DNA of 64,000 bases, taken from NCBI GenBank assembly GCA_016869765.1, contig VGES01000013.1, positions 1 through 64,000 on the forward strand, read 5' to 3'. Positions 1 to 64,000 of this stretch are shown here, piece by piece. Numbering within the stretch: the stretch's first letter is position 1; each line of letters opens with the position of its first letter. This DNA is from Alphaproteobacteria bacterium. Lineage in GTDB: Bacteria > Pseudomonadota > Alphaproteobacteria > SHVP01. Below the pieces are notes generated by a model. It ran no database searches. It was not told where the DNA came from and saw only the letters and a list, made by a program, of their open reading frames with translations. A program made the position numbers and the translations under genes.

Positions 1-1210
1 CGAGCCCGCGCAGGAACGCATCGACATCGCCCGCATCGTTGTAGAGCGCGAGGCTCGCCCGCGTCGTACCGGCGAGGCCCCAATGCTCCATCAGCGGCTG
101 GGCGCAATGATGGCCACCACGAAGCGTCACGCCCGATTGATCGAGCAACGTGCAGATGTCGTGCGGGTGGGCGCCCGCGACATCGAACGACACGACCGGG
201 TAGCGCCCTTGCAGACCCGAAGGCCCCATGACGCGAATACGCTTGCGGCCGCGGTCGATGACGCCGAGACCGTCCAGGAGCCGTCCGGTCAGCGCCTGCA
301 CATGATGTTCGACGGCGGCCGCGTCGTGACGGCGGATCCAGTCCATGGCGGCAGCGAGGCCGATGGCCTGAGCGATCGGCGGCGTGCCCGCCTCGAAGCG
401 CTTGGGCGGTTCGGCGGGGGTCGTGCCGGCGGTCGTGACGGCGTGGATCATCGAGCCGCCGCCCAGGAACGGCGGCATGGCGGCCAAGCGTTCATGCCGG
501 CCCCACAACACGCCGATGCCGTTGGGCGCATACATTTTGTGGCCGGAGAAGGCGTAGAAATCGACGCCGAGCGCCTGAACATCTGCGGGGCCGTGCGGCA
601 CGGCCTGGGCGCCGTCGATCAACACGGCGATCCCGCGTTCACGCGCGAGGGCCGCCACGGTCCGGACATCGAGCACAGCGCCGGTGACGTTCGAAACATG
701 GGCGAGCGCGAGCAGTTTGGTGCGAGCGGTCAGGAGCGCGGGAAGCGCGTGCGTGTCGATGCGTCCGTCTTCCGTTACGGGCAGGAACTTGACCACGACG
801 CCGCGGCGCGAGGCCAGGAGATGCCAGGGGACGATGTTGCTGTGATGTTCGAGGAGCGAAAGCACGACTTCATCGCCCGCGCGCAACGATTCCCCGAAGC
901 TGTTCGCCACCAGGTTGATGGCCGCCGTGGTGCCGCTCGTGAAAACGATCTCTTCGGGCCGCGCTGCATTGACGTAGCGTGCCGCGGTGGCGCGCGCCGC
1001 CTCGTACGCGTTGGTCGCTTCCTCGGCGAGCGTGTGGACGCCGCGCAGCACGTTGGCGCGCGACTCGCGCTCGTGCCGGCGCACCCGATCGATGACCGCC
1101 TCGGGGGTCTGGCTGGTGGCTGCGTTGTCGAGGTAGTGCAGGGCCTGGCCATGGATCCGGCGGCCCAGGATCGGGAACTCCGCCCGCACGCGCTGGACGT
1201 CGAAGCTCAT
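1..1210 (-). CDS. sufS: SufS-like group II cysteine desulfurase (3' end cut by window)
   Basis: PLP-dependent class V aminotransferase fold that removes sulfur from L-cysteine as an enzyme persulfide. The translation from the ATG at 1210 starts MSFDVQRVRAEFPIL and reads in one open frame to base 1. It contains the PLP-lysine motif FSGHKMYAPNGIG and the group II active-site cysteine motif RGGHHCAQP near the end, as in SufS/CsdA enzymes. Only the last few residues are missing. The start overlaps the stop of the molybdopterin-binding/MocA gene by 4 bases (ATGA), so it is the last gene of the cox operon seen here. The context suggests sulfuration of the molybdenum cofactor rather than, or as well as, Fe-S assembly. 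That role is inferred; the enzyme class is clear. Confidence 0.9.
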   Translation of the reverse strand, partial: MSFDVQRVRAEFPILGRRIHGQALHYLDNAATSQTPEAVIDRVRRHERESRANVLRGVHTLAEEATNAYEAARATAARYVNAARPEEIVFTSGTTAAINLVANSFGESLRAGDEVVLSLLEHHSNIVPWHLLASRRGVVVKFLPVTEDGRIDTHALPALLTARTKLLALAHVSNVTGAVLDVRTVAALARERGIAVLIDGAQAVPHGPADVQALGVDFYAFSGHKMYAPNGIGVLWGRHERLAAMPPFLGGGSMIHAVTTAGTTPAEPPKRFEAGTPPIAQAIGLAAAMDWIRRHDAAAVEHHVQALTGRLLDGLGVIDRGRKRIRVMGPSGLQGRYPVVSFDVAGAHPHDICTLLDQSGVTLRGGHHCAQPLMEHWGLAGTTRASLALYNDAGDVDAFLRGL

Positions 1211-2838
1211 GATTGCCGTGCGGCGAAGGCGGTCAGCGCCTCGGGCGTATCGACGTCGACCAGCACCGCGTCGTCATCGACCGCGACCTCGCACACCCGG
1301 TCGGGGTGCTGGCCCAACAGGTGTTTGGCACCGACGTCGCCAGCGATGTCTTTCATTTCGGCGAAGAATTCCCTGCCACACAGCACGGGGTTGCCGCGCT
1401 TGCCGGCATTCGTCGGGACGCAAATGGCGCGACCCTCGACCGGGTTGAAGGCGGCGATCAGGCGATCGAGGTGGTCGGCACGAATGGCCGGCATATCGCC
1501 CAAGACGACGATCGCGCCGTCGCAGTCCTCGGGGAGCGCGGCGATCCCAGCCTTGAGCGAGGTCGACAGCCCCGCGGCGTACTCGGGGTTGTGCACGAAC
1601 GTGAGCGCGCGCCCGAGGAGGGCCTCGCGCACTTTTTCGGCGTCGTGGCCGGTGACGACGATGGTGGGGCCGGCCTGGCTGCGCTCGACCGCGTCGACGA
1701 CGCGGCTCACCATCGGCACGCCGCCGACGGGCGTCACGAGCTTGTTGCGGCCCATGCGGCGCGACTGGCCGGCCGCCAGGATGATCGCGGCGATGCGCGG
1801 CACGCGTTGCACGCCGCCCTGATCGTCCTCGTCGCGATCGCGGCTGGCGCCGCGCTCGGTGGGCAGGTCTTTCAGCAGCCCGCCCGCGCCCATGCGCATG
1901 ACGTCGTCGCGCCCGACGGGGACGTCGGCCAGCAGCCGCCACAACACCCAGTCGAAGCCATTGAGCTTGGGTGATCGCGCGCAGCCCGGCAGGCCGACGA
2001 CCGCCGTTTTCCCGTGGCGGCCGAGCAGCAAGAGGTTGCCCGGGTCGACCGGCATGCCGAAGTGATCGACGACCCCGCCTGCGGTCACGATGCCGGCCGG
2101 GATCACGTCGCGGCGATCGACGATCGCCGAGGCGCCGTAGATCAGGATCGGGGCACAGCCGTTGGCGAGCAATGTCCGGATCGCCTTGGCGACAGCCTCC
2201 GTTTCGTGCGGACAGCGAACCTCCTCGGCGATGGCACTGCCCAGGCGTCCTAAGCGTTCGCGCAGCACATGCACGGTCTTGTCGAGCATCGCCGGCTTCA
2301 CGCCGGGCAGCGTCGTCAGGACGAGGCCGACCCGGTGAGACACGAGCGGTGCCACCTTCACCAGGGGACCGCCCTCGCGCGCGATCGCGAGGCACCGCGC
2401 GAGGGCCGCCCGCGGCGCGGCAAACGGAATGATCTTGACCGTCGCCAGCATCTGGCCCTGTTCGACGAGGTCGAACGGCGCCAGTGTCGCGACCGTGATC
2501 GACTCATCCACCAGGTTGAGACGGTCCAGGCGCTCGCGGTCGATCAGGAGGACGCCGGGGGTATCGGCGTAGAGGTTGCAGCGGCCGGTGAAGGGGGCGT
2601 TACGCCGGGCATGCTCCCCGCACGCTGCCCCGGCCACCGCGAGGGCGGCCTCGTCCTCGGGCACGTCGTCCTGGCCGTAGCGGGCGGCGATGACGTGGGT
2701 GAGGCCCGAGGCACGCAACTGCGCCACGTCGTCGGCCGACAGCACGCGGCCCTTCTTGAAGGCGATGCGCGCCAGCTTGATCGAGTGGCCGAGGACGGTG
2801 CCCTCGGCCGTCTCCAGGGCAATACGCCCGAAATCCAT
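1207..2838 (-). CDS. Molybdopterin-binding domain fused to MocA-like nucleotidyltransferase
   Basis: 543 aa with two parts. Residues 1 to about 330 match the molybdopterin-binding (MoeA/MogA-like) fold, including the segment GCAPILIYGASAIVDRRDVIP and a GGVVDHFGMPVDPGN stretch typical of this fusion family. Residues about 345-543 form an NTP-transferase with the signature ILAAGQSRRMGRNKL, as in MocA, which makes molybdopterin cytosine dinucleotide (MCD). Cox-type hydroxylases carry MCD, so this gene probably supplies the finished cofactor to the CoxL product. Its ATG overlaps the upstream XdhC stop (TGATG) and its stop overlaps the desulfurase start. Which domain acts first is not visible. Confidence 0.9.
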   Translation of the reverse strand: MDFGRIALETAEGTVLGHSIKLARIAFKKGRVLSADDVAQLRASGLTHVIAARYGQDDVPEDEAALAVAGAACGEHARRNAPFTGRCNLYADTPGVLLIDRERLDRLNLVDESITVATLAPFDLVEQGQMLATVKIIPFAAPRAALARCLAIAREGGPLVKVAPLVSHRVGLVLTTLPGVKPAMLDKTVHVLRERLGRLGSAIAEEVRCPHETEAVAKAIRTLLANGCAPILIYGASAIVDRRDVIPAGIVTAGGVVDHFGMPVDPGNLLLLGRHGKTAVVGLPGCARSPKLNGFDWVLWRLLADVPVGRDDVMRMGAGGLLKDLPTERGASRDRDEDDQGGVQRVPRIAAIILAAGQSRRMGRNKLVTPVGGVPMVSRVVDAVERSQAGPTIVVTGHDAEKVREALLGRALTFVHNPEYAAGLSTSLKAGIAALPEDCDGAIVVLGDMPAIRADHLDRLIAAFNPVEGRAICVPTNAGKRGNPVLCGREFFAEMKDIAGDVGAKHLLGQHPDRVCEVAVDDDAVLVDVDTPEALTAFAARQS

Positions 2839-3527
2839 CAGCTCTTCGGCTGGCGCAGCCGCTCCGTGATCTGGGCCAAGATCGCAACCGCGATCTCGGC
2901 CGGCGACTTGGCGCCGATGCCCAAGCCCACCGGGCCATGAATGCGCGCCGTCTCGGTCTCGGTGAAGCCCGCCTTGTGCAGCCGGTAGAGCCGTGCGTTG
3001 TGGGTCTTCCTGCTGCCGAGCGAACCCACGTAAAACGCCGGGGAGCGCAGCGTCGCCTCGAGCGCCGGATCGTCGATCTTGGGGTCATGCGTCAGCGTGA
3101 CCACGGCGGTGCGGGCGTCGGGCTTGAGCTTGGCCAGCGCCTCGTCGGGCCACTCGGTCGAAATGGTGACGCCAGGAAACCGTTCGTTCGTGGCAAAGGC
3201 GCTGCGCGGGTCGATGATCGTGACGTCGTAGCCGGCCAAGGCGGCCATGCGCGCGAGCGGCTGGGCGATGTGCACGGCCCCGACCACGACCAATCGCAGC
3301 GGCGGGTTGAACACGTGCAGGAACAGCTTGCCCTCAGGTGTGTCGACGTTGCCGCTCTGATCGTTGCGTGCCGCATTGCCGACGGCGGCGGCCAATAGCG
3401 GTTCGAGACCGTCGAGGGCGTTGGGATATATCAGCCGCTCGGCGCCGGTTGCCAAGTTGGTGGCGAGCACCACCGCGCGCTTGGCGGCGCGATCGGCCTG
3501 GATCTGGGCGAGGGTCGCGGACTTCAT
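2838..3527 (-). CDS. XdhC family protein, C-terminal (Rossmann) part
   Basis: 229 aa from the ATG at 3527, which overlaps the stop of the preceding gene (ATGA). A longer open frame exists upstream but is out of step with this overlap. The protein has the XdhC Rossmann-like core: LRLVVVGAVHIAQPLARMA followed by GYDVTIIDPRSAFATNERFP, and a C-terminal GLGIGAKSPAEIAVAILAQI motif typical of XdhC. XdhC proteins bind the molybdenum cofactor, protect its sulfurated form and pass it to the apoenzyme. Here it is separate from the N-terminal XdhC_CoxI domain, which is encoded just upstream. Confidence 0.9.
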   Translation of the reverse strand: MKSATLAQIQADRAAKRAVVLATNLATGAERLIYPNALDGLEPLLAAAVGNAARNDQSGNVDTPEGKLFLHVFNPPLRLVVVGAVHIAQPLARMAALAGYDVTIIDPRSAFATNERFPGVTISTEWPDEALAKLKPDARTAVVTLTHDPKIDDPALEATLRSPAFYVGSLGSRKTHNARLYRLHKAGFTETETARIHGPVGLGIGAKSPAEIAVAILAQITERLRQPKS

Positions 3528-3838
3528 TCCAGTCGCTCGACGAACACCTGCACCTTGCCGCCGCAGGCAAGGCCCACTTCCCAAGCCTGCTCGTTGGTGA
3601 CTCCGAAGTCGAGCAGGCGGGGCTTGCCGTCCTTCATCGCTTCGATCGCTTCCTGGACGACGGCGCCTTCGATGCAACCGCCCGAGACCGAGCCCACGAA
3701 GGCACCCGATTCGTCGATCGCCAACTGGCTCCCGACCGGGCGGGGCGAAGAGCCCCAGGTCGTCACCACGGTCGCGAGCGCCACGCGCTTGCCCGCGTTC
3801 TTCCAGATCGTCGCCTGCGCCAATACGTCGTCGCTCAT
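3524..3838 (-). CDS. XdhC/CoxI family small protein (N-terminal domain only)
   Basis: 104 aa, the size of a lone XdhC_CoxI domain. Typical features are VALATVVTTWGSSPRPVGSQ, then GSVSGGCIEGAVVQEA and the GLACGGKVQVFVE ending. In many bacteria this domain is fused to the Rossmann part; here the two are consecutive genes with a 4-base overlap. It probably binds the cofactor together with the next gene product during maturation of the hydroxylase. The start overlaps the coxE stop by 4 bases. Confidence 0.9.
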   Translation of the reverse strand: MSDDVLAQATIWKNAGKRVALATVVTTWGSSPRPVGSQLAIDESGAFVGSVSGGCIEGAVVQEAIEAMKDGKPRLLDFGVTNEQAWEVGLACGGKVQVFVERLE

Positions 3839-5066
3839 GCCACGTTCCCCATCAACCCCGGTTCGCTCGCCTTGGCTTCCTCGCGCCGCGTTCCCGCCAT
3901 CGAGAGGGCGGCCGCCAAGTCTGCCATGCTCTCTAGATTGTGGATGGCGCGAAATTCGTCAACATGCGGCCGCATCGCCTTGGCGCCCGCGGCCCGAGCC
4001 TCGTAGCGGTCGAACCGCAGGAGCGGGTTGAGCCACAGGAGCCGCCGGCAGGACTTGTGCAGCCGTTCCATCTCGAAGCTGAGCCCGACTCCGGCGTCGC
4101 GGTCGAGGCCGTCCGAGATCAACAACACGAGAGCACCCTGGCCCAGGACCCGGCGTGACCAGCGGGTGTTGAACTCGTGCAGGCATCGGCCGATGCGGGT
4201 GCCGCCCGACCAGTCTTCGACCGCCTCGCTCACCGAACCGAGCGCGGCATCGACGTCACGCTGGCGCAGGTAGCGCGTGATGTTGGTCAGCCGCGTACCG
4301 AATACGAACGTGAACACGCGGTCGCGGTCGTTGGTGATGGCATGCATGAAGTGCAGGAACATGCGCGAATAGCGGCTCATCGAGCCCGAGATGTCGCACA
4401 ACACGACGAGCGGCGGGTGGCGCCAGACCCGTTCCTTGCGCCGGAGCGGGATGGTGGACCCGCCGGTGCGCAGGCTGGCCCGCAACGTGGCGCGCAGATC
4501 GACTCGCGTGCCGCGGCTGCTGGCCGTGAACCGTCGCGTCGGCACCTCGAGGATCGGCAGGCGCATGCGGGCGATTGCGGCCTTGGCCGCGCGAATTTCT
4601 TCGGCCGACATGCTCTCGAAGTCGAGCGTCTTGAGTTCTTCGCTGGCCGAATAGGTGAACGCCGCGTCGTAGAGCGGCTGATCTTCTTCTGTCTTGCGTT
4701 CCTTTTCGCTCTGGCCGGGGAAGAACGCATCGGCGAGGCGCCGGCTGGCCTCCTCGGCCTTCGGCGCGTTCTCGTCGTCGGCCCCGAAGGACGGCAGCAG
4801 GAGCGACATCACGCGCTCCAGGATCTTCAGGTTGCGCCAAAAGATATGAAACGCCTGGTCGTAGATGTCGCGCTGGTCGCGGCGATTGACGAACACGGCG
4901 TGCAGCGTCCAGTAGAGGTCCTCGCGGCTGCCGATGCCGACCGCCTCGACGGCGCGGATGGCTTCGATGACCGTGCCCGGGCCGACCGGCAGGCCCGCCG
5001 CGCGCAGCACGCGGCCGAAGTGCATGATGTTCTCGTGCAGGCGGCCCTGGCCGCCCGAAGGCTGGT

Positions 5067-5070
<4 letters not shown>
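3835..5070 (-). CDS. coxE: CoxE, VWA-domain maturation protein
   Basis: 411 aa, CoxE/YehP-like VWA protein. The C-terminal half is a von Willebrand factor A domain with a complete metal-ion-dependent adhesion site: DISGS at residues 226-230, the threonine of GGTRIG, and the aspartate of ISDGLD. The N-terminal half is helical and charged (about 95-165). In Oligotropha, CoxE partners the AAA+ ATPase CoxD for building the Cu/Mo site of CO dehydrogenase. Here the start is a GTG overlapping the coxD stop (GTGA). Function is by family analogy; the actual metal chemistry in form II enzymes is not settled. Confidence 0.93.
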
Positions 5071-5996
<926 letters not shown>

Positions 5997-6010
5997 TGGG
6001 CTTTGTTTGC

Positions 6011-6086
6011 GCCCCTCACCCTGCCCTCTCCCCGCCGACGCTGGGAGAGGAGGGGCCCGCCCGCGGCAGTGGCGGGAGATGAGGGG
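6011..6086. repeat. REP-like intergenic palindrome
   Basis: Nested inverted repeat in the only sizeable gap inside the cox operon. The inner stem is CCTCTCCC at 6025-6032 against GGGAGAGG at 6043-6050. The outer arms are CCCCTCA at 6012-6018 against TGAGGGG at 6080-6086. The CCCTCACCCTGCCCTCTCCCC style is typical of dispersed palindromic repeats in alphaproteobacterial genomes. In RNA it would fold between the coxM and coxD messages and could tune their relative levels. No other copy was noticed in the window. Confidence 0.6.
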
Positions 6087-6098
6087 AGCCGACGGGCG

Positions 6099-6899
6099 TC
6101 AGCCGCCGAGGGCCTGGGCGACCGCGCGTTTGGCCATGACGCTCACGAGGTGCGCACGATATTCAGCGCTGCCGTGAATGTCGCTATTCAGTCCCTTGGA
6201 CGCGATCTTGACGGTCCCGGCGGCGTCCGGGGTGAAACTCTTGGCCAGGGCCGCCTCGATGTCCTTGGCGCGGAAGGCGCAGGGACCTGCACCGGTGACG
6301 CCGACGCGAATGCCTGAACCGGTGTCGGCCACGAATACACCCACCATGGCGTAACGCGAGGCAGGCTGCGGGAACTTCATGTAGCCGGCGCGCTTGGCCA
6401 CCGGGAAACTCACCGCCGTGATCATCTCGCCAGCCTCGAGGGCGGTTTCGAACAATCCTTTGAAGTAGCTGTCGGCGGCGATCTCGCGTTTGTTGGTCTT
6501 GATCGTCGCGCCGAGCCCTAGCACGGCCGCGGGATAGTCGGCCGAGGGGTCGGAGTTGGCGATCGAACCGCCGATCGTGCCGCGGTAGCGCACCATCGGA
6601 TCGCCGATGCCGCCGGCGAGCACGGCGAGGGCCGGGATCGCTTTCTTGACGTCGGCCGAGTTGGCGACGTCGAAGTGACGAGTCATGGCGCCGATAACGA
6701 CCTTGCCGCCCTCGACCTTGATGCCCCGGAGATCCTTGAGGCCGCCCAGGTCGATCAAGTCGGAGGGCTGCGCCAGGCGCTGCTTCATGGTCGGGATCAG
6801 CGTCATGCCGCCGGCCACGAGCTTGCCGTCGGACGCCTTCTTCAGCTTGGCGAGGGCGTCCTCGACGCTGGTCGCGCGGTGATATTCGAACTGGTACAT
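6099..6899 (-). CDS. coxM: CoxM, FAD-binding subunit of molybdenum hydroxylase
   Basis: 266 aa from the ATG at 6899 (MYQFEYHRATSVEDAL), the usual length for the medium flavoprotein subunit; a longer open frame upstream overlaps coxL in another frame. FAD-binding signatures are KLVAGGMTLIPTMKQRLAQP near residues 27-46 and the TIGGSIANSDPSADYPAAVL loop in the middle. The subunit carries electrons from the 2Fe-2S subunit to FAD and on to the quinone pool. It follows coxL by 11 bases. Confidence 0.95.
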   Translation of the reverse strand: MYQFEYHRATSVEDALAKLKKASDGKLVAGGMTLIPTMKQRLAQPSDLIDLGGLKDLRGIKVEGGKVVIGAMTRHFDVANSADVKKAIPALAVLAGGIGDPMVRYRGTIGGSIANSDPSADYPAAVLGLGATIKTNKREIAADSYFKGLFETALEAGEMITAVSFPVAKRAGYMKFPQPASRYAMVGVFVADTGSGIRVGVTGAGPCAFRAKDIEAALAKSFTPDAAGTVKIASKGLNSDIHGSAEYRAHLVSVMAKRAVAQALGG

Positions 6900-6910
6900 G
6901 GTTCCTCCGG

Positions 6911-9277
6911 TCAAGCGGCCTTCGCCGCGCGTTTCTGTAATGCGGCCCAGACCCGGGCCGGGGTCGCCGGCATCTCGAGCGGGGCGCCAATGGCGTCCGT
7001 GATCGCGTTCATGACCGCCGCCGGCGCGGCGATCGCCCCCGCCTCGCCGCAACCTTTGACTCCGAGCGGGTTGTGCGGGCAGGGCGTCGTGGTGAGGCCG
7101 ACCGTGTAGCTCGGCACGTCGTCGGCGCGGGGCAGCGCGTAGTCCATCATCGAGCCGGTCAGGAGCTGGCCGGTCTTCTCGTCGTAGACGCAGGCCTCGA
7201 GGAGCGCCTGGCCGATGCCCTGACCGATGCCGCCGTGCACCTGACCTTCGACGATCATCGGGTTGACGATGTGGCCGAAGTCGTCGATCGCCGTGAACTT
7301 GGCGATCGACGTGCGACCGGTTTCGGGATCGACCTCGACCTCGCAGATGTGGGTGCCGAAGGGGAAGGTGAAGTTCTTCGGATCGTAGAACGCGGTCTCG
7401 TCGAGACCGGGTTCGATCTGGTCGGTCGGCAGCTTGTGCGGCACGTAGGCGGCGAAGGCGACTTCGCCCAGCGACATCTTCTTGTCGGTGCCGGCGACCG
7501 TGTACATGCCCTTCTTGAATTCGATGTCGCCCTCGGAGGCTTCCATCAGGTGGGCGACGATCTTGCGGCCTTTGGCGATGATCTTGTCCATCGCCTTGTC
7601 GATCGCCGAACCGCCGACGGCGAGCGAGCGCGAACCGTAGGTGCCCATGCCGAAGGGAATGCGGCCGGTGTCGCCGTGCACGACCTCGATGTTTTCGATC
7701 GGCACGCCCAGCCGGTCGCCGACGAGCTGGGCAAAGGTGGTCTCGTGACCCTGGCCATGGCTGTGGGAACCGGTGAACACGGTGACGCCACCGGTGGCAT
7801 TGAACCGCACTTCGGCCGCTTCGTAGAGGCCGACGCCGGCACCGAGCGAGCCCACGACCTGCGAGGGCGCGATACCGCAGGCCTCGATGTAGCTCGAGAA
7901 TCCGACGCCGCGCAGCTTGCCCCGTTTGGTGGATTCCGCCTTGCGCCTGGCGAAGCCGGCGTAGTCGGCGACCTTCAGCGCCTTGTCGAGCGCGCCGACG
8001 TAATTGCCCGAGTCGTACTGCAGCGCGACCGGCGTCTGGTAGGGGAAGGCCGACGGTGCGATGAAGTTGCGCCGCCGCAGCTCCGCCGGATCGATCTTCA
8101 GTTGGCGGGCAGCCTCCTCGACGATCCGTTCGACGACGTAGGTCGCCTCGGGGCGGCCGGCGCCGCGGTAGGCATCGACCGGCGCGGTGTGGGTGAGCAC
8201 GCCTTTGACCTCGCAGAAGATGGCGGGCGTCGCGTACTGGCCGGCGAGAAGGGTGCCATAGAGATACGTCGGCACCGATGAAGAGAACGTCGAGAGATAG
8301 GCGCCGAGGTTGGCGATGGTCGAGACCTTGAAGCCGAGGAATTTGCCGTCCTTGTCCATCGCCAGTTCGGCGTGCGTGACATGATCGCGGCCGTGCGCAT
8401 CGGACTGGAAAGCTTCGACGCGGTCGGCCGTCCACTTCACCGGTCGGCCGATCTTCTTGGCGGCCCACAGGACGACGCATTCTTCGGCGTAGATGAAGAT
8501 CTTCGACCCGAAGCCGCCACCGATGTCCGGAGCGACGACGCGGATCTTGGTCTCGGGGGCGATCTGGATGAACGCCGACAGCGCCAGCCGGTGGACGTGC
8601 GGGTTCTGGCTCGTGGTGTAGAGCGTCAGTTGATCGGTGCCGCGATCGTAGTCGCCGACCGAGGCGCGCGGCTCGATCGCGTTCGGGATGAGCCGGTTGT
8701 TGACGAGGTCGATCTTGGTGACGTGCGCCGCTCTCTTGAACGCCGTTTCCGTGGCGGCCTGGTCGCCCAGTACCCAGTCGTAGACGAGATTGCCGGGAAC
8801 ATCCTTGTGGACCTGCGTGGCCCCGGATTTGAGCGCGGCGACCGAGGAAACGACCGCCGGCAACGCTTGATAATCGACCGACACCAGCTCGGCCCCGGCC
8901 GCGGCCGCTTCGCGCGACTCGCCGATGACGACGGCGACGTGGTCGCCGACGTAGCGTACGGTATCGGCTGCCAGCACCGGGTGCGGCGTCGTCTTCATCG
9001 GCTGGCCGTGGCGATCGGTCACCATCCAGCCGCAGAACAGACTGCCCAACTTGGCGTCGGCCACGTCTTTGCCGGTGAACACGGCGACGACACCGGCGGC
9101 GGCGGCGGCCTTTTTCGTGTCGACCGACCTGATCCGGGCGTGCGCGTGCGGCGAGCGCACGAAGCACGCATAGGTTTGTCCCGGTCGAGCGATGTCGTCG
9201 ACGTAGTTGCCGGCGCCCGTCAAGAAACGCTGATCTTCTTTGCGGCGAACCGCGGCCCCAATTCCTGTCTCGGCCAT
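6911..9277 (-). CDS. coxL: CoxL, form II molybdopterin-binding large subunit
   Basis: 788 aa from the ATG at 9277 ([19 protein letters not shown]), with a GGGAGGCA Shine-Dalgarno-like stretch upstream. It is the catalytic subunit of the xanthine oxidase/aerobic CODH family. Mo-cofactor contacts include [28 protein letters not shown] and the C-terminal [19 protein letters not shown] with the base-catalyst glutamate. The active-site loop at residues 369-375 is AYRGAGR, which marks form II (BMS-type) CoxL. Genuine form I CO dehydrogenases have AYxCSFR with a Cu-binding cysteine, which is absent here. The substrate is therefore unknown, probably an aldehyde, purine or aromatic heterocycle. Confidence 0.95.
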
Positions 9278-9303
9278 GTCTGCCTCCCTCGGTTGGCGGG
9301 TGC

Positions 9304-9756
9304 TTACATCTTGGCGGTGAGAATCGCTTTGACGATGTTGTGGTAACCGGTGCAGCGGCAGATGTTGCCTTCGAGTTCGTGGCGCACGGTCTCTTCCGTC
9401 GGGTTCTTGTGGCGACGGCGAATATCGATGCCGGCCATCACCATGCCTGGTGTGCAGAAGCCACACTGCAGGCCGTGGTTCTCCTTGAACGACTCCTGCA
9501 TCGGGTGGAGCTTGCCATCCTTGGCCAGCCCTTCGATCGTGAGTACGTTCGCCCCTTCGCACTGCACGGCGAAGATCGTGCAGGACTTCACGGCATCCCC
9601 GTTGATGTGCACGGTGCAGGCGCCGCACTGGGTGGTGTCGCAGCCGACGTGCGTGCCGGTCAGGCGCAGGTGTTCCCGCAGATACTCGACCAGCAACGTG
9701 CGCGCCTCGACTTCGGCGCTCGCTGGCTTGCCATTGACGGTCATCGATACCTTCAT
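9304..9756 (-). CDS. coxS: CoxS, 2Fe-2S subunit of molybdenum hydroxylase
   Basis: 150 aa, the standard length for the small iron-sulfur subunit. The plant-type cluster cysteines are 39, 44, 47 and 59 ([13 protein letters not shown]). The second cluster uses Cys 98, 101, 133 and 135 (QCGFCTPGM and NICRCTGY). It relays electrons from the molybdenum site of CoxL to FAD in CoxM. It precedes coxL by 26 bases and follows coxG after 144 bases, so the S-L-M order is as in many form II operons. Confidence 0.95.
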
Positions 9757-9900
9757 GGGAACCCCCCTATGACGATTATTGCCGCGGGCCTGATACCCGC
9801 TGAGATTCGGCTTGGTCGGCCTAGAAACTGAGCCGTTCCGGGCAGTTTCGAGGCTGTCGTCGCCCGGGTCAAGGGCGATGGATTTGGCCCCGCCGCGTGA

Positions 9901-10515
9901 TCAGAGGACGTTGAGCAGAACGAGGACGATCGCTACTGCGGCGATCAGGCCGGTAACCCAAACCGCGGGCGACAGGCCGGGCGCCTGGGCCGCCGCCGAG
10001 CCCGTGGCGGGGGCCTCAGGGACCACCGCGGCGGGTGTGTCCGGCGAGGGCGGTGCGTCCTCCGCTGCGGCGGCGTCGCCGCCGACCTTCTCGGCGAACG
10101 TGGCGAAGAAATCATCGGCCATCTTCTTGGCCGCGCCATCGACCAGGCGTGCGCCGATCTGGGCGAGCTTGCCGCCCACCTGGGCGCTCGCGTCATATCG
10201 CAGGACCGTGGCCCCGGCGACCTCGCTCAGGGTCACCTTGGCGCTGCCCTTGCCGAAGCCGGCGACGCCACCTTGGCCCTCGCCCGAGATCGTGCAGCCG
10301 TTCGGCGGGTCCAAATCGGAGAGCGTGACTTTGCCGCGGAACTTGGCCGAGACCGGCCCGATGCGCGCGGTGACCACGGCCGCGAACTCGGTATCGGAGA
10401 GCTTCTCAACCGATTCGCAGCCGGCAATGCTCGCCTTCAGGACCTCGGGGTCGTTAAGCGCCCGCCATACCGCCGCTTTTGGCGCTGGAATGCGGTATTC
10501 GCCTGACATTTCCAT
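9901..10515 (-). CDS. coxG: CoxG, SRPBCC-family membrane-anchor protein
   Basis: 204 aa. Residues 1 to about 145 form the CoxG-type START/SRPBCC domain, starting MEMSGEYRIPAPKAAVWRAL and containing GEGQGGVAGFGKGSAKVTL. A Pro/Ala-rich linker follows, then a single C-terminal hydrophobic helix of about 20 residues. CoxG is reported to anchor CO dehydrogenase-type enzymes to the membrane and to bind quinone, linking them to respiration. It is the first gene of the minus-strand operon, and the 146-base gap to the divergent Panacea gene probably holds the operon promoter. Confidence 0.9.
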   Translation of the reverse strand: MEMSGEYRIPAPKAAVWRALNDPEVLKASIAGCESVEKLSDTEFAAVVTARIGPVSAKFRGKVTLSDLDPPNGCTISGEGQGGVAGFGKGSAKVTLSEVAGATVLRYDASAQVGGKLAQIGARLVDGAAKKMADDFFATFAEKVGGDAAAAEDAPPSPDTPAAVVPEAPATGSAAAQAPGLSPAVWVTGLIAAVAIVLVLLNVL

Positions 10516-10661
10516 ATCAGATGTCCGGATTTACCGTTGATTCACGATTGGCGCGGAACCTAGCGGCCCCGATTTGGAAGGGCAAGCGCCGCGGTTTCCG
10601 TTGGTGCCCATAGCCCGAACGATTCTAGAGTTGCCCGACCACGCTCGCCCGAGGTTTTCCG

Positions 10662-11258
10662 TTGAAGCGCCAGCCGCCAGCCGCCCGTTCGACCCTCGAT
10701 ATCGCCTACTGGTTCCAGTCGCGCAGCGACTCGGCCGGCGAGGTGCTGACGCAGCGCAAACTGCACTTCCTGCTCTATCTGACCCAAGCGCACTACACGG
10801 CCGAACACGAAGGCCAGAAGATGATGCCGGCGACGTTCCTGGCCACCGAGGCCGGGCCGCTCGAACCCAACATCTACCAGCTGTTCGAGTCCGGGTACTT
10901 CAAGGTCAAGGGCAACGAACCGAGTTTCGCGATCGAGACCTACCTGCACGAGATCTGGGCGCGCTACGGCAAACGGACGGCAAAGCAGCTCGAAGCGATC
11001 GTCGCGCGCGACAGTGTCTGGCGCGAGACCCTGATGCGCGGCTCGATGCTCGAAATTCCGCTCGAACTGATGTTCAGCGCCTATGGCGGGGGCGGGGTTG
11101 CGCTGCCGCTCAACCAGCGCCAAGGGGCCGGGCGTGACCGTCAGGTCAAGGAACAAGAGTACTGGACGCCCTCGGGCAAACGCGCCCAGAAGTGGGTTCC
11201 CGGCACGCCGCGGCCGCCGGCCGACGACCAGCCCGAGAAGACCTGCCGCCGCACCTAA
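10662..11258 (+). CDS. Panacea/SocA-like (DUF4065) domain protein
   Basis: 198 aa from a TTG at 10662; the start is not certain. Residues about 25-75 (LTQRKLHFLLYLTQAHYTAE, then EAGPLEPNIYQLFE) match the SocA/GepA Panacea domain, known from toxin-antitoxin antitoxins and from the Caulobacter SocA adaptor. No partner toxin such as SocB is visible next to it. The C-terminus is a basic, probably disordered tail. It shares direction with the substrate-binding-like gene 9 bases downstream. Function is unknown; a proteolytic adaptor role is a guess from the family. Confidence 0.7.
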   Translation: MKRQPPAARSTLDIAYWFQSRSDSAGEVLTQRKLHFLLYLTQAHYTAEHEGQKMMPATFLATEAGPLEPNIYQLFESGYFKVKGNEPSFAIETYLHEIWARYGKRTAKQLEAIVARDSVWRETLMRGSMLEIPLELMFSAYGGGGVALPLNQRQGAGRDRQVKEQEYWTPSGKRAQKWVPGTPRPPADDQPEKTCRRT

Positions 11259-11267
11259 GACAAACGC

Positions 11268-12119
11268 GTGACGACCGGTGGACCGCTAATCGTCCGCGCG
11301 CTCCGCGTTCCGCCCGCCATCGTCTTGGCGCGTGCAGCCGCGGAACTGTCGCAAACGCAACCCGTCGACTTCGCGTGCTGGGATTCGAGCGCTGCGCTGG
11401 CCGATGATCTGGCCGCCGAACGCGTCGATCTGTGTATGGCGCCGACGAATCTCGCGGCGCGCCTCTATCGCGATCACCGGACATACCGCGTGGCCAACGT
11501 GGCGATGTGGGGAATCTTGCACGTCCTTGGTCGAGCGCCGGCGCGCGGTTGGACGGCCCTTGGCCGAGCGCGGCTGGCCATCCCCCTGCGTGGCAACATG
11601 CCTGATACGATCTTCCAAGTCCTGGTGGCCCGCCAGCCCGATGCGCCCAAGCCCGACATCCAGTATTGCGCGAGCTACCTCGCGGCGGCGGAGGCGCTCG
11701 CCCGCGGGGAGGTCGACGCCGCAGTCCTTCCCGAGCCGATCGCCACGGCGGCGGTCGAACGGGGCGCGGTTCGCTGGCTCGACCTCCAGGTCGAGTGGGG
11801 GCGCATCCTGAAAAGCGCACCACGCTACCCACAGGCCGTGACCTTGGTTCATCGCCGCCGGGCCGTCGAACCGCTGCACGTGGCGGTGGCGGACGCCGTC
11901 GCTTGGATGACCGGCGATCCGGACGCCGCCGGACGACTCGGAGAACCGCTCCTCGGCGTTGCCGCCTCCACGATCGCGGCTGCGGTGCGCACGACCTATT
12001 GGGCGGCGGTTCCGGCGATGGTCGCGCGACCCGAAATCGAAGTGTTCCTGCGTGTGCTCGAAGGCGCCTCGCAGAGTCTCTTCAACGGGCCGCTGCCCGA
12101 GGCCGACTTCTACGCCTAA
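11268..12119 (+). CDS. Periplasmic-binding-fold (NMT1/PBP2-like) protein without signal peptide
   Basis: 283 aa from a GTG at 11268. The sequence resembles NMT1/THI5-type substrate-binding proteins: ARLAIPLRGNMPDTIFQVL, then YLAAAEALARGEVDAAVLPEPIATAAV, the hinge-binding pattern of type 2 periplasmic-binding folds. It starts directly with the first beta strand (GPLIVRALRVPPAIVLARAAAEL) and has no signal peptide or lipobox, so it is probably cytoplasmic. Possible roles are a ligand sensor or an enzyme of the MqnA/Thi5 type. Its stop overlaps the convergent antiporter-like operon by 4 bases. No permease or ATPase gene lies beside it. Confidence 0.7.
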   Translation: MTTGGPLIVRALRVPPAIVLARAAAELSQTQPVDFACWDSSAALADDLAAERVDLCMAPTNLAARLYRDHRTYRVANVAMWGILHVLGRAPARGWTALGRARLAIPLRGNMPDTIFQVLVARQPDAPKPDIQYCASYLAAAEALARGEVDAAVLPEPIATAAVERGAVRWLDLQVEWGRILKSAPRYPQAVTLVHRRRAVEPLHVAVADAVAWMTGDPDAAGRLGEPLLGVAASTIAAAVRTTYWAAVPAMVARPEIEVFLRVLEGASQSLFNGPLPEADFYA

Positions 12120-13798
12120 GTAAGGGCGACGAGCAGCACGAGCACGAGAACGACCGCGACGATTGCCAGCTGATCGGACAACGAACGGCCGAGGTGGCGT
12201 CGGCCGCGGGCGATCAGCCAGCGCATGAAGCGGTCGCGGGTGTGTTCTGCGGTCGTTGCCAGCTCGCGTCGCGCCCGGCCGAGGTAGCGGTCCCAGAGGG
12301 CAAACAGCGCGTGCGCTAGCTTCGGGCCGCCCGCCTGCCACAGCCAACCCACGTCCCAGTAGGTGGCGCTCGATCGCGGTCGCAGCGGCTGCGACAAGAG
12401 CCAGGCGAGCACCGCGAACGTCATCAATTGGCCGTAAGCCACCAGCTTGGCCCCGGTGATCGCCGTGCCCTCGGCGGCAAACGGTAACAGCGCGAAGACG
12501 GCCGACGGGAACACCCCGGCCGCCAGCAACAACACGGCGAGGATCGCCATTGCCCACCGGGCCAGCCGGTTGGCGTCGGGGGGACGCAGGCCGCAAGAGG
12601 TTCCAAAGAAGATTCGCCAGGGGGCGCGAAACGCGATGTGAACCACGCTCGCCGCCGTTGCGACCCACCACACGAGCCAGATCAACAGCGGTGCCTCTTC
12701 GCGGGCGGCGGCAATGCCGGTCATCAGGCCGGCGAATCCGGCAGTGAGCGGGAGATTGGCGAATGCGGCGCCGGCGATGATCGCCATGAGTGCCGCAACG
12801 GGCATGGCGCGCCCCAACCCCCCCAGCTCACCCACCTGTTGGCGCCCTGTGGTGATGAGGACCGTGCCCAGTGCCATCGCCATCAGCGCGAGCGCGCAGG
12901 CTTGGGCAAGGGCGAGCACGAGCCCGGCATCGACGCCGCGGGGGCCGCCCAGGCCGGTGGCGATCAAGGTCACGCCAGCGGCGTGGATGACGCCATAGCC
13001 GAGAAGCCGGCGGACGTTGCCCTCGATCGCGCCCATCACCATCGCGTAGACGAGACTCGTCGCGCCGACATACATCAGCACGTCTTCGCCGGGGAACAAG
13101 CGCAGCAAGGCTGTGGCCGGCGGTACCGTCGTGATCGCGATCAGCGCCGGAGCCGTTTCCGCACGAATGGCCGTGAGGCAGTCGGTGATCCAAGCGCCCA
13201 ACGGAAAGGCGCCGAGCAAACTGGCGAGCGCTGCAATCATCAACCAGCGCGACCAGCGATCCGCTGCCAACGGTGGACCGATGATGCCGTTGGCGCCGCT
13301 CGCTAGTTCGGCCACCGCGGCGACCAGGAGGGCGAAGCCGAGCATCAGGTGCAGGGTCGTGAATCGTTGACCGGCGGCGGGGTTGGTTTCGCCGGTATCG
13401 GCCCACACCAGCATGGCGAGCGCGACCGCGCCGAAGAGCGCACTTGCGGCAAGCGACACGACGTCGCCCGCGAGCGTCACACCGAGGGCCGCGGCCCCCG
13501 CAACCAGGAGTGCGACGCTGGCCGCGCGATTGGCGGTGGCGCCGAACAGCACGGCGCTCGCCAGCACGAGCGTAAGGACCAGCGCGGCCGCCTGCCCCGC
13601 GTCATCGACGAGAAGAGTCAGCAGGTGGAGATCGCCCACCCGCAACAGATCGCCGTCGCCCGGCGGCAACAAGGCGACGGCGACCGCGGCGAGGATCAGG
13701 ATCGCGACGGTCACCGCGCGGGTGTAGCGCCGCGCCACGGCCGCCACCGCGATCGCGCCGAGCAGCAGAATGACTCCTGGCGGCAAGGTGCTAGTCAC
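12116..13798 (-). CDS. Antiporter-like membrane subunit (NuoL/MrpD family), degenerate
   Basis: 560 aa, about 14 hydrophobic helices, last gene of a seven-gene operon. The family match is weak but typical in layout: the LAGDVVSLAASALFGAVALAML segment, the LGYGVIHAAGVTLIATGLGG helix and the FANLPLTAGFAGLMTGIAAA loop. The expected TM7 lysine motif K..L.PFH.WL is replaced by LGAFPLGAWITDCL, and the TM5 glutamate is also missing. A C-terminal amphipathic arm with many arginines (about 480-535) resembles the NuoL lateral helix region. It probably serves a structural or altered ion-path role within the complex. Confidence 0.75.
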   Translation of the reverse strand: MTSTLPPGVILLLGAIAVAAVARRYTRAVTVAILILAAVAVALLPPGDGDLLRVGDLHLLTLLVDDAGQAAALVLTLVLASAVLFGATANRAASVALLVAGAAALGVTLAGDVVSLAASALFGAVALAMLVWADTGETNPAAGQRFTTLHLMLGFALLVAAVAELASGANGIIGPPLAADRWSRWLMIAALASLLGAFPLGAWITDCLTAIRAETAPALIAITTVPPATALLRLFPGEDVLMYVGATSLVYAMVMGAIEGNVRRLLGYGVIHAAGVTLIATGLGGPRGVDAGLVLALAQACALALMAMALGTVLITTGRQQVGELGGLGRAMPVAALMAIIAGAAFANLPLTAGFAGLMTGIAAAREEAPLLIWLVWWVATAASVVHIAFRAPWRIFFGTSCGLRPPDANRLARWAMAILAVLLLAAGVFPSAVFALLPFAAEGTAITGAKLVAYGQLMTFAVLAWLLSQPLRPRSSATYWDVGWLWQAGGPKLAHALFALWDRYLGRARRELATTAEHTRDRFMRWLIARGRRHLGRSLSDQLAIVAVVLVLVLLVALT

Positions 13799-14018
13799 GT
13801 CGGGGGCCAGGGGTTCGCAGGAAGAACGCCGCCACGCGGCCGCCGACCAGGACCGCGATCACGCCGAGGAATCCGACACCGGCATCAAAGGCGAACACTG
13901 TTTCGACGGCGAGCGGCGAGGCCGGTGGGAAGAGAGGATCGAGCGCCAGCAGCATCACCGCGAGGGCCGCGAGATTGAGGGCTGCGATCACCGTCGAAAC
14001 CTTGCCCAGGCGGCGCAT
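13791..14018 (-). CDS. Small two-helix membrane protein of the antiporter-like operon
   Basis: 75 aa from the ATG at 14018, which follows the upstream stop in the arrangement TGACATG; a longer frame starting at 14048 would overlap the upstream gene by 29 bases. Two hydrophobic helices (VSTVIAALNLAALAVMLLAL and GVGFLGVIAVLVGGRVAAFF) are joined by a short acidic loop, with a positively charged tail. Its size and place suggest a minor subunit of the same membrane complex, similar in scale to MrpF or MbhB-type subunits, though no specific homology is recognisable. Its end overlaps the next gene start by 8 bases. Confidence 0.65.
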   Translation of the reverse strand: MRRLGKVSTVIAALNLAALAVMLLALDPLFPPASPLAVETVFAFDAGVGFLGVIAVLVGGRVAAFFLRTPGPRRD

Positions 14019-14019
14019 G

Positions 14020-15471
14020 TCAGGGGCCCCTCGGCAGAAGGCCGGCAAACGTCGGCAACATCTGGTCGATCACCGCGGGCGCGACGAGCAATACGACGGT
14101 GGCGACCAGCGCCGGGAGCATAGCCGTCCATCCCAGGGGCAGACGTTGACGCAGGCTCGAGACATCGGGTCGGGCGAACAGCAGTTGCTGGCACATCGGC
14201 AGAACGGCGATCGCGGCGACGAGGGGGGCGAGGCCGAGCACGATCGGGCCCGTCACCGCGGTCGTTGCCGTCGTGAGGACGCCATACCAGGTACCGATGA
14301 AGCCGGCGGTCGGCGGCAGCGCCAGCAACGAGGCGGCGATCGCGAGCAGGCAACCGCTCAGCCAGGGCGTCCGGCTGCCTTCCCCGCGCAGGGTCGCGAT
14401 CGTCGGGCCGAGGCCGTCGGCCAGCAAGGCGACGACCGGCAGCAGCGCGAGGACGGCGAGCACGCCGGCCGCGAGGACGATCAGCGCGGCGAGGGTTCCG
14501 GCCTGGTGCGCGCTGAACAGCGTCACGGCGACCGCGATCGTCTGAACCGCGGGAAGCCCGAGCGCGCGCTCGGCGAGCGCTGCGCCACGCAGGCGAAGGG
14601 CCAAAACGAGCAGGGCCGCAATGGCCAGAGTGCCGATGACGTCGATGCCGCCGATCTCGCGCAGGGTGGCCGGCCCGATCACGTACAGGGTCGCTTTCGC
14701 AAATGGAATCGCGCCACCGATCAAGACGACGATCGTCGCGACGTAGATCTGGACCGGGACCTCGCTCCGGCCGAGCACCAAACTGCCGCGCAGGCCCGGC
14801 AGCAAGGCGAACCGCGTTCCGGCCAGGGCGAAGATCGCCAGGATGAGCCCCGCCACGTTGCGGTCGGTGGCGCCGGCGAAACTACCGCCGGGGCGAAACT
14901 CGACCGAGCCGGCGACGAGGAACGTCCAGGCTGCGGCCACCATGGCGAGAAACATCGCGGCGATCAGCAGCAACAGAATCGGATGCGTCGCCGTCTCCTC
15001 CTCGTTCCGGCTGGGCGCGAGCATGAGGCTGGTGGCGAGCAGCAGGCCGGCTTCGAAGGTGATCTGCGACAGCAGGTTGCCGGCGTACAGGCACCCGACC
15101 GCAGCCGCCATGCCGGCCGAGCCGCAGACGAAAAACCGGGTTGGGTGGCGCGGTCGGCGTGCGGCCGGCGCGGCCAGCGACCAGAAAACGGCGATCAACC
15201 AGGCGAACGAGGCGAGCAGGGCTCCGGTGGCGCCCACCGGCTCGCCGACCAGTCGAACCGGCACGCCAGCGAACAATGGAGCCAGGATCACGCCGAGCCA
15301 ATCGGCCGGATCGAGCATGGCGAGGATGGCGGCCGTGAGGAGCAACAGGACGACCGCCGAGATCAGCGCTCCCACGTCGCGCGCCAAGGGGTGTTGCGCC
15401 ACGACGAGCATCGCCACGGCCGCAAAAGCCGGTAAGGCCACCGCCGCGAACAGAAGCAAGTCGGGGGTCAT
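14020..15471 (-). CDS. Antiporter-like membrane subunit (NuoM/NuoN family), partly degenerate
   Basis: 483 aa, about 14 predicted helices, middle of the operon. A TM5-like glutamate is present in NLLSQITFEAGLLLATSLML. The TM7 motif reads FALAGTRFALLPGLRGSL, with arginine where Mrp/Nuo antiporter-like subunits have the key lysine and no PFH.WL. PPTAGFIGTWYGVLTTA matches the family GF.GK/GT loop. Start and stop are tightly packed: its ATG overlaps the stop of the MrpD-like gene by 4 bases. It probably sits beside the MrpD-like subunit in an ion-translocating membrane arm. Confidence 0.8.
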   Translation of the reverse strand: MTPDLLLFAAVALPAFAAVAMLVVAQHPLARDVGALISAVVLLLLTAAILAMLDPADWLGVILAPLFAGVPVRLVGEPVGATGALLASFAWLIAVFWSLAAPAARRPRHPTRFFVCGSAGMAAAVGCLYAGNLLSQITFEAGLLLATSLMLAPSRNEEETATHPILLLLIAAMFLAMVAAAWTFLVAGSVEFRPGGSFAGATDRNVAGLILAIFALAGTRFALLPGLRGSLVLGRSEVPVQIYVATIVVLIGGAIPFAKATLYVIGPATLREIGGIDVIGTLAIAALLVLALRLRGAALAERALGLPAVQTIAVAVTLFSAHQAGTLAALIVLAAGVLAVLALLPVVALLADGLGPTIATLRGEGSRTPWLSGCLLAIAASLLALPPTAGFIGTWYGVLTTATTAVTGPIVLGLAPLVAAIAVLPMCQQLLFARPDVSSLRQRLPLGWTAMLPALVATVVLLVAPAVIDQMLPTFAGLLPRGP

Positions 15472-16937
15472 GGCGGTCCACGCATCAGAAGTTTCGCGGC
15501 TTCGTCGGCGAGGCCGACGTAGAGCGCAGCGTTGAGCCCGAAATAGACCGTGGCCAGTCCAAACAGAGTGGCGGGCACGCTGAGCGCGAGCGGGAAGGGG
15601 ACCGGGCGTTCGATCGGCGCTACCGGGCCGAATAGGAGCCGCTGCGCGACGCGCGCGGCGGCAATCAGCGCGACTCCCGAGCTGAGGGCGACGAGGATCA
15701 GCGCGGCCCAGGCATCGCGCTCGATCATTCCGAGGGCGACGTGCCAGCGTCCGGCAAAGCCGACCGTGAGCGGGACGCCGGCAAACGCAAACAGCGCACA
15801 GGCCAGGGCGGCGGCGACCATCGGCGAGCGGCGACGCAAGGTGCCGAGCTGATCGAGCGCGGTCGGAAGTTGGGCGTGTTGCAGGCAGCCGATTGCGGCG
15901 ACCGCCGCGGTAACGGCCACGCCGTGCGCCACGATGACCGCCATTCCCGCCGTGGCACCGGCGAGATTGATCGCCCCAGCGCCGACGGCGACGTATCCAA
16001 GGTGCGCCGCGGCGAGCAGGGCGACGACCGGGCGGATGTCACGCTGAAGGGCCGCGAGCGCCGATGGGGCCAGGACGAACAACGCGGCGACCGCTGCCAG
16101 CCCCCAGGCGCCGTTGGCCGAAAGAAACGAGGGGCCGCCGCCGAGCACGGCCGTAGAAATGCGCAGCAACACATAGGCGATCGCGGTTGGCGCGATCCCG
16201 CCGACAACGGCCGCGATCGGCGCCGGTGCGTCGATGTAGGTGCGTGAGAGCCAGCCATGGAAGGGAAACAGACCGCCCTTGATCGCGAGCCCGAGGAGCA
16301 CCATCGCGGCGCCGATCGTGGTCGCGCGATCGTTGGCTCCCGCGAGACGACCCGCGAGATCGAGGAGGTCGACCGAACCTGCCCGTGCGTAGAGCATCGC
16401 GGTTCCCATCAACAGAAACGCCGTTCCGGTCGATTGAAATACCAGGGCGTGAAATGCCGTGACCAAGGAGCGCCGAATCCGACCCGCCGCGATCAGGCCG
16501 CACGTCGCCAGCGTCATGATCTCGATCAGGATGATCAGCGAGAACAGGTCGTGGCTCAGGGCGATTCCGTTGATCGCCCCGAGGAAGGCGAGGGCGAGCG
16601 CGCTCTGGAGAGCGGTGCGGCCGGGCGGGTGAGCCGCGCTGTCCCGATGCAACAGGGGCAGCAGCACGGCGGCCACGAGGTTGGTCACGATCAGCGCCAG
16701 AGCGCTCAGGCCGTCGGCGCGGAAGACGACCCCCGACGGAGCCGCCCAATCGCCGAACGCGTACGCCAATGGCCCGACACGCAGCACATGGTCGAGCACG
16801 AGGGCGGCGACGCCCAGCGAGACCCACGGCGCCACCAGACCGAACAACCGCACCAATGGGCGTATCGGCAACAACAAACAGAGCGCGGCTGCAGTAAACG
16901 GCAACAGGACCAGAAGCGCAGGAACGTGGGTCATCAC
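15468..16937 (-). CDS. MrpD/NuoN-like proton-channel subunit
   Basis: 489 aa, the best-conserved antiporter-like subunit of this operon. It keeps the TM5 glutamate (SLIILIEIMTLATCGLIA) and the TM7 lysine motif IKGGLFPFHGWLSRTYIDAP, which are the proton-path residues of MrpD, MbhH and NuoL/M/N. The start is GTG at 16937, overlapping the upstream stop (GTGA), with an ATG as the next codon. It should carry the working ion channel of the complex. By family it could be part of a Na+/H+ antiporter or of a redox-driven pump; the operon holds no obvious redox subunit. Confidence 0.88.
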   Translation of the reverse strand: MMTHVPALLVLLPFTAAALCLLLPIRPLVRLFGLVAPWVSLGVAALVLDHVLRVGPLAYAFGDWAAPSGVVFRADGLSALALIVTNLVAAVLLPLLHRDSAAHPPGRTALQSALALAFLGAINGIALSHDLFSLIILIEIMTLATCGLIAAGRIRRSLVTAFHALVFQSTGTAFLLMGTAMLYARAGSVDLLDLAGRLAGANDRATTIGAAMVLLGLAIKGGLFPFHGWLSRTYIDAPAPIAAVVGGIAPTAIAYVLLRISTAVLGGGPSFLSANGAWGLAAVAALFVLAPSALAALQRDIRPVVALLAAAHLGYVAVGAGAINLAGATAGMAVIVAHGVAVTAAVAAIGCLQHAQLPTALDQLGTLRRRSPMVAAALACALFAFAGVPLTVGFAGRWHVALGMIERDAWAALILVALSSGVALIAAARVAQRLLFGPVAPIERPVPFPLALSVPATLFGLATVYFGLNAALYVGLADEAAKLLMRGPP

Positions 16938-17269
16938 GACTTCAGTTCGTGGGCCGCGATTTCATCGTCTTCGACGCTGACGGCCGAGGCGCGGATACGG
17001 AGCGCCAGATCGATTCCCACCATCATCGCGGTCGTGCCGAGCACGATCGCGATCAACGTGAATGCGATCGGCAGCGGATTCGCTATCGTGGCGCCGTCGG
17101 GGCTCGCGGGAGTGCCGCTCATGGCGACGAACACGATCCAGACGCTGACGTGAAGGAGGAGGAGGCCGAGGAGCTTCTTGAGTAGGTTGCCCCGCGCGAT
17201 CACGGTGAACAGGCCGGTCGCGAAGATGGCTGCTGCAGCCGCGTGGAAGGTGACGGAGGCCAGGGTCAT
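16934..17269 (-). CDS. MrpC/NuoK-like small membrane subunit
   Basis: 111 aa from the ATG at 17269, which overlaps the upstream stop (ATGA). The length and three-helix pattern match MrpC/MnhC and NuoK: FHAAAAAIFATGLFTVIARG, then LLKKLLGLLLLHVSVWIVFVAM, a proline-containing loop and NPLPIAFTLIAIVLGTTAMMVGI. The ALTLTAIVI-type third helix is the family signature. MrpC lies next to MrpD in all Mrp and Mbh complexes, and the same order holds here. An acidic C-terminal tail (SVEDDEIAAHELKS) follows. Confidence 0.88.
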   Translation of the reverse strand: MTLASVTFHAAAAAIFATGLFTVIARGNLLKKLLGLLLLHVSVWIVFVAMSGTPASPDGATIANPLPIAFTLIAIVLGTTAMMVGIDLALRIRASAVSVEDDEIAAHELKS

Positions 17270-18126
17270 GGCCGGGATTTCTGCTCGATCGTCACGAGAT
17301 GGCCGGCGAGCCACGCAATGATGGCAAAGGCGAGGCCCGTCGTCAGAAGCCGAATCCCCAAGCGCTGACCATCGGCGAAGTCCTCCCCGAAGCCGGCAAA
17401 GTCGAGAAGGCCCGCGCCCTCCATCAGTGGGGCATGGGCGACGGCGAGGGCGAACAGCACCGACGATCCGGCGACCGCCCGCAGCATCGCCGAGCCGCCC
17501 AAAGACAGTCGAGTGGCGGTTGCGAGGGCGACCAACCCGGCAGCGGCGATGGCTCCGGCCGCCAGTGCGCCCCCGGCGCCATCCACGTGGCTCCAGGCTG
17601 CGACCACCGCCAAAAGCGAGAGTAAGGGAAACGCGAGCACCAGCAGGAAGCGCGCGAGTTTGGTCGGGGCGGCGCCGGCGAGCACGGCGTCCACCCGGTC
17701 ACGCCAGGGCTCCAGCCTGTGCCAGAAACGGGGCGCAGCGACGCTCGATTCGGACCGGCGGCGACTCCGCAACGCCGCCGGGGCAACGACCGGCACCGCG
17801 ACCAAGCCGCCGACGGCGACTGCGACGCCGACCAGGACGGTTGCGAGCAGAGAATCGATTCCGCGGTAGGCGCCAACCACGGCCGCCGTTGCGTTCGTGG
17901 CTCCGGTTTCGATTCGGGCATCATTCAGGTAGCGCGGTGCGACGTGCTCGAGCGCGGGCGAACCTGCGGCTCCGACCTCGGGCAGATCGAAAAGGCCGAC
18001 CGCGAGCAGTGCTCCGACGGCAAGCGAAAGCGCCAGAGCGGTCAGCGGCGGGCGAAACGGAACTTTCTCACGAACGCGCGTGAGGACACCGGCACGCCAG
18101 ATCGCCGGCGCCGAGACCGAACGCAC
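17266..18126 (-). CDS. MrpB/MbhE-like membrane subunit
   Basis: Up to 286 aa if translation starts at the GTG at 18126; the true start may be further downstream. The N-terminal third contains ATAAVVGAYRGIDSLLATVLV, close to the NVVTAILVDFRGFDTLGE motif of MbhE/MrpA-C-terminal and MrpB families. The C-terminal part adds about four to five helices (FLLVLAFPLLSLLAVVAAW onward). Its first 59 bases overlap the MbhD-like gene in another frame. In Mrp-type systems these parts form the link between the large antiporter subunits and MrpC/MrpD. Confidence 0.75.
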   Translation of the reverse strand: MRSVSAPAIWRAGVLTRVREKVPFRPPLTALALSLAVGALLAVGLFDLPEVGAAGSPALEHVAPRYLNDARIETGATNATAAVVGAYRGIDSLLATVLVGVAVAVGGLVAVPVVAPAALRSRRRSESSVAAPRFWHRLEPWRDRVDAVLAGAAPTKLARFLLVLAFPLLSLLAVVAAWSHVDGAGGALAAGAIAAAGLVALATATRLSLGGSAMLRAVAGSSVLFALAVAHAPLMEGAGLLDFAGFGEDFADGQRLGIRLLTTGLAFAIIAWLAGHLVTIEQKSRP

Positions 18127-18253
18127 AGGTCGCGAGCGCCGTCAGCGTGAGCGCCGCGAGGACCGCCGCCAGCGGCAGCGAACGTGCGTGGCCCGCACCG
18201 ACCGCAAAGATCACGGCCAAGCTCGCCGCCATGACGATCAAGGCTTCGCGCAC
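18068..18253 (-). CDS. MbhD/DUF4040-like small membrane protein
   Basis: 61 aa if started at the GTG at 18253 (MREALIVMAASLAVIFAVG); other GTG/TTG codons lie upstream as far as 18289. It holds two hydrophobic helices ending in TALATCAFGLGAGDLA, comparable to the LLYLLLGAPDVALTEA end of MbhD/DUF4040 domains. After GAGDLA the frame runs into a short Cys/His/Arg tail and stops, while the next gene continues the family pattern in another frame. It is the first gene of the operon. Either a real overlapping pair or a frameshifted single gene would explain this. Confidence 0.55.
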   Translation of the reverse strand: MREALIVMAASLAVIFAVGAGHARSLPLAAVLAALTLTALATCAFGLGAGDLACRCPHARS

Positions 18254-18487
18254 GGGCTGTCCCCCCGCCGGCACGGCTGTCAGGAACAAAGATGCCGGCC
18301 GAACCGATACAAGATGTTGTTATAAGCCAAGCTTGGGACCACATGAAGTGGCCGCGCGTCACGCTTAGCCGCTCGCGTGGCTACGAACTGCGATCGCCTG
18401 TCGCAGCCCCCTCGCTTCTGATACGATTTCCCCAAAGAGCCCGGAAAAGGGCCACCTGGGGAAACTTCATAGTGGCAGATCCTGGTG

Positions 18488-19042
18488 ATGGTAGAGGGGT
18501 CGTATGGTTCGGATGGTCCCCCGCACGACGCGCAGGAAGTTCGTGGCACCGTAAAGTGGTTTAACTCGGCGAAGGGTTTCGGATTCGTTTCGCCGTCGGA
18601 TGGCAGCGGCGATGTGTTCCTCCACCTGTCGGCGTTACGGCAGGCTGGCTACGACAGCGTTTACGAAGGGGCGTCCATTACGTGCAAGGTCGTGCGCGGG
18701 CCGAAGGGTCTGCAAGCGGTAGAGGTGCTGCGGGTGGATGGGGGCGGCGGGCGTCCAGCGCGCGGTGGCGGAGGCGGGGACCACGGGTCTTCATTCGCTC
18801 GGAGTGGCGGCGGTGGTGGTGGTGGGGGCGGTGGCGATTTTCTCGACGCCACGGTCAAGTGGTTCAATCCCGAAAAAGGTTACGGCTTCGTGACGTGCGG
18901 CGAGCGCGATCCCGATGTGTTCGTTCACATCAAAACGCTGCGCCGCGTCGGCCTCGAGCAGTTGGTGCCGGGTCAAGCCGTGCGGGTGCGAATCGGCCAG
19001 GGGCCCAAGGGCCCTCAGGTTTCCGACATTCAGGTTCCCTGA
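18488..19042 (+). CDS. Tandem cold-shock-domain protein
   Basis: 184 aa with two cold-shock domains joined by a glycine-rich linker. Domain 1 (about 18-78) has [20 protein letters not shown] and DVFLHLSAL, the RNP-1 and RNP-2 motifs. Domain 2 (about 117-183) has [18 protein letters not shown] and DVFVHIKTL. The linker is encoded by a GGT/GGC tract at about 18795-18836. Such double-CSD proteins are typical of alphaproteobacteria and act as RNA chaperones in cold or stationary phase. A GTG at 18485 is an alternative start. The stop abuts the convergent thiY stop. Confidence 0.92.
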
Positions 19043-19978
19043 TCAGCGAGCAAGTTCGACCGCATAGGCACTCGCCGGCAACGCGCGAGGGATCAGCCCT
19101 TGCTCGACGAGGAACTGCGCGAACCGTTGGTAGCGCCCGACATCCAGGGCGGCTGGCCGGAGCGCGAACCGCGGCAGGGTGTCCCGCCAAGCGCGACGGT
19201 TGAGTTCGTCGTTGAGATTGCTGCGACCCTTGATGAACAGTTGCCAGCTTTCGTCCGGGTGATTGATCAGGTACTGCACCCCGAGTTCGAGCGCCGAAAC
19301 GAAGCGCGCCAACCGTGGATCGGCGAGTGCGTTCTCGCGTGCAACGAGGATCAGCTCGTCGTAGGCCGGCACACCTTCCTCTTCGACGTAAAACGCCCGG
19401 CCTTTCTTGCCCAAGATGTCGAGTTGGTTGAGTTCGAAGTTGCGGAACGCGCCGATCACGGCGTCGACTCGACCGCTGACCAGGGCCGGCGAGAGCGCGA
19501 AGTTGACGTTGACGAGTTCGATGTCCCGCAACGTCAAACCATGGCGCGACAGCATCTTGCGCAGGAGCGCGTCTTCGAAACCGCCGACCGAAAAGCCGAC
19601 CTTGCGGCCCTTGAGGTCGGCGAGGGTTTTCACCGGTCCGTCGGCCAACACAACCAGGGTATTCAGCGGCGTCGCGACCAACGTCGCGACCCGACGGAGC
19701 GGCAACCCTTGCGCCACCTGGAGGTGAAGTTGCGGTTGATAGGACACGGCCAGGTCGGCGCGACCGGCGGCCACGAGCTTCGGCGGATCGTTGGGGTCGG
19801 CGGGTGCGATCAGCTCGACCTCGAGATCGACGTCGCGGAAGTAACCGCGCTCGAGCGCCACGAACAGGGGCGCGTGGTCGGGGTTGATGAACCAGTCGAG
19901 CATCACGGTGAGCTTGTCGGCGGCCCGGACGGGAAGGCTAAGCAGCAACAGGCAGATCACGAGCACCAGGCGTCGCAT
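19043..19978 (-). CDS. thiY: ThiY, HMP-precursor ABC transporter binding protein
   Basis: 311 aa with a signal peptide (MRRLVLVICLLLLSLPVRAA). The mature protein begins DKLTVMLDWFINPDHAPLFV, the hallmark of the ThiY/NMT1 family that binds formylaminopyrimidine or related thiamine pyrimidine precursors. KVGFSVGGFEDALLRKML and ALVSGRVDAVIGAFRNFEL match the ligand-cleft regions. It is the last gene of the minus-strand operon thiZ-thiX-thiY and starts 3 bases after the thiX stop. The operon leader carries a TPP riboswitch, which supports the thiamine assignment. Confidence 0.93.
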   Translation of the reverse strand: MRRLVLVICLLLLSLPVRAADKLTVMLDWFINPDHAPLFVALERGYFRDVDLEVELIAPADPNDPPKLVAAGRADLAVSYQPQLHLQVAQGLPLRRVATLVATPLNTLVVLADGPVKTLADLKGRKVGFSVGGFEDALLRKMLSRHGLTLRDIELVNVNFALSPALVSGRVDAVIGAFRNFELNQLDILGKKGRAFYVEEEGVPAYDELILVARENALADPRLARFVSALELGVQYLINHPDESWQLFIKGRSNLNDELNRRAWRDTLPRFALRPAALDVGRYQRFAQFLVEQGLIPRALPASAYAVELAR

Positions 19979-19981
19979 GGG

Positions 19982-20761
19982 TCACTCCGCAGTGGTTGCG
20001 GCAGCCGGGAGACGATCCGGTTGCCAGGGAAGTAGTCGGCGCAACAGCGCGTCGACGGTGAAATACAGCACGATGGCGAACACGGCGAGCGTCAGCATCG
20101 CGGCGAACATCAGGTCGGTCTGGACCCGCGCGTTGGCGTGCAGCATCAGGTAGCCGAGGCCGGCGCCGGAACCGACCCATTCGCCGATCACGGCGCCGAT
20201 CGGGGCGACCGCGGCACCGACCCGAAGACCCGAGGCGAGGGCCGGCAGGGCCGCCGGAAGTCGGACATGCCAGAGCGTCGCCAGCCGGCGCTGTCCAGCG
20301 CCTCCGGTCATGACCGCGGCGAGATCGAGCCATCCCCGATCCGTGCGTTGCAGGCCGTCGATGAAGGTGGCGGCCACCGGAAAGAAGATGATGATCGTCG
20401 CCATCGCCACCTTCGAAGCCATGCCGTAGCCCAACCACAGGACGAGGAGAGGGGCGATGGCGAACACCGGGATCGCTTGGCTGGCAACCATGATCGGCAA
20501 TAGCCAACGCCGCATCGTGCGAAACGACGCCACGGTGATCGCGCTGAGACTGCCGAAGACGGTACCCAGGAAGAGGCCGAGCACGATTTCCGCCGCCGTC
20601 ACCGCGGCATGACCGGCGAGCAGGGCACGGTGCGCCCACAACGCCTGCAGGACGCGCCCGGGTCCCGGGAGAATGTAATGCGGGGCGGCTGTGATCCAGG
20701 TGACCAACGCCCAGGCCGCGAACAGGCCGCAGACAATGATGGCGGCGCGGAGAGCCTTCAT
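19982..20761 (-). CDS. thiX: ThiX, ABC transporter permease
   Basis: 259 aa with about six hydrophobic helices, an ABC permease of the nitrate/taurine/thiamine-precursor type. The cytoplasmic EAA loop is LWHVRLPAALPALASGLRVG near residues 173-192. The N-terminus ends a first helix followed by HYILPGPGRVLQALW, a pattern common to ThiX/SsuC permeases. The ATG overlaps the thiZ stop by 4 bases. It should form the membrane channel for the ligand bound by ThiY. Confidence 0.92.
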   Translation of the reverse strand: MKALRAAIIVCGLFAAWALVTWITAAPHYILPGPGRVLQALWAHRALLAGHAAVTAAEIVLGLFLGTVFGSLSAITVASFRTMRRWLLPIMVASQAIPVFAIAPLLVLWLGYGMASKVAMATIIIFFPVAATFIDGLQRTDRGWLDLAAVMTGGAGQRRLATLWHVRLPAALPALASGLRVGAAVAPIGAVIGEWVGSGAGLGYLMLHANARVQTDLMFAAMLTLAVFAIVLYFTVDALLRRLLPWQPDRLPAAATTAE

Positions 20762-21546
20762 GACGCTTGCTCCGCTGTTTGCCAGGATTCGCGATGGGCC
20801 GACGTCAGTCGACGCAGGAGTTCGGCCTGCAGTTCCACGAGCGAGCGGTCTTCGAGCGGGCGCGGTGGCTCGCCGCCGAGTGTCAGAGGACGGTCGAGGA
20901 AGGCGGGCCGACCCGAGAGCACGTGAACGACGTGACCCAGTCGCAGGGCCTCGAGCGGATCATGGGTAACGAGCACCACCGTTCGACCACTGAGCAGCCG
21001 CGCCGCGAGATCCTGGAGCTTCACGCGCGTGATCGGATCGAGGGCGGAGAACGGCTCGTCCATCAGGACAATCGGGCGATCCTCCATGAGGGTCCGGGCC
21101 AGTGCCGCGCGCTGGCGCATACCCGCCGAAAGTTCGGCCGGTCGTGCCCGCCCCCAGGCACCCAGGCCGACCGCCGTGAGCAAGGCCAAGGCTCCATCGT
21201 GATCGATCGGTTCTGCGCGAAGCCGGGCCCCCAGGGTCACGTTGCGCAGAAGGCTGGCCCACGGCAGCAACAGGTCGCTCTGGTGCATGTAGGCTACGCG
21301 CCCCGTAGGTGAGCGACCGTCACTGGCCTGGACCTCGCCACCGGCATCACCGGCGAGGCCGGCGATCAGTCGCAGCAAGCTCGTCTTGCCGACTCCGCTC
21401 GGGCCCAAGATGCACGTCGTTCGGCCAGCGGCGAAGGCGAGGTCGAGGCCCTGGAAGATTGTCGCGCCGCCAAAGGCGAGTTGCGCCCCACGCAAACTGA
21501 GTCCGACCGCCGGGAGCGGGGGTTTGGCCGTGATGGATGAAACCAT
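20758..21546 (-). CDS. thiZ: ThiZ, ABC transporter ATPase
   Basis: 262 aa from the ATG at 21546 (MVSSITAKPPLP). Walker A is ILGPSGVGKTSLL, the ABC signature is ELSAGMRQRAALARTLM and Walker B is RPIVLMDEPFSALDP with the H-loop VLVTHDPLEAL. An upstream ATG at 21555 exists, but its first base pairs in the riboswitch P1 stem, and the purine-rich GGGATGG lies at the right distance for the ATG at 21546. It energises HMP-precursor uptake with ThiX and ThiY and is regulated by the TPP riboswitch directly upstream. Confidence 0.92.
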   Translation of the reverse strand: MVSSITAKPPLPAVGLSLRGAQLAFGGATIFQGLDLAFAAGRTTCILGPSGVGKTSLLRLIAGLAGDAGGEVQASDGRSPTGRVAYMHQSDLLLPWASLLRNVTLGARLRAEPIDHDGALALLTAVGLGAWGRARPAELSAGMRQRAALARTLMEDRPIVLMDEPFSALDPITRVKLQDLAARLLSGRTVVLVTHDPLEALRLGHVVHVLSGRPAFLDRPLTLGGEPPRPLEDRSLVELQAELLRRLTSAHRESWQTAEQAS

Positions 21547-21554
21547 GGTGTTCA

Positions 21555-21643
21555 TACCATCCCTACGCCGGTCCTAACCGGATCAGGTTCGTGGGGTCGT
21601 TCCCAGGGTTGGGAACCTCTCAGCCTTGTGGGCTCCCCCGGTA
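21555..21643 (-). promoter_or_regulatory. TPP (thiamine pyrophosphate) riboswitch
   Basis: On the minus strand the leader carries the THI-box landmarks in order: GGGGGAGCC, GGCTGAGAGG, GACCCC, GAACCTGATCCGGTTAG and GGCGTAGGGATGG. P1 pairs TACC (plus-strand 21640-21643) with GGTA (21555-21558). The last base of the aptamer is the A of an ATG, and a Shine-Dalgarno-like GGGATGG lies inside the 3' arm. No separate terminator or anti-terminator is visible, so ligand binding probably masks translation initiation of thiZ directly. Confidence 0.95.
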
Positions 21644-21698
21644 CGCGACGATCATAGCCGTCCCCGTGGTATCATCCAAACCCGGAACGGTTGTGGGC

Positions 21699-22178
21699 AT
21701 GCGTCGAACGCTTCTTTATTTCATCTTGATCCTGTTGCTGGCGGGCCTCGCCTCGACGCTGCCGCCCGCCAAGGGCGCCGAAGGACAGCGGCTTCCCGTC
21801 GGCCCGCTGGTGGTCGAGAACGAGCGCGGTCGTCATCAGTTCCGTGTCGAACTCGCGGCCAACGAAGATCAGCGCAGTCGTGGGCTCATGTTTCGTCGCG
21901 AGATGGCAGCCGATGCCGGGATGCTGTTCGACTTCCACGTGGCCCAGCTAGTCGCCTTCTGGATGAAGGACACCTTCATTCCCCTCGACATGATCTTCAT
22001 CAAAGAGAATGGGCGGGTGGCCGGCGTGGCCAAACGAACGGTGCCGCATTCCACGGCGACGGTGCCTTCGCCCGAGCCGGTGCGGGCCGTACTCGAGGTC
22101 AACGCCGGGGTTTCGGACCGCCTCGGCATCAAGGCGGGCGACCTCGTCCGTCACAACATCTTCGGCAACATGCGCTGA
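21699..22178 (+). CDS. DUF192 family secreted protein
   Basis: 159 aa from the ATG at 21699, with a signal peptide (TLLYFILILLLAGLASTLPPAKG). The mature part has the DUF192 pattern: FRVELAANEDQRSRGLMFRREM, AFWMKDTFIPLDMIFI and VLEVNAGVSDRLGIKAGDLV. The biochemical role of DUF192 is unknown; proteins are often exported and sit near cold-shock genes in alphaproteobacteria, as here at 3 kb distance. A TATCAT hexamer at 21670-21675 is a candidate -10 box. The thioesterase gene starts 2 bases after its stop. Confidence 0.85.
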   Translation: MRRTLLYFILILLLAGLASTLPPAKGAEGQRLPVGPLVVENERGRHQFRVELAANEDQRSRGLMFRREMAADAGMLFDFHVAQLVAFWMKDTFIPLDMIFIKENGRVAGVAKRTVPHSTATVPSPEPVRAVLEVNAGVSDRLGIKAGDLVRHNIFGNMR

Positions 22179-22180
22179 TC

Positions 22181-22621
22181 GTGGAGCGAGGACCGGTCCC
22201 CGACGTACCCGAGTCGTTCCGCGAGCTCGAACGGACATCGGCGTTTTCGCGTTTCATCGGACCGATTTACGAAGCTCGCGATGAACAGGGCCGGCTCTTC
22301 GGCTTTCGCGTCCGGCCGGATCACCTGAATCTGGGCGGGGTCGCGCACGGTGGCATGATCGCGAGCTTCGCCGATGTCGTGCTCGGGCAGTACGAGGGCC
22401 GCGACTACGACCGCCTCACCGTGACGATTCGTCTGGTGGTCGACTTCATCGGCGTCGCCCACTTCGGTGAGTGGGTCGAGGGGCGTGCGCACGTCCTGCG
22501 CCAGACGCGAAACCTCGTGTTCGTCGACGCCGACGTTACGAGTCGCGGCAAATTGATCATGACCGCCCAGGCGGTCTTCAAGGTGCTGGACCGCGCGCGT
22601 CCGGTGGCGGTCGGCCGCTAG
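22181..22621 (+). CDS. PaaI-like hotdog-fold thioesterase
   Basis: 146 aa from the GTG at 22181, 2 bases after the DUF192 stop. Hotdog-fold thioesterase of the PaaI/4HBT type: LNLGGVAHGGMIASFADVVLG carries the HGG motif of the active-site helix, and RLTVTIRLVVDFIGVAHFGEWVEGRAHVLRQTRNLVFVDADVTS is the usual strand pattern. It should hydrolyse acyl-CoA esters, with the substrate unknown. It overlaps the convergent CNBD gene by 4 bases at the stops. Confidence 0.85.
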   Translation: MERGPVPDVPESFRELERTSAFSRFIGPIYEARDEQGRLFGFRVRPDHLNLGGVAHGGMIASFADVVLGQYEGRDYDRLTVTIRLVVDFIGVAHFGEWVEGRAHVLRQTRNLVFVDADVTSRGKLIMTAQAVFKVLDRARPVAVGR

Positions 22622-22980
22622 GGGACCGCGCGCCGATCGGTCGATCGGCGCAGACGCTTGATCAAGAGCTGCAACAGTCCGACGGTGAACGCGTCGGCTT
22701 TGGCCAGGCATTCCTGGACATGGGCCATCGAGAACGCGGCGCAGATCGTATCTTCGCTGGCACGCGCGCTGGCCGAGCGCGGCAGATTTTCGACCAGGGA
22801 CATCTCGCCGAACACATCTCCCGGACCGGCCGTGTCGATCACCTCTTCGCGACCGCCCGATTCGACCACGATCTCGATCGCGCCACTGGTCACGAGGTAG
22901 GCGAAATCGGGCTTGTCACCGCGCCGGAAAATGACCTGCCCCTTGCGAAAGGTCGAGTAGTTGAGTTCGCCGTCGGACAT
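22618..22980 (-). CDS. Single-domain cyclic-nucleotide-binding (CNBD) protein
   Basis: 120 aa made almost entirely of one cNMP-binding domain: FRKGQVIFRRGDKPDFAYLVTSGAIEIVV, then GPGDVFGEMSLVENLPRSASARA, the phosphate-binding cassette. There is no DNA-binding helix-turn-helix, so it is not a complete Crp/Fnr regulator. Small CNBD proteins like this are common in alphaproteobacteria and of unknown partner. It is monocistronic, convergent with the thioesterase gene. Confidence 0.85.
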   Translation of the reverse strand: MSDGELNYSTFRKGQVIFRRGDKPDFAYLVTSGAIEIVVESGGREEVIDTAGPGDVFGEMSLVENLPRSASARASEDTICAAFSMAHVQECLAKADAFTVGLLQLLIKRLRRSTDRRAVP

Positions 22981-23098
22981 CGACCCGCCCCCCGTTGTGA
23001 TGCGCGAGTGTTAGCCAGACTTGAGCGATGCACAAGCGCCCGCTACTTGCATCGCGGGGTTGCCAGGACGACCATCGCGGGTCACCAAGGGGGGAATC

Positions 23099-24607
23099 AT
23101 GGCCAGTCTGGCGAGCGTGAAGACCTGGGACGAAACCGCGGATGTCGTGGTCGTCGGGTTCGGATTGTCGGGCGCGATCACCGCGATCGAGGCGCATGAC
23201 ACCGATGCCAAGGCCGACGTGCTGATTCTCGAGAAGATGCCGGAACGGTGGGCCGGCGGCAACGCGCGGGCCTCTGGTCAGGACATGTTCTCCGCCAAGG
23301 ACGTCGATGGCCTGATGCGCCACCAACGGGCCCTCAACGAAGCGAACCCGGTTCCGGAAGACGTGCTGCGCACTTGGGCCGAAGCCGTGTGCACGCAGGA
23401 GCCGTGGGTCGCGCGTCTGGCCAAGGAGGCGGGCCGCGAACTGCACGCCGGCGGCGACTGGGGCCGCTCCCACGTCGAATGGCCGGAGGAACCGGGCGCC
23501 GACGCGATCACCTATCTCATGACGATCCGCCCCCACCCGAGCGGCGTGTGGGAAACGTTCAAATTCCACGCCGACAAACGGCCGATCCGCAAATGGTTCG
23601 AAACGCCGGTGCGCGATTTGGTGCAAGACCCCGACACGCTCGAGATCTTCGGGGTCATCGCCGAACGCCAGGGGCGGAAGATCGCGATCCGCGCCCGGCG
23701 CGCGGTGGTGCTCTGTTGCGGTAGCTTCGAGGGCAACCTCCGGATGTTGCGCGACTACTGGGGCATCGATCGCGTCTACAGCTACGGCACGCCCGGCAAC
23801 ACCGGCGATGGCGTGCGCATGTTGCAGAAGGCGGGAGCCGACCTCTGGCACCTGCGGGGGCCCTCCCATGCCGCGGGCTTCTGGCCGGGGTTCAAGGTTC
23901 CGGATCATGCGACGCCGTTCATGCGCAACATCCGTCACCCGGGTTTCAGTTGGATCGAGGTCGCCAAGGACGGTCGGCGCTTTCACGACGAGACGTCCAA
24001 ACTCGCGCTTGAGCGCCACTGGCGGCGACCGTTCCACGGTCGCTGGTTGGACGGGCTGCACAAGGATGTGCAGCCCGTGCATATGATCTTCGATGATCGC
24101 CATCGCGCCGGCGCCTCGCTGGCGTTGCAGGAGGGCATGTCGTGGAACGCCCAGGTCGCCCGCATCCCGTGGAGTCAGGACAATCTGGCGGAACTGCGCA
24201 AAGGGTGGTTCGTCAGGGCCGACTCGTTGGCCGAACTGGCCAAGACGATCGGCAAGGACCGGGGGGCGATCGAGGCCGAAGTGATGCGCTACAACGCCGC
24301 CTGCAACGCCGGGTTCGACCTCGATTTCGACCGCGCGCGCGAGACCATGGTTCCGATCGAGGGGCCGCCGTTCTACGCCATCGAGATCATCGTCGGACTG
24401 CCGCAGGCGGTAGCCGGTGGCAAGCGCGACAAGGAATCCCGGGTCGTCGATACCGATGGAAAGCCGATTCCGCGTCTCTACGAAGCCGGGGAACTCGGCT
24501 CGACCATGGTCGGGCGCATTCAGACCGGGGCATTTCTGACCGAATGCGTGGTGTTCGGGAGGATCGCCGGGCGCAACGCCGTGGCCGAGCGTCCCTGGGC
24601 CAACTAG
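23099..24607 (+). CDS. FAD-dependent dehydrogenase (TcuA/fumarate reductase flavoprotein family)
   Basis: 502 aa from the ATG at 23099, with GGGGAA 5 bases upstream. The N-terminus has the dinucleotide motif VVVVGFGLSGAITAIEAHD followed by a glutamate-ended strand and WAGGNARASGQDMFSAKD. The C-terminus has the second FAD motif LYEAGELGSTMVGRIQTGAFLTECVVFGRIAGRN. These match the family of tricarballylate dehydrogenase, fumarate reductase flavoproteins and 3-ketosteroid dehydrogenases. No signal peptide is seen and no tcuB-like partner is adjacent, so the substrate is open. Confidence 0.85.
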   Translation: MASLASVKTWDETADVVVVGFGLSGAITAIEAHDTDAKADVLILEKMPERWAGGNARASGQDMFSAKDVDGLMRHQRALNEANPVPEDVLRTWAEAVCTQEPWVARLAKEAGRELHAGGDWGRSHVEWPEEPGADAITYLMTIRPHPSGVWETFKFHADKRPIRKWFETPVRDLVQDPDTLEIFGVIAERQGRKIAIRARRAVVLCCGSFEGNLRMLRDYWGIDRVYSYGTPGNTGDGVRMLQKAGADLWHLRGPSHAAGFWPGFKVPDHATPFMRNIRHPGFSWIEVAKDGRRFHDETSKLALERHWRRPFHGRWLDGLHKDVQPVHMIFDDRHRAGASLALQEGMSWNAQVARIPWSQDNLAELRKGWFVRADSLAELAKTIGKDRGAIEAEVMRYNAACNAGFDLDFDRARETMVPIEGPPFYAIEIIVGLPQAVAGGKRDKESRVVDTDGKPIPRLYEAGELGSTMVGRIQTGAFLTECVVFGRIAGRNAVAERPWAN

Positions 24608-24669
24608 GGCGCCATCACACGAGAGTTGTCTCGGCCGCTGGCGCGCCGTAGAAGTTGGGCGCCGGACCA

Positions 24670-24746
24670 CGGGGAGTAGCTCAGTCTGGTAGAGCGCCAG
24701 CTTTGGGAGCTGGATGTCGCTGGTTCGAATCCAGTCTCCCCGACCA
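24670..24746 (+). tRNA. tRNA-Pro (UGG anticodon)
   Basis: The acceptor arm CGGGGAG pairs with CTCCCCG. The D arm is GCTCAGTCTGGTAGAGC. The anticodon stem GCCAGC/GCTGG encloses the loop TTTGGGA with anticodon TGG. The T arm is CTGGTTCGAATCCAG, and CCA is encoded at 24744-24746. Confidence 0.97.
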
Positions 24747-24767
24747 TGGTCCAGGCCAGGGGGCGAC

Positions 24768-25220
24768 GTGAACGAACCGTTTCGGCAACTCGGTCAGCGC
24801 AGCGAAATCCCGGCTTCGCCGGAGGCGGCCGTCCTCGAGCGCGTCCCCAACCCACACCGCGACCGGGCCTACGCCGTTCGTTTCGCCTGTCCAGAGTTCA
24901 CCAGCCTGTGCCCGATCACCGGGCAGCCGGATTTCGCCCACATCGTGATCGACTATGTTCCCGGCGCGTGGCTCGTCGAGAGCAAGTCCCTCAAGCTGTT
25001 CTTCGCATCGTTTCGCAATCACGGGGCGTTCCACGAGGACTGCACCGTGATGATCGCCAAACGTCTCGGAGCGGCGATCGAACCCCAGTGGCTGCGCATC
25101 GGCGGCTACTTCTATCCGCGGGGCGGCATGCCGATCGATGTATTCCACCAGACCGGGCCGTTGCCGGCCGGCGTCTGGATTCCCGATCAAGGGGTCCCGC
25201 CCTACCGCGGGCGGGGCTAG
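24768..25220 (+). CDS. queF: QueF, NADPH-dependent 7-cyano-7-deazaguanine reductase
   Basis: 150 aa from the GTG at 24768 ([10 protein letters not shown]), preceded by CAGGGGG. This is the short type I QueF, which reduces preQ0 to preQ1 in queuosine biosynthesis. The active-site cysteine is Cys48 in [13 protein letters not shown]. The substrate-binding motif [20 protein letters not shown] gives Glu71, His89 and Glu90. A longer open frame upstream overlaps the tRNA and is not a credible start. It sits just downstream of tRNA-Pro. Confidence 0.94.
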
Positions 25221-25288
25221 CGTTCGGCGTCAGCCGAATCGGCGAAACATGGCGCGCCACGCTTGGGTGACTTCCCGATTGCCCGCAC

Positions 25289-26281
25289 CTAGAGCCAGGG
25301 CGATGCGCTCGCATCACTCGCCGCCGCCGGGTTCATTACCCGGATCGGGCGGCCATCGAGAAACGCGGCGACGTTCTCGACCGTCTGCCCATAGAAGACG
25401 CGGTAGCCCTGTTCCGTGACGTAGCCCAAGTGCGGCGTGAGAATTGTGTTGGGGGCCCTGCGCAGCGGATGGTCCTGCGGCAGCGGCTCGATCGAAAAGG
25501 TGTCGATCGCGGCGCCGGCAATCTGCCGCGCGTGCAGCGCGGCGGCGAGGGCGGCTTCGTCGACCAAGGGGCCGCGCGAGGTATTGATGAGCACCGCATC
25601 ACGCTTCATGCGGGCAAGGTCGGTCGCTCCGACGATGCCGGCGGTGCGCGCGCTGAGGGCGAGATGCAGCGTGAGGACGTCGGCCTGGGCGAACAGAGTT
25701 GCCTTGTCGACCAGATGGACGCCGGCCGCGTCGGCCCGCGCCGCCGTGAGATTCGGGCTCCAAGCGATGACGCTCATGCCGAACCCGTGAGCGATTCGGG
25801 CGACCTGGCTGCCGATCGTTCCGAGGCCCAGAACACCCATGGTGAGCCCGCGAGTGCTGCGCCCGAGGTGAACCTGCCAACGGCCGGCCCGCAGGGCGGC
25901 GTCTTCCTGCGGAATGCGGCGCAGCAGCGCGAAAATGAGGCCCCACGTGAGATCGACCGTGCCGCCGACCGGGGGATCGGTGCCACACACGACCTTGCCG
26001 AGTTCGCGGGCCGCGGCGACATCGATGGCGAAATTGCGCTGCGAGGTCGAGCACAGGAGCTTGAGCCGCGGCAGTCGGGCGAGCAACGAACGTGGAAAGG
26101 GCGTGCGTTCGCGCTGGGCGCAGATGATGTCGAAGCCGCCGAGCCGTTCGACGATCGCGTCTTCGTCGTGAAGGTGGTCGGTGAACACGGTGATGGCGAC
26201 GCGCCCCTGCAACCGGCTCCAATCGGCGATCCGGAGCGCGTTGTCGAGATAGTCGTCGATGATGGCGAGCGTGGCTGTCAT
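25289..26281 (-). CDS. D-2-hydroxyacid dehydrogenase family protein
   Basis: 330 aa NAD(P)-dependent D-isomer-specific 2-hydroxyacid dehydrogenase. The Rossmann motif is GVLGLGTIGSQVARIAHGFG. The catalytic arginine lies in LINTSRGPLVDE, the glutamate in FSIEPLPQDHPL and the histidine in ILTPHLGYVTEQ, the usual R-E-H set. The substrate may be glyoxylate, hydroxypyruvate or a phosphonate-like acid. Its ATG follows the TAG of the SDR gene with no gap, so the two are co-transcribed. Confidence 0.9.
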   Translation of the reverse strand: MTATLAIIDDYLDNALRIADWSRLQGRVAITVFTDHLHDEDAIVERLGGFDIICAQRERTPFPRSLLARLPRLKLLCSTSQRNFAIDVAAARELGKVVCGTDPPVGGTVDLTWGLIFALLRRIPQEDAALRAGRWQVHLGRSTRGLTMGVLGLGTIGSQVARIAHGFGMSVIAWSPNLTAARADAAGVHLVDKATLFAQADVLTLHLALSARTAGIVGATDLARMKRDAVLINTSRGPLVDEAALAAALHARQIAGAAIDTFSIEPLPQDHPLRRAPNTILTPHLGYVTEQGYRVFYGQTVENVAAFLDGRPIRVMNPAAASDASASPWL

Positions 26282-27049
26282 CTAGGGCATCACCGCGCCA
26301 CCGTTCACGTGCAGAACCTGTCCCGTCATCTGCGCCGACATTGGGCCGGCGAGGAACAGGAACGGCCCGACCAGATCCTCCGGGTCGGAGACCCGCGCCA
26401 TGGGTATCATGCGGGTCACCTCGGAAACGTCGAGGCCACCCGGGCCGACCGCACCGGCCGTCGACACCTTGACCTTGTTCGTGACACCGCCCGGCGCCAC
26501 GACGTTGACGCGGACCTTGGGGGCGTTCTCGATCGCCAGGGTCTTGGAAAGCGAAATGAGGCCGCCTTTGGCCGCAGCGTAGGCGCCGACGTTCTTGAGC
26601 GGACGGACGGCGACCCCGGACGCGGTGTGGACGAGCGATCCGGCACCGCTGTGCTGGAGCAGCGGGATGCCGTGCTTGGAGATGAGGAAGGCCGAGCGCA
26701 GGTTGCGGCTGATGTCCTCGTCGAAGTGCTTCACGTCCTTGGTCGTGAGCGGCCCCGGCGAATTTCCGGCGCCGACCAGGTTGATGATCGCGTCGAGGGC
26801 CGGGTGGGTTTTGGCCAAGGTTGCGAACGCGGCCCTCACCGAGGATTCGTCATAGGCGTCGAAGGCGATGAAGCGGACACCGGCGGGAACCGGGGACTGA
26901 TCGTGGGTGCGCTGCAGATCGAACACCGTCGTGTCGAGCCCGGTGTCGAGGCAGCCCCTCACGATTGCCCGGCCGATGCCGCCGCAGCCGCCGCACACCA
27001 GCACCTTGGCGCCGCGCGCCGGCCCGAGCCGATTGAAGTCGTATGCCAT
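26282..27049 (-). CDS. Short-chain dehydrogenase/reductase (SDR)
   Basis: 255 aa classical SDR. The cofactor motif is VLVCGGCGGIGRAIVRG, a variant of TGxxxGIG. The catalytic serine is in SLVHTASGVAV and the YxxxK motif is AYAAAKGGL. FDLQRTHD places a hydrophobic-D pattern that suggests NAD. It is the first gene of a two-gene operon with a D-2-hydroxyacid dehydrogenase. Likely role is oxidation of a secondary alcohol in the same catabolic route. Confidence 0.9.
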   Translation of the reverse strand: MAYDFNRLGPARGAKVLVCGGCGGIGRAIVRGCLDTGLDTTVFDLQRTHDQSPVPAGVRFIAFDAYDESSVRAAFATLAKTHPALDAIINLVGAGNSPGPLTTKDVKHFDEDISRNLRSAFLISKHGIPLLQHSGAGSLVHTASGVAVRPLKNVGAYAAAKGGLISLSKTLAIENAPKVRVNVVAPGGVTNKVKVSTAGAVGPGGLDVSEVTRMIPMARVSDPEDLVGPFLFLAGPMSAQMTGQVLHVNGGAVMP

Positions 27050-27068
27050 GGTTCCTCCCCTGGGGCGG

Positions 27069-27083
27069 TTTAGGGAGTATTAA
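27069..27083 (+). promoter_or_regulatory. Near-consensus CtrA-type box upstream of flagellin
   Basis: TTTA at 27069-27072, seven bases, then TTAA at 27080-27083 followed by CC. This differs by one base from the TTAA-N7-TTAA CtrA consensus. It lies about 90 bases before the flagellin start at 27172. CtrA commonly controls flagellar genes in alphaproteobacteria. Binding is inferred. Confidence 0.4.
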
Positions 27084-27171
27084 CCCTGCGGCCCCAGAAT
27101 GCCTAGCTACCGGTGGAACGCTCGGGCGAGCGGCGCGGCCGCCGCCGGGGCGGCGCGTTCAGGGGCAGCGC

Positions 27172-28005
27172 ATGGTCCAAGGCCTTTCGATCCTAACCAA
27201 CGTCGCATCGGCGGTCGGACTCGAACGATTTAACGAACTGCGCGCCAGCCTCACCACGAACCAGGAGCGCGTAACCACCGGGCTCCGGATCAACGGACCC
27301 AAGGACGATCCGGCGACCTATGCCATCTCGCAGGGGTTGCGGGGCGATATCGCGGGTTACCGAGCGGTGCGCACGGCGCTTGCCACGGGGGCCGCCGTTA
27401 CCGACTCGGCGATCACCGCCGGCAAGGCGATTTCCGACCTCCTCACCGAGATCAAGGCCAAGGTCGTTCAGTCCAACATCGCCTCGCTCGATTCGAGTTC
27501 GCGAACCTCGCTCGACAACGACTTTCAGGCCCTGCGCTCGCAATTGCAGACGATCGTTCAAAGCGCCGAGTTCAACGGTGTGAACCTGCTCACGCAGAAT
27601 GCCTCGGGTATCACGGTCCTGGCGACTGTGGAAGGAAGCACCATTACCGTCTCGGCGGCGCGGATGGACACGACGACTCTCGGCCTTGCGACCCTGTCGC
27701 TGCTGCAATTCGCCGGGGCGCAAACGGCGCTGACCCAGATCAACTCGGCGATCGAGGTGGTGGCCGACCGGCTGTCGGTGCTGGGCGCCGCCTCGGCGCG
27801 GATCGACAATCAAACGTCGGTGACCGTGGCGCTCACGGACATCCTGGTCGACGGTCTCGGCGGCATGCTCGATGCCGACATGGGTGCGGAATCGGCGCGC
27901 TCCACGGCGCTCCGCATTCAGGAGCAATTGGGCGCCCAGGCGTTGGCCATCGCCAACTCGAGCCCAAGACAGATATTGGCGTTGTTCCCGGGCGCCGCGT
28001 TCTAA
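27172..28005 (+). CDS. Flagellin (short form)
   Basis: 277 aa from the ATG at 27172 (MVQGLSILTNVASAVGLERF). The N-terminal D0/D1 helix has ELRASLTTNQERVTTGLRINGPKDDPATYAISQGLRGDIAGYRAV, and the C-terminal helix ends EQLGAQALAIANSSPRQILALF, the classic flagellin close. The variable central part is only about 60 residues, so this is a D0-D1 type filament protein of reduced size. No other flagellar gene is nearby. A candidate CtrA box lies upstream. Its stop overlaps the convergent YHS gene by 4 bases. Confidence 0.92.
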   Translation: MVQGLSILTNVASAVGLERFNELRASLTTNQERVTTGLRINGPKDDPATYAISQGLRGDIAGYRAVRTALATGAAVTDSAITAGKAISDLLTEIKAKVVQSNIASLDSSSRTSLDNDFQALRSQLQTIVQSAEFNGVNLLTQNASGITVLATVEGSTITVSAARMDTTTLGLATLSLLQFAGAQTALTQINSAIEVVADRLSVLGAASARIDNQTSVTVALTDILVDGLGGMLDADMGAESARSTALRIQEQLGAQALAIANSSPRQILALFPGAAF

Positions 28006-29027
28006 CGCACCGTCGGCCCGGTAAACCGTGGCACACGAGTCATGCGCTGAATTGTCCGCGCCTCGGCTTCGAGAATCTCGTCAGACTTCATCAGGGGTCG
28101 CAAGCGATCGCGCTCGGTGGCAGCGTCGGTTGCCTGGAGGGCGCCCAGGTTGAACCACATATAGGCGGTGATGAGATTCTTCTCGACGCCGTGCTGTCCG
28201 TCGCGGTGGAGTTTGGCGAGTTCACGGATGGCTTCCATGTCGCCCTGATCGGCGGCGCGTTCGAACCAGAACACGGCTTGGCGCGGGTTCTTCTCGACGC
28301 CCCGGCCATAAAGGTAGTGCCTCCCGGTGTGGTACTGCGCGTCCTTCGAGCCCTTCTCGGCCGCCTTCTTGTAGAACTCGACGGCATCCGTCTCGTTGTA
28401 GAGCGGTTGGTTGCGCGTGTCATACACCGCGGCGGTGATCTCGAGCGCCCGCAGGTCGCCCTGCTCGGCCAATGGCCGACAGCGGGCGATCACCGGCCCG
28501 AAGTTCCGCGTTCGACGATTGATCTTGTAGAGCTCTTCGCACTCGGCGGCGTCGGCGCGTTCGCGCTCAGCCTGCCGAGCCGCGAGACTCGCCCGTAGTC
28601 GCGGCCAGTTGGCGTTGGCGCGGGCCGCGTAGGTGTTGACCTCGATGTTCCACGCTGCCTTACGATCGCCGGTCTTGAACAGATAGACCCGACCGTCGCG
28701 CAGCACGAAGTTCGACGGGTCGACGTCCTCGGTATTGCCGCTGGACACTCCCAGGGCATCGTAGCCGCCGAACTGCGGTTGGAATTTTTCCGGGCTGCCT
28801 GAAAAGGCGACGCGGTTGCGCTGGCTGGAAAACCACCAGGTCGAGCCCAGGTAAAAGTACGAGAAACGTGAATTGCCGTGGACCGCTCGGTTCTCGTTGA
28901 AGTACGCCACGGGATCGTACCCCTGTAGCGCGATGCCGTCGGGGGCGAACACGACGCTCTGGGCACGTGCCAAGCCGCCGTCGAGCACGAGGGCGGCGAC
29001 GAAGACGAGGACACGAAGGACGCGCAT
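28002..29027 (-). CDS. Exported YHS-domain protein with Sel1 repeats
   Basis: 341 aa from the ATG at 29027. A signal peptide (MRVLRVLVFVAALVLDGGLARA) precedes a YHS domain with GYDPVAYFNENRAV and QPQFGGYDALGVSSG, the metal/heme-linked fold found in copper- and mercury-related proteins. The YHS cysteine (usual FGGYC) is an aspartate here. After a linker, three or more Sel1-like repeats occur at about 215-320 (AVEFYKKAAEKGSKDAQYHTGRHY, QAVFWFERAADQGDMEAI). It probably mediates protein contacts in the periplasm. Its start lies 2 bases after the stop of the upstream membrane protein. Confidence 0.82.
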   Translation of the reverse strand: MRVLRVLVFVAALVLDGGLARAQSVVFAPDGIALQGYDPVAYFNENRAVHGNSRFSYFYLGSTWWFSSQRNRVAFSGSPEKFQPQFGGYDALGVSSGNTEDVDPSNFVLRDGRVYLFKTGDRKAAWNIEVNTYAARANANWPRLRASLAARQAERERADAAECEELYKINRRTRNFGPVIARCRPLAEQGDLRALEITAAVYDTRNQPLYNETDAVEFYKKAAEKGSKDAQYHTGRHYLYGRGVEKNPRQAVFWFERAADQGDMEAIRELAKLHRDGQHGVEKNLITAYMWFNLGALQATDAATERDRLRPLMKSDEILEAEARTIQRMTRVPRFTGPTVR

Positions 29028-29029
29028 CG

Positions 29030-29845
29030 TCAGGCCTCTTTGGGCTGGAAGAAGCGCCAGGGCCGAACCAAACCCAAAGCCGCGGCTACGAGCACGATCG
29101 CGAACGCCCACCAGAAACCTGACAGGAGGCGGGCGACCCGGGTCAGCAGCGGTTCACTCACCGCGATCGTGCGCACCATCGTTCGTACCCGCCGAACTTC
29201 CGTGACTCCGTCGAGTTCGGTCGGGACGTCGAACGCGAAGGTGAGGCGTTGGTTGCCGGGCTCGATGGCGCGGACATTCCAGAACCACGCGAGGGCAAGC
29301 CCACGCCCGGTCGACAAGGCTTGGCTCGTTTCTCCCGTGACGTCGAAGCCCGGCGCCTCGATGGTCGCGGTGATGGTGTCCCCGAGGCGTAGGCGTTCGA
29401 GTGCCAGTCGAGGATTGCGCATGCCGAGCGCGACGGTTTCGCGCAACGCTTTCGGATCGGGCGCCAATAGCACTTCGATGTCGGCGCGGTCCCCGAGACG
29501 CATTTCATCGGGCGTGCGAACCGCGAGAGTCCCGCGCGGTACCTCCCGCAACAGTTTGGCAAACGCCTCAGGATTGCCCTTGGGAAGCGTCCGGAGTTCA
29601 GACTTGTCGAGCGACGTCGACTGCACCATCTGGGCGAGTTGGACCGAGTTCGAGTCGGTTTGCTCGCCGCCACTTTGGGCGCCGACTCCGCGCACGTTGA
29701 CCTCGACCGACAGCGTAACCAACCAAGTCAGCAGTCCGATCAAGCCGACGATCGCCACGAACACCAACGACGCTCGCCACACGATCGCCACCCCGCCGTT
29801 GCCGATCCCGTAGGTCAATCGCCGCTTCTCCGCGGCGCGCGACAC
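29030..29845 (-). CDS. Membrane-anchored protein with C-terminal beta-domain, function unknown
   Basis: 271 aa from a GTG at 29845. One transmembrane helix is at about 25-46 and another at about 245-263, giving a long exposed middle domain. The middle part contains PDEMRLGDRADIEVLLAPDP, then LERLRLGDTITATIEAPGFDVTGE and LALAWFWNVRAIEPGNQRLTFAFDV, a pattern of alternating strands. I recall similar segments at the C-termini of membrane-tethered proteins in bacterial conflict or signalling contexts, but cannot name a family. It forms an operon with the YHS/Sel1 gene. Confidence 0.6.
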   Translation of the reverse strand: MSRAAEKRRLTYGIGNGGVAIVWRASLVFVAIVGLIGLLTWLVTLSVEVNVRGVGAQSGGEQTDSNSVQLAQMVQSTSLDKSELRTLPKGNPEAFAKLLREVPRGTLAVRTPDEMRLGDRADIEVLLAPDPKALRETVALGMRNPRLALERLRLGDTITATIEAPGFDVTGETSQALSTGRGLALAWFWNVRAIEPGNQRLTFAFDVPTELDGVTEVRRVRTMVRTIAVSEPLLTRVARLLSGFWWAFAIVLVAAALGLVRPWRFFQPKEA

Positions 29846-29922
29846 AATGGCGTCAGCGCTTCCTCGGCGTCAACGCCGAAGGCGCGGGTTTCTACTGCGG
29901 GACGAGCGCGCTACGAGCTTGC

Positions 29923-30195
29923 TCAACCCAGGATTCTCATGGGGTCGCGGGAGATGAGAGCACCCATACACGCGATCGCGTCGAGGTTCGGCTCAGCGTT
30001 TTTCCACCGCAACTCGGTCGCGGCTCGGCTCTGGCCGGTCGTCGCGGCCTCCCGCAGGATCTCCTGGTGCAAAACCTCGCACGGGCGGAACGACCCGTAG
30101 CGCGATACCATAAGGAGGAGGAGCAGTCCGACGGTGCAGGCGCTCAGGAAAAAGACAAGAAATCTCGGGGACGGGACGAACATCCTTCTGTGCAT
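29923..30195 (-). CDS. Small membrane protein, unknown
   Basis: 90 aa from the ATG at 30195 (MHRRMFVPSPRFLVFFLSAC). It has one hydrophobic helix at about 11-31 and then a short soluble part with SFRPCEVLHQEILREAA and NLDAIACMGALISRDP, with two cysteines. Start and existence are supported mainly by the credible helix and conserved-looking C-terminus. It is divergent to the complex I subunit gene, 86 bases away. No function can be given. Confidence 0.5.
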   Translation of the reverse strand: MHRRMFVPSPRFLVFFLSACTVGLLLLLMVSRYGSFRPCEVLHQEILREAATTGQSRAATELRWKNAEPNLDAIACMGALISRDPMRILG

Positions 30196-30281
30196 ATCCT
30201 TGCCGGGGACGATCCGCCAGGGCCAGGGCCTTGCCAAGCGGGGCGGTTTTCGCCAAATAACGGAGGATTGAAGGCACAGCC

Positions 30282-30575
30282 ATGAAAGTTCGCATCTACC
30301 GCCCCACCAAAACGGCCACCCAATCGGGGTGGGCCAACGCCCGAGATTGGTGTCTCGAGACGGAACAACAGAGTGCCCGGACCGTCGATCCCCTGATGGG
30401 TTGGACCAGTTCGGCGGATACCCGCCAACAACTGGTGCTGCATTTCGTGACCAGGGACGAGGCCGTGGCTTACGCCGAGGCGCACGGATACGACTATGAG
30501 GTGGTGGCCCCCCGGGAACGGGTCATTCGTCCCAAGAACTACGCGGACAATTTCCGCAGCGATCGGCGCCTTTAG
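30282..30575 (+). CDS. NDUFS4-like complex I accessory subunit (ETC complex I family)
   Basis: 97 aa, the bacterial form of the 18-kDa/AQDQ subunit of NADH:quinone oxidoreductase. The start MKVRIYRPTKTATQSGWANA and the central DPLMGWTSSADTRQQLVLHF are diagnostic. Among bacteria this subunit occurs mainly in alphaproteobacteria, so it helps place the organism. No other nuo gene is in the window; the gene is usually separate from the main nuo operon. Confidence 0.92.
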   Translation: MKVRIYRPTKTATQSGWANARDWCLETEQQSARTVDPLMGWTSSADTRQQLVLHFVTRDEAVAYAEAHGYDYEVVAPRERVIRPKNYADNFRSDRRL

Positions 30576-30595
30576 ACGGATGCCCGCCGCGCGGC

Positions 30596-30624
30596 TTGTT
30601 CGCGCGCACGACCCTCGGTAGGCT
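30596..30624 (+). promoter_or_regulatory. Sigma70-like promoter of methyltransferase gene
   Basis: TTGTTC at 30596-30601, a 17-base spacer, and TAGGCT at 30619-30624, 30 bases before the ATG at 30655. It is close to the alphaproteobacterial TTGACA/TAGGCT type. It sits between the stop of the NDUFS4-like gene and the methyltransferase start. Confidence 0.5.
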
Positions 30625-30654
30625 TTGGCCATCGGATATCTCCGGGGGTTTCAA

Positions 30655-31791
30655 ATGCCGATCAATGCCACCCACGCCATGTTTCCCGACGCGAACCAGG
30701 ACGAACAGTCGCGTCAGCATTTTATTCGCAGCTTCAAGGTGCATATCGCGGGCGAGATCATGCCCGGGAACCAAGTGCTCTATCGCAGCCGGGTCGTTCC
30801 CAAGTTCCTGAAGGAGAAGAGCCGGCAGCCGAAAACCCGCCGCGAAGTGCGCGAAGCGCTCTCGGTCGAGCCGTTCAACCAGATGTGGAGTTCGCTGCTG
30901 CGCACCAGCCAGGAGATGCTCTACGACACCGTGCGGCCGTCGATCGAGCGGCAGCTCCCCGAACTCATTGAGCGGGCCAAGAAGAAGTACAGCGGCAAGC
31001 TCGGGACTCTCCAAATGGACTCGAGCCTGGAGATGCCGAGCTACCACACCGCCGTCGATATCCATTGCAAGCCGGGTGCCTATCACACGGCGGCTGGCGA
31101 GGACGACATCCTGGCTGGCGCCGAGTTCGATCGGACGCTGCACCTGTACTTCATGGGGAATGCCGGTCCGAACAACGATGACATGGGCGTTTCGAGTGGC
31201 CGCTTCCTCAGGGAGCGCTTCCCGAATTTCCGCCCGAAGAGAATCCTCGACATGGGCTGCACGATCGGTCACTCGACGCTGCCCTACGTCGATCACTTTC
31301 CGGGCGCGGAGGTTTATGCGCTCGATGTCGCCGGGCCGTGCGTGCGTTACGGCCACCACCGCGCCGAAGCGCTCGGCAAGAAGGTGCACTTCAGCCAACA
31401 GAACGCCGAGCACACGAGTTTCCCGGACGGGTACTTCGACCTCGTAGTGTCGCACATCATGTTGCACGAGACCTCGACCCGCGGCAGCCGCGCGATCTTC
31501 AAAGAGTGTCACCGGTTGCTGCGCAAGGGCGGGATCATGATGCATGTCGACGGCATCGGTCGGAAGGATCCGTTCGAGAAGTACTTCGCGGAATGGAACG
31601 CGCACTACAATGCCGAGCCATACCTCGGGACCGTGCAGGACGAAGACTTCAAGGACATCTCGGTGCAAGCGGGATTCCAGGCGAAGGATTACTTCGAAAC
31701 GGGTTTTGCCAGTTCCTACGTCACGAATAGCAAGCGTGGCGAGGGCAAGGGCTTCGGTGCCTACTATTGTGTCGGTGCGGTGAAGAGCTGA
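30655..31791 (+). CDS. Class I SAM-dependent methyltransferase with long N-terminal domain (copy 1)
   Basis: 378 aa from the ATG at 30655. Residues about 1-180 are a charged, mostly helical region of unknown function with the motif TAVDIHCKPGAYHT. The Rossmann methyltransferase fold follows: RILDMGCTIGHSTLPYVDHFP is SAM motif I, and DLVVSHIMLHETSTRGSRAIFKECHRLLRKGGIMMHVDG holds the later motifs. A clear paralogue lies at 47274-48428. A good terminator follows the stop. The substrate is unknown; a small metabolite is likely from the family. Confidence 0.85.
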   Translation: MPINATHAMFPDANQDEQSRQHFIRSFKVHIAGEIMPGNQVLYRSRVVPKFLKEKSRQPKTRREVREALSVEPFNQMWSSLLRTSQEMLYDTVRPSIERQLPELIERAKKKYSGKLGTLQMDSSLEMPSYHTAVDIHCKPGAYHTAAGEDDILAGAEFDRTLHLYFMGNAGPNNDDMGVSSGRFLRERFPNFRPKRILDMGCTIGHSTLPYVDHFPGAEVYALDVAGPCVRYGHHRAEALGKKVHFSQQNAEHTSFPDGYFDLVVSHIMLHETSTRGSRAIFKECHRLLRKGGIMMHVDGIGRKDPFEKYFAEWNAHYNAEPYLGTVQDEDFKDISVQAGFQAKDYFETGFASSYVTNSKRGEGKGFGAYYCVGAVKS

Positions 31792-31812
31792 CGAACACGA
31801 CGGCGAGCGGCG

Positions 31813-31842
31813 AAAGGGCCGGTGTGAACCTCCGGCCCTTTT
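31813..31842 (+). terminator. Rho-independent terminator after methyltransferase copy 1
   Basis: Stem AAAGGGCCGG (31813-31822) pairs perfectly with CCGGCCCTTT (31832-31841) around a 9-base loop, with the stem ending in a T-run. It lies 21 bases after the methyltransferase stop and ends transcription before the broken MFS gene. Confidence 0.85.
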
Positions 31843-31889
31843 GCTTGGCGCACCGCCGAAGTCAACTGAACCAATGGCGGGATCGGCGC

Positions 31890-33089
31890 ATGACTGACGA
31901 GAACAAGAAACATGGTCGACGTTGGGTCATTGCCGGCTCGGCCGCCCTTATGCTCGCGCTCGTCATGGGAATGCTCGTCAACGGCCTGACGGCGTTCTTC
32001 ATTCCGATCGAGGCTTCCGAAGGCTGGAGTCGTGGGGATATCGCCGCCATCAACAGCTTCGGCTTGGCCGGTTTGGCGGTTGGCAGCGTCGTCATGGGTT
32101 TCGTCTCGGACCGGATCGGCATTCGGGCGATTTGCCTCATCGCCGTGATCGCGACGGGCACTTGTCTTCTGCTCACCTCCCAGGTGACGGCACTCTGGCA
32201 GGTCTACGTTATTTTCTTTTTGTCGGGGGCCTTGGGTGGAGGAGCGCTGTTCGCCCCCGTGTTCGCCACCGTGGGAAACTGGTTCCCGGATATGGCGGGG
32301 CTGGCGATCGGTATCGCCGCGGCCGGGCAAGCCGTCGGCCAGGGGGGCGTGCCATTCCTATCGGCCTACCTCATCGAAGCGTTCGGCTGGCGCGGCGCGA
32401 TGATTGCCCTTGGATCGATCACCTTGGTCGTGCTGATCCCCTTGGCGGCTGGCATGCGCGACGTACCAGCCTCGGCGAGCGCGAGTGGCGTAGCACCGGC
32501 GCCACCGATCCCCTCCGCCGTGGCCGTTCCGATCCTGAGTGCCGCGGTGTTCCTCTGTTGCGCCTGCATGGCCGTGCCCCTGATGCACCTCATGCCGCTG
32601 ATCCAGGGCTTTTGTATCCCATCGACCGACGCAGGGAGCGTGATGTTCGCCATGTTGCTTTCGGCCATCTTCGGGCGCGTCGCCTAAGGCAAACTGTGCG
32701 ACCTGATTGGTCCGATCCAGTCCTGGGCCGTGGCCTCGTTGCTTCAGACGATCGGAGTCCTTGCGTTCACGCAGTTCGTGTCGCTTCAAGGCTTCCTGAT
32801 CTTTGGCGTCGTCTACGGCTTCGCGTACGCGGGCGTCATGACGAGCCTGCTGGTCTCGGCACGCGCTCTGACGCCAGCCCACCGAAGGGGTGCTTTCATG
32901 GGCATCATCCTGGCGTTCGCTTGGCTGGGGCACGCCGCCGGTGGGTACCAAGGCGCCGTCGCCTTCGATCTGGCGGCGAGCTACGCGAACGGCTTCGTAA
33001 TCGGGTCGGTGGCTGGGGCGATGAATCTCGTGCTTGTATGCCTGCTTCTAGTGCTATCCCGCCCGCCAAGGATGTTGGCACGCGCTTGA
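31890..33089 (+). pseudogene. MFS transporter interrupted by an in-frame TAA
   Basis: The frame from the ATG at 31890 gives 265 residues of an MFS permease (GFVSDRIGIRAICLIAV is the motif A loop), stops at TAA 32685-32687 and then continues in the same frame to 33089. Around the stop the text reads IFGRVA, stop, GKLCDLIGPI, where MFS motif A of the second half usually has GR.AYG.L.D. A single TAC or TAT to TAA change would explain it. The full span is 399 residues plus stop, normal for MFS proteins, so the gene looks recently broken or affected by a sequencing error. The C-terminal helices remain intact. Confidence 0.85.
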
Positions 33090-33167
33090 GGCTGTAGTCC
33101 GGTTTCGAGCGGCGTCACCGGCCGCCGACAGGTCGCGCACGAGAGCGCGTCGCAGCGCTCGCGTTTC

Positions 33168-34982
33168 CTAGAATACTGCGATGTAGTTCGGCTTGTCGTC
33201 GATCGTGATCGTGCCGGGGGGTGCATTCTTCCAGGCCCGGACGCGCAACGAGAAGTCAACCAGCGCCCGCTTGCCCCTCAAGTCCGTCGCCGGAAAGGTC
33301 ACCTCGGCCCGGTGATCGACGAAATCCGGTTCGTCGCGTAGCAGCCAGACCTCACTCGCCAACGGCTTGCCATCGCCTCCGTGGAGCGGCTCCTTGGTCG
33401 TCGGGTCTAGCAGTTTGACGTCGACGTACCAAGTAAGCCCAGCCATGCAGCATCGGGTCACGTTGAACGCAACGCTTGCGCGCTCGCCATCGACCGCGTG
33501 CGTCACGCCGCGGATGCGGGTCGGACCGGTGATGTCCTTGAGTGCCGAAGCGACCTTCCTTGCGTCGGGCGTGCCCCAGCGCGACCGCTCGAACGGGGCG
33601 GCCAATGGCGAAATTTGGGTATGGCTCGTGCTACGTTCGATCAGGTTCTTCATGTTGAATCCGATCCGTGTAGCGTAGAGCGCGGTCAGGAACGGCGAGG
33701 CGAAGGACGTGCCGTTGATCTCCATGCCGTCCAACCTGATCTGGCCTGGGCCGAGGACGTGCGGACTTACTTGGCCGTTGGCCGCGACACCGAGGTCGGA
33801 AAAAGCCGAGGGCGCCAGGGCGCCGTCGGTCGCCCGGCCGAAACTTCCGACATAGATGACGAAGGGGCTGTCGCGAAACAAATACGTCAATGCAGTCTGC
33901 ACGCCGTTGAAGTCGCCAAAGGCGCCACCGATTGGAAAGGCCGAAAGCCGCATCGGGACGCCGGTCGGTGGCCCCGTGAGTCGTTTGACGCGCAACCGGG
34001 CCGGCCAATCCTGACCGGCGGCGAAGCTCATCGCGATGTAGCCCTTGCGCGGCGGGTCGCGTGGGGCGACGCGAGCCGTCGCCAACCGCTCGCCACCGTC
34101 GAGAACAAGTTCGAACTCGTAATCGGCGTCGGGCGCAACACTCGAATCCCAGGCAAAGAAGAAACGATTGGCCCCCTTGCGCAGCATGACGCGATTGGCA
34201 TCGATGTCTTGCCCGGCGGCAGTGCGTTCACGCATATCGACGAGGCCGTTACCATTTCGGTCTGCCGACACCCAACTGTGGACTGAGCCTCGCGTGTTGC
34301 CAGCGGAAATGAACGCAAAAGCCTCGTGCTGCGCTAGGTAGACACGCAGTTGCTGGGCGAAGAAATCTTCCTGGTCGGAATAGACATCGATCGTCGCCGG
34401 GATGCCCATGCTGATGTTGAACAATACGACGCCATTGACCATTCCGTCGTTGAGAGCACTGCCCGTGTCAAAGACGGAGGCCGCTGTGTAAAGCACGATC
34501 GGCACGTCCGGCAAAATTGCGCGCACGACGCGATACACCTGGAAGCCATGGTCGTCCGCACCCTCGCTGCTAAACGTCGGGTCTGAGGAGTACTGTGTTC
34601 TCGGTCCTTCTGCTCGCTTCCTCAACGTTGTGAGGCGGGCCTCCTCGGGATGGGCATCGAGCCAGTGCCGGAGCCCGGCGAAGCCGACGTCGATAATGCC
34701 GAGCCTCCCGCCCGGAAGCCGCGCCGCAGTCGCGCCGGCGGTATCCAGGCCCATGAGCCGCCTCGCCTCGGCGAAATCGATCGCCGCGGCGGGCCGTCGC
34801 GGTGCGGCGAGCATCGCCGGCGTCGGAGGTGGTACCACAATTGGTGGTAGGACCCGCGTCGCTTCGTCGGTGAATCGCTTCAAGCGATAGGCGTGTTCCG
34901 GTGGGAGGTCGGCTGCATTGAGCGGGCCGCCGAACACCAATGCCATAACGGTGATACAAGCGTGGACCCACGACACCTTCAT
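33168..34982 (-). CDS. Secreted subtilisin-like (S8) serine protease homologue
   Basis: 604 aa with a signal peptide (about 1-23). Subtilase landmarks are in order: Asp98 in RLGIIDVGFAGL, His145 in GADDHGFQVYRVV, the oxyanion Asn229 in FISAGNTRG and the nucleophile Ser426 in INGTSFASPFLTALY. About 200 residues separate Asn229 and Ser426; they include an EF-hand-like loop DRNGNGLVDMRE at 241-252. The last 120 residues form a beta-rich C-terminal domain. Motif spacing is unusual for S8, so substrate range may be narrow. The codon and base composition look slightly less GC-rich than the flanks. Confidence 0.75.
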   Translation of the reverse strand: MKVSWVHACITVMALVFGGPLNAADLPPEHAYRLKRFTDEATRVLPPIVVPPPTPAMLAAPRRPAAAIDFAEARRLMGLDTAGATAARLPGGRLGIIDVGFAGLRHWLDAHPEEARLTTLRKRAEGPRTQYSSDPTFSSEGADDHGFQVYRVVRAILPDVPIVLYTAASVFDTGSALNDGMVNGVVLFNISMGIPATIDVYSDQEDFFAQQLRVYLAQHEAFAFISAGNTRGSVHSWVSADRNGNGLVDMRERTAAGQDIDANRVMLRKGANRFFFAWDSSVAPDADYEFELVLDGGERLATARVAPRDPPRKGYIAMSFAAGQDWPARLRVKRLTGPPTGVPMRLSAFPIGGAFGDFNGVQTALTYLFRDSPFVIYVGSFGRATDGALAPSAFSDLGVAANGQVSPHVLGPGQIRLDGMEINGTSFASPFLTALYATRIGFNMKNLIERSTSHTQISPLAAPFERSRWGTPDARKVASALKDITGPTRIRGVTHAVDGERASVAFNVTRCCMAGLTWYVDVKLLDPTTKEPLHGGDGKPLASEVWLLRDEPDFVDHRAEVTFPATDLRGKRALVDFSLRVRAWKNAPPGTITIDDKPNYIAVF

Positions 34983-35364
34983 GATCGATCTCCGCTTGGT
35001 TCGCGGTTCGATGTATTGGCGCGATCAAGTACCAGGGTACGACTTCGACGATATCGATACAAACCGGGCTGACTTGGCTGCCACGCTGATGATTCGTGGG
35101 CGAAAGCCGGGGTCTCGTCATGTGACGATGCGAAACATTCGCGGCGACCAGACTAACCGAAATCTGCCGCCACGGCACTCGAGCGCGTGCGGCCGGGTAC
35201 CTTGCCCTTAGTGGGGCCACCGGTCGACATGGCCCGTGATCACGCGAAACCGAAACTCGGTGGATCGTATCGCCGGCGATAAGACGCCCTCGATCAAAGG
35301 TCCAGCCCGGCCAAGGGTCTGTTCCACCGCATTCGCGCATGTCCCTCTGTGCTATGGTCTCGGT
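34983..35364. other. Intergenic region between two divergent genes
   Basis: 382 bases with no credible gene. A 97-codon plus-strand frame over 34918-35211 overlaps the protease gene and has no family resemblance. The region must hold the promoters of the divergent protease and lipoprotein genes. A small palindrome GTACC-AG-GGTAC lies at 35029-35040. Base composition is slightly less GC-rich than the surroundings. Confidence 0.5.
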
Positions 35365-36783
35365 GTGCATCGGCAAGCCACCACCGTAGAGCAGTTCAAG
35401 CGTCTCATCGGCGGCGTGCTGCTCGTCGTCCTTGCGGCCTGCGCCGAGGTTCCGGTTGCTGGCGGCCGTTGGCAGCAGACGGTCAGTCTGCGCGACGCGT
35501 TGCCGACGGCTGTTGCCGCCAGCCCACGATCCGCCTCGATCCAGACCCGGCCGTGGCGCCCCGAAGAACGGGCCGAATTCCTTGTCCATGTGAATGTCAT
35601 TGGGGAATCCGCGCCCGGGTTGCTGGAGCGGGCGGCGTTGGCCGGCCCGGTCCCGATTTATCGCATCGATCGGACCAGCGGTCAGGTGCATGGGCTCAAC
35701 TCGCTGGCCGGGGCCGGCGAGGGTTCGATCTGGATCTACAATTCGTTCCCGCGCACGCCCGAGAGCTTCAGCCGTCAGGCGATCGCCCATGAGATCGCCC
35801 ACGTCGCCGACCAGGACAGCCGGATCGCGCGCTCCAAGGAATTTCTTGCCGTGGTCGAGCCGCGCATTCGTGCCGCGCGAGAGCGTGTTCGCACCGCCGG
35901 ATACAGCAACTTGCGGGATGCGCTGCTCGCCCGCCGCGACGATCTCGCGCGCGACGTCGGTCTGCCGACGCTCTATTCGGCCACGGCGATTCAGGAAGCG
36001 TTCGCCGAATACGTCGGCTACGCCATCATCGGCTCGGGGTTCACCCCGCCGGCCGACGTGGCGGCCGTCATCGACAATGTGATCCGGCTGCGAGGGATGC
36101 CGGCCGATCCGACCAGTATCGCCGTCCGCCGCATCCATGACTCCTATGCCTCCGGCCTATGGGTCGAGGCGATCAACCGCGCCGACGAAGCCTTGAAACT
36201 CGACGCCAAGGAACCGGAGGCGTTGCCCTACCGGGGGTTCTCCTTCGTCTCGCGTCGAGAGTTCGAAAAAGCCAAGGACGATTTGACAGCGGCCCTGGCA
36301 CAGTTGCCCGAATTCGACGGCATGCGGGTGCAGGTCCTGGCTTCCCGGGCCTCGGCCCATTTCGGATTGGGGCAACACGCCATGAGCGTGCGGGATTCGA
36401 GCACGGCCCTCGACGTCAATCCGTTTCACGTTCCGGCGTTGATGTGGCGTTCCCTGGCCTATGCAGCGCAGAAGGATTTCGCGCGCGCGAACACCGACAT
36501 CAGCCAGGCGATCGAGCGATCGCCGGATACGCTGGTGCTCTATTTCTTCCGGGCCGAAATGCGTGCGGATTCGGGCGACGTTCAGGGCGCGATCGCCGAC
36601 ATGACGACCGTCGTCACGCGAAGCCCCAACAATGCCCGGGCCTTCCTGCTACGCGGGCGCTATTGGGCCAAGGCGAAGAAGCCGGACGAGGCGCGGTCGG
36701 ACTTGGCGCGCGCCGCTCAACTCGATCCGGCCCTATCGTCCGAGGTCGAGAACGTACGCCGCGAGCTCGATCGCGCCAGCTAG
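35365..36783 (+). CDS. HExxH metallopeptidase-like lipoprotein with TPR repeats
   Basis: 472 aa from the GTG at 35365. The N-terminus is a lipoprotein signal with lipobox LAAC (Cys26). The protease half has HEIAH at 142-146 and a glutamate at 211 in IQEAFAEYVGY, the zinc ligand pattern of HExxH-E peptidases. Residues about 290-470 carry tetratricopeptide repeats (WVEAINRADEALKLDAKEPEALPYRGF, FARANTDISQAIERSPDTLVLYFFRAEMRA). It is probably an outer-membrane-attached protease or chaperone acting on envelope proteins. A hairpin follows the stop. Confidence 0.75.
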   Translation: MHRQATTVEQFKRLIGGVLLVVLAACAEVPVAGGRWQQTVSLRDALPTAVAASPRSASIQTRPWRPEERAEFLVHVNVIGESAPGLLERAALAGPVPIYRIDRTSGQVHGLNSLAGAGEGSIWIYNSFPRTPESFSRQAIAHEIAHVADQDSRIARSKEFLAVVEPRIRAARERVRTAGYSNLRDALLARRDDLARDVGLPTLYSATAIQEAFAEYVGYAIIGSGFTPPADVAAVIDNVIRLRGMPADPTSIAVRRIHDSYASGLWVEAINRADEALKLDAKEPEALPYRGFSFVSRREFEKAKDDLTAALAQLPEFDGMRVQVLASRASAHFGLGQHAMSVRDSSTALDVNPFHVPALMWRSLAYAAQKDFARANTDISQAIERSPDTLVLYFFRAEMRADSGDVQGAIADMTTVVTRSPNNARAFLLRGRYWAKAKKPDEARSDLARAAQLDPALSSEVENVRRELDRAS

Positions 36784-36789
36784 GCCGGC

Positions 36790-36810
36790 GCCTGCCTTCC
36801 GAGGGCAGGC
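36790..36810 (+). terminator. Hairpin after the HExxH/TPR lipoprotein gene
   Basis: GCCTGCC at 36790-36796 pairs with GGCAGGC at 36804-36810 around a 7-base loop, 6 bases after the stop codon. There is no T-run after the stem, so it may act as a weak terminator or mRNA-end stabiliser ahead of tRNA-Arg. Confidence 0.5.
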
Positions 36811-36833
36811 AAATGGTGTTAAGGGGAGAACGG

Positions 36834-36911
36834 GCGCCCTTAGCTCAGGTGGATTAGAGCGACAGCCTTCTAAGCTGTAGGTCCCTGGTTCGAGTCCAGG
36901 AGGGCGCACCA
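36834..36911 (+). tRNA. tRNA-Arg (UCU anticodon)
   Basis: The acceptor GCGCCCT pairs with AGGGCGC. The D arm is GCTCAGGTGGATTAGAGC. The anticodon stem ACAGC/GCTGT encloses CTTCTAA with anticodon TCT. The T arm is CCTGGTTCGAGTCCAGG, and CCA is encoded at 36909-36911. Confidence 0.97.
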
Positions 36912-37220
36912 TCGCCGCTAGAGTCTAGTGCACCGGTCGGCCCCTTATCGGCATCTTGTTTAGGCTCCCAAACATGATGGTCGGCAGAGCCTGAAAACCG
37001 TTTTGGCGGAAGGTCCGCCCCAGTCGTTGGTGCAGACCAGCTTTCGCCCACGGATCAATCACCGTCGGTTCTGGTCCATGGCGTCGCATGTCAACCTTGC
37101 GCCCGTCGCAGCCGTTGGAGTGGTCTATCATCGTCGGGCGATTTCGATCGACGACGCGGGGCCGTCGCTCTCATGGTGCCCTCGCTCGGTGGTTCCAACC
37201 CGAAGTCACGGAGGCAATCG
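36912..37220. other. Gap between tRNA-Arg and multicopper oxidase gene
   Basis: 309 bases with no convincing gene. A TATCAT at 37126-37131 could be a -10 box for the oxidase, but no good -35 lies at 16-18 bases. Minus-strand frames here end in the antisense of the tRNA and show no family match. No repeat of the tRNA 3' end was found, so there is no sign of an integrated element. Confidence 0.45.
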
Positions 37221-38270
37221 ATGCAACGAAATACTTGGTGGGTCGCGGCTGCCGTGGTCGCGGCGGTCGCAGCGATCGTCCTCGGGATCGTCGTGGGCGG
37301 AGATCGCGAGCCTCGCATGGCGGGCGGTCACGGAGCCATGGGGCACGGCGAGGGTGGTCACGATATGTCGCCCGTCGACGTGAGCCGGGCGCCGCGGATC
37401 GATCCCACCATCAAACCCGGCCAGGATTTGGCGTCGCGCATGATCGACGGCGTGCGCGAGTTCCAGCTCGAGGTCAGCGTGGTGCAGTGGCCGATCCTGC
37501 CCAACGTCTATGCCGGCGCGTATGCCTACAACGGTCAGGTGCCGGGCCCGACGATCCGGGTGAGGCCGGGAGAACGCGTGCGCATCGCCGTCACCAACCG
37601 GTTGCCCGAGGCGACGACGGTCCACTGGCACGGCCTCGACATCCCGATCGACCAGGACGGGGTGCCATTCCTCTCGCAGCCGCCGATCGCCCCGGGCGCG
37701 ACGTTCACCTACGCTTTCAGCGTTCCGGCCACGCCAGGCACGTTCTTCTATCACACGCACATGCACGCCGATCGGCAGCAGGCGGTCGGTCTCTACGGCG
37801 CGCTGGTGATCGAGGACAACCCGCCACCCCATGCGGCCTACACGCTCTCGCTCGGGGAGTGGCGGATCGTCGGCGGCAAGAGTTATCCCGCCATGCCGCA
37901 CGACGGCATGATGCCAAACTATTTCACGATCAACGGCAAGAGCTACCCGGCGACCGAAACGATTCGCGCCAGGGTGGGCGAGTCGATTCTGTTGCGACTC
38001 GTGGGTTCGGGGCAGTTCATCCATCCGATCCACATTCACGGTGGCCCGTTCGAGATCGTTGCTACCGATGGCTTTCCGGTTCCGCCGGGTGCCCGCCTGA
38101 CCAAGGACACGGTGCTGGTCGGGCCGGGCGAGCGCTACGACGTGTTGTGGACGGCGCGCCGGCCCGGAAAGTGGCTCTTGCACTGCCACATCAATCACCA
38201 CACGACCAACGACGGCCGTGAGGTGGATGGCGCGGGCGGCATGACGCTGGTGATCGACGTGACGGCCTGA
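37221..38270 (+). CDS. Membrane-anchored multicopper oxidase (laccase-like)
   Basis: 349 aa from the ATG at 37221. A hydrophobic helix at about 6-26 is followed by a His/Met/Gly-rich stretch (GGHGAMGHGEGGHDM, 35-49) that may bind copper. The copper motifs are HWHG at 135-138, HTHMH at 178-182, HPIHIHG at 268-274 and HCHINH at 321-326, which together supply the T1 and T2/T3 sites. It is shorter than the usual 450-550-residue three-domain laccases. Likely role is oxidation of phenols or metal ions in the periplasm. A VOC gene follows 17 bases later. Confidence 0.9.
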   Translation: MQRNTWWVAAAVVAAVAAIVLGIVVGGDREPRMAGGHGAMGHGEGGHDMSPVDVSRAPRIDPTIKPGQDLASRMIDGVREFQLEVSVVQWPILPNVYAGAYAYNGQVPGPTIRVRPGERVRIAVTNRLPEATTVHWHGLDIPIDQDGVPFLSQPPIAPGATFTYAFSVPATPGTFFYHTHMHADRQQAVGLYGALVIEDNPPPHAAYTLSLGEWRIVGGKSYPAMPHDGMMPNYFTINGKSYPATETIRARVGESILLRLVGSGQFIHPIHIHGGPFEIVATDGFPVPPGARLTKDTVLVGPGERYDVLWTARRPGKWLLHCHINHHTTNDGREVDGAGGMTLVIDVTA

Positions 38271-38287
38271 GCGGGGAGGGATCAACG

Positions 38288-39304
38288 ATGGCAAGAAGCC
38301 AGCTTCCGGATTACATCGCGAACTCACCCGGGAGCCCGGTATATGCGGCGACGATCGGGGTCGATGACCTCGATCGCAGTGTCGACTTCTACCAACGATT
38401 CATCGGGCTCGACGTCGTCGCGCGTGAACCGCTCTCGGGCCCCGCCTTCGAAGCCCACTGGCAATTGCCCCGCGGAACGACGGGCGAGATGGCGGTGCTT
38501 GCCGATCGCTGTGCCGTTGGCCGAGTCGCCCTGATCCGCTGGTCTGCAGCGGATCGGGTGCCCGTGCGCGACGTGGCGCAGGGCCAGCGCAGTTTCGGGC
38601 TGATGAACCTCAACTTCTACACGCAGGACATCGAAGGCCACACCAGGCAGCTGGCAGCGGCAGGATACCGCCCGTGGTCGCCGCCCGTCGTTCACGACAT
38701 GGGCGAGCACATCGGTGAACCAATCGAGGTCATGATCGACGGCCCCGATACGGTGATCCTAAACCTGATTCAGCTCCAAGCCCGATCGCCGAAAGGGCGC
38801 ATTCGCGAGACGCTGGCCTATACGCGCGACGCGCACGGCTTCAATCGCTGTGGGCTGACCCCGGTCGTCACCATGCAGCACTGCGTGCGCGATGCCGATC
38901 GGGCGCTCGGGTTCTATCAACGCGTGCTGAAGATGGGCATCCGCGTCGATACCATCCTCCACGGTGCGGAGATGGAGCGGTTCATGGGATATCCGCCAGG
39001 CGCCAAGACCCGTGATACCTACGTCCACGGCAACCATATGTTCGGCAAGATAGCGGTCAATCAACCGCTCAATTTTCCCTGCACGGACATGGTTGGTCGC
39101 GCGGTTCCCCCCAATGTCGGGCTTATCGCACAGTCGTTCATCGTGCCCGACCTGGCTGCCGCCCTGGCCGAATGCGCGAACGTCAGCGCTGCGATTTATA
39201 GCCCGGCCGTCGAGTGTGAGCTTCCGGCACTCGGACGGGTCCGTTCGGCCATCGTCCGCAACCCAGGCAGCGGCGCGCTCCAGGAGCTGGTCGAGCGCGA
39301 CTAG
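38288..39304 (+). CDS. Two-domain VOC (glyoxalase/extradiol dioxygenase-fold) protein
   Basis: 338 aa with two VOC modules. The first begins YAATIGVDDLDRSVDFYQRFIGLDVVARE, the second TPVVTMQHCVRDADRALGFYQRVLKMGIRVDTIL. Metal-ligand positions are not fully typical: a glutamate near the end of each half is visible, but histidines are sparse. It follows the multicopper oxidase gene by 17 bases and may share its transcript. Ring-cleavage or lyase chemistry is possible; the substrate is unknown. Confidence 0.8.
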   Translation: MARSQLPDYIANSPGSPVYAATIGVDDLDRSVDFYQRFIGLDVVAREPLSGPAFEAHWQLPRGTTGEMAVLADRCAVGRVALIRWSAADRVPVRDVAQGQRSFGLMNLNFYTQDIEGHTRQLAAAGYRPWSPPVVHDMGEHIGEPIEVMIDGPDTVILNLIQLQARSPKGRIRETLAYTRDAHGFNRCGLTPVVTMQHCVRDADRALGFYQRVLKMGIRVDTILHGAEMERFMGYPPGAKTRDTYVHGNHMFGKIAVNQPLNFPCTDMVGRAVPPNVGLIAQSFIVPDLAAALAECANVSAAIYSPAVECELPALGRVRSAIVRNPGSGALQELVERD

Positions 39305-39381
39305 CAGGCCAGGAACCACCCGCGCTCCGAGCCTCGCCCATCGCGCGGGTTTGGCCCAGCCTGGCCAGGTTCGATTCGGTC

Positions 39382-39410
39382 GTTCAACCCGGGGCAAAGC
39401 GCGGTATGAT
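39382..39410 (+). promoter_or_regulatory. Candidate promoter of class II aldolase gene
   Basis: TATGAT at 39405-39410 fits a -10 box, with GTTCAA at 39382-39387 as a weak -35 at 17-base spacing. It lies 38 bases before the ATG at 39449, in the 144-base gap after the VOC gene. Confidence 0.35.
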
Positions 39411-39448
39411 CACACCCTTCGCCAGATCCATCCTGCTGAGGATTGCCC

Positions 39449-40237
39449 ATGCCCGCCGGTGTCGCTCTTGATGTCTATACCCGTGCCCGTCGCAACGACG
39501 TTTCAGCGGGTGAATGGAAAGCCCGCGTCGACCTTGCGGCGTGTTACCAGCTGTTCGATCGCAAAGGCTGGACGGACGGGATCAATACCCATCTGTCGGT
39601 CCGTAGCCCGGACAACCCGAACCACTTCTTCTTGAAGCCGGATCATCTCCTGTTCCACCAGGTGACGGCGTCTTCGATGATCAAGATCGACCTGGATGGC
39701 AATCTTGTCGATCCCGACTCGGGCAAGGTCAACCCCGCTGGTGCGATCATTCATTCGGCGGTGCTCGCGGCCCGGTCCGACTCCAACTGCGTCCTGCACC
39801 ACCACACGGACGCGGGCATCGCGGTGTCTTCGCAGGAAGACGGCTTGCTACCGATGAGCCAGCACGCGCTCCAGTTCTACAATCGGGTGTCGTTCCACGA
39901 GTACGAAGGGATCGCGCTCGATCCGTCTGAGCGGGCGAGTCTGCAGAGCGACCTCGGACCCACGAACAACGTGATGCTGCTGCGCAACCACGGGATCCTC
40001 GTGGTCGGCTCGTCGGTCGGCATGGCGTTCTCGATCTGCGATCAATTCGAAACCGCATGCCGCTCGCAGATCATGGCGCAACAGTCGGGCGCCCGGCTGC
40101 ACTTCCCGACGCCCGCGGTGTGCGAGCACACGGCCCAGCAGTTCGAGCGCGGCAGCCAGCAGCGGCGGGCGGACTCCACCGAGTGGAAGGCGATGCTCGG
40201 TTGGCTCGATGAACTAGGCGCGCCCTACGCGCAGTAG
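39449..40237 (+). CDS. Class II aldolase/adducin family protein
   Basis: 262 aa from the ATG at 39449. The fold is that of AraD/FucA zinc aldolases: GWTDGINTHLSVRSPDNPNHF, the phosphate-site loop, then IIHSAVLAARSDSNCVLHHHTDAGIAVSSQ with the HHH zinc ligands, and LLRNHGILVVGSSVGMAFS with the third histidine. Many such bacterial proteins are decarboxylases or dehydratases acting on small hydroxy acids rather than sugar aldolases. It is convergent with the DnaJ-like gene, 3 bases apart. Confidence 0.88.
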   Translation: MPAGVALDVYTRARRNDVSAGEWKARVDLAACYQLFDRKGWTDGINTHLSVRSPDNPNHFFLKPDHLLFHQVTASSMIKIDLDGNLVDPDSGKVNPAGAIIHSAVLAARSDSNCVLHHHTDAGIAVSSQEDGLLPMSQHALQFYNRVSFHEYEGIALDPSERASLQSDLGPTNNVMLLRNHGILVVGSSVGMAFSICDQFETACRSQIMAQQSGARLHFPTPAVCEHTAQQFERGSQQRRADSTEWKAMLGWLDELGAPYAQ

Positions 40238-40240
40238 CGG

Positions 40241-40756
40241 CTAGCTCCCGCCGAGAATCGGGAACCCGAGGTAGTCCGTCAGCTCGACGACGCCCCACAG
40301 CATCAGGCTGGTGAGGGCGCCGACGGCCAGGATCGTCAGTAGCATCAGGAAGATGTCGCTGAAGAACACGCCGATTTCGCCGGCGAACCGGCCGAATCGG
40401 GTCGAGGCACGGTGCACCTGGTGGGCTTCGACCTGCCATTGCACGTCGCCCTCGAAGTAACGCTCCCAGCGGGCGGCATCTTCGCCGATGTCGAGCGTTG
40501 GATCGGAGGTCGAGGTCCACTCCTGGCCGGTGGGCTCGTATCTGCCACGGTCGTATTCCCGACGCCGTTCCTTGTCGTTGAGGATGGTATACGCCGCACA
40601 GAGTCGACGGAATTCCTCGGCCGCAGCCGGGTTGTCGGGATTGGTGTCGGGATGGCAGGCCTTCGCCCGCGTGCGAAATTGCCAGCGGATGAAATCGCGA
40701 CGAGCGGTACGCTCGACGCCCAATACGTCGTACGGGTCGAATGTGGCCGCCGGCAT
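40241..40756 (-). CDS. Membrane-anchored J-domain protein
   Basis: 171 aa. A J domain occupies about residues 7-70: YDVLGVERTARRDFIRWQFRTRAKACHPDTNPDNPAA, with the HPD motif intact, and YTILNDKERRREYDRGRYE. A hydrophobic helix lies at about 138-160 near the C-terminus. It should recruit DnaK to the membrane. It follows the amidase gene on the same strand, 3 bases after its stop. Confidence 0.88.
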   Translation of the reverse strand: MPAATFDPYDVLGVERTARRDFIRWQFRTRAKACHPDTNPDNPAAAEEFRRLCAAYTILNDKERRREYDRGRYEPTGQEWTSTSDPTLDIGEDAARWERYFEGDVQWQVEAHQVHRASTRFGRFAGEIGVFFSDIFLMLLTILAVGALTSLMLWGVVELTDYLGFPILGGS

Positions 40757-40759
40757 CGA

Positions 40760-42094
40760 TCACCGCGCCAGGGTTTCGACCCAGGCCGCGGCGGCCACCA
40801 TCTCGGGGTCGCGGTTGGCGAACCCCATGACCTGGAAACCCGCCGGAAGCGACCCTTCGGCGAGAAGCGGCAAGCTCATCGAGGGTAGGCCGAGGAACGT
40901 CCACGGCACCTGGTAGTGGCGGCTGCCGGTCGTCGCATGACCGACCGGAGCGGGCCCCGTCGACCCAAGGCTCAGGAACACATCGATCGTGTCGGCCCAA
41001 CCGGCGACACGCGCACGGAGCGCGTTGCGGTTAGCGAGCAGCAGGTGGTAGCGCGCCTCGTCCACCTTGGCCCCGGTGTCGATCAGATCGTGGATACGGG
41101 CGTCGAGCTGCGCCCGGGGATAACTGAGAAACGGCCAAGCCATTTCGTAGCCCAGAAGTTCGAGCGATTCGCCGTCGATCATCGCCGCGATGTCGTCCTC
41201 CAACTCGGCAAAGGCTGGACTATTTTCGCGCCGAACGATCGTGACGCCCGCGCGCGCCAGCCCTTCGAGGATGGCATTGGCGCCAGCCTGTGTCCCGCGG
41301 CCCGCTTTGTCGAACTCCTTGAAAGCGAGCCACCCCACGGCCTTGGGTTTGCGCGCAGCGGGAACTTCCAAGGGCAGGGGGCGATGACCCGAATAGCCTC
41401 CGGGAACGGACGAACATACCTGCGTCGTATGCCAGGCATCGGCGAGGCTCGCGGCGATGATGCCCACGTGATCGAACGTCGGCGACAACGGGTGTACGCC
41501 GCCCGTATGGATGACGTGGAGGGTCGGCTTCAGTGCGTAAGCCCCGCAATAGGCGGCCGGGCGCAACAACGAACCGCGGGTCTGGGTGCCGAGCGCCACC
41601 GGAATCATTCCGCCGCCGACCGATGCCCCGGAACCGCTCGACGAACCACCCGGGGTGCGCGCTGGATCGTGCGGGTTTCTGGCTGCGTTGGTGTGGCCAC
41701 AGGCGAACTCCGTCGTCACGGTCTTGCCCAGGATGATCGCGCCCGCGGAGCGCAGGGCCTGCACGCAGGCCGCGTCCACCGGGGCCTGCCAGCCCTTGTA
41801 CAGCGGGCTGTTCATTTGTGTCGGCAGATCTTTGGTATTGATCATGTCCTTGATGCCGACCGGACAGCCATCGAGCATCGACCGCGGTTTGCCGGCCCGA
41901 TAGCGCGCGGTCGCCTCATCGGCTGCCTTACGGGCGGCTGGGAGGTCGAGGGTCACGAAGGCCCGGACGTCCTTCTCGCGCCGGTCGATGGCCTCGATGC
42001 AGCGGTCGAGGTAGGCCCGAGGCGTCGATTTCCCCTGAAGAAAGGCCGGTCGAGCCGACGAGAAGTCGGTCAACGAATTGCGCCAGAACACCAT
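40760..42094 (-). CDS. Amidase signature family hydrolase
   Basis: 444 aa amidase-signature enzyme. The catalytic lysine lies in VGIKDMINT, the cis-serine loop is TPGGSSSGSGASVGGG, and the nucleophile serine is in TQTRGSLLRPAAYCG. The usual GTDTGGS is varied to GTQTRGS, with the D and G replaced. It hydrolyses an amide or related bond, with substrate not deducible. It is divergent from the VPAGTF-family gene with about 100 bases between starts, and its stop is followed by the J-domain gene. Confidence 0.9.
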   Translation of the reverse strand: MVFWRNSLTDFSSARPAFLQGKSTPRAYLDRCIEAIDRREKDVRAFVTLDLPAARKAADEATARYRAGKPRSMLDGCPVGIKDMINTKDLPTQMNSPLYKGWQAPVDAACVQALRSAGAIILGKTVTTEFACGHTNAARNPHDPARTPGGSSSGSGASVGGGMIPVALGTQTRGSLLRPAAYCGAYALKPTLHVIHTGGVHPLSPTFDHVGIIAASLADAWHTTQVCSSVPGGYSGHRPLPLEVPAARKPKAVGWLAFKEFDKAGRGTQAGANAILEGLARAGVTIVRRENSPAFAELEDDIAAMIDGESLELLGYEMAWPFLSYPRAQLDARIHDLIDTGAKVDEARYHLLLANRNALRARVAGWADTIDVFLSLGSTGPAPVGHATTGSRHYQVPWTFLGLPSMSLPLLAEGSLPAGFQVMGFANRDPEMVAAAAWVETLAR

Positions 42095-42195
42095 GCAACC
42101 CTATGCTGATGAAGCGACATCCCAGTCTAGCAAGGATGGCGGCGGCGTTGAATCGGCGTGGCGACAGTGGCCTAATGACGGCCGGGGGGCACCAG

Positions 42196-42879
42196 ATGCA
42201 CACACGATCAGCCCGGGGTCGCATCGACTACATCCGCGACGGCAAGGGCGTCTCGGGACGCGAGTTTTTCTCCGTCACCGTGTCACAAAGCGGCGATCGA
42301 ACGTTGCGCGCCCAATGCGAGATGGACGACATCGGGCTGCTGCGGGACGTGATCCAGACGGTCTCGAAGGACTGGTTTCCCCGGGACTCCTATGTCCGGC
42401 TGGCGCAGCACGGAAAATTCATGGGCGTCGGCTGGTTCCGCTGCGATGCGACGGGAATTGCCTGTGAGGCATTCACGCTTGCCGAGGGCCGGGTGACGCA
42501 GCGGGTCGAAACCGGCCGGCCGGTGCGCATCATCGCCTCGCACCCGTTGATGACGGACGGGTGGCAATGTGCCGCGTTCGATCACGCCCGGAGTGACCGC
42601 ATCCAAACCGTTGAGCCGTGGGCCAACACCTCGCCCCGCCCGGACGGGGGCTCCGGGCCAATGATCGGGATCGGCACGAAGGTGATCGAGTACGTGGGCG
42701 AGGAGCGCATCACGGTTCCGGCCGGGACGTTCAGCACCCGGCACTACCGTCTGATAGCGTCCAACCCGGCGACTCCGCCGCTCGAAACCTGGGTGATGGG
42801 CGATGATTCCCAGTTCGTCAAAATGCGCTGGGACCTGCTGCGCTCGGACTACGTGTTGGCGGAGTACCAGACGTCGTAG
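42196..42879 (+). CDS. VPAGTF-signature protein (DUF3108-like), copy 1
   Basis: 227 aa from the ATG at 42196, chosen because GGGGGGC lies just before it and the N-terminus (MHTRSARGRIDYIRD) aligns with the paralogue at 46503. The signature is GEERITVPAGTFSTRHYRLIA, resembling the C-terminal part of DUF3108-type proteins, after GPMIGIGTKVIEYV. There is no signal peptide. The protein is probably a beta-barrel or lipid-type binding fold. Function is unknown; it neighbours an amidase and its paralogue neighbours a methyltransferase. Confidence 0.65.
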   Translation: MHTRSARGRIDYIRDGKGVSGREFFSVTVSQSGDRTLRAQCEMDDIGLLRDVIQTVSKDWFPRDSYVRLAQHGKFMGVGWFRCDATGIACEAFTLAEGRVTQRVETGRPVRIIASHPLMTDGWQCAAFDHARSDRIQTVEPWANTSPRPDGGSGPMIGIGTKVIEYVGEERITVPAGTFSTRHYRLIASNPATPPLETWVMGDDSQFVKMRWDLLRSDYVLAEYQTS

Positions 42880-42885
42880 CAAGTC

Positions 42886-44052
42886 TCAGTAGACGCGGAG
42901 CACGACCGGGCAGTTGACGATCATTCCGGCGGGACCGAACGCAGTGCCGCCGGGGCCGGCCAGCCAGTCACGATCGACGAATCCGATGATCGTGGCCTCG
43001 TCGGTGAGGCGGGCACGCAGCTGTTGGTCGAGGGCTTCGCGCGTCCACTCGACCGGGAAGACATCCCACAGCGGACTGTAGTCGTCTCCCAGCGTGGGGA
43101 CGCCGCCCAGCACGTTCAGCGGCGACAGTCGCTCGGCCAGCGCGCTCTCGATGCCCTGGCGGTGCGGGTGGCCGCGCTCACGCGCGCCGTTGAGGACGAG
43201 CACCAACCGTTCGACCGCACTGTCCGGCCGGTCGCCGGCACCGACCGGCACGTCCTTGAGCGCCGGTGCGTAGGTTGCGCCCTCCAACGCCGCCGGAAGC
43301 GGATCGTTGGCCTCCGTGGAAAAGTACAGAATCGGGCGGCCGACGGAGAACCCCAGCGTCAGGCCGAGCGTGACCGACCGGGTGCGCGGGCAGATTGCGA
43401 GCACGTTGTCGTGAACGCGGCGATAGTCGACGCGGCCGTCACAGAACGCATCGAGTTCCGTGGCGCTCGGGCCCTGAGCCAAGACCGGCGCATTGTAGAC
43501 GACGCTGCCCAGACGCACGAGCGGGGTGTAGTCGGCATCGCCGACCGAGCCGGGAGCGGCCGCCCGAGGAGGGAACAGCTTTGGCTCCTCACCGGGCTCG
43601 ACCTTGCGCTCCGGCGAAAAGTCGACACGGCCACGACCGAACACCCAGGTCCCGTCAGCGGCGCGGGTGACCTCACGTACCGCTTTGCCGTGGGCATTTG
43701 CGAGTTTCGCAGCGTGATTGACGCCCTGTGCCCGGGCCGCCGCGGCTTCGCTCGCGTCGGTCAACACGAACCAAACCGGTTCCCCGCTGGCCGTGCGGCC
43801 TTGTTCGAGCGGCAGCGTCACGGTTCCCGCGTCGAGATCGAGTCGCGCGCGGGTGAGAAACTGGACCGGACCCACGCCTGTGCCGGGGCCCCCTTTCGGA
43901 ACGAAGGGCACGTCCAGTTCGATGGCGCGAGCCGCCGGTACGATGTTGTTGGGTTCTGCGCTGCGGGTTTGTGCCGTGCTCAAGGGCGGGAGCGGTACCA
44001 AGGCGAGGACAACGAGACCGGCGAGACAAAAGACGACGAAGCGGGGCGCCAT
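42886..44052 (-). CDS. Secreted protein of unknown function
   Basis: 388 aa from the ATG at 44052. A signal peptide (MAPRFVVFCLAGLVVLALVPLPPLSTAQ) is clear. The mature part contains IELDVPFVPKGGPGTGVGPV, DLDAGTVTLPLEQGRTASGEPVWFVLTDASEAAAARAQGVNHAAKLA, and a C-terminal TREALDQQLRARLTDEATI. This suggests two beta-rich domains. I do not recognise a family. It starts 11 bases after the stop of the SPOR lipoprotein gene and probably shares its operon. Confidence 0.7.
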   Translation of the reverse strand: MAPRFVVFCLAGLVVLALVPLPPLSTAQTRSAEPNNIVPAARAIELDVPFVPKGGPGTGVGPVQFLTRARLDLDAGTVTLPLEQGRTASGEPVWFVLTDASEAAAARAQGVNHAAKLANAHGKAVREVTRAADGTWVFGRGRVDFSPERKVEPGEEPKLFPPRAAAPGSVGDADYTPLVRLGSVVYNAPVLAQGPSATELDAFCDGRVDYRRVHDNVLAICPRTRSVTLGLTLGFSVGRPILYFSTEANDPLPAALEGATYAPALKDVPVGAGDRPDSAVERLVLVLNGARERGHPHRQGIESALAERLSPLNVLGGVPTLGDDYSPLWDVFPVEWTREALDQQLRARLTDEATIIGFVDRDWLAGPGGTAFGPAGMIVNCPVVLRVY

Positions 44053-44063
44053 GACTCCGCGCG

Positions 44064-44747
44064 CTACTTGCTGCCGGAGAAGTGGGCTACCGTGCAATAG
44101 GCCTTGCGCGCTTTGAGCACCTTGCAGACCTCGTTGGCGCTCGCGGAGTCGGTGAAGGGGCCCGCCTTCAGCCGCTGGAACGTGCCTTTGTCGCCGGCCA
44201 GCTTGACCGGCGAAATGCGGTAGTCGAGGCTGCCGAGCAGGTCGGCGTATTTGCCGCTCAGGTCTTTCCAACCCTTGCGCGCGGTATCCTCGTCCTTGAA
44301 CGAGGCGAGGTGGACGGAGAACTGGTCTTTGGTCGCCACTGATGCGGATTGTGGAATGGGGCCTTGACCCGGCGCCGCGCCGAGGTTGAGCAAGGTCGGA
44401 CCGGCTCCCGGACGTCCATCCGGACGGCGCACCAACGCGACCAAGGTTCGAAGGTCGTTCTCCATCGACGTCAGACGCTCGAGGCCGGGCCCGATACGAT
44501 CGATCTCGGCCTGCAAGGACGCGACCTTTTGCTCCAGCTGTTGCACGCGGTTGGGGATGCTGTTGGCTGGCGAGGGATCGAGGTCGGTCCTGCTCACCGT
44601 TCGCGGCGCGGGAGTCGTTCGCGACGCGGCGGGCGTACCCGTCGCCGAACTGCCGGAACCAAAGAGATCGTTGAAGGTCGAACACCCGACCAGCGTGGAC
44701 AGCGTGAGCGCAACGATCAGGAAACGGGCGTGCGGGGGACGCCGCAC
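44064..44747 (-). CDS. SPOR-domain lipoprotein
   Basis: 227 aa. Lipobox LVGC follows a signal sequence, so the mature N-terminus is Cys22. A coiled coil spans about 66-105 (NRVQQLEQKVASLQAEIDRIG). The C-terminus (about 143-222) is a SPOR domain with FSVHLASFKDEDTARKGWKDLSGKY and FQRLKAGPFTDSASANEVCKVLK. SPOR domains bind denuded septal peptidoglycan, so the protein probably acts at the division site. It is the first gene of a two-gene unit with a secreted protein. Confidence 0.88.
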   Translation of the reverse strand: MRRPPHARFLIVALTLSTLVGCSTFNDLFGSGSSATGTPAASRTTPAPRTVSRTDLDPSPANSIPNRVQQLEQKVASLQAEIDRIGPGLERLTSMENDLRTLVALVRRPDGRPGAGPTLLNLGAAPGQGPIPQSASVATKDQFSVHLASFKDEDTARKGWKDLSGKYADLLGSLDYRISPVKLAGDKGTFQRLKAGPFTDSASANEVCKVLKARKAYCTVAHFSGSK

Positions 44748-44942
44748 CTTGATGGGGTGCAGCGGGACACCGGCCGCACTGACCGTGCCGTCGTCACCGA
44801 TCCATACCGCAGCGTCCGGGCCTAAGCCTCGATCGCTGCCCCTCCCCGAAATGCATTGCGCATCGCGTACCTAATCTAGCCGACGCAAGTGGTCGAAACC
44901 ACTAGATTTTGTGTCGAATGCGTTCTTTTCTCAACCCCCAAG

Positions 44943-44985
44943 TGTGACGGTTGTACTTGTACCACCTACAATCTCGATCGAGATT
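44943..44985 (+). promoter_or_regulatory. Promoter with overlapping 16-base palindrome
   Basis: TGTGAC at 44943-44948 and TACAAT at 44967-44972 could form a promoter with an 18-base spacer. The -10 box runs into a perfect palindrome, AATCTCGATCGAGATT, at 44970-44985. It lies 37 bases upstream of the ATG at 45022. This looks like an operator for a dimeric repressor; the repressor is unknown. A further inverted repeat, AGTGGT-CGAA-ACCACT, is at 44888-44903. Confidence 0.45.
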
Positions 44986-45021
44986 CACGCCGGGAGGGGA
45001 CGACCGTCGCGTGGTTGGGTC

Positions 45022-45279
45022 ATGAAGAAACGCTGGGAAGTGCTGGTCTACAACAAGTTGGTACGAGACCTCGTCGAACAGGACCAGCACCATCGCTACT
45101 ACAAGGACGATTGGGCAGACGTCCATCACGAACAGGTGGAGGCGCCCGACCTCGCGGGTGCACGCCGCCGTGCCACCGCGCGTTATCCCGCCCGCGATGG
45201 CTTCGTCATCGTCGAGATCAACGAGGCCAAGGACGATGAAGACGAGGCCGCGCCCGAAAAGCACCGGGACAAGCCCTGA
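45022..45279 (+). CDS. Small hypothetical protein
   Basis: 85 aa from the ATG at 45022 (MKKRWEVLVYNKLVRDLVEQ). The N-terminal half is predicted mixed alpha/beta with many aromatic residues (HHRYYKDDWADVHHEQVEAP). The C-terminus is highly acidic then basic (INEAKDDEDEAAPEKHRDKP). No membrane segment or known motif is present. A palindrome-containing promoter precedes it and a CtrA-type box follows. Confidence 0.6.
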   Translation: MKKRWEVLVYNKLVRDLVEQDQHHRYYKDDWADVHHEQVEAPDLAGARRRATARYPARDGFVIVEINEAKDDEDEAAPEKHRDKP

Positions 45280-45289
45280 GGTGGCGCCG

Positions 45290-45304
45290 TTAACGTCGCG
45301 TTAA
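45290..45304 (+). promoter_or_regulatory. CtrA-type box (TTAA-N7-TTAA)
   Basis: TTAA at 45290-45293, seven bases CGTCGCG, then TTAA at 45301-45304, an exact match to the full CtrA consensus spacing. It lies 30 bases before the small lipoprotein ATG at 45334, in the 54-base gap after the preceding gene. CtrA binding is inferred. Confidence 0.5.
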
Positions 45305-45333
45305 TCGATTCGGTGCGAGCATGGGGATGCGCC

Positions 45334-45600
45334 ATGGAGCGCTCATTCATGACCCTGGTCCGTCGCGTCGTTTCCGTCCTCGTCCTGTCGAGCCTCACGG
45401 CTTGCGGCTCCGGGCTCGCCTGCAACAACGAGTTCGGTGCGCCACCCGAGCGCCAATTGTGGTGCAGCGATTTCGAGAACATGGCGAAAACCCTATTCTC
45501 TGTGCCGCCGCCGCGGCCGGTCGCGCCCGAGCGCGTTACCTGCGTCGAGACGCTCGGCGACCGGGAGTGTCACGCCATTCCCCCGGTCGCCAATCGCTGA
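45334..45600 (+). CDS. Small lipoprotein, unknown
   Basis: 88 aa from the ATG at 45334 (MERSFMTLVRRVVSVLVLSS); a GTG at 45313 would add 7 residues. The lipobox LTAC ends the signal sequence. The mature part has a cysteine pair (CNNEFGAPPERQLWCSDFE) and a Pro-rich linker before CVETLGDRECHAIPP. Function is unknown. A perfect TTAA-N7-TTAA box is upstream, so it may be cell-cycle controlled. Confidence 0.6.
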   Translation: MERSFMTLVRRVVSVLVLSSLTACGSGLACNNEFGAPPERQLWCSDFENMAKTLFSVPPPRPVAPERVTCVETLGDRECHAIPPVANR

Positions 45601-45603
45601 TCG

Positions 45604-45993
45604 TCAGGCCCAGGTCTTGCGGGCCGGCGATTTGATCTCGACCTGCACGCACTCTTCCAGCGCTTCGGAGTAGTGCGGCACGCCCGGCGGGTGACGCCAG
45701 ACGTCGCCGGTGGTGGCGAGGAATTCCTTGTCGCCGATCTTCATCTTGAGCTTGCCGTAGAGCAGCATCGCTACGGATTCGTGATCGTCGTGCTGATGTA
45801 TCGGGTCGATCAGGCCCTTGCCACGTTTGGCTTTCAGAACGACGAAGTTCTCGGTCACCATCAGCACCTTTAGCGACAGTTCGCCCATTTCCTTCACGCC
45901 CTCGACGGCGTGAATCTCTTCGTAGGGAATGTCCTTGTCGGCGCGGAACAGGACGTTCATCGGCTTCATCATACGGTCGGCTGGTTTGTTCAT
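45604..45993 (-). CDS. Cupin-domain protein (first of two)
   Basis: 129 aa, a single cupin barrel. Metal-ligand motif 1 is HQHDDHESVAMLLYGKLKMK, with two histidines and a glutamate, and motif 2 is GDVWRHPPGVPHYSEA. It probably binds Fe, Mn or Zn. It follows a second cupin gene by 27 bases on the same strand, so they are co-transcribed. Activity cannot be assigned; small cupins of this type occur in degradation operons as isomerases, decarboxylases or dioxygenases. Confidence 0.85.
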   Translation of the reverse strand: MNKPADRMMKPMNVLFRADKDIPYEEIHAVEGVKEMGELSLKVLMVTENFVVLKAKRGKGLIDPIHQHDDHESVAMLLYGKLKMKIGDKEFLATTGDVWRHPPGVPHYSEALEECVQVEIKSPARKTWA

Positions 45994-46020
45994 CGGTCCC
46001 TCCCTCGTGGGTGTTGAGAT

Positions 46021-46410
46021 TTACTTCGGCCGTTCAGCCTCGTCATAGTAGTGGATCTCGAAGCCGAAGCAGCCCTGATCGGTGGTCACCGGCCCGTGCC
46101 AGGCGCCCGGCGGCCGCACGGCATAGGTGGGCGCTCGAAAGACCTCGCCGCCCTTGCCGTTCTTGTCGTTGCCCACGCGCAGGTCACCGGAGAACAGGAA
46201 CACCTCTTCCCAGTAATCGTGGCAAAAGGCCTCGGTGGTGTACGTGCCGGGTTCGATCCTGATCAGGCGGGAACGTGACCCGCGTTTGTTTTTCTCATCG
46301 AGCGAACCCGACAGGATCTTCTGCTTGATACCGGCAGGGTAGCCGGCCGGGGTCTCCCAGCCGGTCGTCATGTCGACTTCGTAGAATTCTCGGTGGAGTT
46401 TTGGGATCAT
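46021..46410 (-). CDS. Cupin-domain protein (second of two)
   Basis: 129 aa cupin, different from its neighbour and of the ChrR-like kind: IRIEPGTYTTEAFCHDYWEEVFLFSGDLRVGND, then RAPTYAVRPPGAWHGPVTTD. The first motif lacks a full HxH pair but has His and Glu positions, with a second histidine in AWHGP. It is transcribed first in a two-gene cupin operon, divergent from the VPAGTF-family gene 92 bases away. Confidence 0.82.
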   Translation of the reverse strand: MIPKLHREFYEVDMTTGWETPAGYPAGIKQKILSGSLDEKNKRGSRSRLIRIEPGTYTTEAFCHDYWEEVFLFSGDLRVGNDKNGKGGEVFRAPTYAVRPPGAWHGPVTTDQGCFGFEIHYYDEAERPK

Positions 46411-46502
46411 GGGGTTCTCGGACTGACGGCCTCAGGGCCGGGGCGGGCCGGCATTCTAGCGGGCGACCCGGCCAGCGCCAACCGATCCGACCACGAGGGC
46501 AT

Positions 46503-47216
46503 ATGCGTCATCGAACCTTCCGCGGACGCATGCAGCGGGTTCACGATCAGTTTGGACACCAGGGTGGTGAATGGTGGACCTACACGGTTCACGGCGATGG
46601 AACGCGCACGGTGCGGGCGATGTGCGAGATCGAGCACCGCGAAGTGACCGGCCGTTCGGTGCTGCGGGACGTCACATATTCGATGGACGATCGTTTTCGA
46701 CCATTGGATGCCTTCGTGCGCCTCACCGTGAACGATCGTTTCCGAGGCTCGGCATGGTTTCGCTTCGCGGAAGATCACGCCGAGTGCGAAGGCTTCGCGG
46801 CCGATCTCGGGCGCTATCGCCAGCGTTGGCCGCTCGCGACCCGGGCGCTCGCATTCGGGTCCCATCCGCTGTTCTGCGACACGCTGCTTTGCGCGCGTTT
46901 CGATCATTCGCGACCGGAACGCGTTCAGCGCCTCGACCAGGTGCTGTTGAGTTCGCTCGAGCACGATGGCGCGTCGGGCCCGATGTTGGGGGCGATCAGC
47001 TTTTCCATCGAATACGTGGGACGCGAGCGGGTGACGGTTCCGGCCGGGACCTTCGAGGCCGATCACTATCGCTTTCTGCTGGATGGCGCCCTGCCCAAGG
47101 ACCATCCGGTCGAAGAGCTTTGGTGCGTGCCGCGCGAGTACACGTTCGTCAAAGTGCGGATCGGTGGTTACATCGCGACGAGTTACGAACTGGCGGAATT
47201 CCAGGGTCCCTCCTAG
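46503..47216 (+). CDS. VPAGTF-signature protein (DUF3108-like), copy 2
   Basis: 237 aa from the ATG at 46503 (MRHRTFRGRMQRVHDQFG), which lines up with copy 1 at 42196. The matching segments are GPMLGAISFSIEYVGRERVTVPAGTFEADHYRF near residues 158-190 and a C-terminal FVKVRIGGYIATSYELAEFQ. No signal peptide. It is 57 bases upstream of methyltransferase copy 2 on the same strand. The close pairing suggests a shared pathway of unknown product. Confidence 0.65.
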   Translation: MRHRTFRGRMQRVHDQFGHQGGEWWTYTVHGDGTRTVRAMCEIEHREVTGRSVLRDVTYSMDDRFRPLDAFVRLTVNDRFRGSAWFRFAEDHAECEGFAADLGRYRQRWPLATRALAFGSHPLFCDTLLCARFDHSRPERVQRLDQVLLSSLEHDGASGPMLGAISFSIEYVGRERVTVPAGTFEADHYRFLLDGALPKDHPVEELWCVPREYTFVKVRIGGYIATSYELAEFQGPS

Positions 47217-47242
47217 GCCAACCCGCGGCCGGCGGGGTCGCC

Positions 47243-47248
47243 TATAAT
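47243..47248 (+). promoter_or_regulatory. TATAAT -10 box of methyltransferase copy 2
   Basis: A perfect TATAAT in the 57-base gap, 25 bases before the ATG at 47274. No good -35 lies at 16-18 bases upstream, so a promoter is likely but not certain. Confidence 0.4.
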
Positions 47249-47273
47249 GGAGGCGCCAACCAGGGAGAGCCCG

Positions 47274-48428
47274 ATGTCGTTCCAGACCCCCCATGCCGTC
47301 TTGCCGAGCACCACGCACGACGAAGCCGCGCGTCAGGACTTCGTCAAGTCGATGCGTCAGCACGTCACGATGAGCCTCACGCCGGGCAACGAGGTGGTCT
47401 ATCGCCGGGCGGTCCTGCCCGCGTTCGCCCGTCGTCACGGTCGTTCGCCCAAAGATCGTCGGGAAGTGCGGGCAGCGATGCTGCGTGAGCCCTACCATCA
47501 GGCTTGGAGCGCGATGATGCGCACGACCCAGGAGATGATCTGGGACTCGATCGAGACCTCGGTCGACCGCCAGCGTGCGACGCTCAACGCCCGGGCCGCG
47601 CAACTGGTCGGCAAACACGGAACGCTGACGCTCGACCCCGATCTCGTGCCGCCGCGTTACGTTACGGCCGTCGACATCCACTGCATGCCGGGCAACTACA
47701 CGACCGACCCGGGTCCGGGCGATGTCACCGCGGGCGCGCTCTACGATCGCGGCGTCTACCTGTACATGATGGGCGGCATGGGCGGGACGAACCAGTCCTG
47801 CGGCGACATGCTGATCGGCTACATCCGAAAGTCGTTTCCCGACCTCGCGCCGCAGCGGATTCTCGACATGGGTTGTGCCGTCGGACATTCGACTCTGCCT
47901 TACGCCGAGGCGTTTCCGGCCGCCGAGATCCATGGCATCGACGTCGGCGCACCCATGCTGCGCTACGCGCACGCGCGCGCCGAGGCGATGGGCAAGCGCG
48001 TCCATTTCAGTCAGCAGAACGCCGAGCGCACCAACTTCGCCACCGGTTCGTTCGATCTCGTGGTGTCGCACATCGCGTTGCACGAAACCTCGGCCAAGGC
48101 GGTTCACGCGATCATGCGCGAGAGCCGGCGCTTGCTGCGCCCGGGCGGGATCGCCCTCCACCTCGAAGTGCCCCCGTTCGCCGGCAAGGACCCGTTCGAC
48201 CAATACCTGACCGACTGGGACACGCACTACAACGCCGAGCCCTTCATCGGCACGTTGCACGACCTCGACATGCGGGCGGTCATCGCCGGGGCCGGGTTTT
48301 CGCCACGCGAGACGATTCTTGATCTCGTCCCGCTGGTGATCTACGTGGCCGATCCCGGCAAAGACGGCAACTACGCCCATCACGTCGGCGGCCATTTCTG
48401 CGTCGCGGGCGGTCGGCGATCCTCCTGA
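47274..48428 (+). CDS. Class I SAM-dependent methyltransferase with long N-terminal domain (copy 2)
   Basis: 384 aa from the ATG at 47274, with GGGAGAGC upstream. Same layout as the gene at 30655: an N-terminal domain with AAMLREPYHQAWSAMMRTTQEM and TAVDIHCMPGNYTT, then SAM motif I (RILDMGCAVGHSTLPYAEAFP) and the VVSHIALHETSAKAV and LLRPGGIALHLEV segments. The shared TAVDIHC motif links both copies into a family distinct from standard methyltransferases. A hydrolase gene overlaps or abuts its end. Confidence 0.85.
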   Translation: MSFQTPHAVLPSTTHDEAARQDFVKSMRQHVTMSLTPGNEVVYRRAVLPAFARRHGRSPKDRREVRAAMLREPYHQAWSAMMRTTQEMIWDSIETSVDRQRATLNARAAQLVGKHGTLTLDPDLVPPRYVTAVDIHCMPGNYTTDPGPGDVTAGALYDRGVYLYMMGGMGGTNQSCGDMLIGYIRKSFPDLAPQRILDMGCAVGHSTLPYAEAFPAAEIHGIDVGAPMLRYAHARAEAMGKRVHFSQQNAERTNFATGSFDLVVSHIALHETSAKAVHAIMRESRRLLRPGGIALHLEVPPFAGKDPFDQYLTDWDTHYNAEPFIGTLHDLDMRAVIAGAGFSPRETILDLVPLVIYVADPGKDGNYAHHVGGHFCVAGGRRSS

Positions 48429-48505
48429 CCGCCTTCCGCGCGCGACGAGCGGGCGTCCTCGTCCTGCTGCTTGCGCTGCTCGCGAACCGCGGGTTCGCGG
48501 CGGAC

Positions 48506-49432
48506 GTGACCACGTCGCTCGCCGATGGCCGGACGGGGGCCGTGGCCTTCTGGTCGACCTCGCCCGCGAGCCCGACTCCGTATCTTACCGGCGTCGAAAC
48601 CGCACGCGTGCCGATTGCCGCTACCCTGACACTGCCGCGCGGTGGGGCGGAGAGATTTCCCGCGGTTGTCCTGCATCACGGCAGCGGGGGGATCAGCGCC
48701 GGTCGTGAGTTCGCCTGGGTCGAGCGACTGGCCGAGCAAGGCCTGGCGACGTTGCTCGTCGATTCGTTCGGTCCACGCGGCGTTCGGAGCACCGCCGAAG
48801 ATCAGAGCCAGGTGTCGACCGTGGCCATGGTCGCCGATTCGTTCAACGCCCTGGCGCTGTTGGCGACGCACCCACGCATCGATCCGGATCGTATCGCTGT
48901 CATGGGGTTTTCGAAGGGAGGGCAGGTGGCGCTCTACACGGCGCTCGAAGCGTTCCGGCGCGCGGCCGGCATCGGCGATCGCGCCTACGCACTTCACGTC
49001 GCATTCTATCCGTCGTGCGCGCTGCCCTATCTGTCGCGCGAGACGACGCGCCGGCCGCTCGCGGTGTTCTTGGGTGGTCTCGACGACTACACGCCGGCCG
49101 CACAATGCGACCGCTACGTCGACTGGTTTCGTGATCGCGGATCACCGGTCGAGGTGTTTCGTTACGCCAAGGCTGGACATGGTTTCGATACGCCCGGTGC
49201 ACCGGTGCGCCTCAACCGGGTGCAGAGCGCCCGGGCCTGCGCCCTCGACCTCGAACTCGAACCGGTCCAAGGGCGGCGTCAGGACGATGGCCGGGTCGTC
49301 GCGCCGGGCGAGATCGGAAATTTTCTTCGCGGCTGTAGCCAGCGTGGCGCAACTTTCGGAGGTCACGCGCCCTCGCTCGCGCGCGCCGTCACCGATTTGA
49401 CACAGGTCCTGGGCAAACACCTCATGCCGTAA
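48506..49432 (+). CDS. Dienelactone hydrolase-like alpha/beta hydrolase
   Basis: 308 aa if started at the GTG at 48506. The nucleophile elbow is VMGFSKGGQVALYTAL, the acid side is LGGLDDYTPAAQC and the histidine is KAGHGFDTPG, as in dienelactone hydrolases (here serine instead of cysteine). Upstream in the same frame, from about 48425, the code reads LTAFRARRAGVLVLLLALLANRGFAAD, a typical signal peptide, but without an ATG, GTG or TTG start. The real start may be a CTG at 48425 or an ATC, giving an exported enzyme. It follows the methyltransferase closely. Confidence 0.75.
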   Translation: MTTSLADGRTGAVAFWSTSPASPTPYLTGVETARVPIAATLTLPRGGAERFPAVVLHHGSGGISAGREFAWVERLAEQGLATLLVDSFGPRGVRSTAEDQSQVSTVAMVADSFNALALLATHPRIDPDRIAVMGFSKGGQVALYTALEAFRRAAGIGDRAYALHVAFYPSCALPYLSRETTRRPLAVFLGGLDDYTPAAQCDRYVDWFRDRGSPVEVFRYAKAGHGFDTPGAPVRLNRVQSARACALDLELEPVQGRRQDDGRVVAPGEIGNFLRGCSQRGATFGGHAPSLARAVTDLTQVLGKHLMP

Positions 49433-49498
49433 CGGCCGCCCGTTGACTTGCGGGGCGTGCGGAGTCACAACCCGCGCCCTTTTGTGGAGCCATCGACC

Positions 49499-51016
49499 GT
49501 GACGACCAGAGCAACCCGCCGCGAATGGATCGGCCTCGCCATCATCGCGCTGCCGTGCGGGGTCTATGCCATGGACCTGACGGTGCTCTACCTGGCCGTA
49601 CCGTCGCTTTCGGCCGATCTCCAGCCGAGCAGCACGCAACTCCTGTGGATCATGGACATCTACGGTTTCCTCGTCGCCGGGTGCCTGGTGACGATGGGGA
49701 CCCTGGGCGACCGTGTCGGCCGACGTCGCATCATGCTTTGGGGCGCGGCGGCCTTCGCCGTGACGTCCGTGGTTGCCGCGTTCGCGCCGACCGCGGATCT
49801 CCTCGTGGCCGCGCGTGCCGCTTTGGGTGTCGCGGGGGCGACGGTCGCGCCCTCGACGTTGTCCCTGATCCGCAACATGTTCCACAACGAACGCCAGCGC
49901 ACCTTCGCGATCGGCGTTTGGATCGCCGCGTTCTCGGCTGGGGCCGCCATTGGTCCGGTCGTGGGGGGCGTTCTGATCGAGTTCTTCTGGTGGGGCTCGG
50001 TGTTCCTCCTGGCCGTGCCGGTGATGGTCATTCTGCTCGTGCTCGGACCCCGGTTCTTGCCCGAGTATCGCGACCCGGCGGCACGGCCACTCGACCTCGC
50101 GAGTGCAGCGCTCTCGCTCTTCGCCGTGCTGGCCGTCATCTACGGGGTGAAGCGCCTGGTCGAGCACGACGACCTTCTCGTTTCGCTGGCCGCGATCCTG
50201 TTCGGGATCGTGCTCGCCGTGATCTTCGTTCGCCGCCAGCGCGGTCTCGCCCATCCGCACATCGAGCTGTCGCTGTTCGCGGCACCGGCGTTTCGCGCCT
50301 CGCTCGGGGTCTACGCGGTGATCGGCTTGGTCATGTTCGGCATTTACTATTTCATCCCGCAATATTTCCAGCTCGTGGCGGGGCTTTCGCCGTTGTCCGC
50401 CGCGCTGTGGACCTCGCCCGGCGCGCTCGCCTTCGTCGTCGGCTCGATGTGGACGGCGCGCTGGGTGGCGCGTTTCGGGCGCGAACGGACGCTGATCGCC
50501 GGCCAGGCGGTCGCGGCGGCCGGCCTTCTCGCCACCGCCTTCGTCACCGCGACCGATTCCGTCGTGTTGCTGGCCGTCGCCTCCGTCGTCGCCTCGATCG
50601 GTTTTGCCCCGGTGATCACCATCGCCAACGATCTCATTGTCGGCACGGCGCCGCCCGAGCGTGCCGGCGCGGCTTCCGGGGTGGCGGAAACGTGTGGCGA
50701 ACTTTCGGGCGCCCTCGGCGTCGCGCTGTTCGGGACCCTCGGCGTCGGCCTCTATCGCGCGGGAACCGACGCGTCGCTGGCGACCCTCGTCACACCGTCG
50801 TTGCTCGCCGAGATGCAGGCAACCTTGGGTGGGGCGGTCGGGGCGAGCGCACGGCTCGATCCCGTGGTGCGCGACACGGTGTTGGCGGCGGCGCGCGAGG
50901 CCTTCGTGGACGGCATGCAGGCGACGGCGTGGATCTGCGGATCGCTCACCGCCGCAACGGCGGTTTTCGCCGCGCGCTGGTCGGCCGCCTTCAGGATGAC
51001 CGCGGCCGCGCCGTGA
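49499..51016 (+). CDS. MFS drug:H+ antiporter, DHA2 type (14 helices)
   Basis: 505 aa from the GTG at 49499; an upstream GTG/ATG frame adds a poor N-terminus. The motif A loop is MGTLGDRVGRRRIM, TM1 begins AIIALPCGVYAMDLTVLYLAVPSL with the D of DHA2 proteins, and about 14 helices are present. AFFRASLGVYAVIGLVMFGIYYFIPQYFQL-type segments and VAETCGELSGALGVALFG match SmvA-like exporters. It likely exports cationic or amphiphilic toxins. Its 3' end overlaps the convergent FMN reductase gene by 26 bases. Confidence 0.88.
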   Translation: MTTRATRREWIGLAIIALPCGVYAMDLTVLYLAVPSLSADLQPSSTQLLWIMDIYGFLVAGCLVTMGTLGDRVGRRRIMLWGAAAFAVTSVVAAFAPTADLLVAARAALGVAGATVAPSTLSLIRNMFHNERQRTFAIGVWIAAFSAGAAIGPVVGGVLIEFFWWGSVFLLAVPVMVILLVLGPRFLPEYRDPAARPLDLASAALSLFAVLAVIYGVKRLVEHDDLLVSLAAILFGIVLAVIFVRRQRGLAHPHIELSLFAAPAFRASLGVYAVIGLVMFGIYYFIPQYFQLVAGLSPLSAALWTSPGALAFVVGSMWTARWVARFGRERTLIAGQAVAAAGLLATAFVTATDSVVLLAVASVVASIGFAPVITIANDLIVGTAPPERAGAASGVAETCGELSGALGVALFGTLGVGLYRAGTDASLATLVTPSLLAEMQATLGGAVGASARLDPVVRDTVLAAAREAFVDGMQATAWICGSLTAATAVFAARWSAAFRMTAAAP

Positions 51017-51545
51017 CCCAGGTGGTGAACGCCGCCAGGAACTTGGCGAGACGATCGTTGGTCGCTGGATCCTTGAGCGTGCCGTCGGCGGCGAACTCGC
51101 CCGACGCCGGACCGATCATGAGTTCGGGTTGGTTCATCACCAGGCCGTTCAGCAGCACGAAGACCTGGCGCAAGTGATACTGCGCGCGCGCCGTGCCGAA
51201 TCGCCCGGCCGAGGCGCCCATAAGCGCGATCGGCTTGCCCGCTAAGGGTTGCGCGGGTGGGCGTGACACCCAGTCGATCGCGTTCTTGAGCACGCCCGGG
51301 ATCGAGTAGTTGTATTCGGGCGTGGCGATCAGAAGGCCATCGGCCTGGGCGATCGCCTGGCGGAGCGCAGCGACGGGCGCGGGGAAACCCACGGCGTTGA
51401 CGTCCTCGTTGTAGAGCGGAATCGGCGCGAGATCGAAACGCTCGATCGCAAGACCGGCCGGCGCCAGACGCTGGGCTTGAACGATCAGCCGCGTGTTGAA
51501 GGACTCCCGGCGCAGGCTGCCCGAGATCGCGAGAATGCGCGTCAC
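50991..51545 (-). CDS. NADPH-dependent FMN reductase
   Basis: 184 aa from a GTG at 51545 overlapping the hisI stop (GTGA). Flavodoxin-like FMN reductase: [20 protein letters not shown] is the phosphate loop, [23 protein letters not shown] is the isoalloxazine site and [21 protein letters not shown] the helix behind it. It belongs to the ArsH/ChrR/NQO-like chromate or quinone reductase group. It is co-transcribed with hisI. Confidence 0.9.
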
Positions 51546-51946
51546 GTCCGCTCTCCGTACAGCGCCTTGGGATCGGCGATGACGTCGGCGATGACGCGGA
51601 ACTCGCCACCACGCACCGCGTGAAAGAAGCAGTTGCGACGCCCGGTGTGGCAGGCGACGCCCTTCTGATCGACCAGCAGCAACAGCGTGTCGCCGTCGCA
51701 ATCCAGGCGCATCTCGCGCAACGTCTGGGTCTGGCCCGAGGTTTCGCCCTTGCGCCACAACCCCTGGCGCGAACGCGACCAATAACAGACGCGGCCGGTC
51801 GCCAGCGTTTCGCGGATCGCCTCGGCGTTCATCCAAGCCATCATCAGCACCTCGCCCGTGTCGTGTTGCTGGGCGATCGCTGGCACGAGCCCGCGGTCGT
51901 CGAACTTGGTCGCGGCGAGCAGAGCGATGACGTCGCTGCCGGTCAT
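51542..51946 (-). CDS. hisI: HisI, phosphoribosyl-AMP cyclohydrolase
   Basis: 134 aa monofunctional HisI, the third step of histidine synthesis. The family motifs are [33 protein letters not shown] and [27 protein letters not shown], which hold the metal-binding cysteines. In many alphaproteobacteria hisI is separated from the main his operon, as here. It follows metC by 1 base and overlaps the FMN reductase start. Confidence 0.95.
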
Positions 51947-51947
51947 C

Positions 51948-53135
51948 TCAAGCGGCTCCCTTGCGGCGGCGTTCGACGTCGTTCAGGCGTGCGAAGGCGC
52001 GGTCGAGGTCGGCGATCAGGTCGTCGGGATCTTCGAGGCCGACATGGATACGCATGGTGTGGCCCGCGACCTTCCAGGCCGTCGCAGTGCGCGAGCGCTC
52101 CGGGTGCGTCGGCATGCACAGGCTCTCGTAACCGCCCCAGGAGGCGCCCATGCCGAACAGCGAGAAGCCGTTGACCATGGCGGCGAGCGCGGCCCGCGAG
52201 CAGGGGGTGAGCAGGAAACCAAACAGCCCCGAGGCGCCGAGGAAGTCGCGCTTCCACAACACGTGACCGGGATCGCCGGGCAACGCCGGGTGAATGACGC
52301 GCTCGACCTCGGGTCGCGCGGCGAGCCAGCGCGCCACCTTCAGGCCCGAGTCCTGATGATGGCGCAGCCGCACGGCGAGCGTGCGGATGCCGCGTTGTGC
52401 GAGATAGGCATCGTCGGGCCCGAGGCAGTATCCGAGAGTGTGCGTCGCGTCGCGCACCGCCTCGAGGGCGCCCTTGTTGACGGTGACCGTGCCCAGCATC
52501 GCGTCCGAGTGGCCGCCGATGTATTTGGTCGCCGACTGGATCGAGACATCGACGCCGTGCTGGAACGGCTTGAAATAGAGCGGCGAGGCCCAGGTGTTGT
52601 CGAGCAGCACCTTGGCGCCACCGGCGTGGGCGACTTTGGAAATGGCGGGAATGTCCTGCACCTCGAAGGTGAGCGAGCCCGGCGACTCGCACATCACCGC
52701 CTTGGTGTTGGGACGCATGAGCGCGGCCAAGCCCGACCCGATCAGCGGGTCGAAATAGGTGGTCTCGACGCCCCAGCGCTTGAGCAGCGTATCGCACAGT
52801 CGTCGCGTCGGCGTGTAGACCGAGTCGGCCACGAGGAAGTGCGCCCCCTGTGCGGCGAAGGCGAGCAACGCGGCCGAGACGGCCGCCGCGCCCGAGGGAT
52901 AGCTGTAGCAGGCATCGCCGCCCTCGAGCTCGCGCACGGCTTCCTCGAAGGCGTGCTGCGTCGGCGTGCCGCGCCGGCCGTAGACGAAGGTCGGGTCGGG
53001 GCGGCGCGACAGGTTCTCGAGTTCGTCCAGCGTTCTCACGAGCACGGTCGAGGCGTGGAACACCGGTGGGTTCACGGCGCCCAGGTGTTTTTCCGGGTGA
53101 CGTCCGGCGCGCACGACTTTGGTGTCTTCTTTCAT
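51948..53135 (-). CDS. metC: MetC, cystathionine beta-lyase
   Basis: 395 aa from the ATG at 53135 with GGGAGAG just before. PLP-dependent Cys/Met metabolism enzyme: [32 protein letters not shown], and the PLP lysine in [20 protein letters not shown]. It converts cystathionine to homocysteine. [17 protein letters not shown] in the C-terminal part is typical of the alphaproteobacterial MetC group. It starts a run with hisI; sulfur genes cysK and sseA lie upstream on the same strand. Confidence 0.93.
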
Positions 53136-53198
53136 GACTCTCTCCCGCGGGGCCGATCTACATAGCACCGCAGGCGCGGGCGGACCACGTCCCTGGGC

Positions 53199-54050
53199 TT
53201 ACGTGCCGGTCGCCACCGGCGTGTCGGCTTGCGCGCCCCATTCGGCCCACGAGCCGTCGTAGACCGCCCAGCGTTCGTGCCCGACCAGGTACAGCCCGAA
53301 GGCCAGCGCCGAGGCCGTGATGCCCGAGCCGCAGGTGGTCGCAATGGGTTTGGCGAGGTCGATGCCGGCGCCGGTGAACAACGCCCGGAGATCGGCCGCC
53401 GGGCGCACGGTCTTGGCGTTGGCGTCGATCAACTCGGCCGAGGGCAGGCAACGACTGCCCGGGATGTGGCCCGAGCGCAGGCCGGGCCGGGGTTCGGGTT
53501 CGGTTCCGGCGAAGCGGCCGCGCGGCCGCGCATCCAGCACCTGCTCGACCTTGCTCGTGACGTTGGCCTTCATCGCTGCCAGGTCGCGCACGAGCGAGGT
53601 CTCCAGGCGCGCATGAAACCTCGCCGGCTTGGCCGGTCGCACGGTCGACTCGGTCGGGCGCTTTTCGGCCATCCATTTGACGAAGCCACCGTTCAAGATC
53701 GCGACGTCGCGATGGCCGAAGGCGCGGAACGTCCACCACACGCGCGCCGCGCCCTGCAGCCCGGCGCCGTCGTAAATGACGACGCGATCGCCACTGGAGA
53801 CCCCGAGCGCGCCAACGGCACGTCCGAACGCCTCGGCCGAAGGCAGCATGTGGGGCAGCGTCGTGTCACGGTCGGAGATGGCATCGATGTCGAAGAACTG
53901 CGCGCCGGGAACGTGCGCCGCGGCGAACTCGGCCTTGGCATCGCGCTTCTGCGCCGGCAGGTACCACGAGGCGTCGAGCACCTTGACGCGGTTCAGGTTG
54001 GCCGCGAGCCAGCCGGTTTCGACCAACGATTCTGGTTTGGCATAGGACAT
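53199..54050 (-). CDS. sseA: SseA-type 3-mercaptopyruvate sulfurtransferase
   Basis: 283 aa with two rhodanese domains. The active-site loop is CGSGITA (around residue 239), the 3-mercaptopyruvate sulfurtransferase type; thiosulfate rhodaneses have CRKGVTA. The N-terminal domain begins LVETGWLAANLNRVKVLDASWYLP. It moves sulfur from mercaptopyruvate to an acceptor and suits the neighbouring cysteine and methionine genes. It is adjacent to the AlaX gene (1 base between stop and start). Confidence 0.93.
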   Translation of the reverse strand: MSYAKPESLVETGWLAANLNRVKVLDASWYLPAQKRDAKAEFAAAHVPGAQFFDIDAISDRDTTLPHMLPSAEAFGRAVGALGVSSGDRVVIYDGAGLQGAARVWWTFRAFGHRDVAILNGGFVKWMAEKRPTESTVRPAKPARFHARLETSLVRDLAAMKANVTSKVEQVLDARPRGRFAGTEPEPRPGLRSGHIPGSRCLPSAELIDANAKTVRPAADLRALFTGAGIDLAKPIATTCGSGITASALAFGLYLVGHERWAVYDGSWAEWGAQADTPVATGT

Positions 54051-54761
54051 TCAGACTCCGACGAAAGCGAGGTTGACGCGACGATTGAGCCGGCCCTTCT
54101 TTTCGATCTTGGTGACGGCGAGCGCACCGATCTCGCTCGTGCGCCGGACGTGCGTACCGCCGCAAGGTTGCACGTCGACATGCTCGCCGATGCGGATCAG
54201 GCGCACGCGACCGGCGCCGACCGGCGGCTTGACCGCCATGGTCTTGACGAGTTCGGGCTTGGCCGCGAGCTCCTCGTCGCTGATCCAGGTCTGTTCGACC
54301 GCATGATCGGCGGCGATCAGTTGTGCGAGCTGAGCGGTGATCGCATCCTTGTCGAGGTTCGCCTCGGGGATGTCGAAGTCGAGGCGCCCGCGGTCATCGC
54401 CGACCTGGCCGCCGGTGACCGGGTAGCGGAGCACCGCCGACAACAGGTGCAGACCCGTGTGCATGCGCATCAGGCGATGGCGCCGCGGCCAATCGATTTC
54501 GGCCGTCACCGCTTCGCCCAGGGTCAACGCAGCACCGCCGACGAGATGCCGGACGGAACCCGGAGACTCGCCCTTGATAGTGTTGGCGACCGTGATCGCG
54601 CTGCCGTCGGCGCGTACCAGCCGCCCGGTGTCGCCGGGCTGTCCGCCGCCTTGGGCGTAGAACACCGTGCGATCCAACTCGACCGCATCGCCATGGACCG
54701 CTGTCACCTTGGCCGTACAGGCCTTGGCGTAGGCGTCGTCATTGAACACCAGAATGGTCAT
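54051..54761 (-). CDS. alaX: AlaX, alanyl-tRNA editing protein
   Basis: 236 aa from the ATG at 54761. The free-standing AlaRS editing domain: HTGLHLLSAVLRYPV holds the HxxxH zinc ligands (in RMHTGLHLL) and QPCGGTHVRRTSEIG the CxxxH pair. FYAQGGGQPGDTGRL is the substrate-side loop. It hydrolyses Ser-tRNA(Ala). The upstream 280 bases hold an AT-rich patch at about 54805-54835 that probably contains the promoter. It is the first gene before sseA. Confidence 0.93.
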   Translation of the reverse strand: MTILVFNDDAYAKACTAKVTAVHGDAVELDRTVFYAQGGGQPGDTGRLVRADGSAITVANTIKGESPGSVRHLVGGAALTLGEAVTAEIDWPRRHRLMRMHTGLHLLSAVLRYPVTGGQVGDDRGRLDFDIPEANLDKDAITAQLAQLIAADHAVEQTWISDEELAAKPELVKTMAVKPPVGAGRVRLIRIGEHVDVQPCGGTHVRRTSEIGALAVTKIEKKGRLNRRVNLAFVGV

Positions 54762-55048
54762 GCACCCTGCCACAAGCGCCCTGTCCCACGCCGAAACAAA
54801 GCCAAACTATCTAGTAATATCAATCCGTTACCGATTCGCGTCGGGGCCAAACTAGCACGTTCGGACCGCTGGGGCGACGTTTTGGGCCGCGTGCCGGATT
54901 GCGACTCGCGACCCGTCAGGCTCATGACCCACGCACGCGAAGCGAAGATCGGCGCGCCAACCAATGTCGTGTGGTGCGGCGCGTCCGTCAACGCACGATC
55001 ACGTCGGATTGACCGCGCAACGCGCAACTTGGTGTAGCGTCCATCGCC

Positions 55049-56050
55049 TCACGCCATCCAGCGCGGCACGGGCAGGTTCTTGCCGCGGAGGAATTCCGGG
55101 TTGAACAGTTTGCTCTGGTAGCGGCTGCCGAAATCGCACAGCACGGTGACGACGGTGTGGCCACGACCCAAATCGCGCGCCAGGCGCACGGCGCCGGCGA
55201 CGTTGATCGCGCTCGAACCGCCGAGCACGAGCCCCTCCTGCTCGATCAGGTCGAACAGATAGGGGAGCGCCTCCTCGTCGCGAACCTGGTAGGCGCGATC
55301 CACCGGCGCGCCCTCCAGGTTCTTGGTGATGCGGCCCTGGCCGATGCCTTCGGTGATCGAGTTGCCCTCGGATTTGAGCTCGCCCGTCGTGTAGTAGCTG
55401 TAAAGCGCGGCGCCCATCGGGTCGGCGAGCGCGATGGTGACGTCACGGCGCTGCGTCTTGAGGTACATCCCGACGCCGGCCAGCGTCCCGCCGGTACCGA
55501 CGGCGCAGACGAAGCCGTCGATCGTGCCGTCGGTCTGCTGCCAGATTTCCGGGCCGGTGGTGCGAAAGTGACCGTCGCGGTTGGCCGGGTTGTCGAACTG
55601 GTTGGCCCACAGGGCGCTTCCGGCCTTCGCGGCGTTCAGCTCGTCGGCGATGCGCCCCGAGACCTTCACGTAGTTGTTGGGATCGCGGTAGGGCACGGCC
55701 GGGACCGGGCGGAGATCGGCGCCGCAGAGCCGCAGCATGTCCATCTTCTCCTGGCTCTGCGTGTTGGGAATCACGATCACCGTCTTGTAGCCGCTGGCGT
55801 TGCCGACGAGCGCGAGGCCGATGCCGGTGTTGCCCGCGGTGCCCTCGACGATGGTGCCGCCCGGCTTGAGCCGCCCCTTGGCCTCGGCGTCACGGATGAT
55901 CGCAAGGGCGGCGCGATCCTTGACCGAGCCGCCGGGGTTGAGGAACTCGGCCTTGCCGAGGATCTCGCAGCCGGTCTGGTCCGAGAGGCGATTGAGCCGA
56001 ATGAGAGGCGTGTTGCCGATGGTGTCGATGAAGCCGCGACGGATGTTCAT
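55049..56050 (-). CDS. cysK: Cysteine synthase A (O-acetylserine sulfhydrylase) family
   Basis: 333 aa. The PLP lysine is in PGGSVKDRAALAII, the substrate loop is EGTAGNTGIGLALVGNA and the phosphate loop is VGTGGTLAGVGMYLK. The residue in EGTAGNTG is characteristic of the cysteine synthase A and plant-type group. GEGIGQGRITKNLEG-like text in the middle region marks the longer alphaproteobacterial form. It sits 287 bases upstream of alaX in a sulfur-metabolism group. Confidence 0.93.
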   Translation of the reverse strand: MNIRRGFIDTIGNTPLIRLNRLSDQTGCEILGKAEFLNPGGSVKDRAALAIIRDAEAKGRLKPGGTIVEGTAGNTGIGLALVGNASGYKTVIVIPNTQSQEKMDMLRLCGADLRPVPAVPYRDPNNYVKVSGRIADELNAAKAGSALWANQFDNPANRDGHFRTTGPEIWQQTDGTIDGFVCAVGTGGTLAGVGMYLKTQRRDVTIALADPMGAALYSYYTTGELKSEGNSITEGIGQGRITKNLEGAPVDRAYQVRDEEALPYLFDLIEQEGLVLGGSSAINVAGAVRLARDLGRGHTVVTVLCDFGSRYQSKLFNPEFLRGKNLPVPRWMA

Positions 56051-56269
56051 GCGGCCACGCTAGCCGACGCATCGCGGTTTGCAAGCAGCCCTGTCGTGCA
56101 TCGGAGGAATGCAGCGGCTCCGTGAGTTTAGGGTCGATCGTGCGGAGGTCAGGTGGTGGGCGCCGGGATTCCCCATCGTGGGGTGCAGGTAGCAGTCGCT
56201 CCGCCCTGATACCTGTGCGGCCGCAACGCGGTGCATGGCGATCCCGGTTCGGCGGGACCAGGGGCAAGA

Positions 56270-56298
56270 CTGTGGCGGGCCCGGCCATTCTGTATCAT
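56270..56298 (+). promoter_or_regulatory. Candidate promoter of the first MmgE/PrpD gene
   Basis: TATCAT at 56293-56298 as a -10 box and CTGTGG at 56270-56275 as a weak -35, spaced 17 bases. It lies 27 bases before the ATG at 56326. The 275-base gap shows nothing else clear. Confidence 0.35.
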
Positions 56299-56325
56299 GA
56301 TCGCCGGGGTCATAGGGGGTGAGCC

Positions 56326-57708
56326 ATGAACGTTTCCCGAGACGTGAGCATTACGCGGTCGCTCGCGCGCGAGATCGTCGATACCGGTTTCGCCGACATC
56401 CCAGCCGGCGCGATGGCAGCGGTGAAGCGCCTGGTGGTCGATCACATCGGCATCACCTACATGGGGGCGGCTCTGACCGGCAAAGGCATTCTCGACTACG
56501 CGCGCGACGTGGGCGGCAAGCCCGAGGCGGTGTTGATCGGCACCGACCTCAAGGTTCCAGCCGACCAAGCTGCTGGCATCAACGGGCATCTCTGCCGCAC
56601 CACCGACTTCGAGGAAACCGGCCCGGGCACGCACGTGGGCCCGCTCTGCGTTCACACCGCGCTCGCCGCCGGACAGCGTGCCCATGCTTCGGGCCGCGAG
56701 GTGCTGGCGGCGATCGCACTCGGCTATCTGCTCATGGGACGCTTTCACTTTGGCCGCACCGGCGCCGGTTGGCCGAGGACCGGCGATGCCCAGCATCGAG
56801 TCGTTGCGGCGGCCATCACCGCGCGCGTGCTGGGCTTCGATGCCGTCGCGACTGCCATGGCGATGAGCCTCGCGTGGGAACTCGGTGGCACGATGCTCAA
56901 GACGACGGAGTCCTCGGGCGCGACCACGTACATGGCCAAGCGCGTCACGCCGTTCGCCTCGCTGACCCCGCTCGCCCATGCGCGGACCGGCGTCCAGGCC
57001 GCGATCATGGCGGGCTACGGCTGCGACAGCCTGTCCGATCAGATCGACACTCAGCGTGCGAACTACGATTTGGCGCAACTCCTCCGCCAGCCCGCGCCCT
57101 GGCATTGGGTCGATGGCGAGATGGAGCTGAAGCCCTGGGTGTGCAGCCGCCACAGCCAGGCGGGGATGCAAGCGGTGCACGACCTGAGGCAACAGCATCG
57201 CATCGATCCGAAGGCGATCACGGCGATGCGGTTGCGGCTTTCCAACATGTACACCCGGCCGTGGCAGTGGGAGCCCGCGCCCGACACCTATTGGGAGGCG
57301 ATCTATTCCTCGCAATGGGCGGCCGCGATGATCGTCCAGGGCATTCCGGCCGGGCCGCAGTGGGTGAGCGCGGAACGCCTGGCCGATCCGTTCAGCCGCA
57401 AGCTTGCGGCGGCGGTCGAGGTTATCGAGGACCAGGAATCCTCCAAGGCCTACTGGGAGCTGCGCTGGATGGATATCCGTGGCCAGGCCGAGATAGACGC
57501 GGGCGGCCGAACCTACATCTCGCCGATCCTGACCATGCGCGACGCCTGGGGCAGCCCGGGCAAGGACATGCCCGACGCCGTCGTAGCAGAGAAGTTCTTC
57601 GAGTGTACCGCGCTGTCAATGCCGCGTCCGCGCGCCGAGCGTCTGTACTCGGCCGCGAACCGCCTCGAGAAGATGGCCGACGTCAACGAACTGGCCGCGT
57701 TGATGTAG
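56326..57708 (+). CDS. MmgE/PrpD family protein, copy 1
   Basis: 460 aa. The MmgE/PrpD fold (2-methylcitrate dehydratase, itaconate and iminodisuccinate-type enzymes) is clear from LVVDHIGITYMGAALTGKGI, AAGINGHLCRTTDFEETGPGTHVG, and GMELKPWVCSRHSQAG-like text. No prpB, prpC or acnD gene is near, so propionate metabolism is unlikely. The second copy begins 35 bases downstream on the same strand. It probably works on a substituted dicarboxylic acid or its amide. Confidence 0.88.
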   Translation: MNVSRDVSITRSLAREIVDTGFADIPAGAMAAVKRLVVDHIGITYMGAALTGKGILDYARDVGGKPEAVLIGTDLKVPADQAAGINGHLCRTTDFEETGPGTHVGPLCVHTALAAGQRAHASGREVLAAIALGYLLMGRFHFGRTGAGWPRTGDAQHRVVAAAITARVLGFDAVATAMAMSLAWELGGTMLKTTESSGATTYMAKRVTPFASLTPLAHARTGVQAAIMAGYGCDSLSDQIDTQRANYDLAQLLRQPAPWHWVDGEMELKPWVCSRHSQAGMQAVHDLRQQHRIDPKAITAMRLRLSNMYTRPWQWEPAPDTYWEAIYSSQWAAAMIVQGIPAGPQWVSAERLADPFSRKLAAAVEVIEDQESSKAYWELRWMDIRGQAEIDAGGRTYISPILTMRDAWGSPGKDMPDAVVAEKFFECTALSMPRPRAERLYSAANRLEKMADVNELAALM

Positions 57709-57743
57709 ATCGGCGTCCGCTTCGAGGGCAAGGAGTTCGTCCC

Positions 57744-59174
57744 ATGGGAAACGTCCGTGCACCGACCCGTGAGGGCGACGTGAGCCAGATGTTGGCCGCC
57801 GAGATGGTGGCAACGCCGTTCCATGCCATTCCACGGGCTTGCATCGACGCCGCCCGGAATCTGCTGATCGACCACGTCGGTATCACCTACATGGGTGCCG
57901 CGCATATTGGCCGCGAACTTATCGCCTACGCCAAGGATATTGGCGGGCGACCCGATGCCGTTCTCATCGGCGACGGTGCGAGACTCCCGGCTGAAGTCGC
58001 GGCCGGCATCAACGGCCATTTCTGCCGGTCGACCAATTTCGAAGATACCGGGCCCGGTCGCCACATTGGGCCGCTGGCCGTGCATACGGCGTTGGCGGTC
58101 GGTCAGCGAAGGCACGCGTCGGGGCGCGATGTCCTCGCCGCCGTGGCTCTTGGCTATGTGCTGTGTGGGCGATTTCATTTTGCCAGACGAACCGGGCCGA
58201 TTAGCGGAACTCCGGAGCACCGGATGGTGGCCGCGGCGATCGCTTCGCGCTTGCTCGGCTACGACCAGGCAACGACGGCGACGGCGCTGAACCTCGCCTG
58301 GGAGCTGCCGCATCGCGAGCCGATGCCCGGACAGCTCGCCGCCCACGGCAGCAATTTTGTCACCAAACGAATATCGCCGCTTGGCACCCCGTCTGCGCTC
58401 GCGACCCCCTTGTACCATGCACGCGGCGGGGTGCAGGCGGCGCTGATGGCCGGTCATGGGTTCAAGAGCGTGCCAAACGAGATTGGCCAGTTTCTTCACG
58501 ACTACGATGTCCCCGCGCTAACCGTCGACCCGACGCCATTTCGTTTTCTGCACGGCGAAATGGAACTGAAGCCCTGGATCTGCAGTCGGCAGAGCCAGAC
58601 TGGAATTCAGGCCCTGTCGGACTTGCTCGACGAACACGCGATCGATGCCGGCAGGGTCACTGCCCTGCGACTTCGATTGACCTTCATGTCGCTGGTACCG
58701 CATCAGATCGATCCCGCGCCGGACGACTACTGGCAGGCGATCTACTCGACGAATTGGTGCGCGGCGATGGTGCTGCAGCGCATTGCGGCAGGCCCGCAAT
58801 GGGTGTCACCGGAGAGAATTGCCGACCCGGTCAGTCGCCGCCTGGCGGCGATGGTCGAGGTGCTCGAAGACCCGGAATCATCGCAGATCTATCGCGACCG
58901 TCTGACCAAGGGTCGGGCAGCGGTGCGGGGTACCGCAGAAATCGAAGCAGGGGGGCGGACCTATCGCGCGATACGGACCCTGGGCGAGACTTATGGCAGC
59001 CCCGGCAAAGAAATGACTGCGGCGATGGTCGAGGCGAAGTTCCACGAATGCGTCGCGCCATCGCTCGGTCGCGATCGCGCGAGTCAGCTGCTTCAGTCAC
59101 TGCGAAGCATAGAGGACATCAACGACGTCAATGACGTCGCGGCCCTGATGACGTCCGACCGCCGCCGGGCGTGA
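57744..59174 (+). CDS. MmgE/PrpD family protein, copy 2
   Basis: 476 aa from the ATG at 57744. It is a paralogue of the preceding gene, with matching blocks LLIDHVGITYMGAAHIGRELI, INGHFCRSTNFEDTGPGRHIGPLAVHTALAVGQRRHASGRDVL and ELKPWICSRQSQTGIQAL. Some positions differ near the active-site loop, so the two may act on related substrates or form a heteromer. The stop is followed by 48 bases and then the convergent tandem hydrolase. Confidence 0.87.
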   Translation: MGNVRAPTREGDVSQMLAAEMVATPFHAIPRACIDAARNLLIDHVGITYMGAAHIGRELIAYAKDIGGRPDAVLIGDGARLPAEVAAGINGHFCRSTNFEDTGPGRHIGPLAVHTALAVGQRRHASGRDVLAAVALGYVLCGRFHFARRTGPISGTPEHRMVAAAIASRLLGYDQATTATALNLAWELPHREPMPGQLAAHGSNFVTKRISPLGTPSALATPLYHARGGVQAALMAGHGFKSVPNEIGQFLHDYDVPALTVDPTPFRFLHGEMELKPWICSRQSQTGIQALSDLLDEHAIDAGRVTALRLRLTFMSLVPHQIDPAPDDYWQAIYSTNWCAAMVLQRIAAGPQWVSPERIADPVSRRLAAMVEVLEDPESSQIYRDRLTKGRAAVRGTAEIEAGGRTYRAIRTLGETYGSPGKEMTAAMVEAKFHECVAPSLGRDRASQLLQSLRSIEDINDVNDVAALMTSDRRRA

Positions 59175-59222
59175 AGGGAGCCGCATCCCTCGGAGATGCT
59201 TCGGGGTTCGATCGTTCGGCCG

Positions 59223-60947
59223 CTATTTGCGTCCCGTGGCGGGTAAGTCGGCCGCGTCGAGGAAGTCTTGCAACACCTTGCAGACCTCGTCGGGGACAAT
59301 GTCGAGAAAGCCGTGCCCATGCTTCGCGATGTCGTGTAGGCGGCCGTTCCTCGCAAGCGCGAGCCCACGCGGCGTTTGAATGACCAAGTCGTCGTTCGGA
59401 TTGATGATCAGGATGGGTTGCGTCACCTGGGGCAGGTGAGCCCGCAGATCGTAGCGGAACGCCGCCCGGTAGCTCCACCACGCCGCCGGACCGCCGCGCA
59501 GGCTTTCGGAAAAATTTCTGACGAAGATTTGCTCCGGCACATTGGGTCCATATAGCTCGCGTGCCGCGATCCAGCCCTTCGCGAGGTGGCTGCCATCGCG
59601 CAGGATCGGCTTTGGCTGGTAGCGCAGGCGGAACTCGGCCAATTCGTTTTCGGTGAAGACCGGGCAGGAGATTTGGACGATCCGGCGCACCAATTCGGGC
59701 CGCTGCAGCGCGAGCGCAACAGCTGTCAGGGCGCCCGTGTGGTAGCCCAGGACATCGATCTGCTTGAAACCCAGGGCATCGATGAACTTGGCCATTGCCG
59801 CGGCGAAATCGTCGATCTCGATTGGCGCGTACGGCGCTTCTGATTCGCCGCATCCCGGCGTGTCGGGCGCCACTGCGATCCGATCCTTGCCGATGATCGG
59901 CAGGATCGCTTCGTAGATTCGACCCGACCGCGGGCTCATGTGAAACATGACCAGCGGTGTCACCGAGGGCGCCGCCGGTCGCACGATACGGTAGTGCAGT
60001 TGTCCGTAGGGTCCGTCCCAGAAGTCGCGGTGAACGACACGAGGTCTCTTGGTCGGCGCCGGCGGCACCGGCGAACGCACGGTCCGGTTCGGGCGATCAT
60101 CGGCCAGGCCGTCCAGGAACTCGCGCAGCAGCGTCGCGACGTGGGCGGTGTGAACGTCGAGAAAACCGTGCGCATAGTCCGGCAACTCGACGAACTTGCC
60201 GTTCTTGAGGTACTGCCGCGCCCGTTGGGTTGGCGTCCAAAGATCGTCGCGCGGGCACAGAATCATCACCGGCTGTTCGACTTTGGGCAGTTCGCGCGCA
60301 TGCTGATAACGGAACGCGGCCTGGTGTCCCCACCACGCGGTTGCGCCGCCGCGCAGCGCCTCACACGCCTCGCGATGTACGAATATCGGCGGCGCCGCTT
60401 TATCCTTCCACCGCCAACTGAATTTCCTGAGCAGATGAGAACCGTCCGCGCCCGTCTCCTCCGCGGCCGGCGTGCCCATCGTCTGATACTGAATCCTGAG
60501 TTCTTCGTCAGAGTAGGCCGGTGCGGAGATGAGCACGACACGACGAACCTGATCGGGTCGCTGCTGGGCGATCTCGACGCAGGTCCGCGAACCGGTGTGA
60601 TAGCCGATGACGTCGAATTGCTTGATGCCGAGGTGGTCTACCAATTCACCCATGGTAGCGGCGTAATCCGCGATCGACGGCGCAGCATCGGGCGGATCGG
60701 ACTCGCCGAAACCCGGTGTATCGGCCGCGATGGTGATTCTGTCCTTGCCCATCTCGGCAACCAGTTGGGCGTAGACTCGCCCGGAATTCGGGCTGAGGTG
60801 AAAGCAGAGGAGCGGAATCCTTTCCGGATCGGGCGGTTGGGCGATCCGGTAGTGCAGCTGACCGAAGCGAGCCTCCATATAGGCGCGGCGGACGCCGAAG
60901 GGCGTTCGCCAGAAACGCATGTCATAGTGATGCTGGATGTCGCTCAT
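59223..60947 (-). CDS. Tandem-duplicated alpha/beta hydrolase with GYHTG nucleophile elbows
   Basis: 574 aa from the ATG at 60947, made of two homologous alpha/beta-hydrolase domains (about 1-285 and 300-574). The elbow GxSxG is GYHTG in both: residues 115-119 (His117) and 401-405 (His403), so the nucleophile serine is histidine twice. The Asp and His partners remain: CPRDDLWTPT with DYAHGFLDVH in the first half, NPNDDLVIQT with KHGHGFLDIV in the second. ADTPGFGESDPPDAAPSIADYAATMGELVDHLGIKQ is a standard hydrolase strand pattern. The reaction is unknown, possibly a lyase or a non-serine hydrolase. It is convergent with the PrpD genes. Confidence 0.9.
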   Translation of the reverse strand: MSDIQHHYDMRFWRTPFGVRRAYMEARFGQLHYRIAQPPDPERIPLLCFHLSPNSGRVYAQLVAEMGKDRITIAADTPGFGESDPPDAAPSIADYAATMGELVDHLGIKQFDVIGYHTGSRTCVEIAQQRPDQVRRVVLISAPAYSDEELRIQYQTMGTPAAEETGADGSHLLRKFSWRWKDKAAPPIFVHREACEALRGGATAWWGHQAAFRYQHARELPKVEQPVMILCPRDDLWTPTQRARQYLKNGKFVELPDYAHGFLDVHTAHVATLLREFLDGLADDRPNRTVRSPVPPAPTKRPRVVHRDFWDGPYGQLHYRIVRPAAPSVTPLVMFHMSPRSGRIYEAILPIIGKDRIAVAPDTPGCGESEAPYAPIEIDDFAAAMAKFIDALGFKQIDVLGYHTGALTAVALALQRPELVRRIVQISCPVFTENELAEFRLRYQPKPILRDGSHLAKGWIAARELYGPNVPEQIFVRNFSESLRGGPAAWWSYRAAFRYDLRAHLPQVTQPILIINPNDDLVIQTPRGLALARNGRLHDIAKHGHGFLDIVPDEVCKVLQDFLDAADLPATGRK

Positions 60948-61085
60948 GACGTTCCCCAATTCGGCTGCGGCGTTTTGCCGACAAGGCTATCCGTCTCCAA
61001 ATTCCGCGTCTCGGCGAAACGCGACCGCCAAGCTGGTGGAGCGTCCCGTGCAGCGCGCGCTGATCGGCCGCTGCCGCGGCGGAGG

Positions 61086-62336
61086 TCACCCTGCAGTCTG
61101 CGGTGGGTTCCTGTTCTCGGGGTGATCGCGGATCGCCGCATAGGCGGCGAGAGTAGCCCCGGTCAAAAGGATGGCTGACGCCCACGCCAGCGTTGCCATG
61201 GTCACGCCGGCATCAATGAGGACGCCGACGAGGTAGGGAGACCCGGCGCTGATGCCGGCCGCCAACGCCAGCACCATGGCGCGGATCGCCCCGAAGTGCG
61301 TGGTGCCGTAGAGCTCGGCAAACGTTGCGCTGGTCAGCGTGTAACCAAGCCCGGCGCCGACGCCTGCACAAACCATGAACACCAGCGCAATCACCGGCGC
61401 ATCGAGAGCGGCCAGCAAGACCAATCCAAGAACCAGAGGCGGCAGTTTGTACGGCACCAGGCGAACCGCGCCGAAACGATCGATCAGAGGGCCGGCAACG
61501 AAGACCGTGACGACAACGCCCAGGGCGTATCCGGCAAATGTGCTGGCGACCCACGACAACAGCCAGCCCTTTTCCTCGGCCAGGTGGGCCTGATGAAAAA
61601 AGAAGCCGCCAAGAACGAACGAAGGCGAGAGCATCGCAGGGGCCAAGATCCAGAACCGCGGATCGCGCAAGACCTGAGCCCGGGTCCATGCCGCGCCGCG
61701 ACCGGAGCCGTTTACCGCCAATTCCTTGCTTCGCCGCAGGAAGAGCGAATGACGAACGCGGTGTCCCCTCAGCAGCAAGAGCGCCGCCGGCAAGACTGTG
61801 GCGAGCAGCACGATCGCGCCGATGTTCAAGGTCTCGCGCCAACCAACCAACGCGACCGAGGCGACCACGAGCAGCGGCATGAGGGCATCGGACGAGGGCG
61901 ACCCGAGCGTCGCAATGCTCAGGGCCTTGCCGCGTGTCGTTTCGAAGTAGCGAGACATCGCGGTCGACGCCACGTGGGGCATGAGCCCCTGGCCGAACAA
62001 GCGCAGCAGACAGAACGCAATCGGGATTGCTACCGCTGTCTGGACGGACGCGAGCAGAGCGGAGGCCGCCGCCAGTCCGGCAATGACGCCGCCAACAAAC
62101 CACCTCAGATCGAAGCGATCGATAAGTCGGCCGGCCCAAAGCAATGTGACACTGCTGGCCAGCGTACCGACGGAATAGTAGAGGCCAAGATCACCGTGAC
62201 TGAGGCTGAATTCGGTGCGGAGCTGCGGAGCGAAAAGGGCAACGAAATAGGTTTGACCGAAGCAGGAGGAGAACATGACCAGAAAGCCGAAGCCGAGAAA
62301 GCGGCTGTTGGCGAGAATGAAGGAAAGATAAGACAA
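61086..62336 (-). CDS. MFS transporter, oxalate/monocarboxylate-like
   Basis: 416 aa from a TTG at 62336; the start is the best fit but not certain. About 12 helices. The N-terminus FGFGFLVMFSSCFGQTYFVALFAPQL, with HGDLGLYYSVGTLASSVTLLWAGRLIDRFDLRWFVG as TM2 and motif A, is common in MFS carriers of mono- and dicarboxylates. GLVLLAALDAPVIALVFMVCAGVGAGLGYTLTSATFAELYG is the C-terminal counterpart. It probably imports the substrate of the PrpD/hydrolase module next door. It is divergent from the solute-binding gene. Confidence 0.88.
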   Translation of the reverse strand: MSYLSFILANSRFLGFGFLVMFSSCFGQTYFVALFAPQLRTEFSLSHGDLGLYYSVGTLASSVTLLWAGRLIDRFDLRWFVGGVIAGLAAASALLASVQTAVAIPIAFCLLRLFGQGLMPHVASTAMSRYFETTRGKALSIATLGSPSSDALMPLLVVASVALVGWRETLNIGAIVLLATVLPAALLLLRGHRVRHSLFLRRSKELAVNGSGRGAAWTRAQVLRDPRFWILAPAMLSPSFVLGGFFFHQAHLAEEKGWLLSWVASTFAGYALGVVVTVFVAGPLIDRFGAVRLVPYKLPPLVLGLVLLAALDAPVIALVFMVCAGVGAGLGYTLTSATFAELYGTTHFGAIRAMVLALAAGISAGSPYLVGVLIDAGVTMATLAWASAILLTGATLAAYAAIRDHPENRNPPQTAG

Positions 62337-62617
62337 GCTAGGCCACGATACCGGTCACCGCTCGGAAACTCGGAAAACGACATCGGAACCAGCGGCGAGG
62401 TCGCTGATGTCGCTGATCGCGGCGAGGTGCACTGACCCGAGCAGCGCGAGCGGCCCTCGCCGCAAGAGAGAATTTTCCGCCCCGCCATTGGTGCTCGGGA
62501 AGGGCTTGCCACACCATATAACGAATCCGGTCGCTGGTCCGACATGGTGACGACTTGATGTCTGACAAATACCCGCTGCTAGCCTCGAATCTCGGCTGAA
62601 CGAAGGGGGAAAGCGTC

Positions 62618-64000
62618 ATGACCAAATTCGTGTCGAATGCGTGGTTCCTTTGCGCGGCGACGTGTGCGGTGCTGGGTGCGGCCGTTCCCGGTGCGGCACA
62701 AGACGCCAAAGATACGCTCCGGGTCGCGATGTATGCCCAGGCGACGGTGCGCGGCAACGTCTACGGGCTCCCTTACATTTGGCCGAACAGTTACTACTGG
62801 GAAGCAGCGTTCGATTCCTTTGTCCGCATCGACGACAAAGCTATGCCCGGACCATTCGCCGTCGAGAAATGGGAGCTGGTCAATCCGACGACCTGGCGCC
62901 TGACGTTCCGGCAGGATATCGAGTACGGCAGCGGCCGAAAGAATGACGCCGCGAACATCGTGAAGACGTTCGACTTCCTGACTTCCGATGCGGGCAAGAG
63001 CGCCGGTGTCATGCGCGGCGTCAGAATTGCAACCTACCGGGCGGTCGGGCCGCACACGGTTGAATTTGTGACTTCAGTTCCGGATCCGTTGATGATTCAC
63101 AAATTTGCGCCGTTCTATGTCGTCGATATGGCGGCATTCACCGAGATGGGAGCCGACGTCTTCGCCGCCAAGCCGGTAACATCGGGCCCATTTCGCGTCG
63201 TCAACTGGACCGATCAGGAGATGACGACCACGGCGCATGACAAGAGTTGGCGCCCGGCCAAGGTGAAGAACCTGAAGATCGTCAACGTGCCCGAGGCGGC
63301 GTCTCGACTGGCCGCGCTCGAGTCCGGTCAGATGGACATCGTTTTTAATCTGGGGCCGGATGACGTTCCGCGCGTTCGTGCCAGCGGCCATGTCGCCGCC
63401 ATCGAAGGGGCGCCTTTCGTGAACGCACTTGCGATGTTCACGACGGACTTTGCCAACAAGTGGAACCTTGGCGGCAAGACGCCGTTTTCGGATCGACGGG
63501 TCCGCCAAGCGGCCAACCATGCGATCAACCGCGACACATTGGTCAAAGACTTCTTGCTGGGACTGGCAACGGCATCGGGTCAGCCGGCGACGGCGTCGAT
63601 CTTCGGCTACAATCCCGACGTCAAGCCTTATCCGTTCGATCCAGTGAAGGCCAAGCAACTTTTGACAGAAGCCGGCTACCCGAATGGCCTGTCCGTCAAG
63701 ATGGAGGCGACGCCGATCACCAGCGGGACGCGCGACGTTCTGCAACTTATCGCTTCGGATCTGGGAAAGGTTGGCATCAAGGTCAACGTCGAAGTGGTTC
63801 CCTTCTCGACCCGCGCCACCCTGTACTTCCAGAACAAATGGCAGGGGGATATGACCACTTTCGCGATGAACTTTTCCCCGGCGATGGACGCATCGGTTCC
63901 ATTCTCGATCTAAGGGTGCGGACTACCGAACACGATCACCTGCATCCCCGAACTCACGGAGTTGATCAATGCTCAGGCCGTGGAAATGGACCCTAAGAAA
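62618..64000 (+). pseudogene. ABC transporter solute-binding protein, family 5, interrupted by TAA and cut by window end
   Basis: A signal peptide (WFLCAATCAVLGAAVPGAAQ) leads into a family 5 (oligopeptide/nickel/dipeptide) binding protein: DTLRVAMYAQATVRGNVYGL, DDVPRVRASGHVAAIEGAP and RQAANHAINRDTLVKDFLLG. The frame stops at TAA 63911-63913 after 431 residues, then continues in the same frame with GCGLPNTITCIPELTELINAQAVEMDPKK to the window end, the normal C-terminal segment of this family. A TAC or TAT to TAA change would account for it. It is the last gene seen and would start an ABC uptake operon. Confidence 0.82.

Follow-up and report, generated by a model that had tools for sequence, protein, structure and literature searches.

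Histidine at both nucleophile elbows of a tandem alpha/beta-hydrolase: a member of an apparently undescribed GxHTG family

The window, that is, the whole stretch of alphaproteobacterial DNA analyzed here (64,000 nucleotides), carries on its minus strand a gene (59226..60947, followed by the stop codon TAG at 59223-59225) for a 574-amino-acid tandem alpha/beta-hydrolase in which a histidine occupies the nucleophile elbow of both halves. The protein turned out to share the elbow G-x-H-T-G with a family that is apparently undescribed so far and represents a variant of a known fold. Judging from sequence, we consider the chances about even that it is a tandem member of a catabolic GxHTG family in which the elbow His works as a general acid/base, Ser52 and Thr118 form an anion hole, and no covalent serine intermediate arises. 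A broader proposal, namely, that a large family has gone unrecognized whose elbow His is catalytic, as a base or as a covalent nucleophile, and which has given up the Ser-His-Asp triad, so that Ser, Cys, and Asp would be joined by a fourth elbow chemistry, could in our estimate equally well hold or fail. Few enzyme folds have been studied as closely as that of the alpha/beta-hydrolases, which are usually taught to have Ser, Cys, or Asp as the nucleophile. The known chemistry of the fold would be extended by a widespread family that keeps a near-invariant His-Thr at the elbow, can do without the base, and has dozens of paralogues in one genome. Many "alpha/beta hydrolase" genes on catabolic plasmids would have to be re-annotated, and predictions for GxHTG proteins would go wrong with tools built on a Ser nucleophile.

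The tandem organization was evident from the open frame, from two stretches matching PF00561, and from the two domains in the AlphaFold model. The N-terminal domain (residues 1-287, 60087..60947) and the C-terminal domain (about residues 290-574, 59226..60080) align with 43% identity, and each contains the elbow GYHTG (residues 115-119, 60591..60605, and residues 401-405, 59733..59747, respectively; all features of this gene lie on the minus strand). The preliminary description had read His117 and His403 at these elbows, which was borne out by their CAC codons (60597-60599 and 59739-59741) and agrees with both the models and an alignment to AidH. In the AlphaFold models, H117 lies in the turn between core strand five (111-116) and helix 118-129, and H403 lies in the turn between core strand five (397-402) and helix 404-415. 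The turn after core strand five is the nucleophile elbow, and that is where the models place both residues; in the alignment to AidH, GYHTG falls over its GxSxG, with H117 on the AidH Ser. The models were built from shallow alignments. That of the N-half had a pTM of 0.71, with core pLDDT mostly 75-92 and a poor cap region, and the blocks around the elbow His were modeled with good local confidence (pLDDT of 86-92 for the N-half and 75-93 for the C-half). The full-length model, with a pTM of 0.49, does not fix how the halves are placed relative to each other.

The HLSP motif of the N-half, with H50 and S52 (60789..60800), is by homology an oxyanion/halide-site loop, and HMSP, with H336 and S338 (59931..59942), occupies the same motif position in the C-half. 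The Asp of HGFLD had at first been taken as the triad acid, a reading that did not stand: the GxxDxxxP motif places the acid at D235 in the N-half (D234/D235, 60243..60248) and at D520, within the counterpart pair D519/D520 (59388..59393), in the C-half. The canonical base is H260, which lies within HGFLD (60168..60170), with H545 as its counterpart (59313..59315). Both the acid and the base of an alpha/beta-hydrolase triad are present in the window protein (D235/H260 and D520/H545), and both elbows have His where Ser, Asp, or Cys is expected. A Ser, Asp, or Cys elbow is usual in active alpha/beta-hydrolases and is not a requirement of the fold.

Database comparisons placed the protein in the fold at large. 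Pfam returned the general alpha/beta-hydrolase fold alone (PF00561, 100.9 bits against a cut-off of 25.8, E=1e-28, in the two stretches). NCBIfam returned many matches, those shown all far under cut-off and with the PcaD models on top (TIGR02427, 110.9 bits against a cut-off of 255.85). Foldseek gave generic hydrolases only (CesB, PcaD, and HaloTag), and the nearest solved structures by profile were Est1, HsaD/BphD, a chloroperoxidase, and PcaD. PcaD, a 3-oxoadipate enol-lactonase, and the meta-cleavage-product (C-C) hydrolases BphD/HsaD, which were among the top sub-cutoff NCBIfam and PDB profile matches, share the fold, the cap layout, and a catabolic role with the window protein, but they are all GxSxG enzymes with a conserved Ser-His-Asp, unlike the GxHTG proteins. 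No family with a GxHTG elbow was found in Pfam or NCBIfam, and in the residue-level PDB alignments inspected the elbow residue was Ser, Asp, or an engineered one, and in none of them His. Searches of the open-access full-text literature found nothing on GxHTG elbow strings or on a His nucleophile in this fold, with the exception of one paper on the dioxygenase HOD. Hence the family appears to be undescribed; a characterized family with the same elbow, which would have spoken against the preliminary description, did not come to light.

Regions were sampled from the genome itself, from nine further genomes of its bacterial family, and from outside that family; a profile was built from them, and the elbow residues of each domain were recorded. 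All loci together yielded 153 distinct, full-enough GxHTG domains, 41 domains with other elbows, and 12 with GxSxG; the members came from the genome itself, from its bacterial family and others in the class, and from plasmids of alpha- and betaproteobacteria and of actinomycetes. On this alignment, the occurrence of G-x-H-T-G at the same position in 153 distinct domains is far beyond chance, and the GxHTG elbow is to be read as the signature of the whole family, not as an oddity of the window gene. In the closer set (113 domains, nearly all from the same bacterial family), H117 was conserved in 99% and T118 in 98%, as were H50 (98%), R70 (99%), D76 (99%), and D234 (100%). The motif has not been lost in close relatives. 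The full GxHTG set retained H50 in 150/150, D76 in 152/152, and H32 in 147/150 domains, with Ser or Thr at position 52 in 145/150. An alignment of 17 deeply diverged members (24-48% identity to the first) left G, H32, H50, S55, D76, G, S, and G-x-H-T-G invariant. The marks of the family, as they emerge from these alignments, are the G-x-H-T-G elbow, HxSP, and the cap motif G-S-H-L-x3-W. In the window protein they are represented by GxHTG in both halves, H50, S/T52, D76, and a cap motif that includes H171 and, at the W/F176 position, F176 in the N-half and W459 in the C-half. With the deep profile, GxHTG domains and their odd derivatives mostly scored >125 bits and GxSxG domains <=112, while one partial HTG domain scored 89.

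The triad behaved otherwise. The canonical acid Asp was found in 115/153 GxHTG domains (lost in 25%) and the canonical base His in 62/153 (lost in 59%); in the GxSxG relatives, each was present in 11/12. That the triad retains its Asp and His is thus correct for the window protein and its GYHTG subgroup and does not extend to the family. Because the His-Thr stays while acid and base come and go, the signature of the family is the elbow His-Thr and not the triad; at the level of the alignment, the counts show the His-Thr to be the conserved core, with the classical base and acid optional. When x was Tyr (GYHTG), acid and base were both kept in 40/45 domains, and when x was Asp (GDHTG), the base was absent in 38/39. 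This covariation of x with the base is suggestive, the association resting on 5 changes on the tree and being not significant in an independent-pairs test.

The gene context pointed to catabolism. In the window, two MmgE/PrpD-family genes on the plus strand (PF03972/PF19305; 56326..57708 and 57789..59174, the start codon of the second being approximate) are neighbors of the hydrolase gene, the second lying tail-to-tail with it. An MFS transporter gene (PF07690; 61086..62336, minus strand) is directly upstream of the hydrolase gene on the same strand, and one for an oligopeptide-type SBP_bac_5 solute-binding protein (PF00496; 62618..63913, plus strand) lies near the window end. Just beyond the window (contig C13, 66282-68650), a single alpha/beta-hydrolase with the elbow GTQTG has a 16-base overlap with a third MmgE/PrpD gene (L129:14283-15170 and 15155-16651), followed by one more PrpD gene and a second SBP_bac_5; the window end therefore belongs to a larger PrpD-hydrolase-transporter cluster. 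No PrpD genes were found near the paralogues examined, and the Pfam tallies of 95 and 31 neighbors contained no constant operon partner from which the reaction could be read. Partners present in small numbers in the tallies were SDR, methyltransferase, CN_hydrolase, SBP_bac_5, and acyl-CoA dehydrogenase. Elsewhere, a Shinella member had an Asp/Glu racemase and an aldehyde dehydrogenase (Aldedh) as neighbors, Variovorax and Comamonas members had acyl-CoA dehydrogenase, amidohydrolase, and AMP-ligase, and those of Sphingomonas JE1 and Sphingobium TomTYG65 had isochorismatase and polysaccharide-deacetylase pairs with CoA-transferase, HMG-CoA lyase, and LeuCD. GxHTG genes sit in catabolic, yet varied, contexts. 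N-formylmaleamate deformylase NicD, a Ser enzyme, is an alpha/beta-hydrolase that works with a maleate isomerase (of the Asp/Glu racemase superfamily) and a maleamate amidohydrolase, and like neighbors occur beside some GxHTG genes; this likeness is one of gene context only and concerns subfamilies other than that of the window protein.

We propose that the GxHTG proteins are catabolic enzymes for diverse small organic compounds in which the elbow His would be the catalytic group. Its imidazole, standing in place of the Ser hydroxyl, would act as a general base or acid on water or the substrate while Ser52 and Thr118 would hold the anionic oxygen, so that no covalent serine-type intermediate would form. 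The dioxygenase HOD offers a precedent, since its nucleophile is dispensable and its elbow residue tunes the active site (PMC10548524). In the GYHTG subgroup, H260-D235 would stay as a second acid/base pair next to H117, and in the GDHTG subgroup, the Asp preceding the elbow His may assume the partner role. Each half may form an active site similar to that of the other, or the pair may amount to an internal pseudo-dimer. Given the gene context, the most likely reaction type is one in which an organic acid or amide is hydrolyzed or cleaved at a C-N, C-O, or activated C-C bond. Haloalkane and fluoroacetate dehalogenases resemble the GxHTG proteins in having a non-serine elbow, with an HxxP loop and the nucleophile+1 residue at the anion site. 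We take the HLSP/HMSP loop to be the counterpart of HGNP in haloalkane dehalogenase, and S52 and T118 presumably correspond to the positions that bind halide or oxyanion there. The dehalogenases, however, use an Asp nucleophile (GxDxG) with a conserved base His, and the window protein has His at that position.

In haloalkane dehalogenase, the Asp forms a covalent intermediate resolved by water, and H117 might likewise attack the substrate carbonyl, forming an acyl- or alkyl-imidazole intermediate to be resolved by water. The His stands exactly at the nucleophile position, and S/T52 and T118 are conserved on the oxyanion side, yet resolving the intermediate needs a base, which is the very residue missing in 59% of the domains, and the literature searched offered no precedent in this fold; we regard a covalent His nucleophile as unlikely.

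Non-hydrolytic chemistry (that of a lyase, decarboxylase, isomerase, or cofactor-free oxygenase), with H117 and H260-D235 as an acid/base pair, also seems rather improbable, although the same fold carries out oxygenation in HOD, where the nucleophile is dispensable and the elbow residue tunes the active site (PMC10548524). The cofactor-free dioxygenases HOD, QDO, and AqdC have Ser or Ala at an elbow that provides no essential nucleophile, but they require a His-Asp dyad (PMC10548524), which is not conserved in the GxHTG family and is absent from most of its members. The MmgE/PrpD, LeuCD, HMG-CoA lyase, and Asp/Glu racemase families among the neighbors would suit such chemistry; the contexts nevertheless vary from member to member, so that no single reaction is implied for the family.

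We give a slim chance to an alternative related to one raised in the preliminary description, in which Thr118/Thr404 would be the nucleophile or would supply the main catalytic hydroxyl and H117 would serve it as base. T118 was kept in 14 single-domain relatives without the His (GIFTG, GRATG, GFATG, GVRTG, GSMTG, and others), while the His without the Thr occurred in only 2 domains, and Thr118 may for this reason be the residue that matters more. The nucleophile+1 residue, however, normally serves the oxyanion hole through its backbone NH and is not positioned in line for attack. Elbows with neither Ser nor His, such as GIFTG, GRATG, GFATG, GAEIG, and GEAVG (L083, L110, L153, L045, L177, and L159), possibly represent further shifts of function.

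That the GxHTG proteins have lost hydrolysis and serve in ligand binding or regulation is very improbable. Base and acid are gone in many members, as expected of non-catalytic binding proteins, and the C-halves of a second tandem branch have no GxHTG elbow altogether, but the elbow His-Thr and the active-site loops are strictly conserved over deep divergence, and the operon positions are typical of enzymes. A metal site formed by H117, H260, and D235 is weakened as an idea by the absence of H260 and D235 in many members. The preliminary description had argued for a conserved function rather than decay, and rightly so: H117/T118 is invariant over the 153 domains, dozens of paralogues are intact, and close pairs (two paralogue pairs left out) gave dN/dS of 0.03-0.17, values indicative of purifying selection though rough because dS was high. 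The intact frame, a dN/dS of about 0.1, and the conservation across the family rule out a pseudogene.

The identical His in the two halves had been presented as a replacement in each. In a maximum-likelihood tree computed from 142 domains after the elbow columns had been taken out (a quick method, with some inner branches weak), the window protein's own branch formed a clade (SH-aLRT 100), and N-halves and C-halves fell mostly into separate groups. Since single-domain GxHTG proteins are widespread and the halves lie mostly apart, the His in both probably goes back to a single GxHTG ancestor that existed before the duplication, which makes independent replacement superfluous. A relative from Lake Baikal carries the halves as separate neighboring genes that overlap (278 and 269 amino acids), and the tree and these split genes are together most simply read as a His elbow that predates the fusion.

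The genome itself (3.99 Mb) held 47 GxHTG domains in 37 genes, ten of which had HTG in both halves; the accompanying tally of Ser-type hydrolases is incomplete, covering only the candidates of one search. The paralogues have expanded massively over contigs C10, C23, C25, C36, C45, C54, and others (L037-L056), with a run of four adjacent GxHTG genes on C10 (55616-61605). The second, divergent tandem branch consists of frames of about 560-725 amino acids (L039, L048, L050, L052, L053, L154, L155, L157, and L158) in which the N-half is mostly GxHTG and the C-half elbow is degenerate (GRGTG, GVGVG, GQGGG, and similar). A 573-amino-acid tandem hydrolase of Sphingomonas JE1 (L195:14135-15856) and Sphingobium TomTYG65 (L196:14135-15856) has ATHTS at the N-half elbow, with the His-Thr retained and both flanking glycines replaced.

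In a class-wide sample, 27/240 genomes had matches at E<=1e-25, the stronger ones mostly GxHTG and the weakest GxSxG by elbow. Members on named plasmids were found in Streptomyces, Rhodococcus, Shinella, Variovorax, Comamonas, Sphingomonas, Sphingobium, Antarctobacter, and Azospirillum, where their annotation says no more than alpha/beta hydrolase or hypothetical. Among those in compact clusters are a GSHTG gene on plasmid pJE1 of Sphingomonas sp. JE1 and a GTHTG gene of Comamonas endophytica. The GHHTG genes of the Streptomyces NBC_01643 plasmid (L191) and of Rhodococcus YL-1 pYLL1 (L192) lie near IS elements, and their 47-51% identity to a proteobacterial member (L109), on actinomycete plasmids, suggests horizontal spread.
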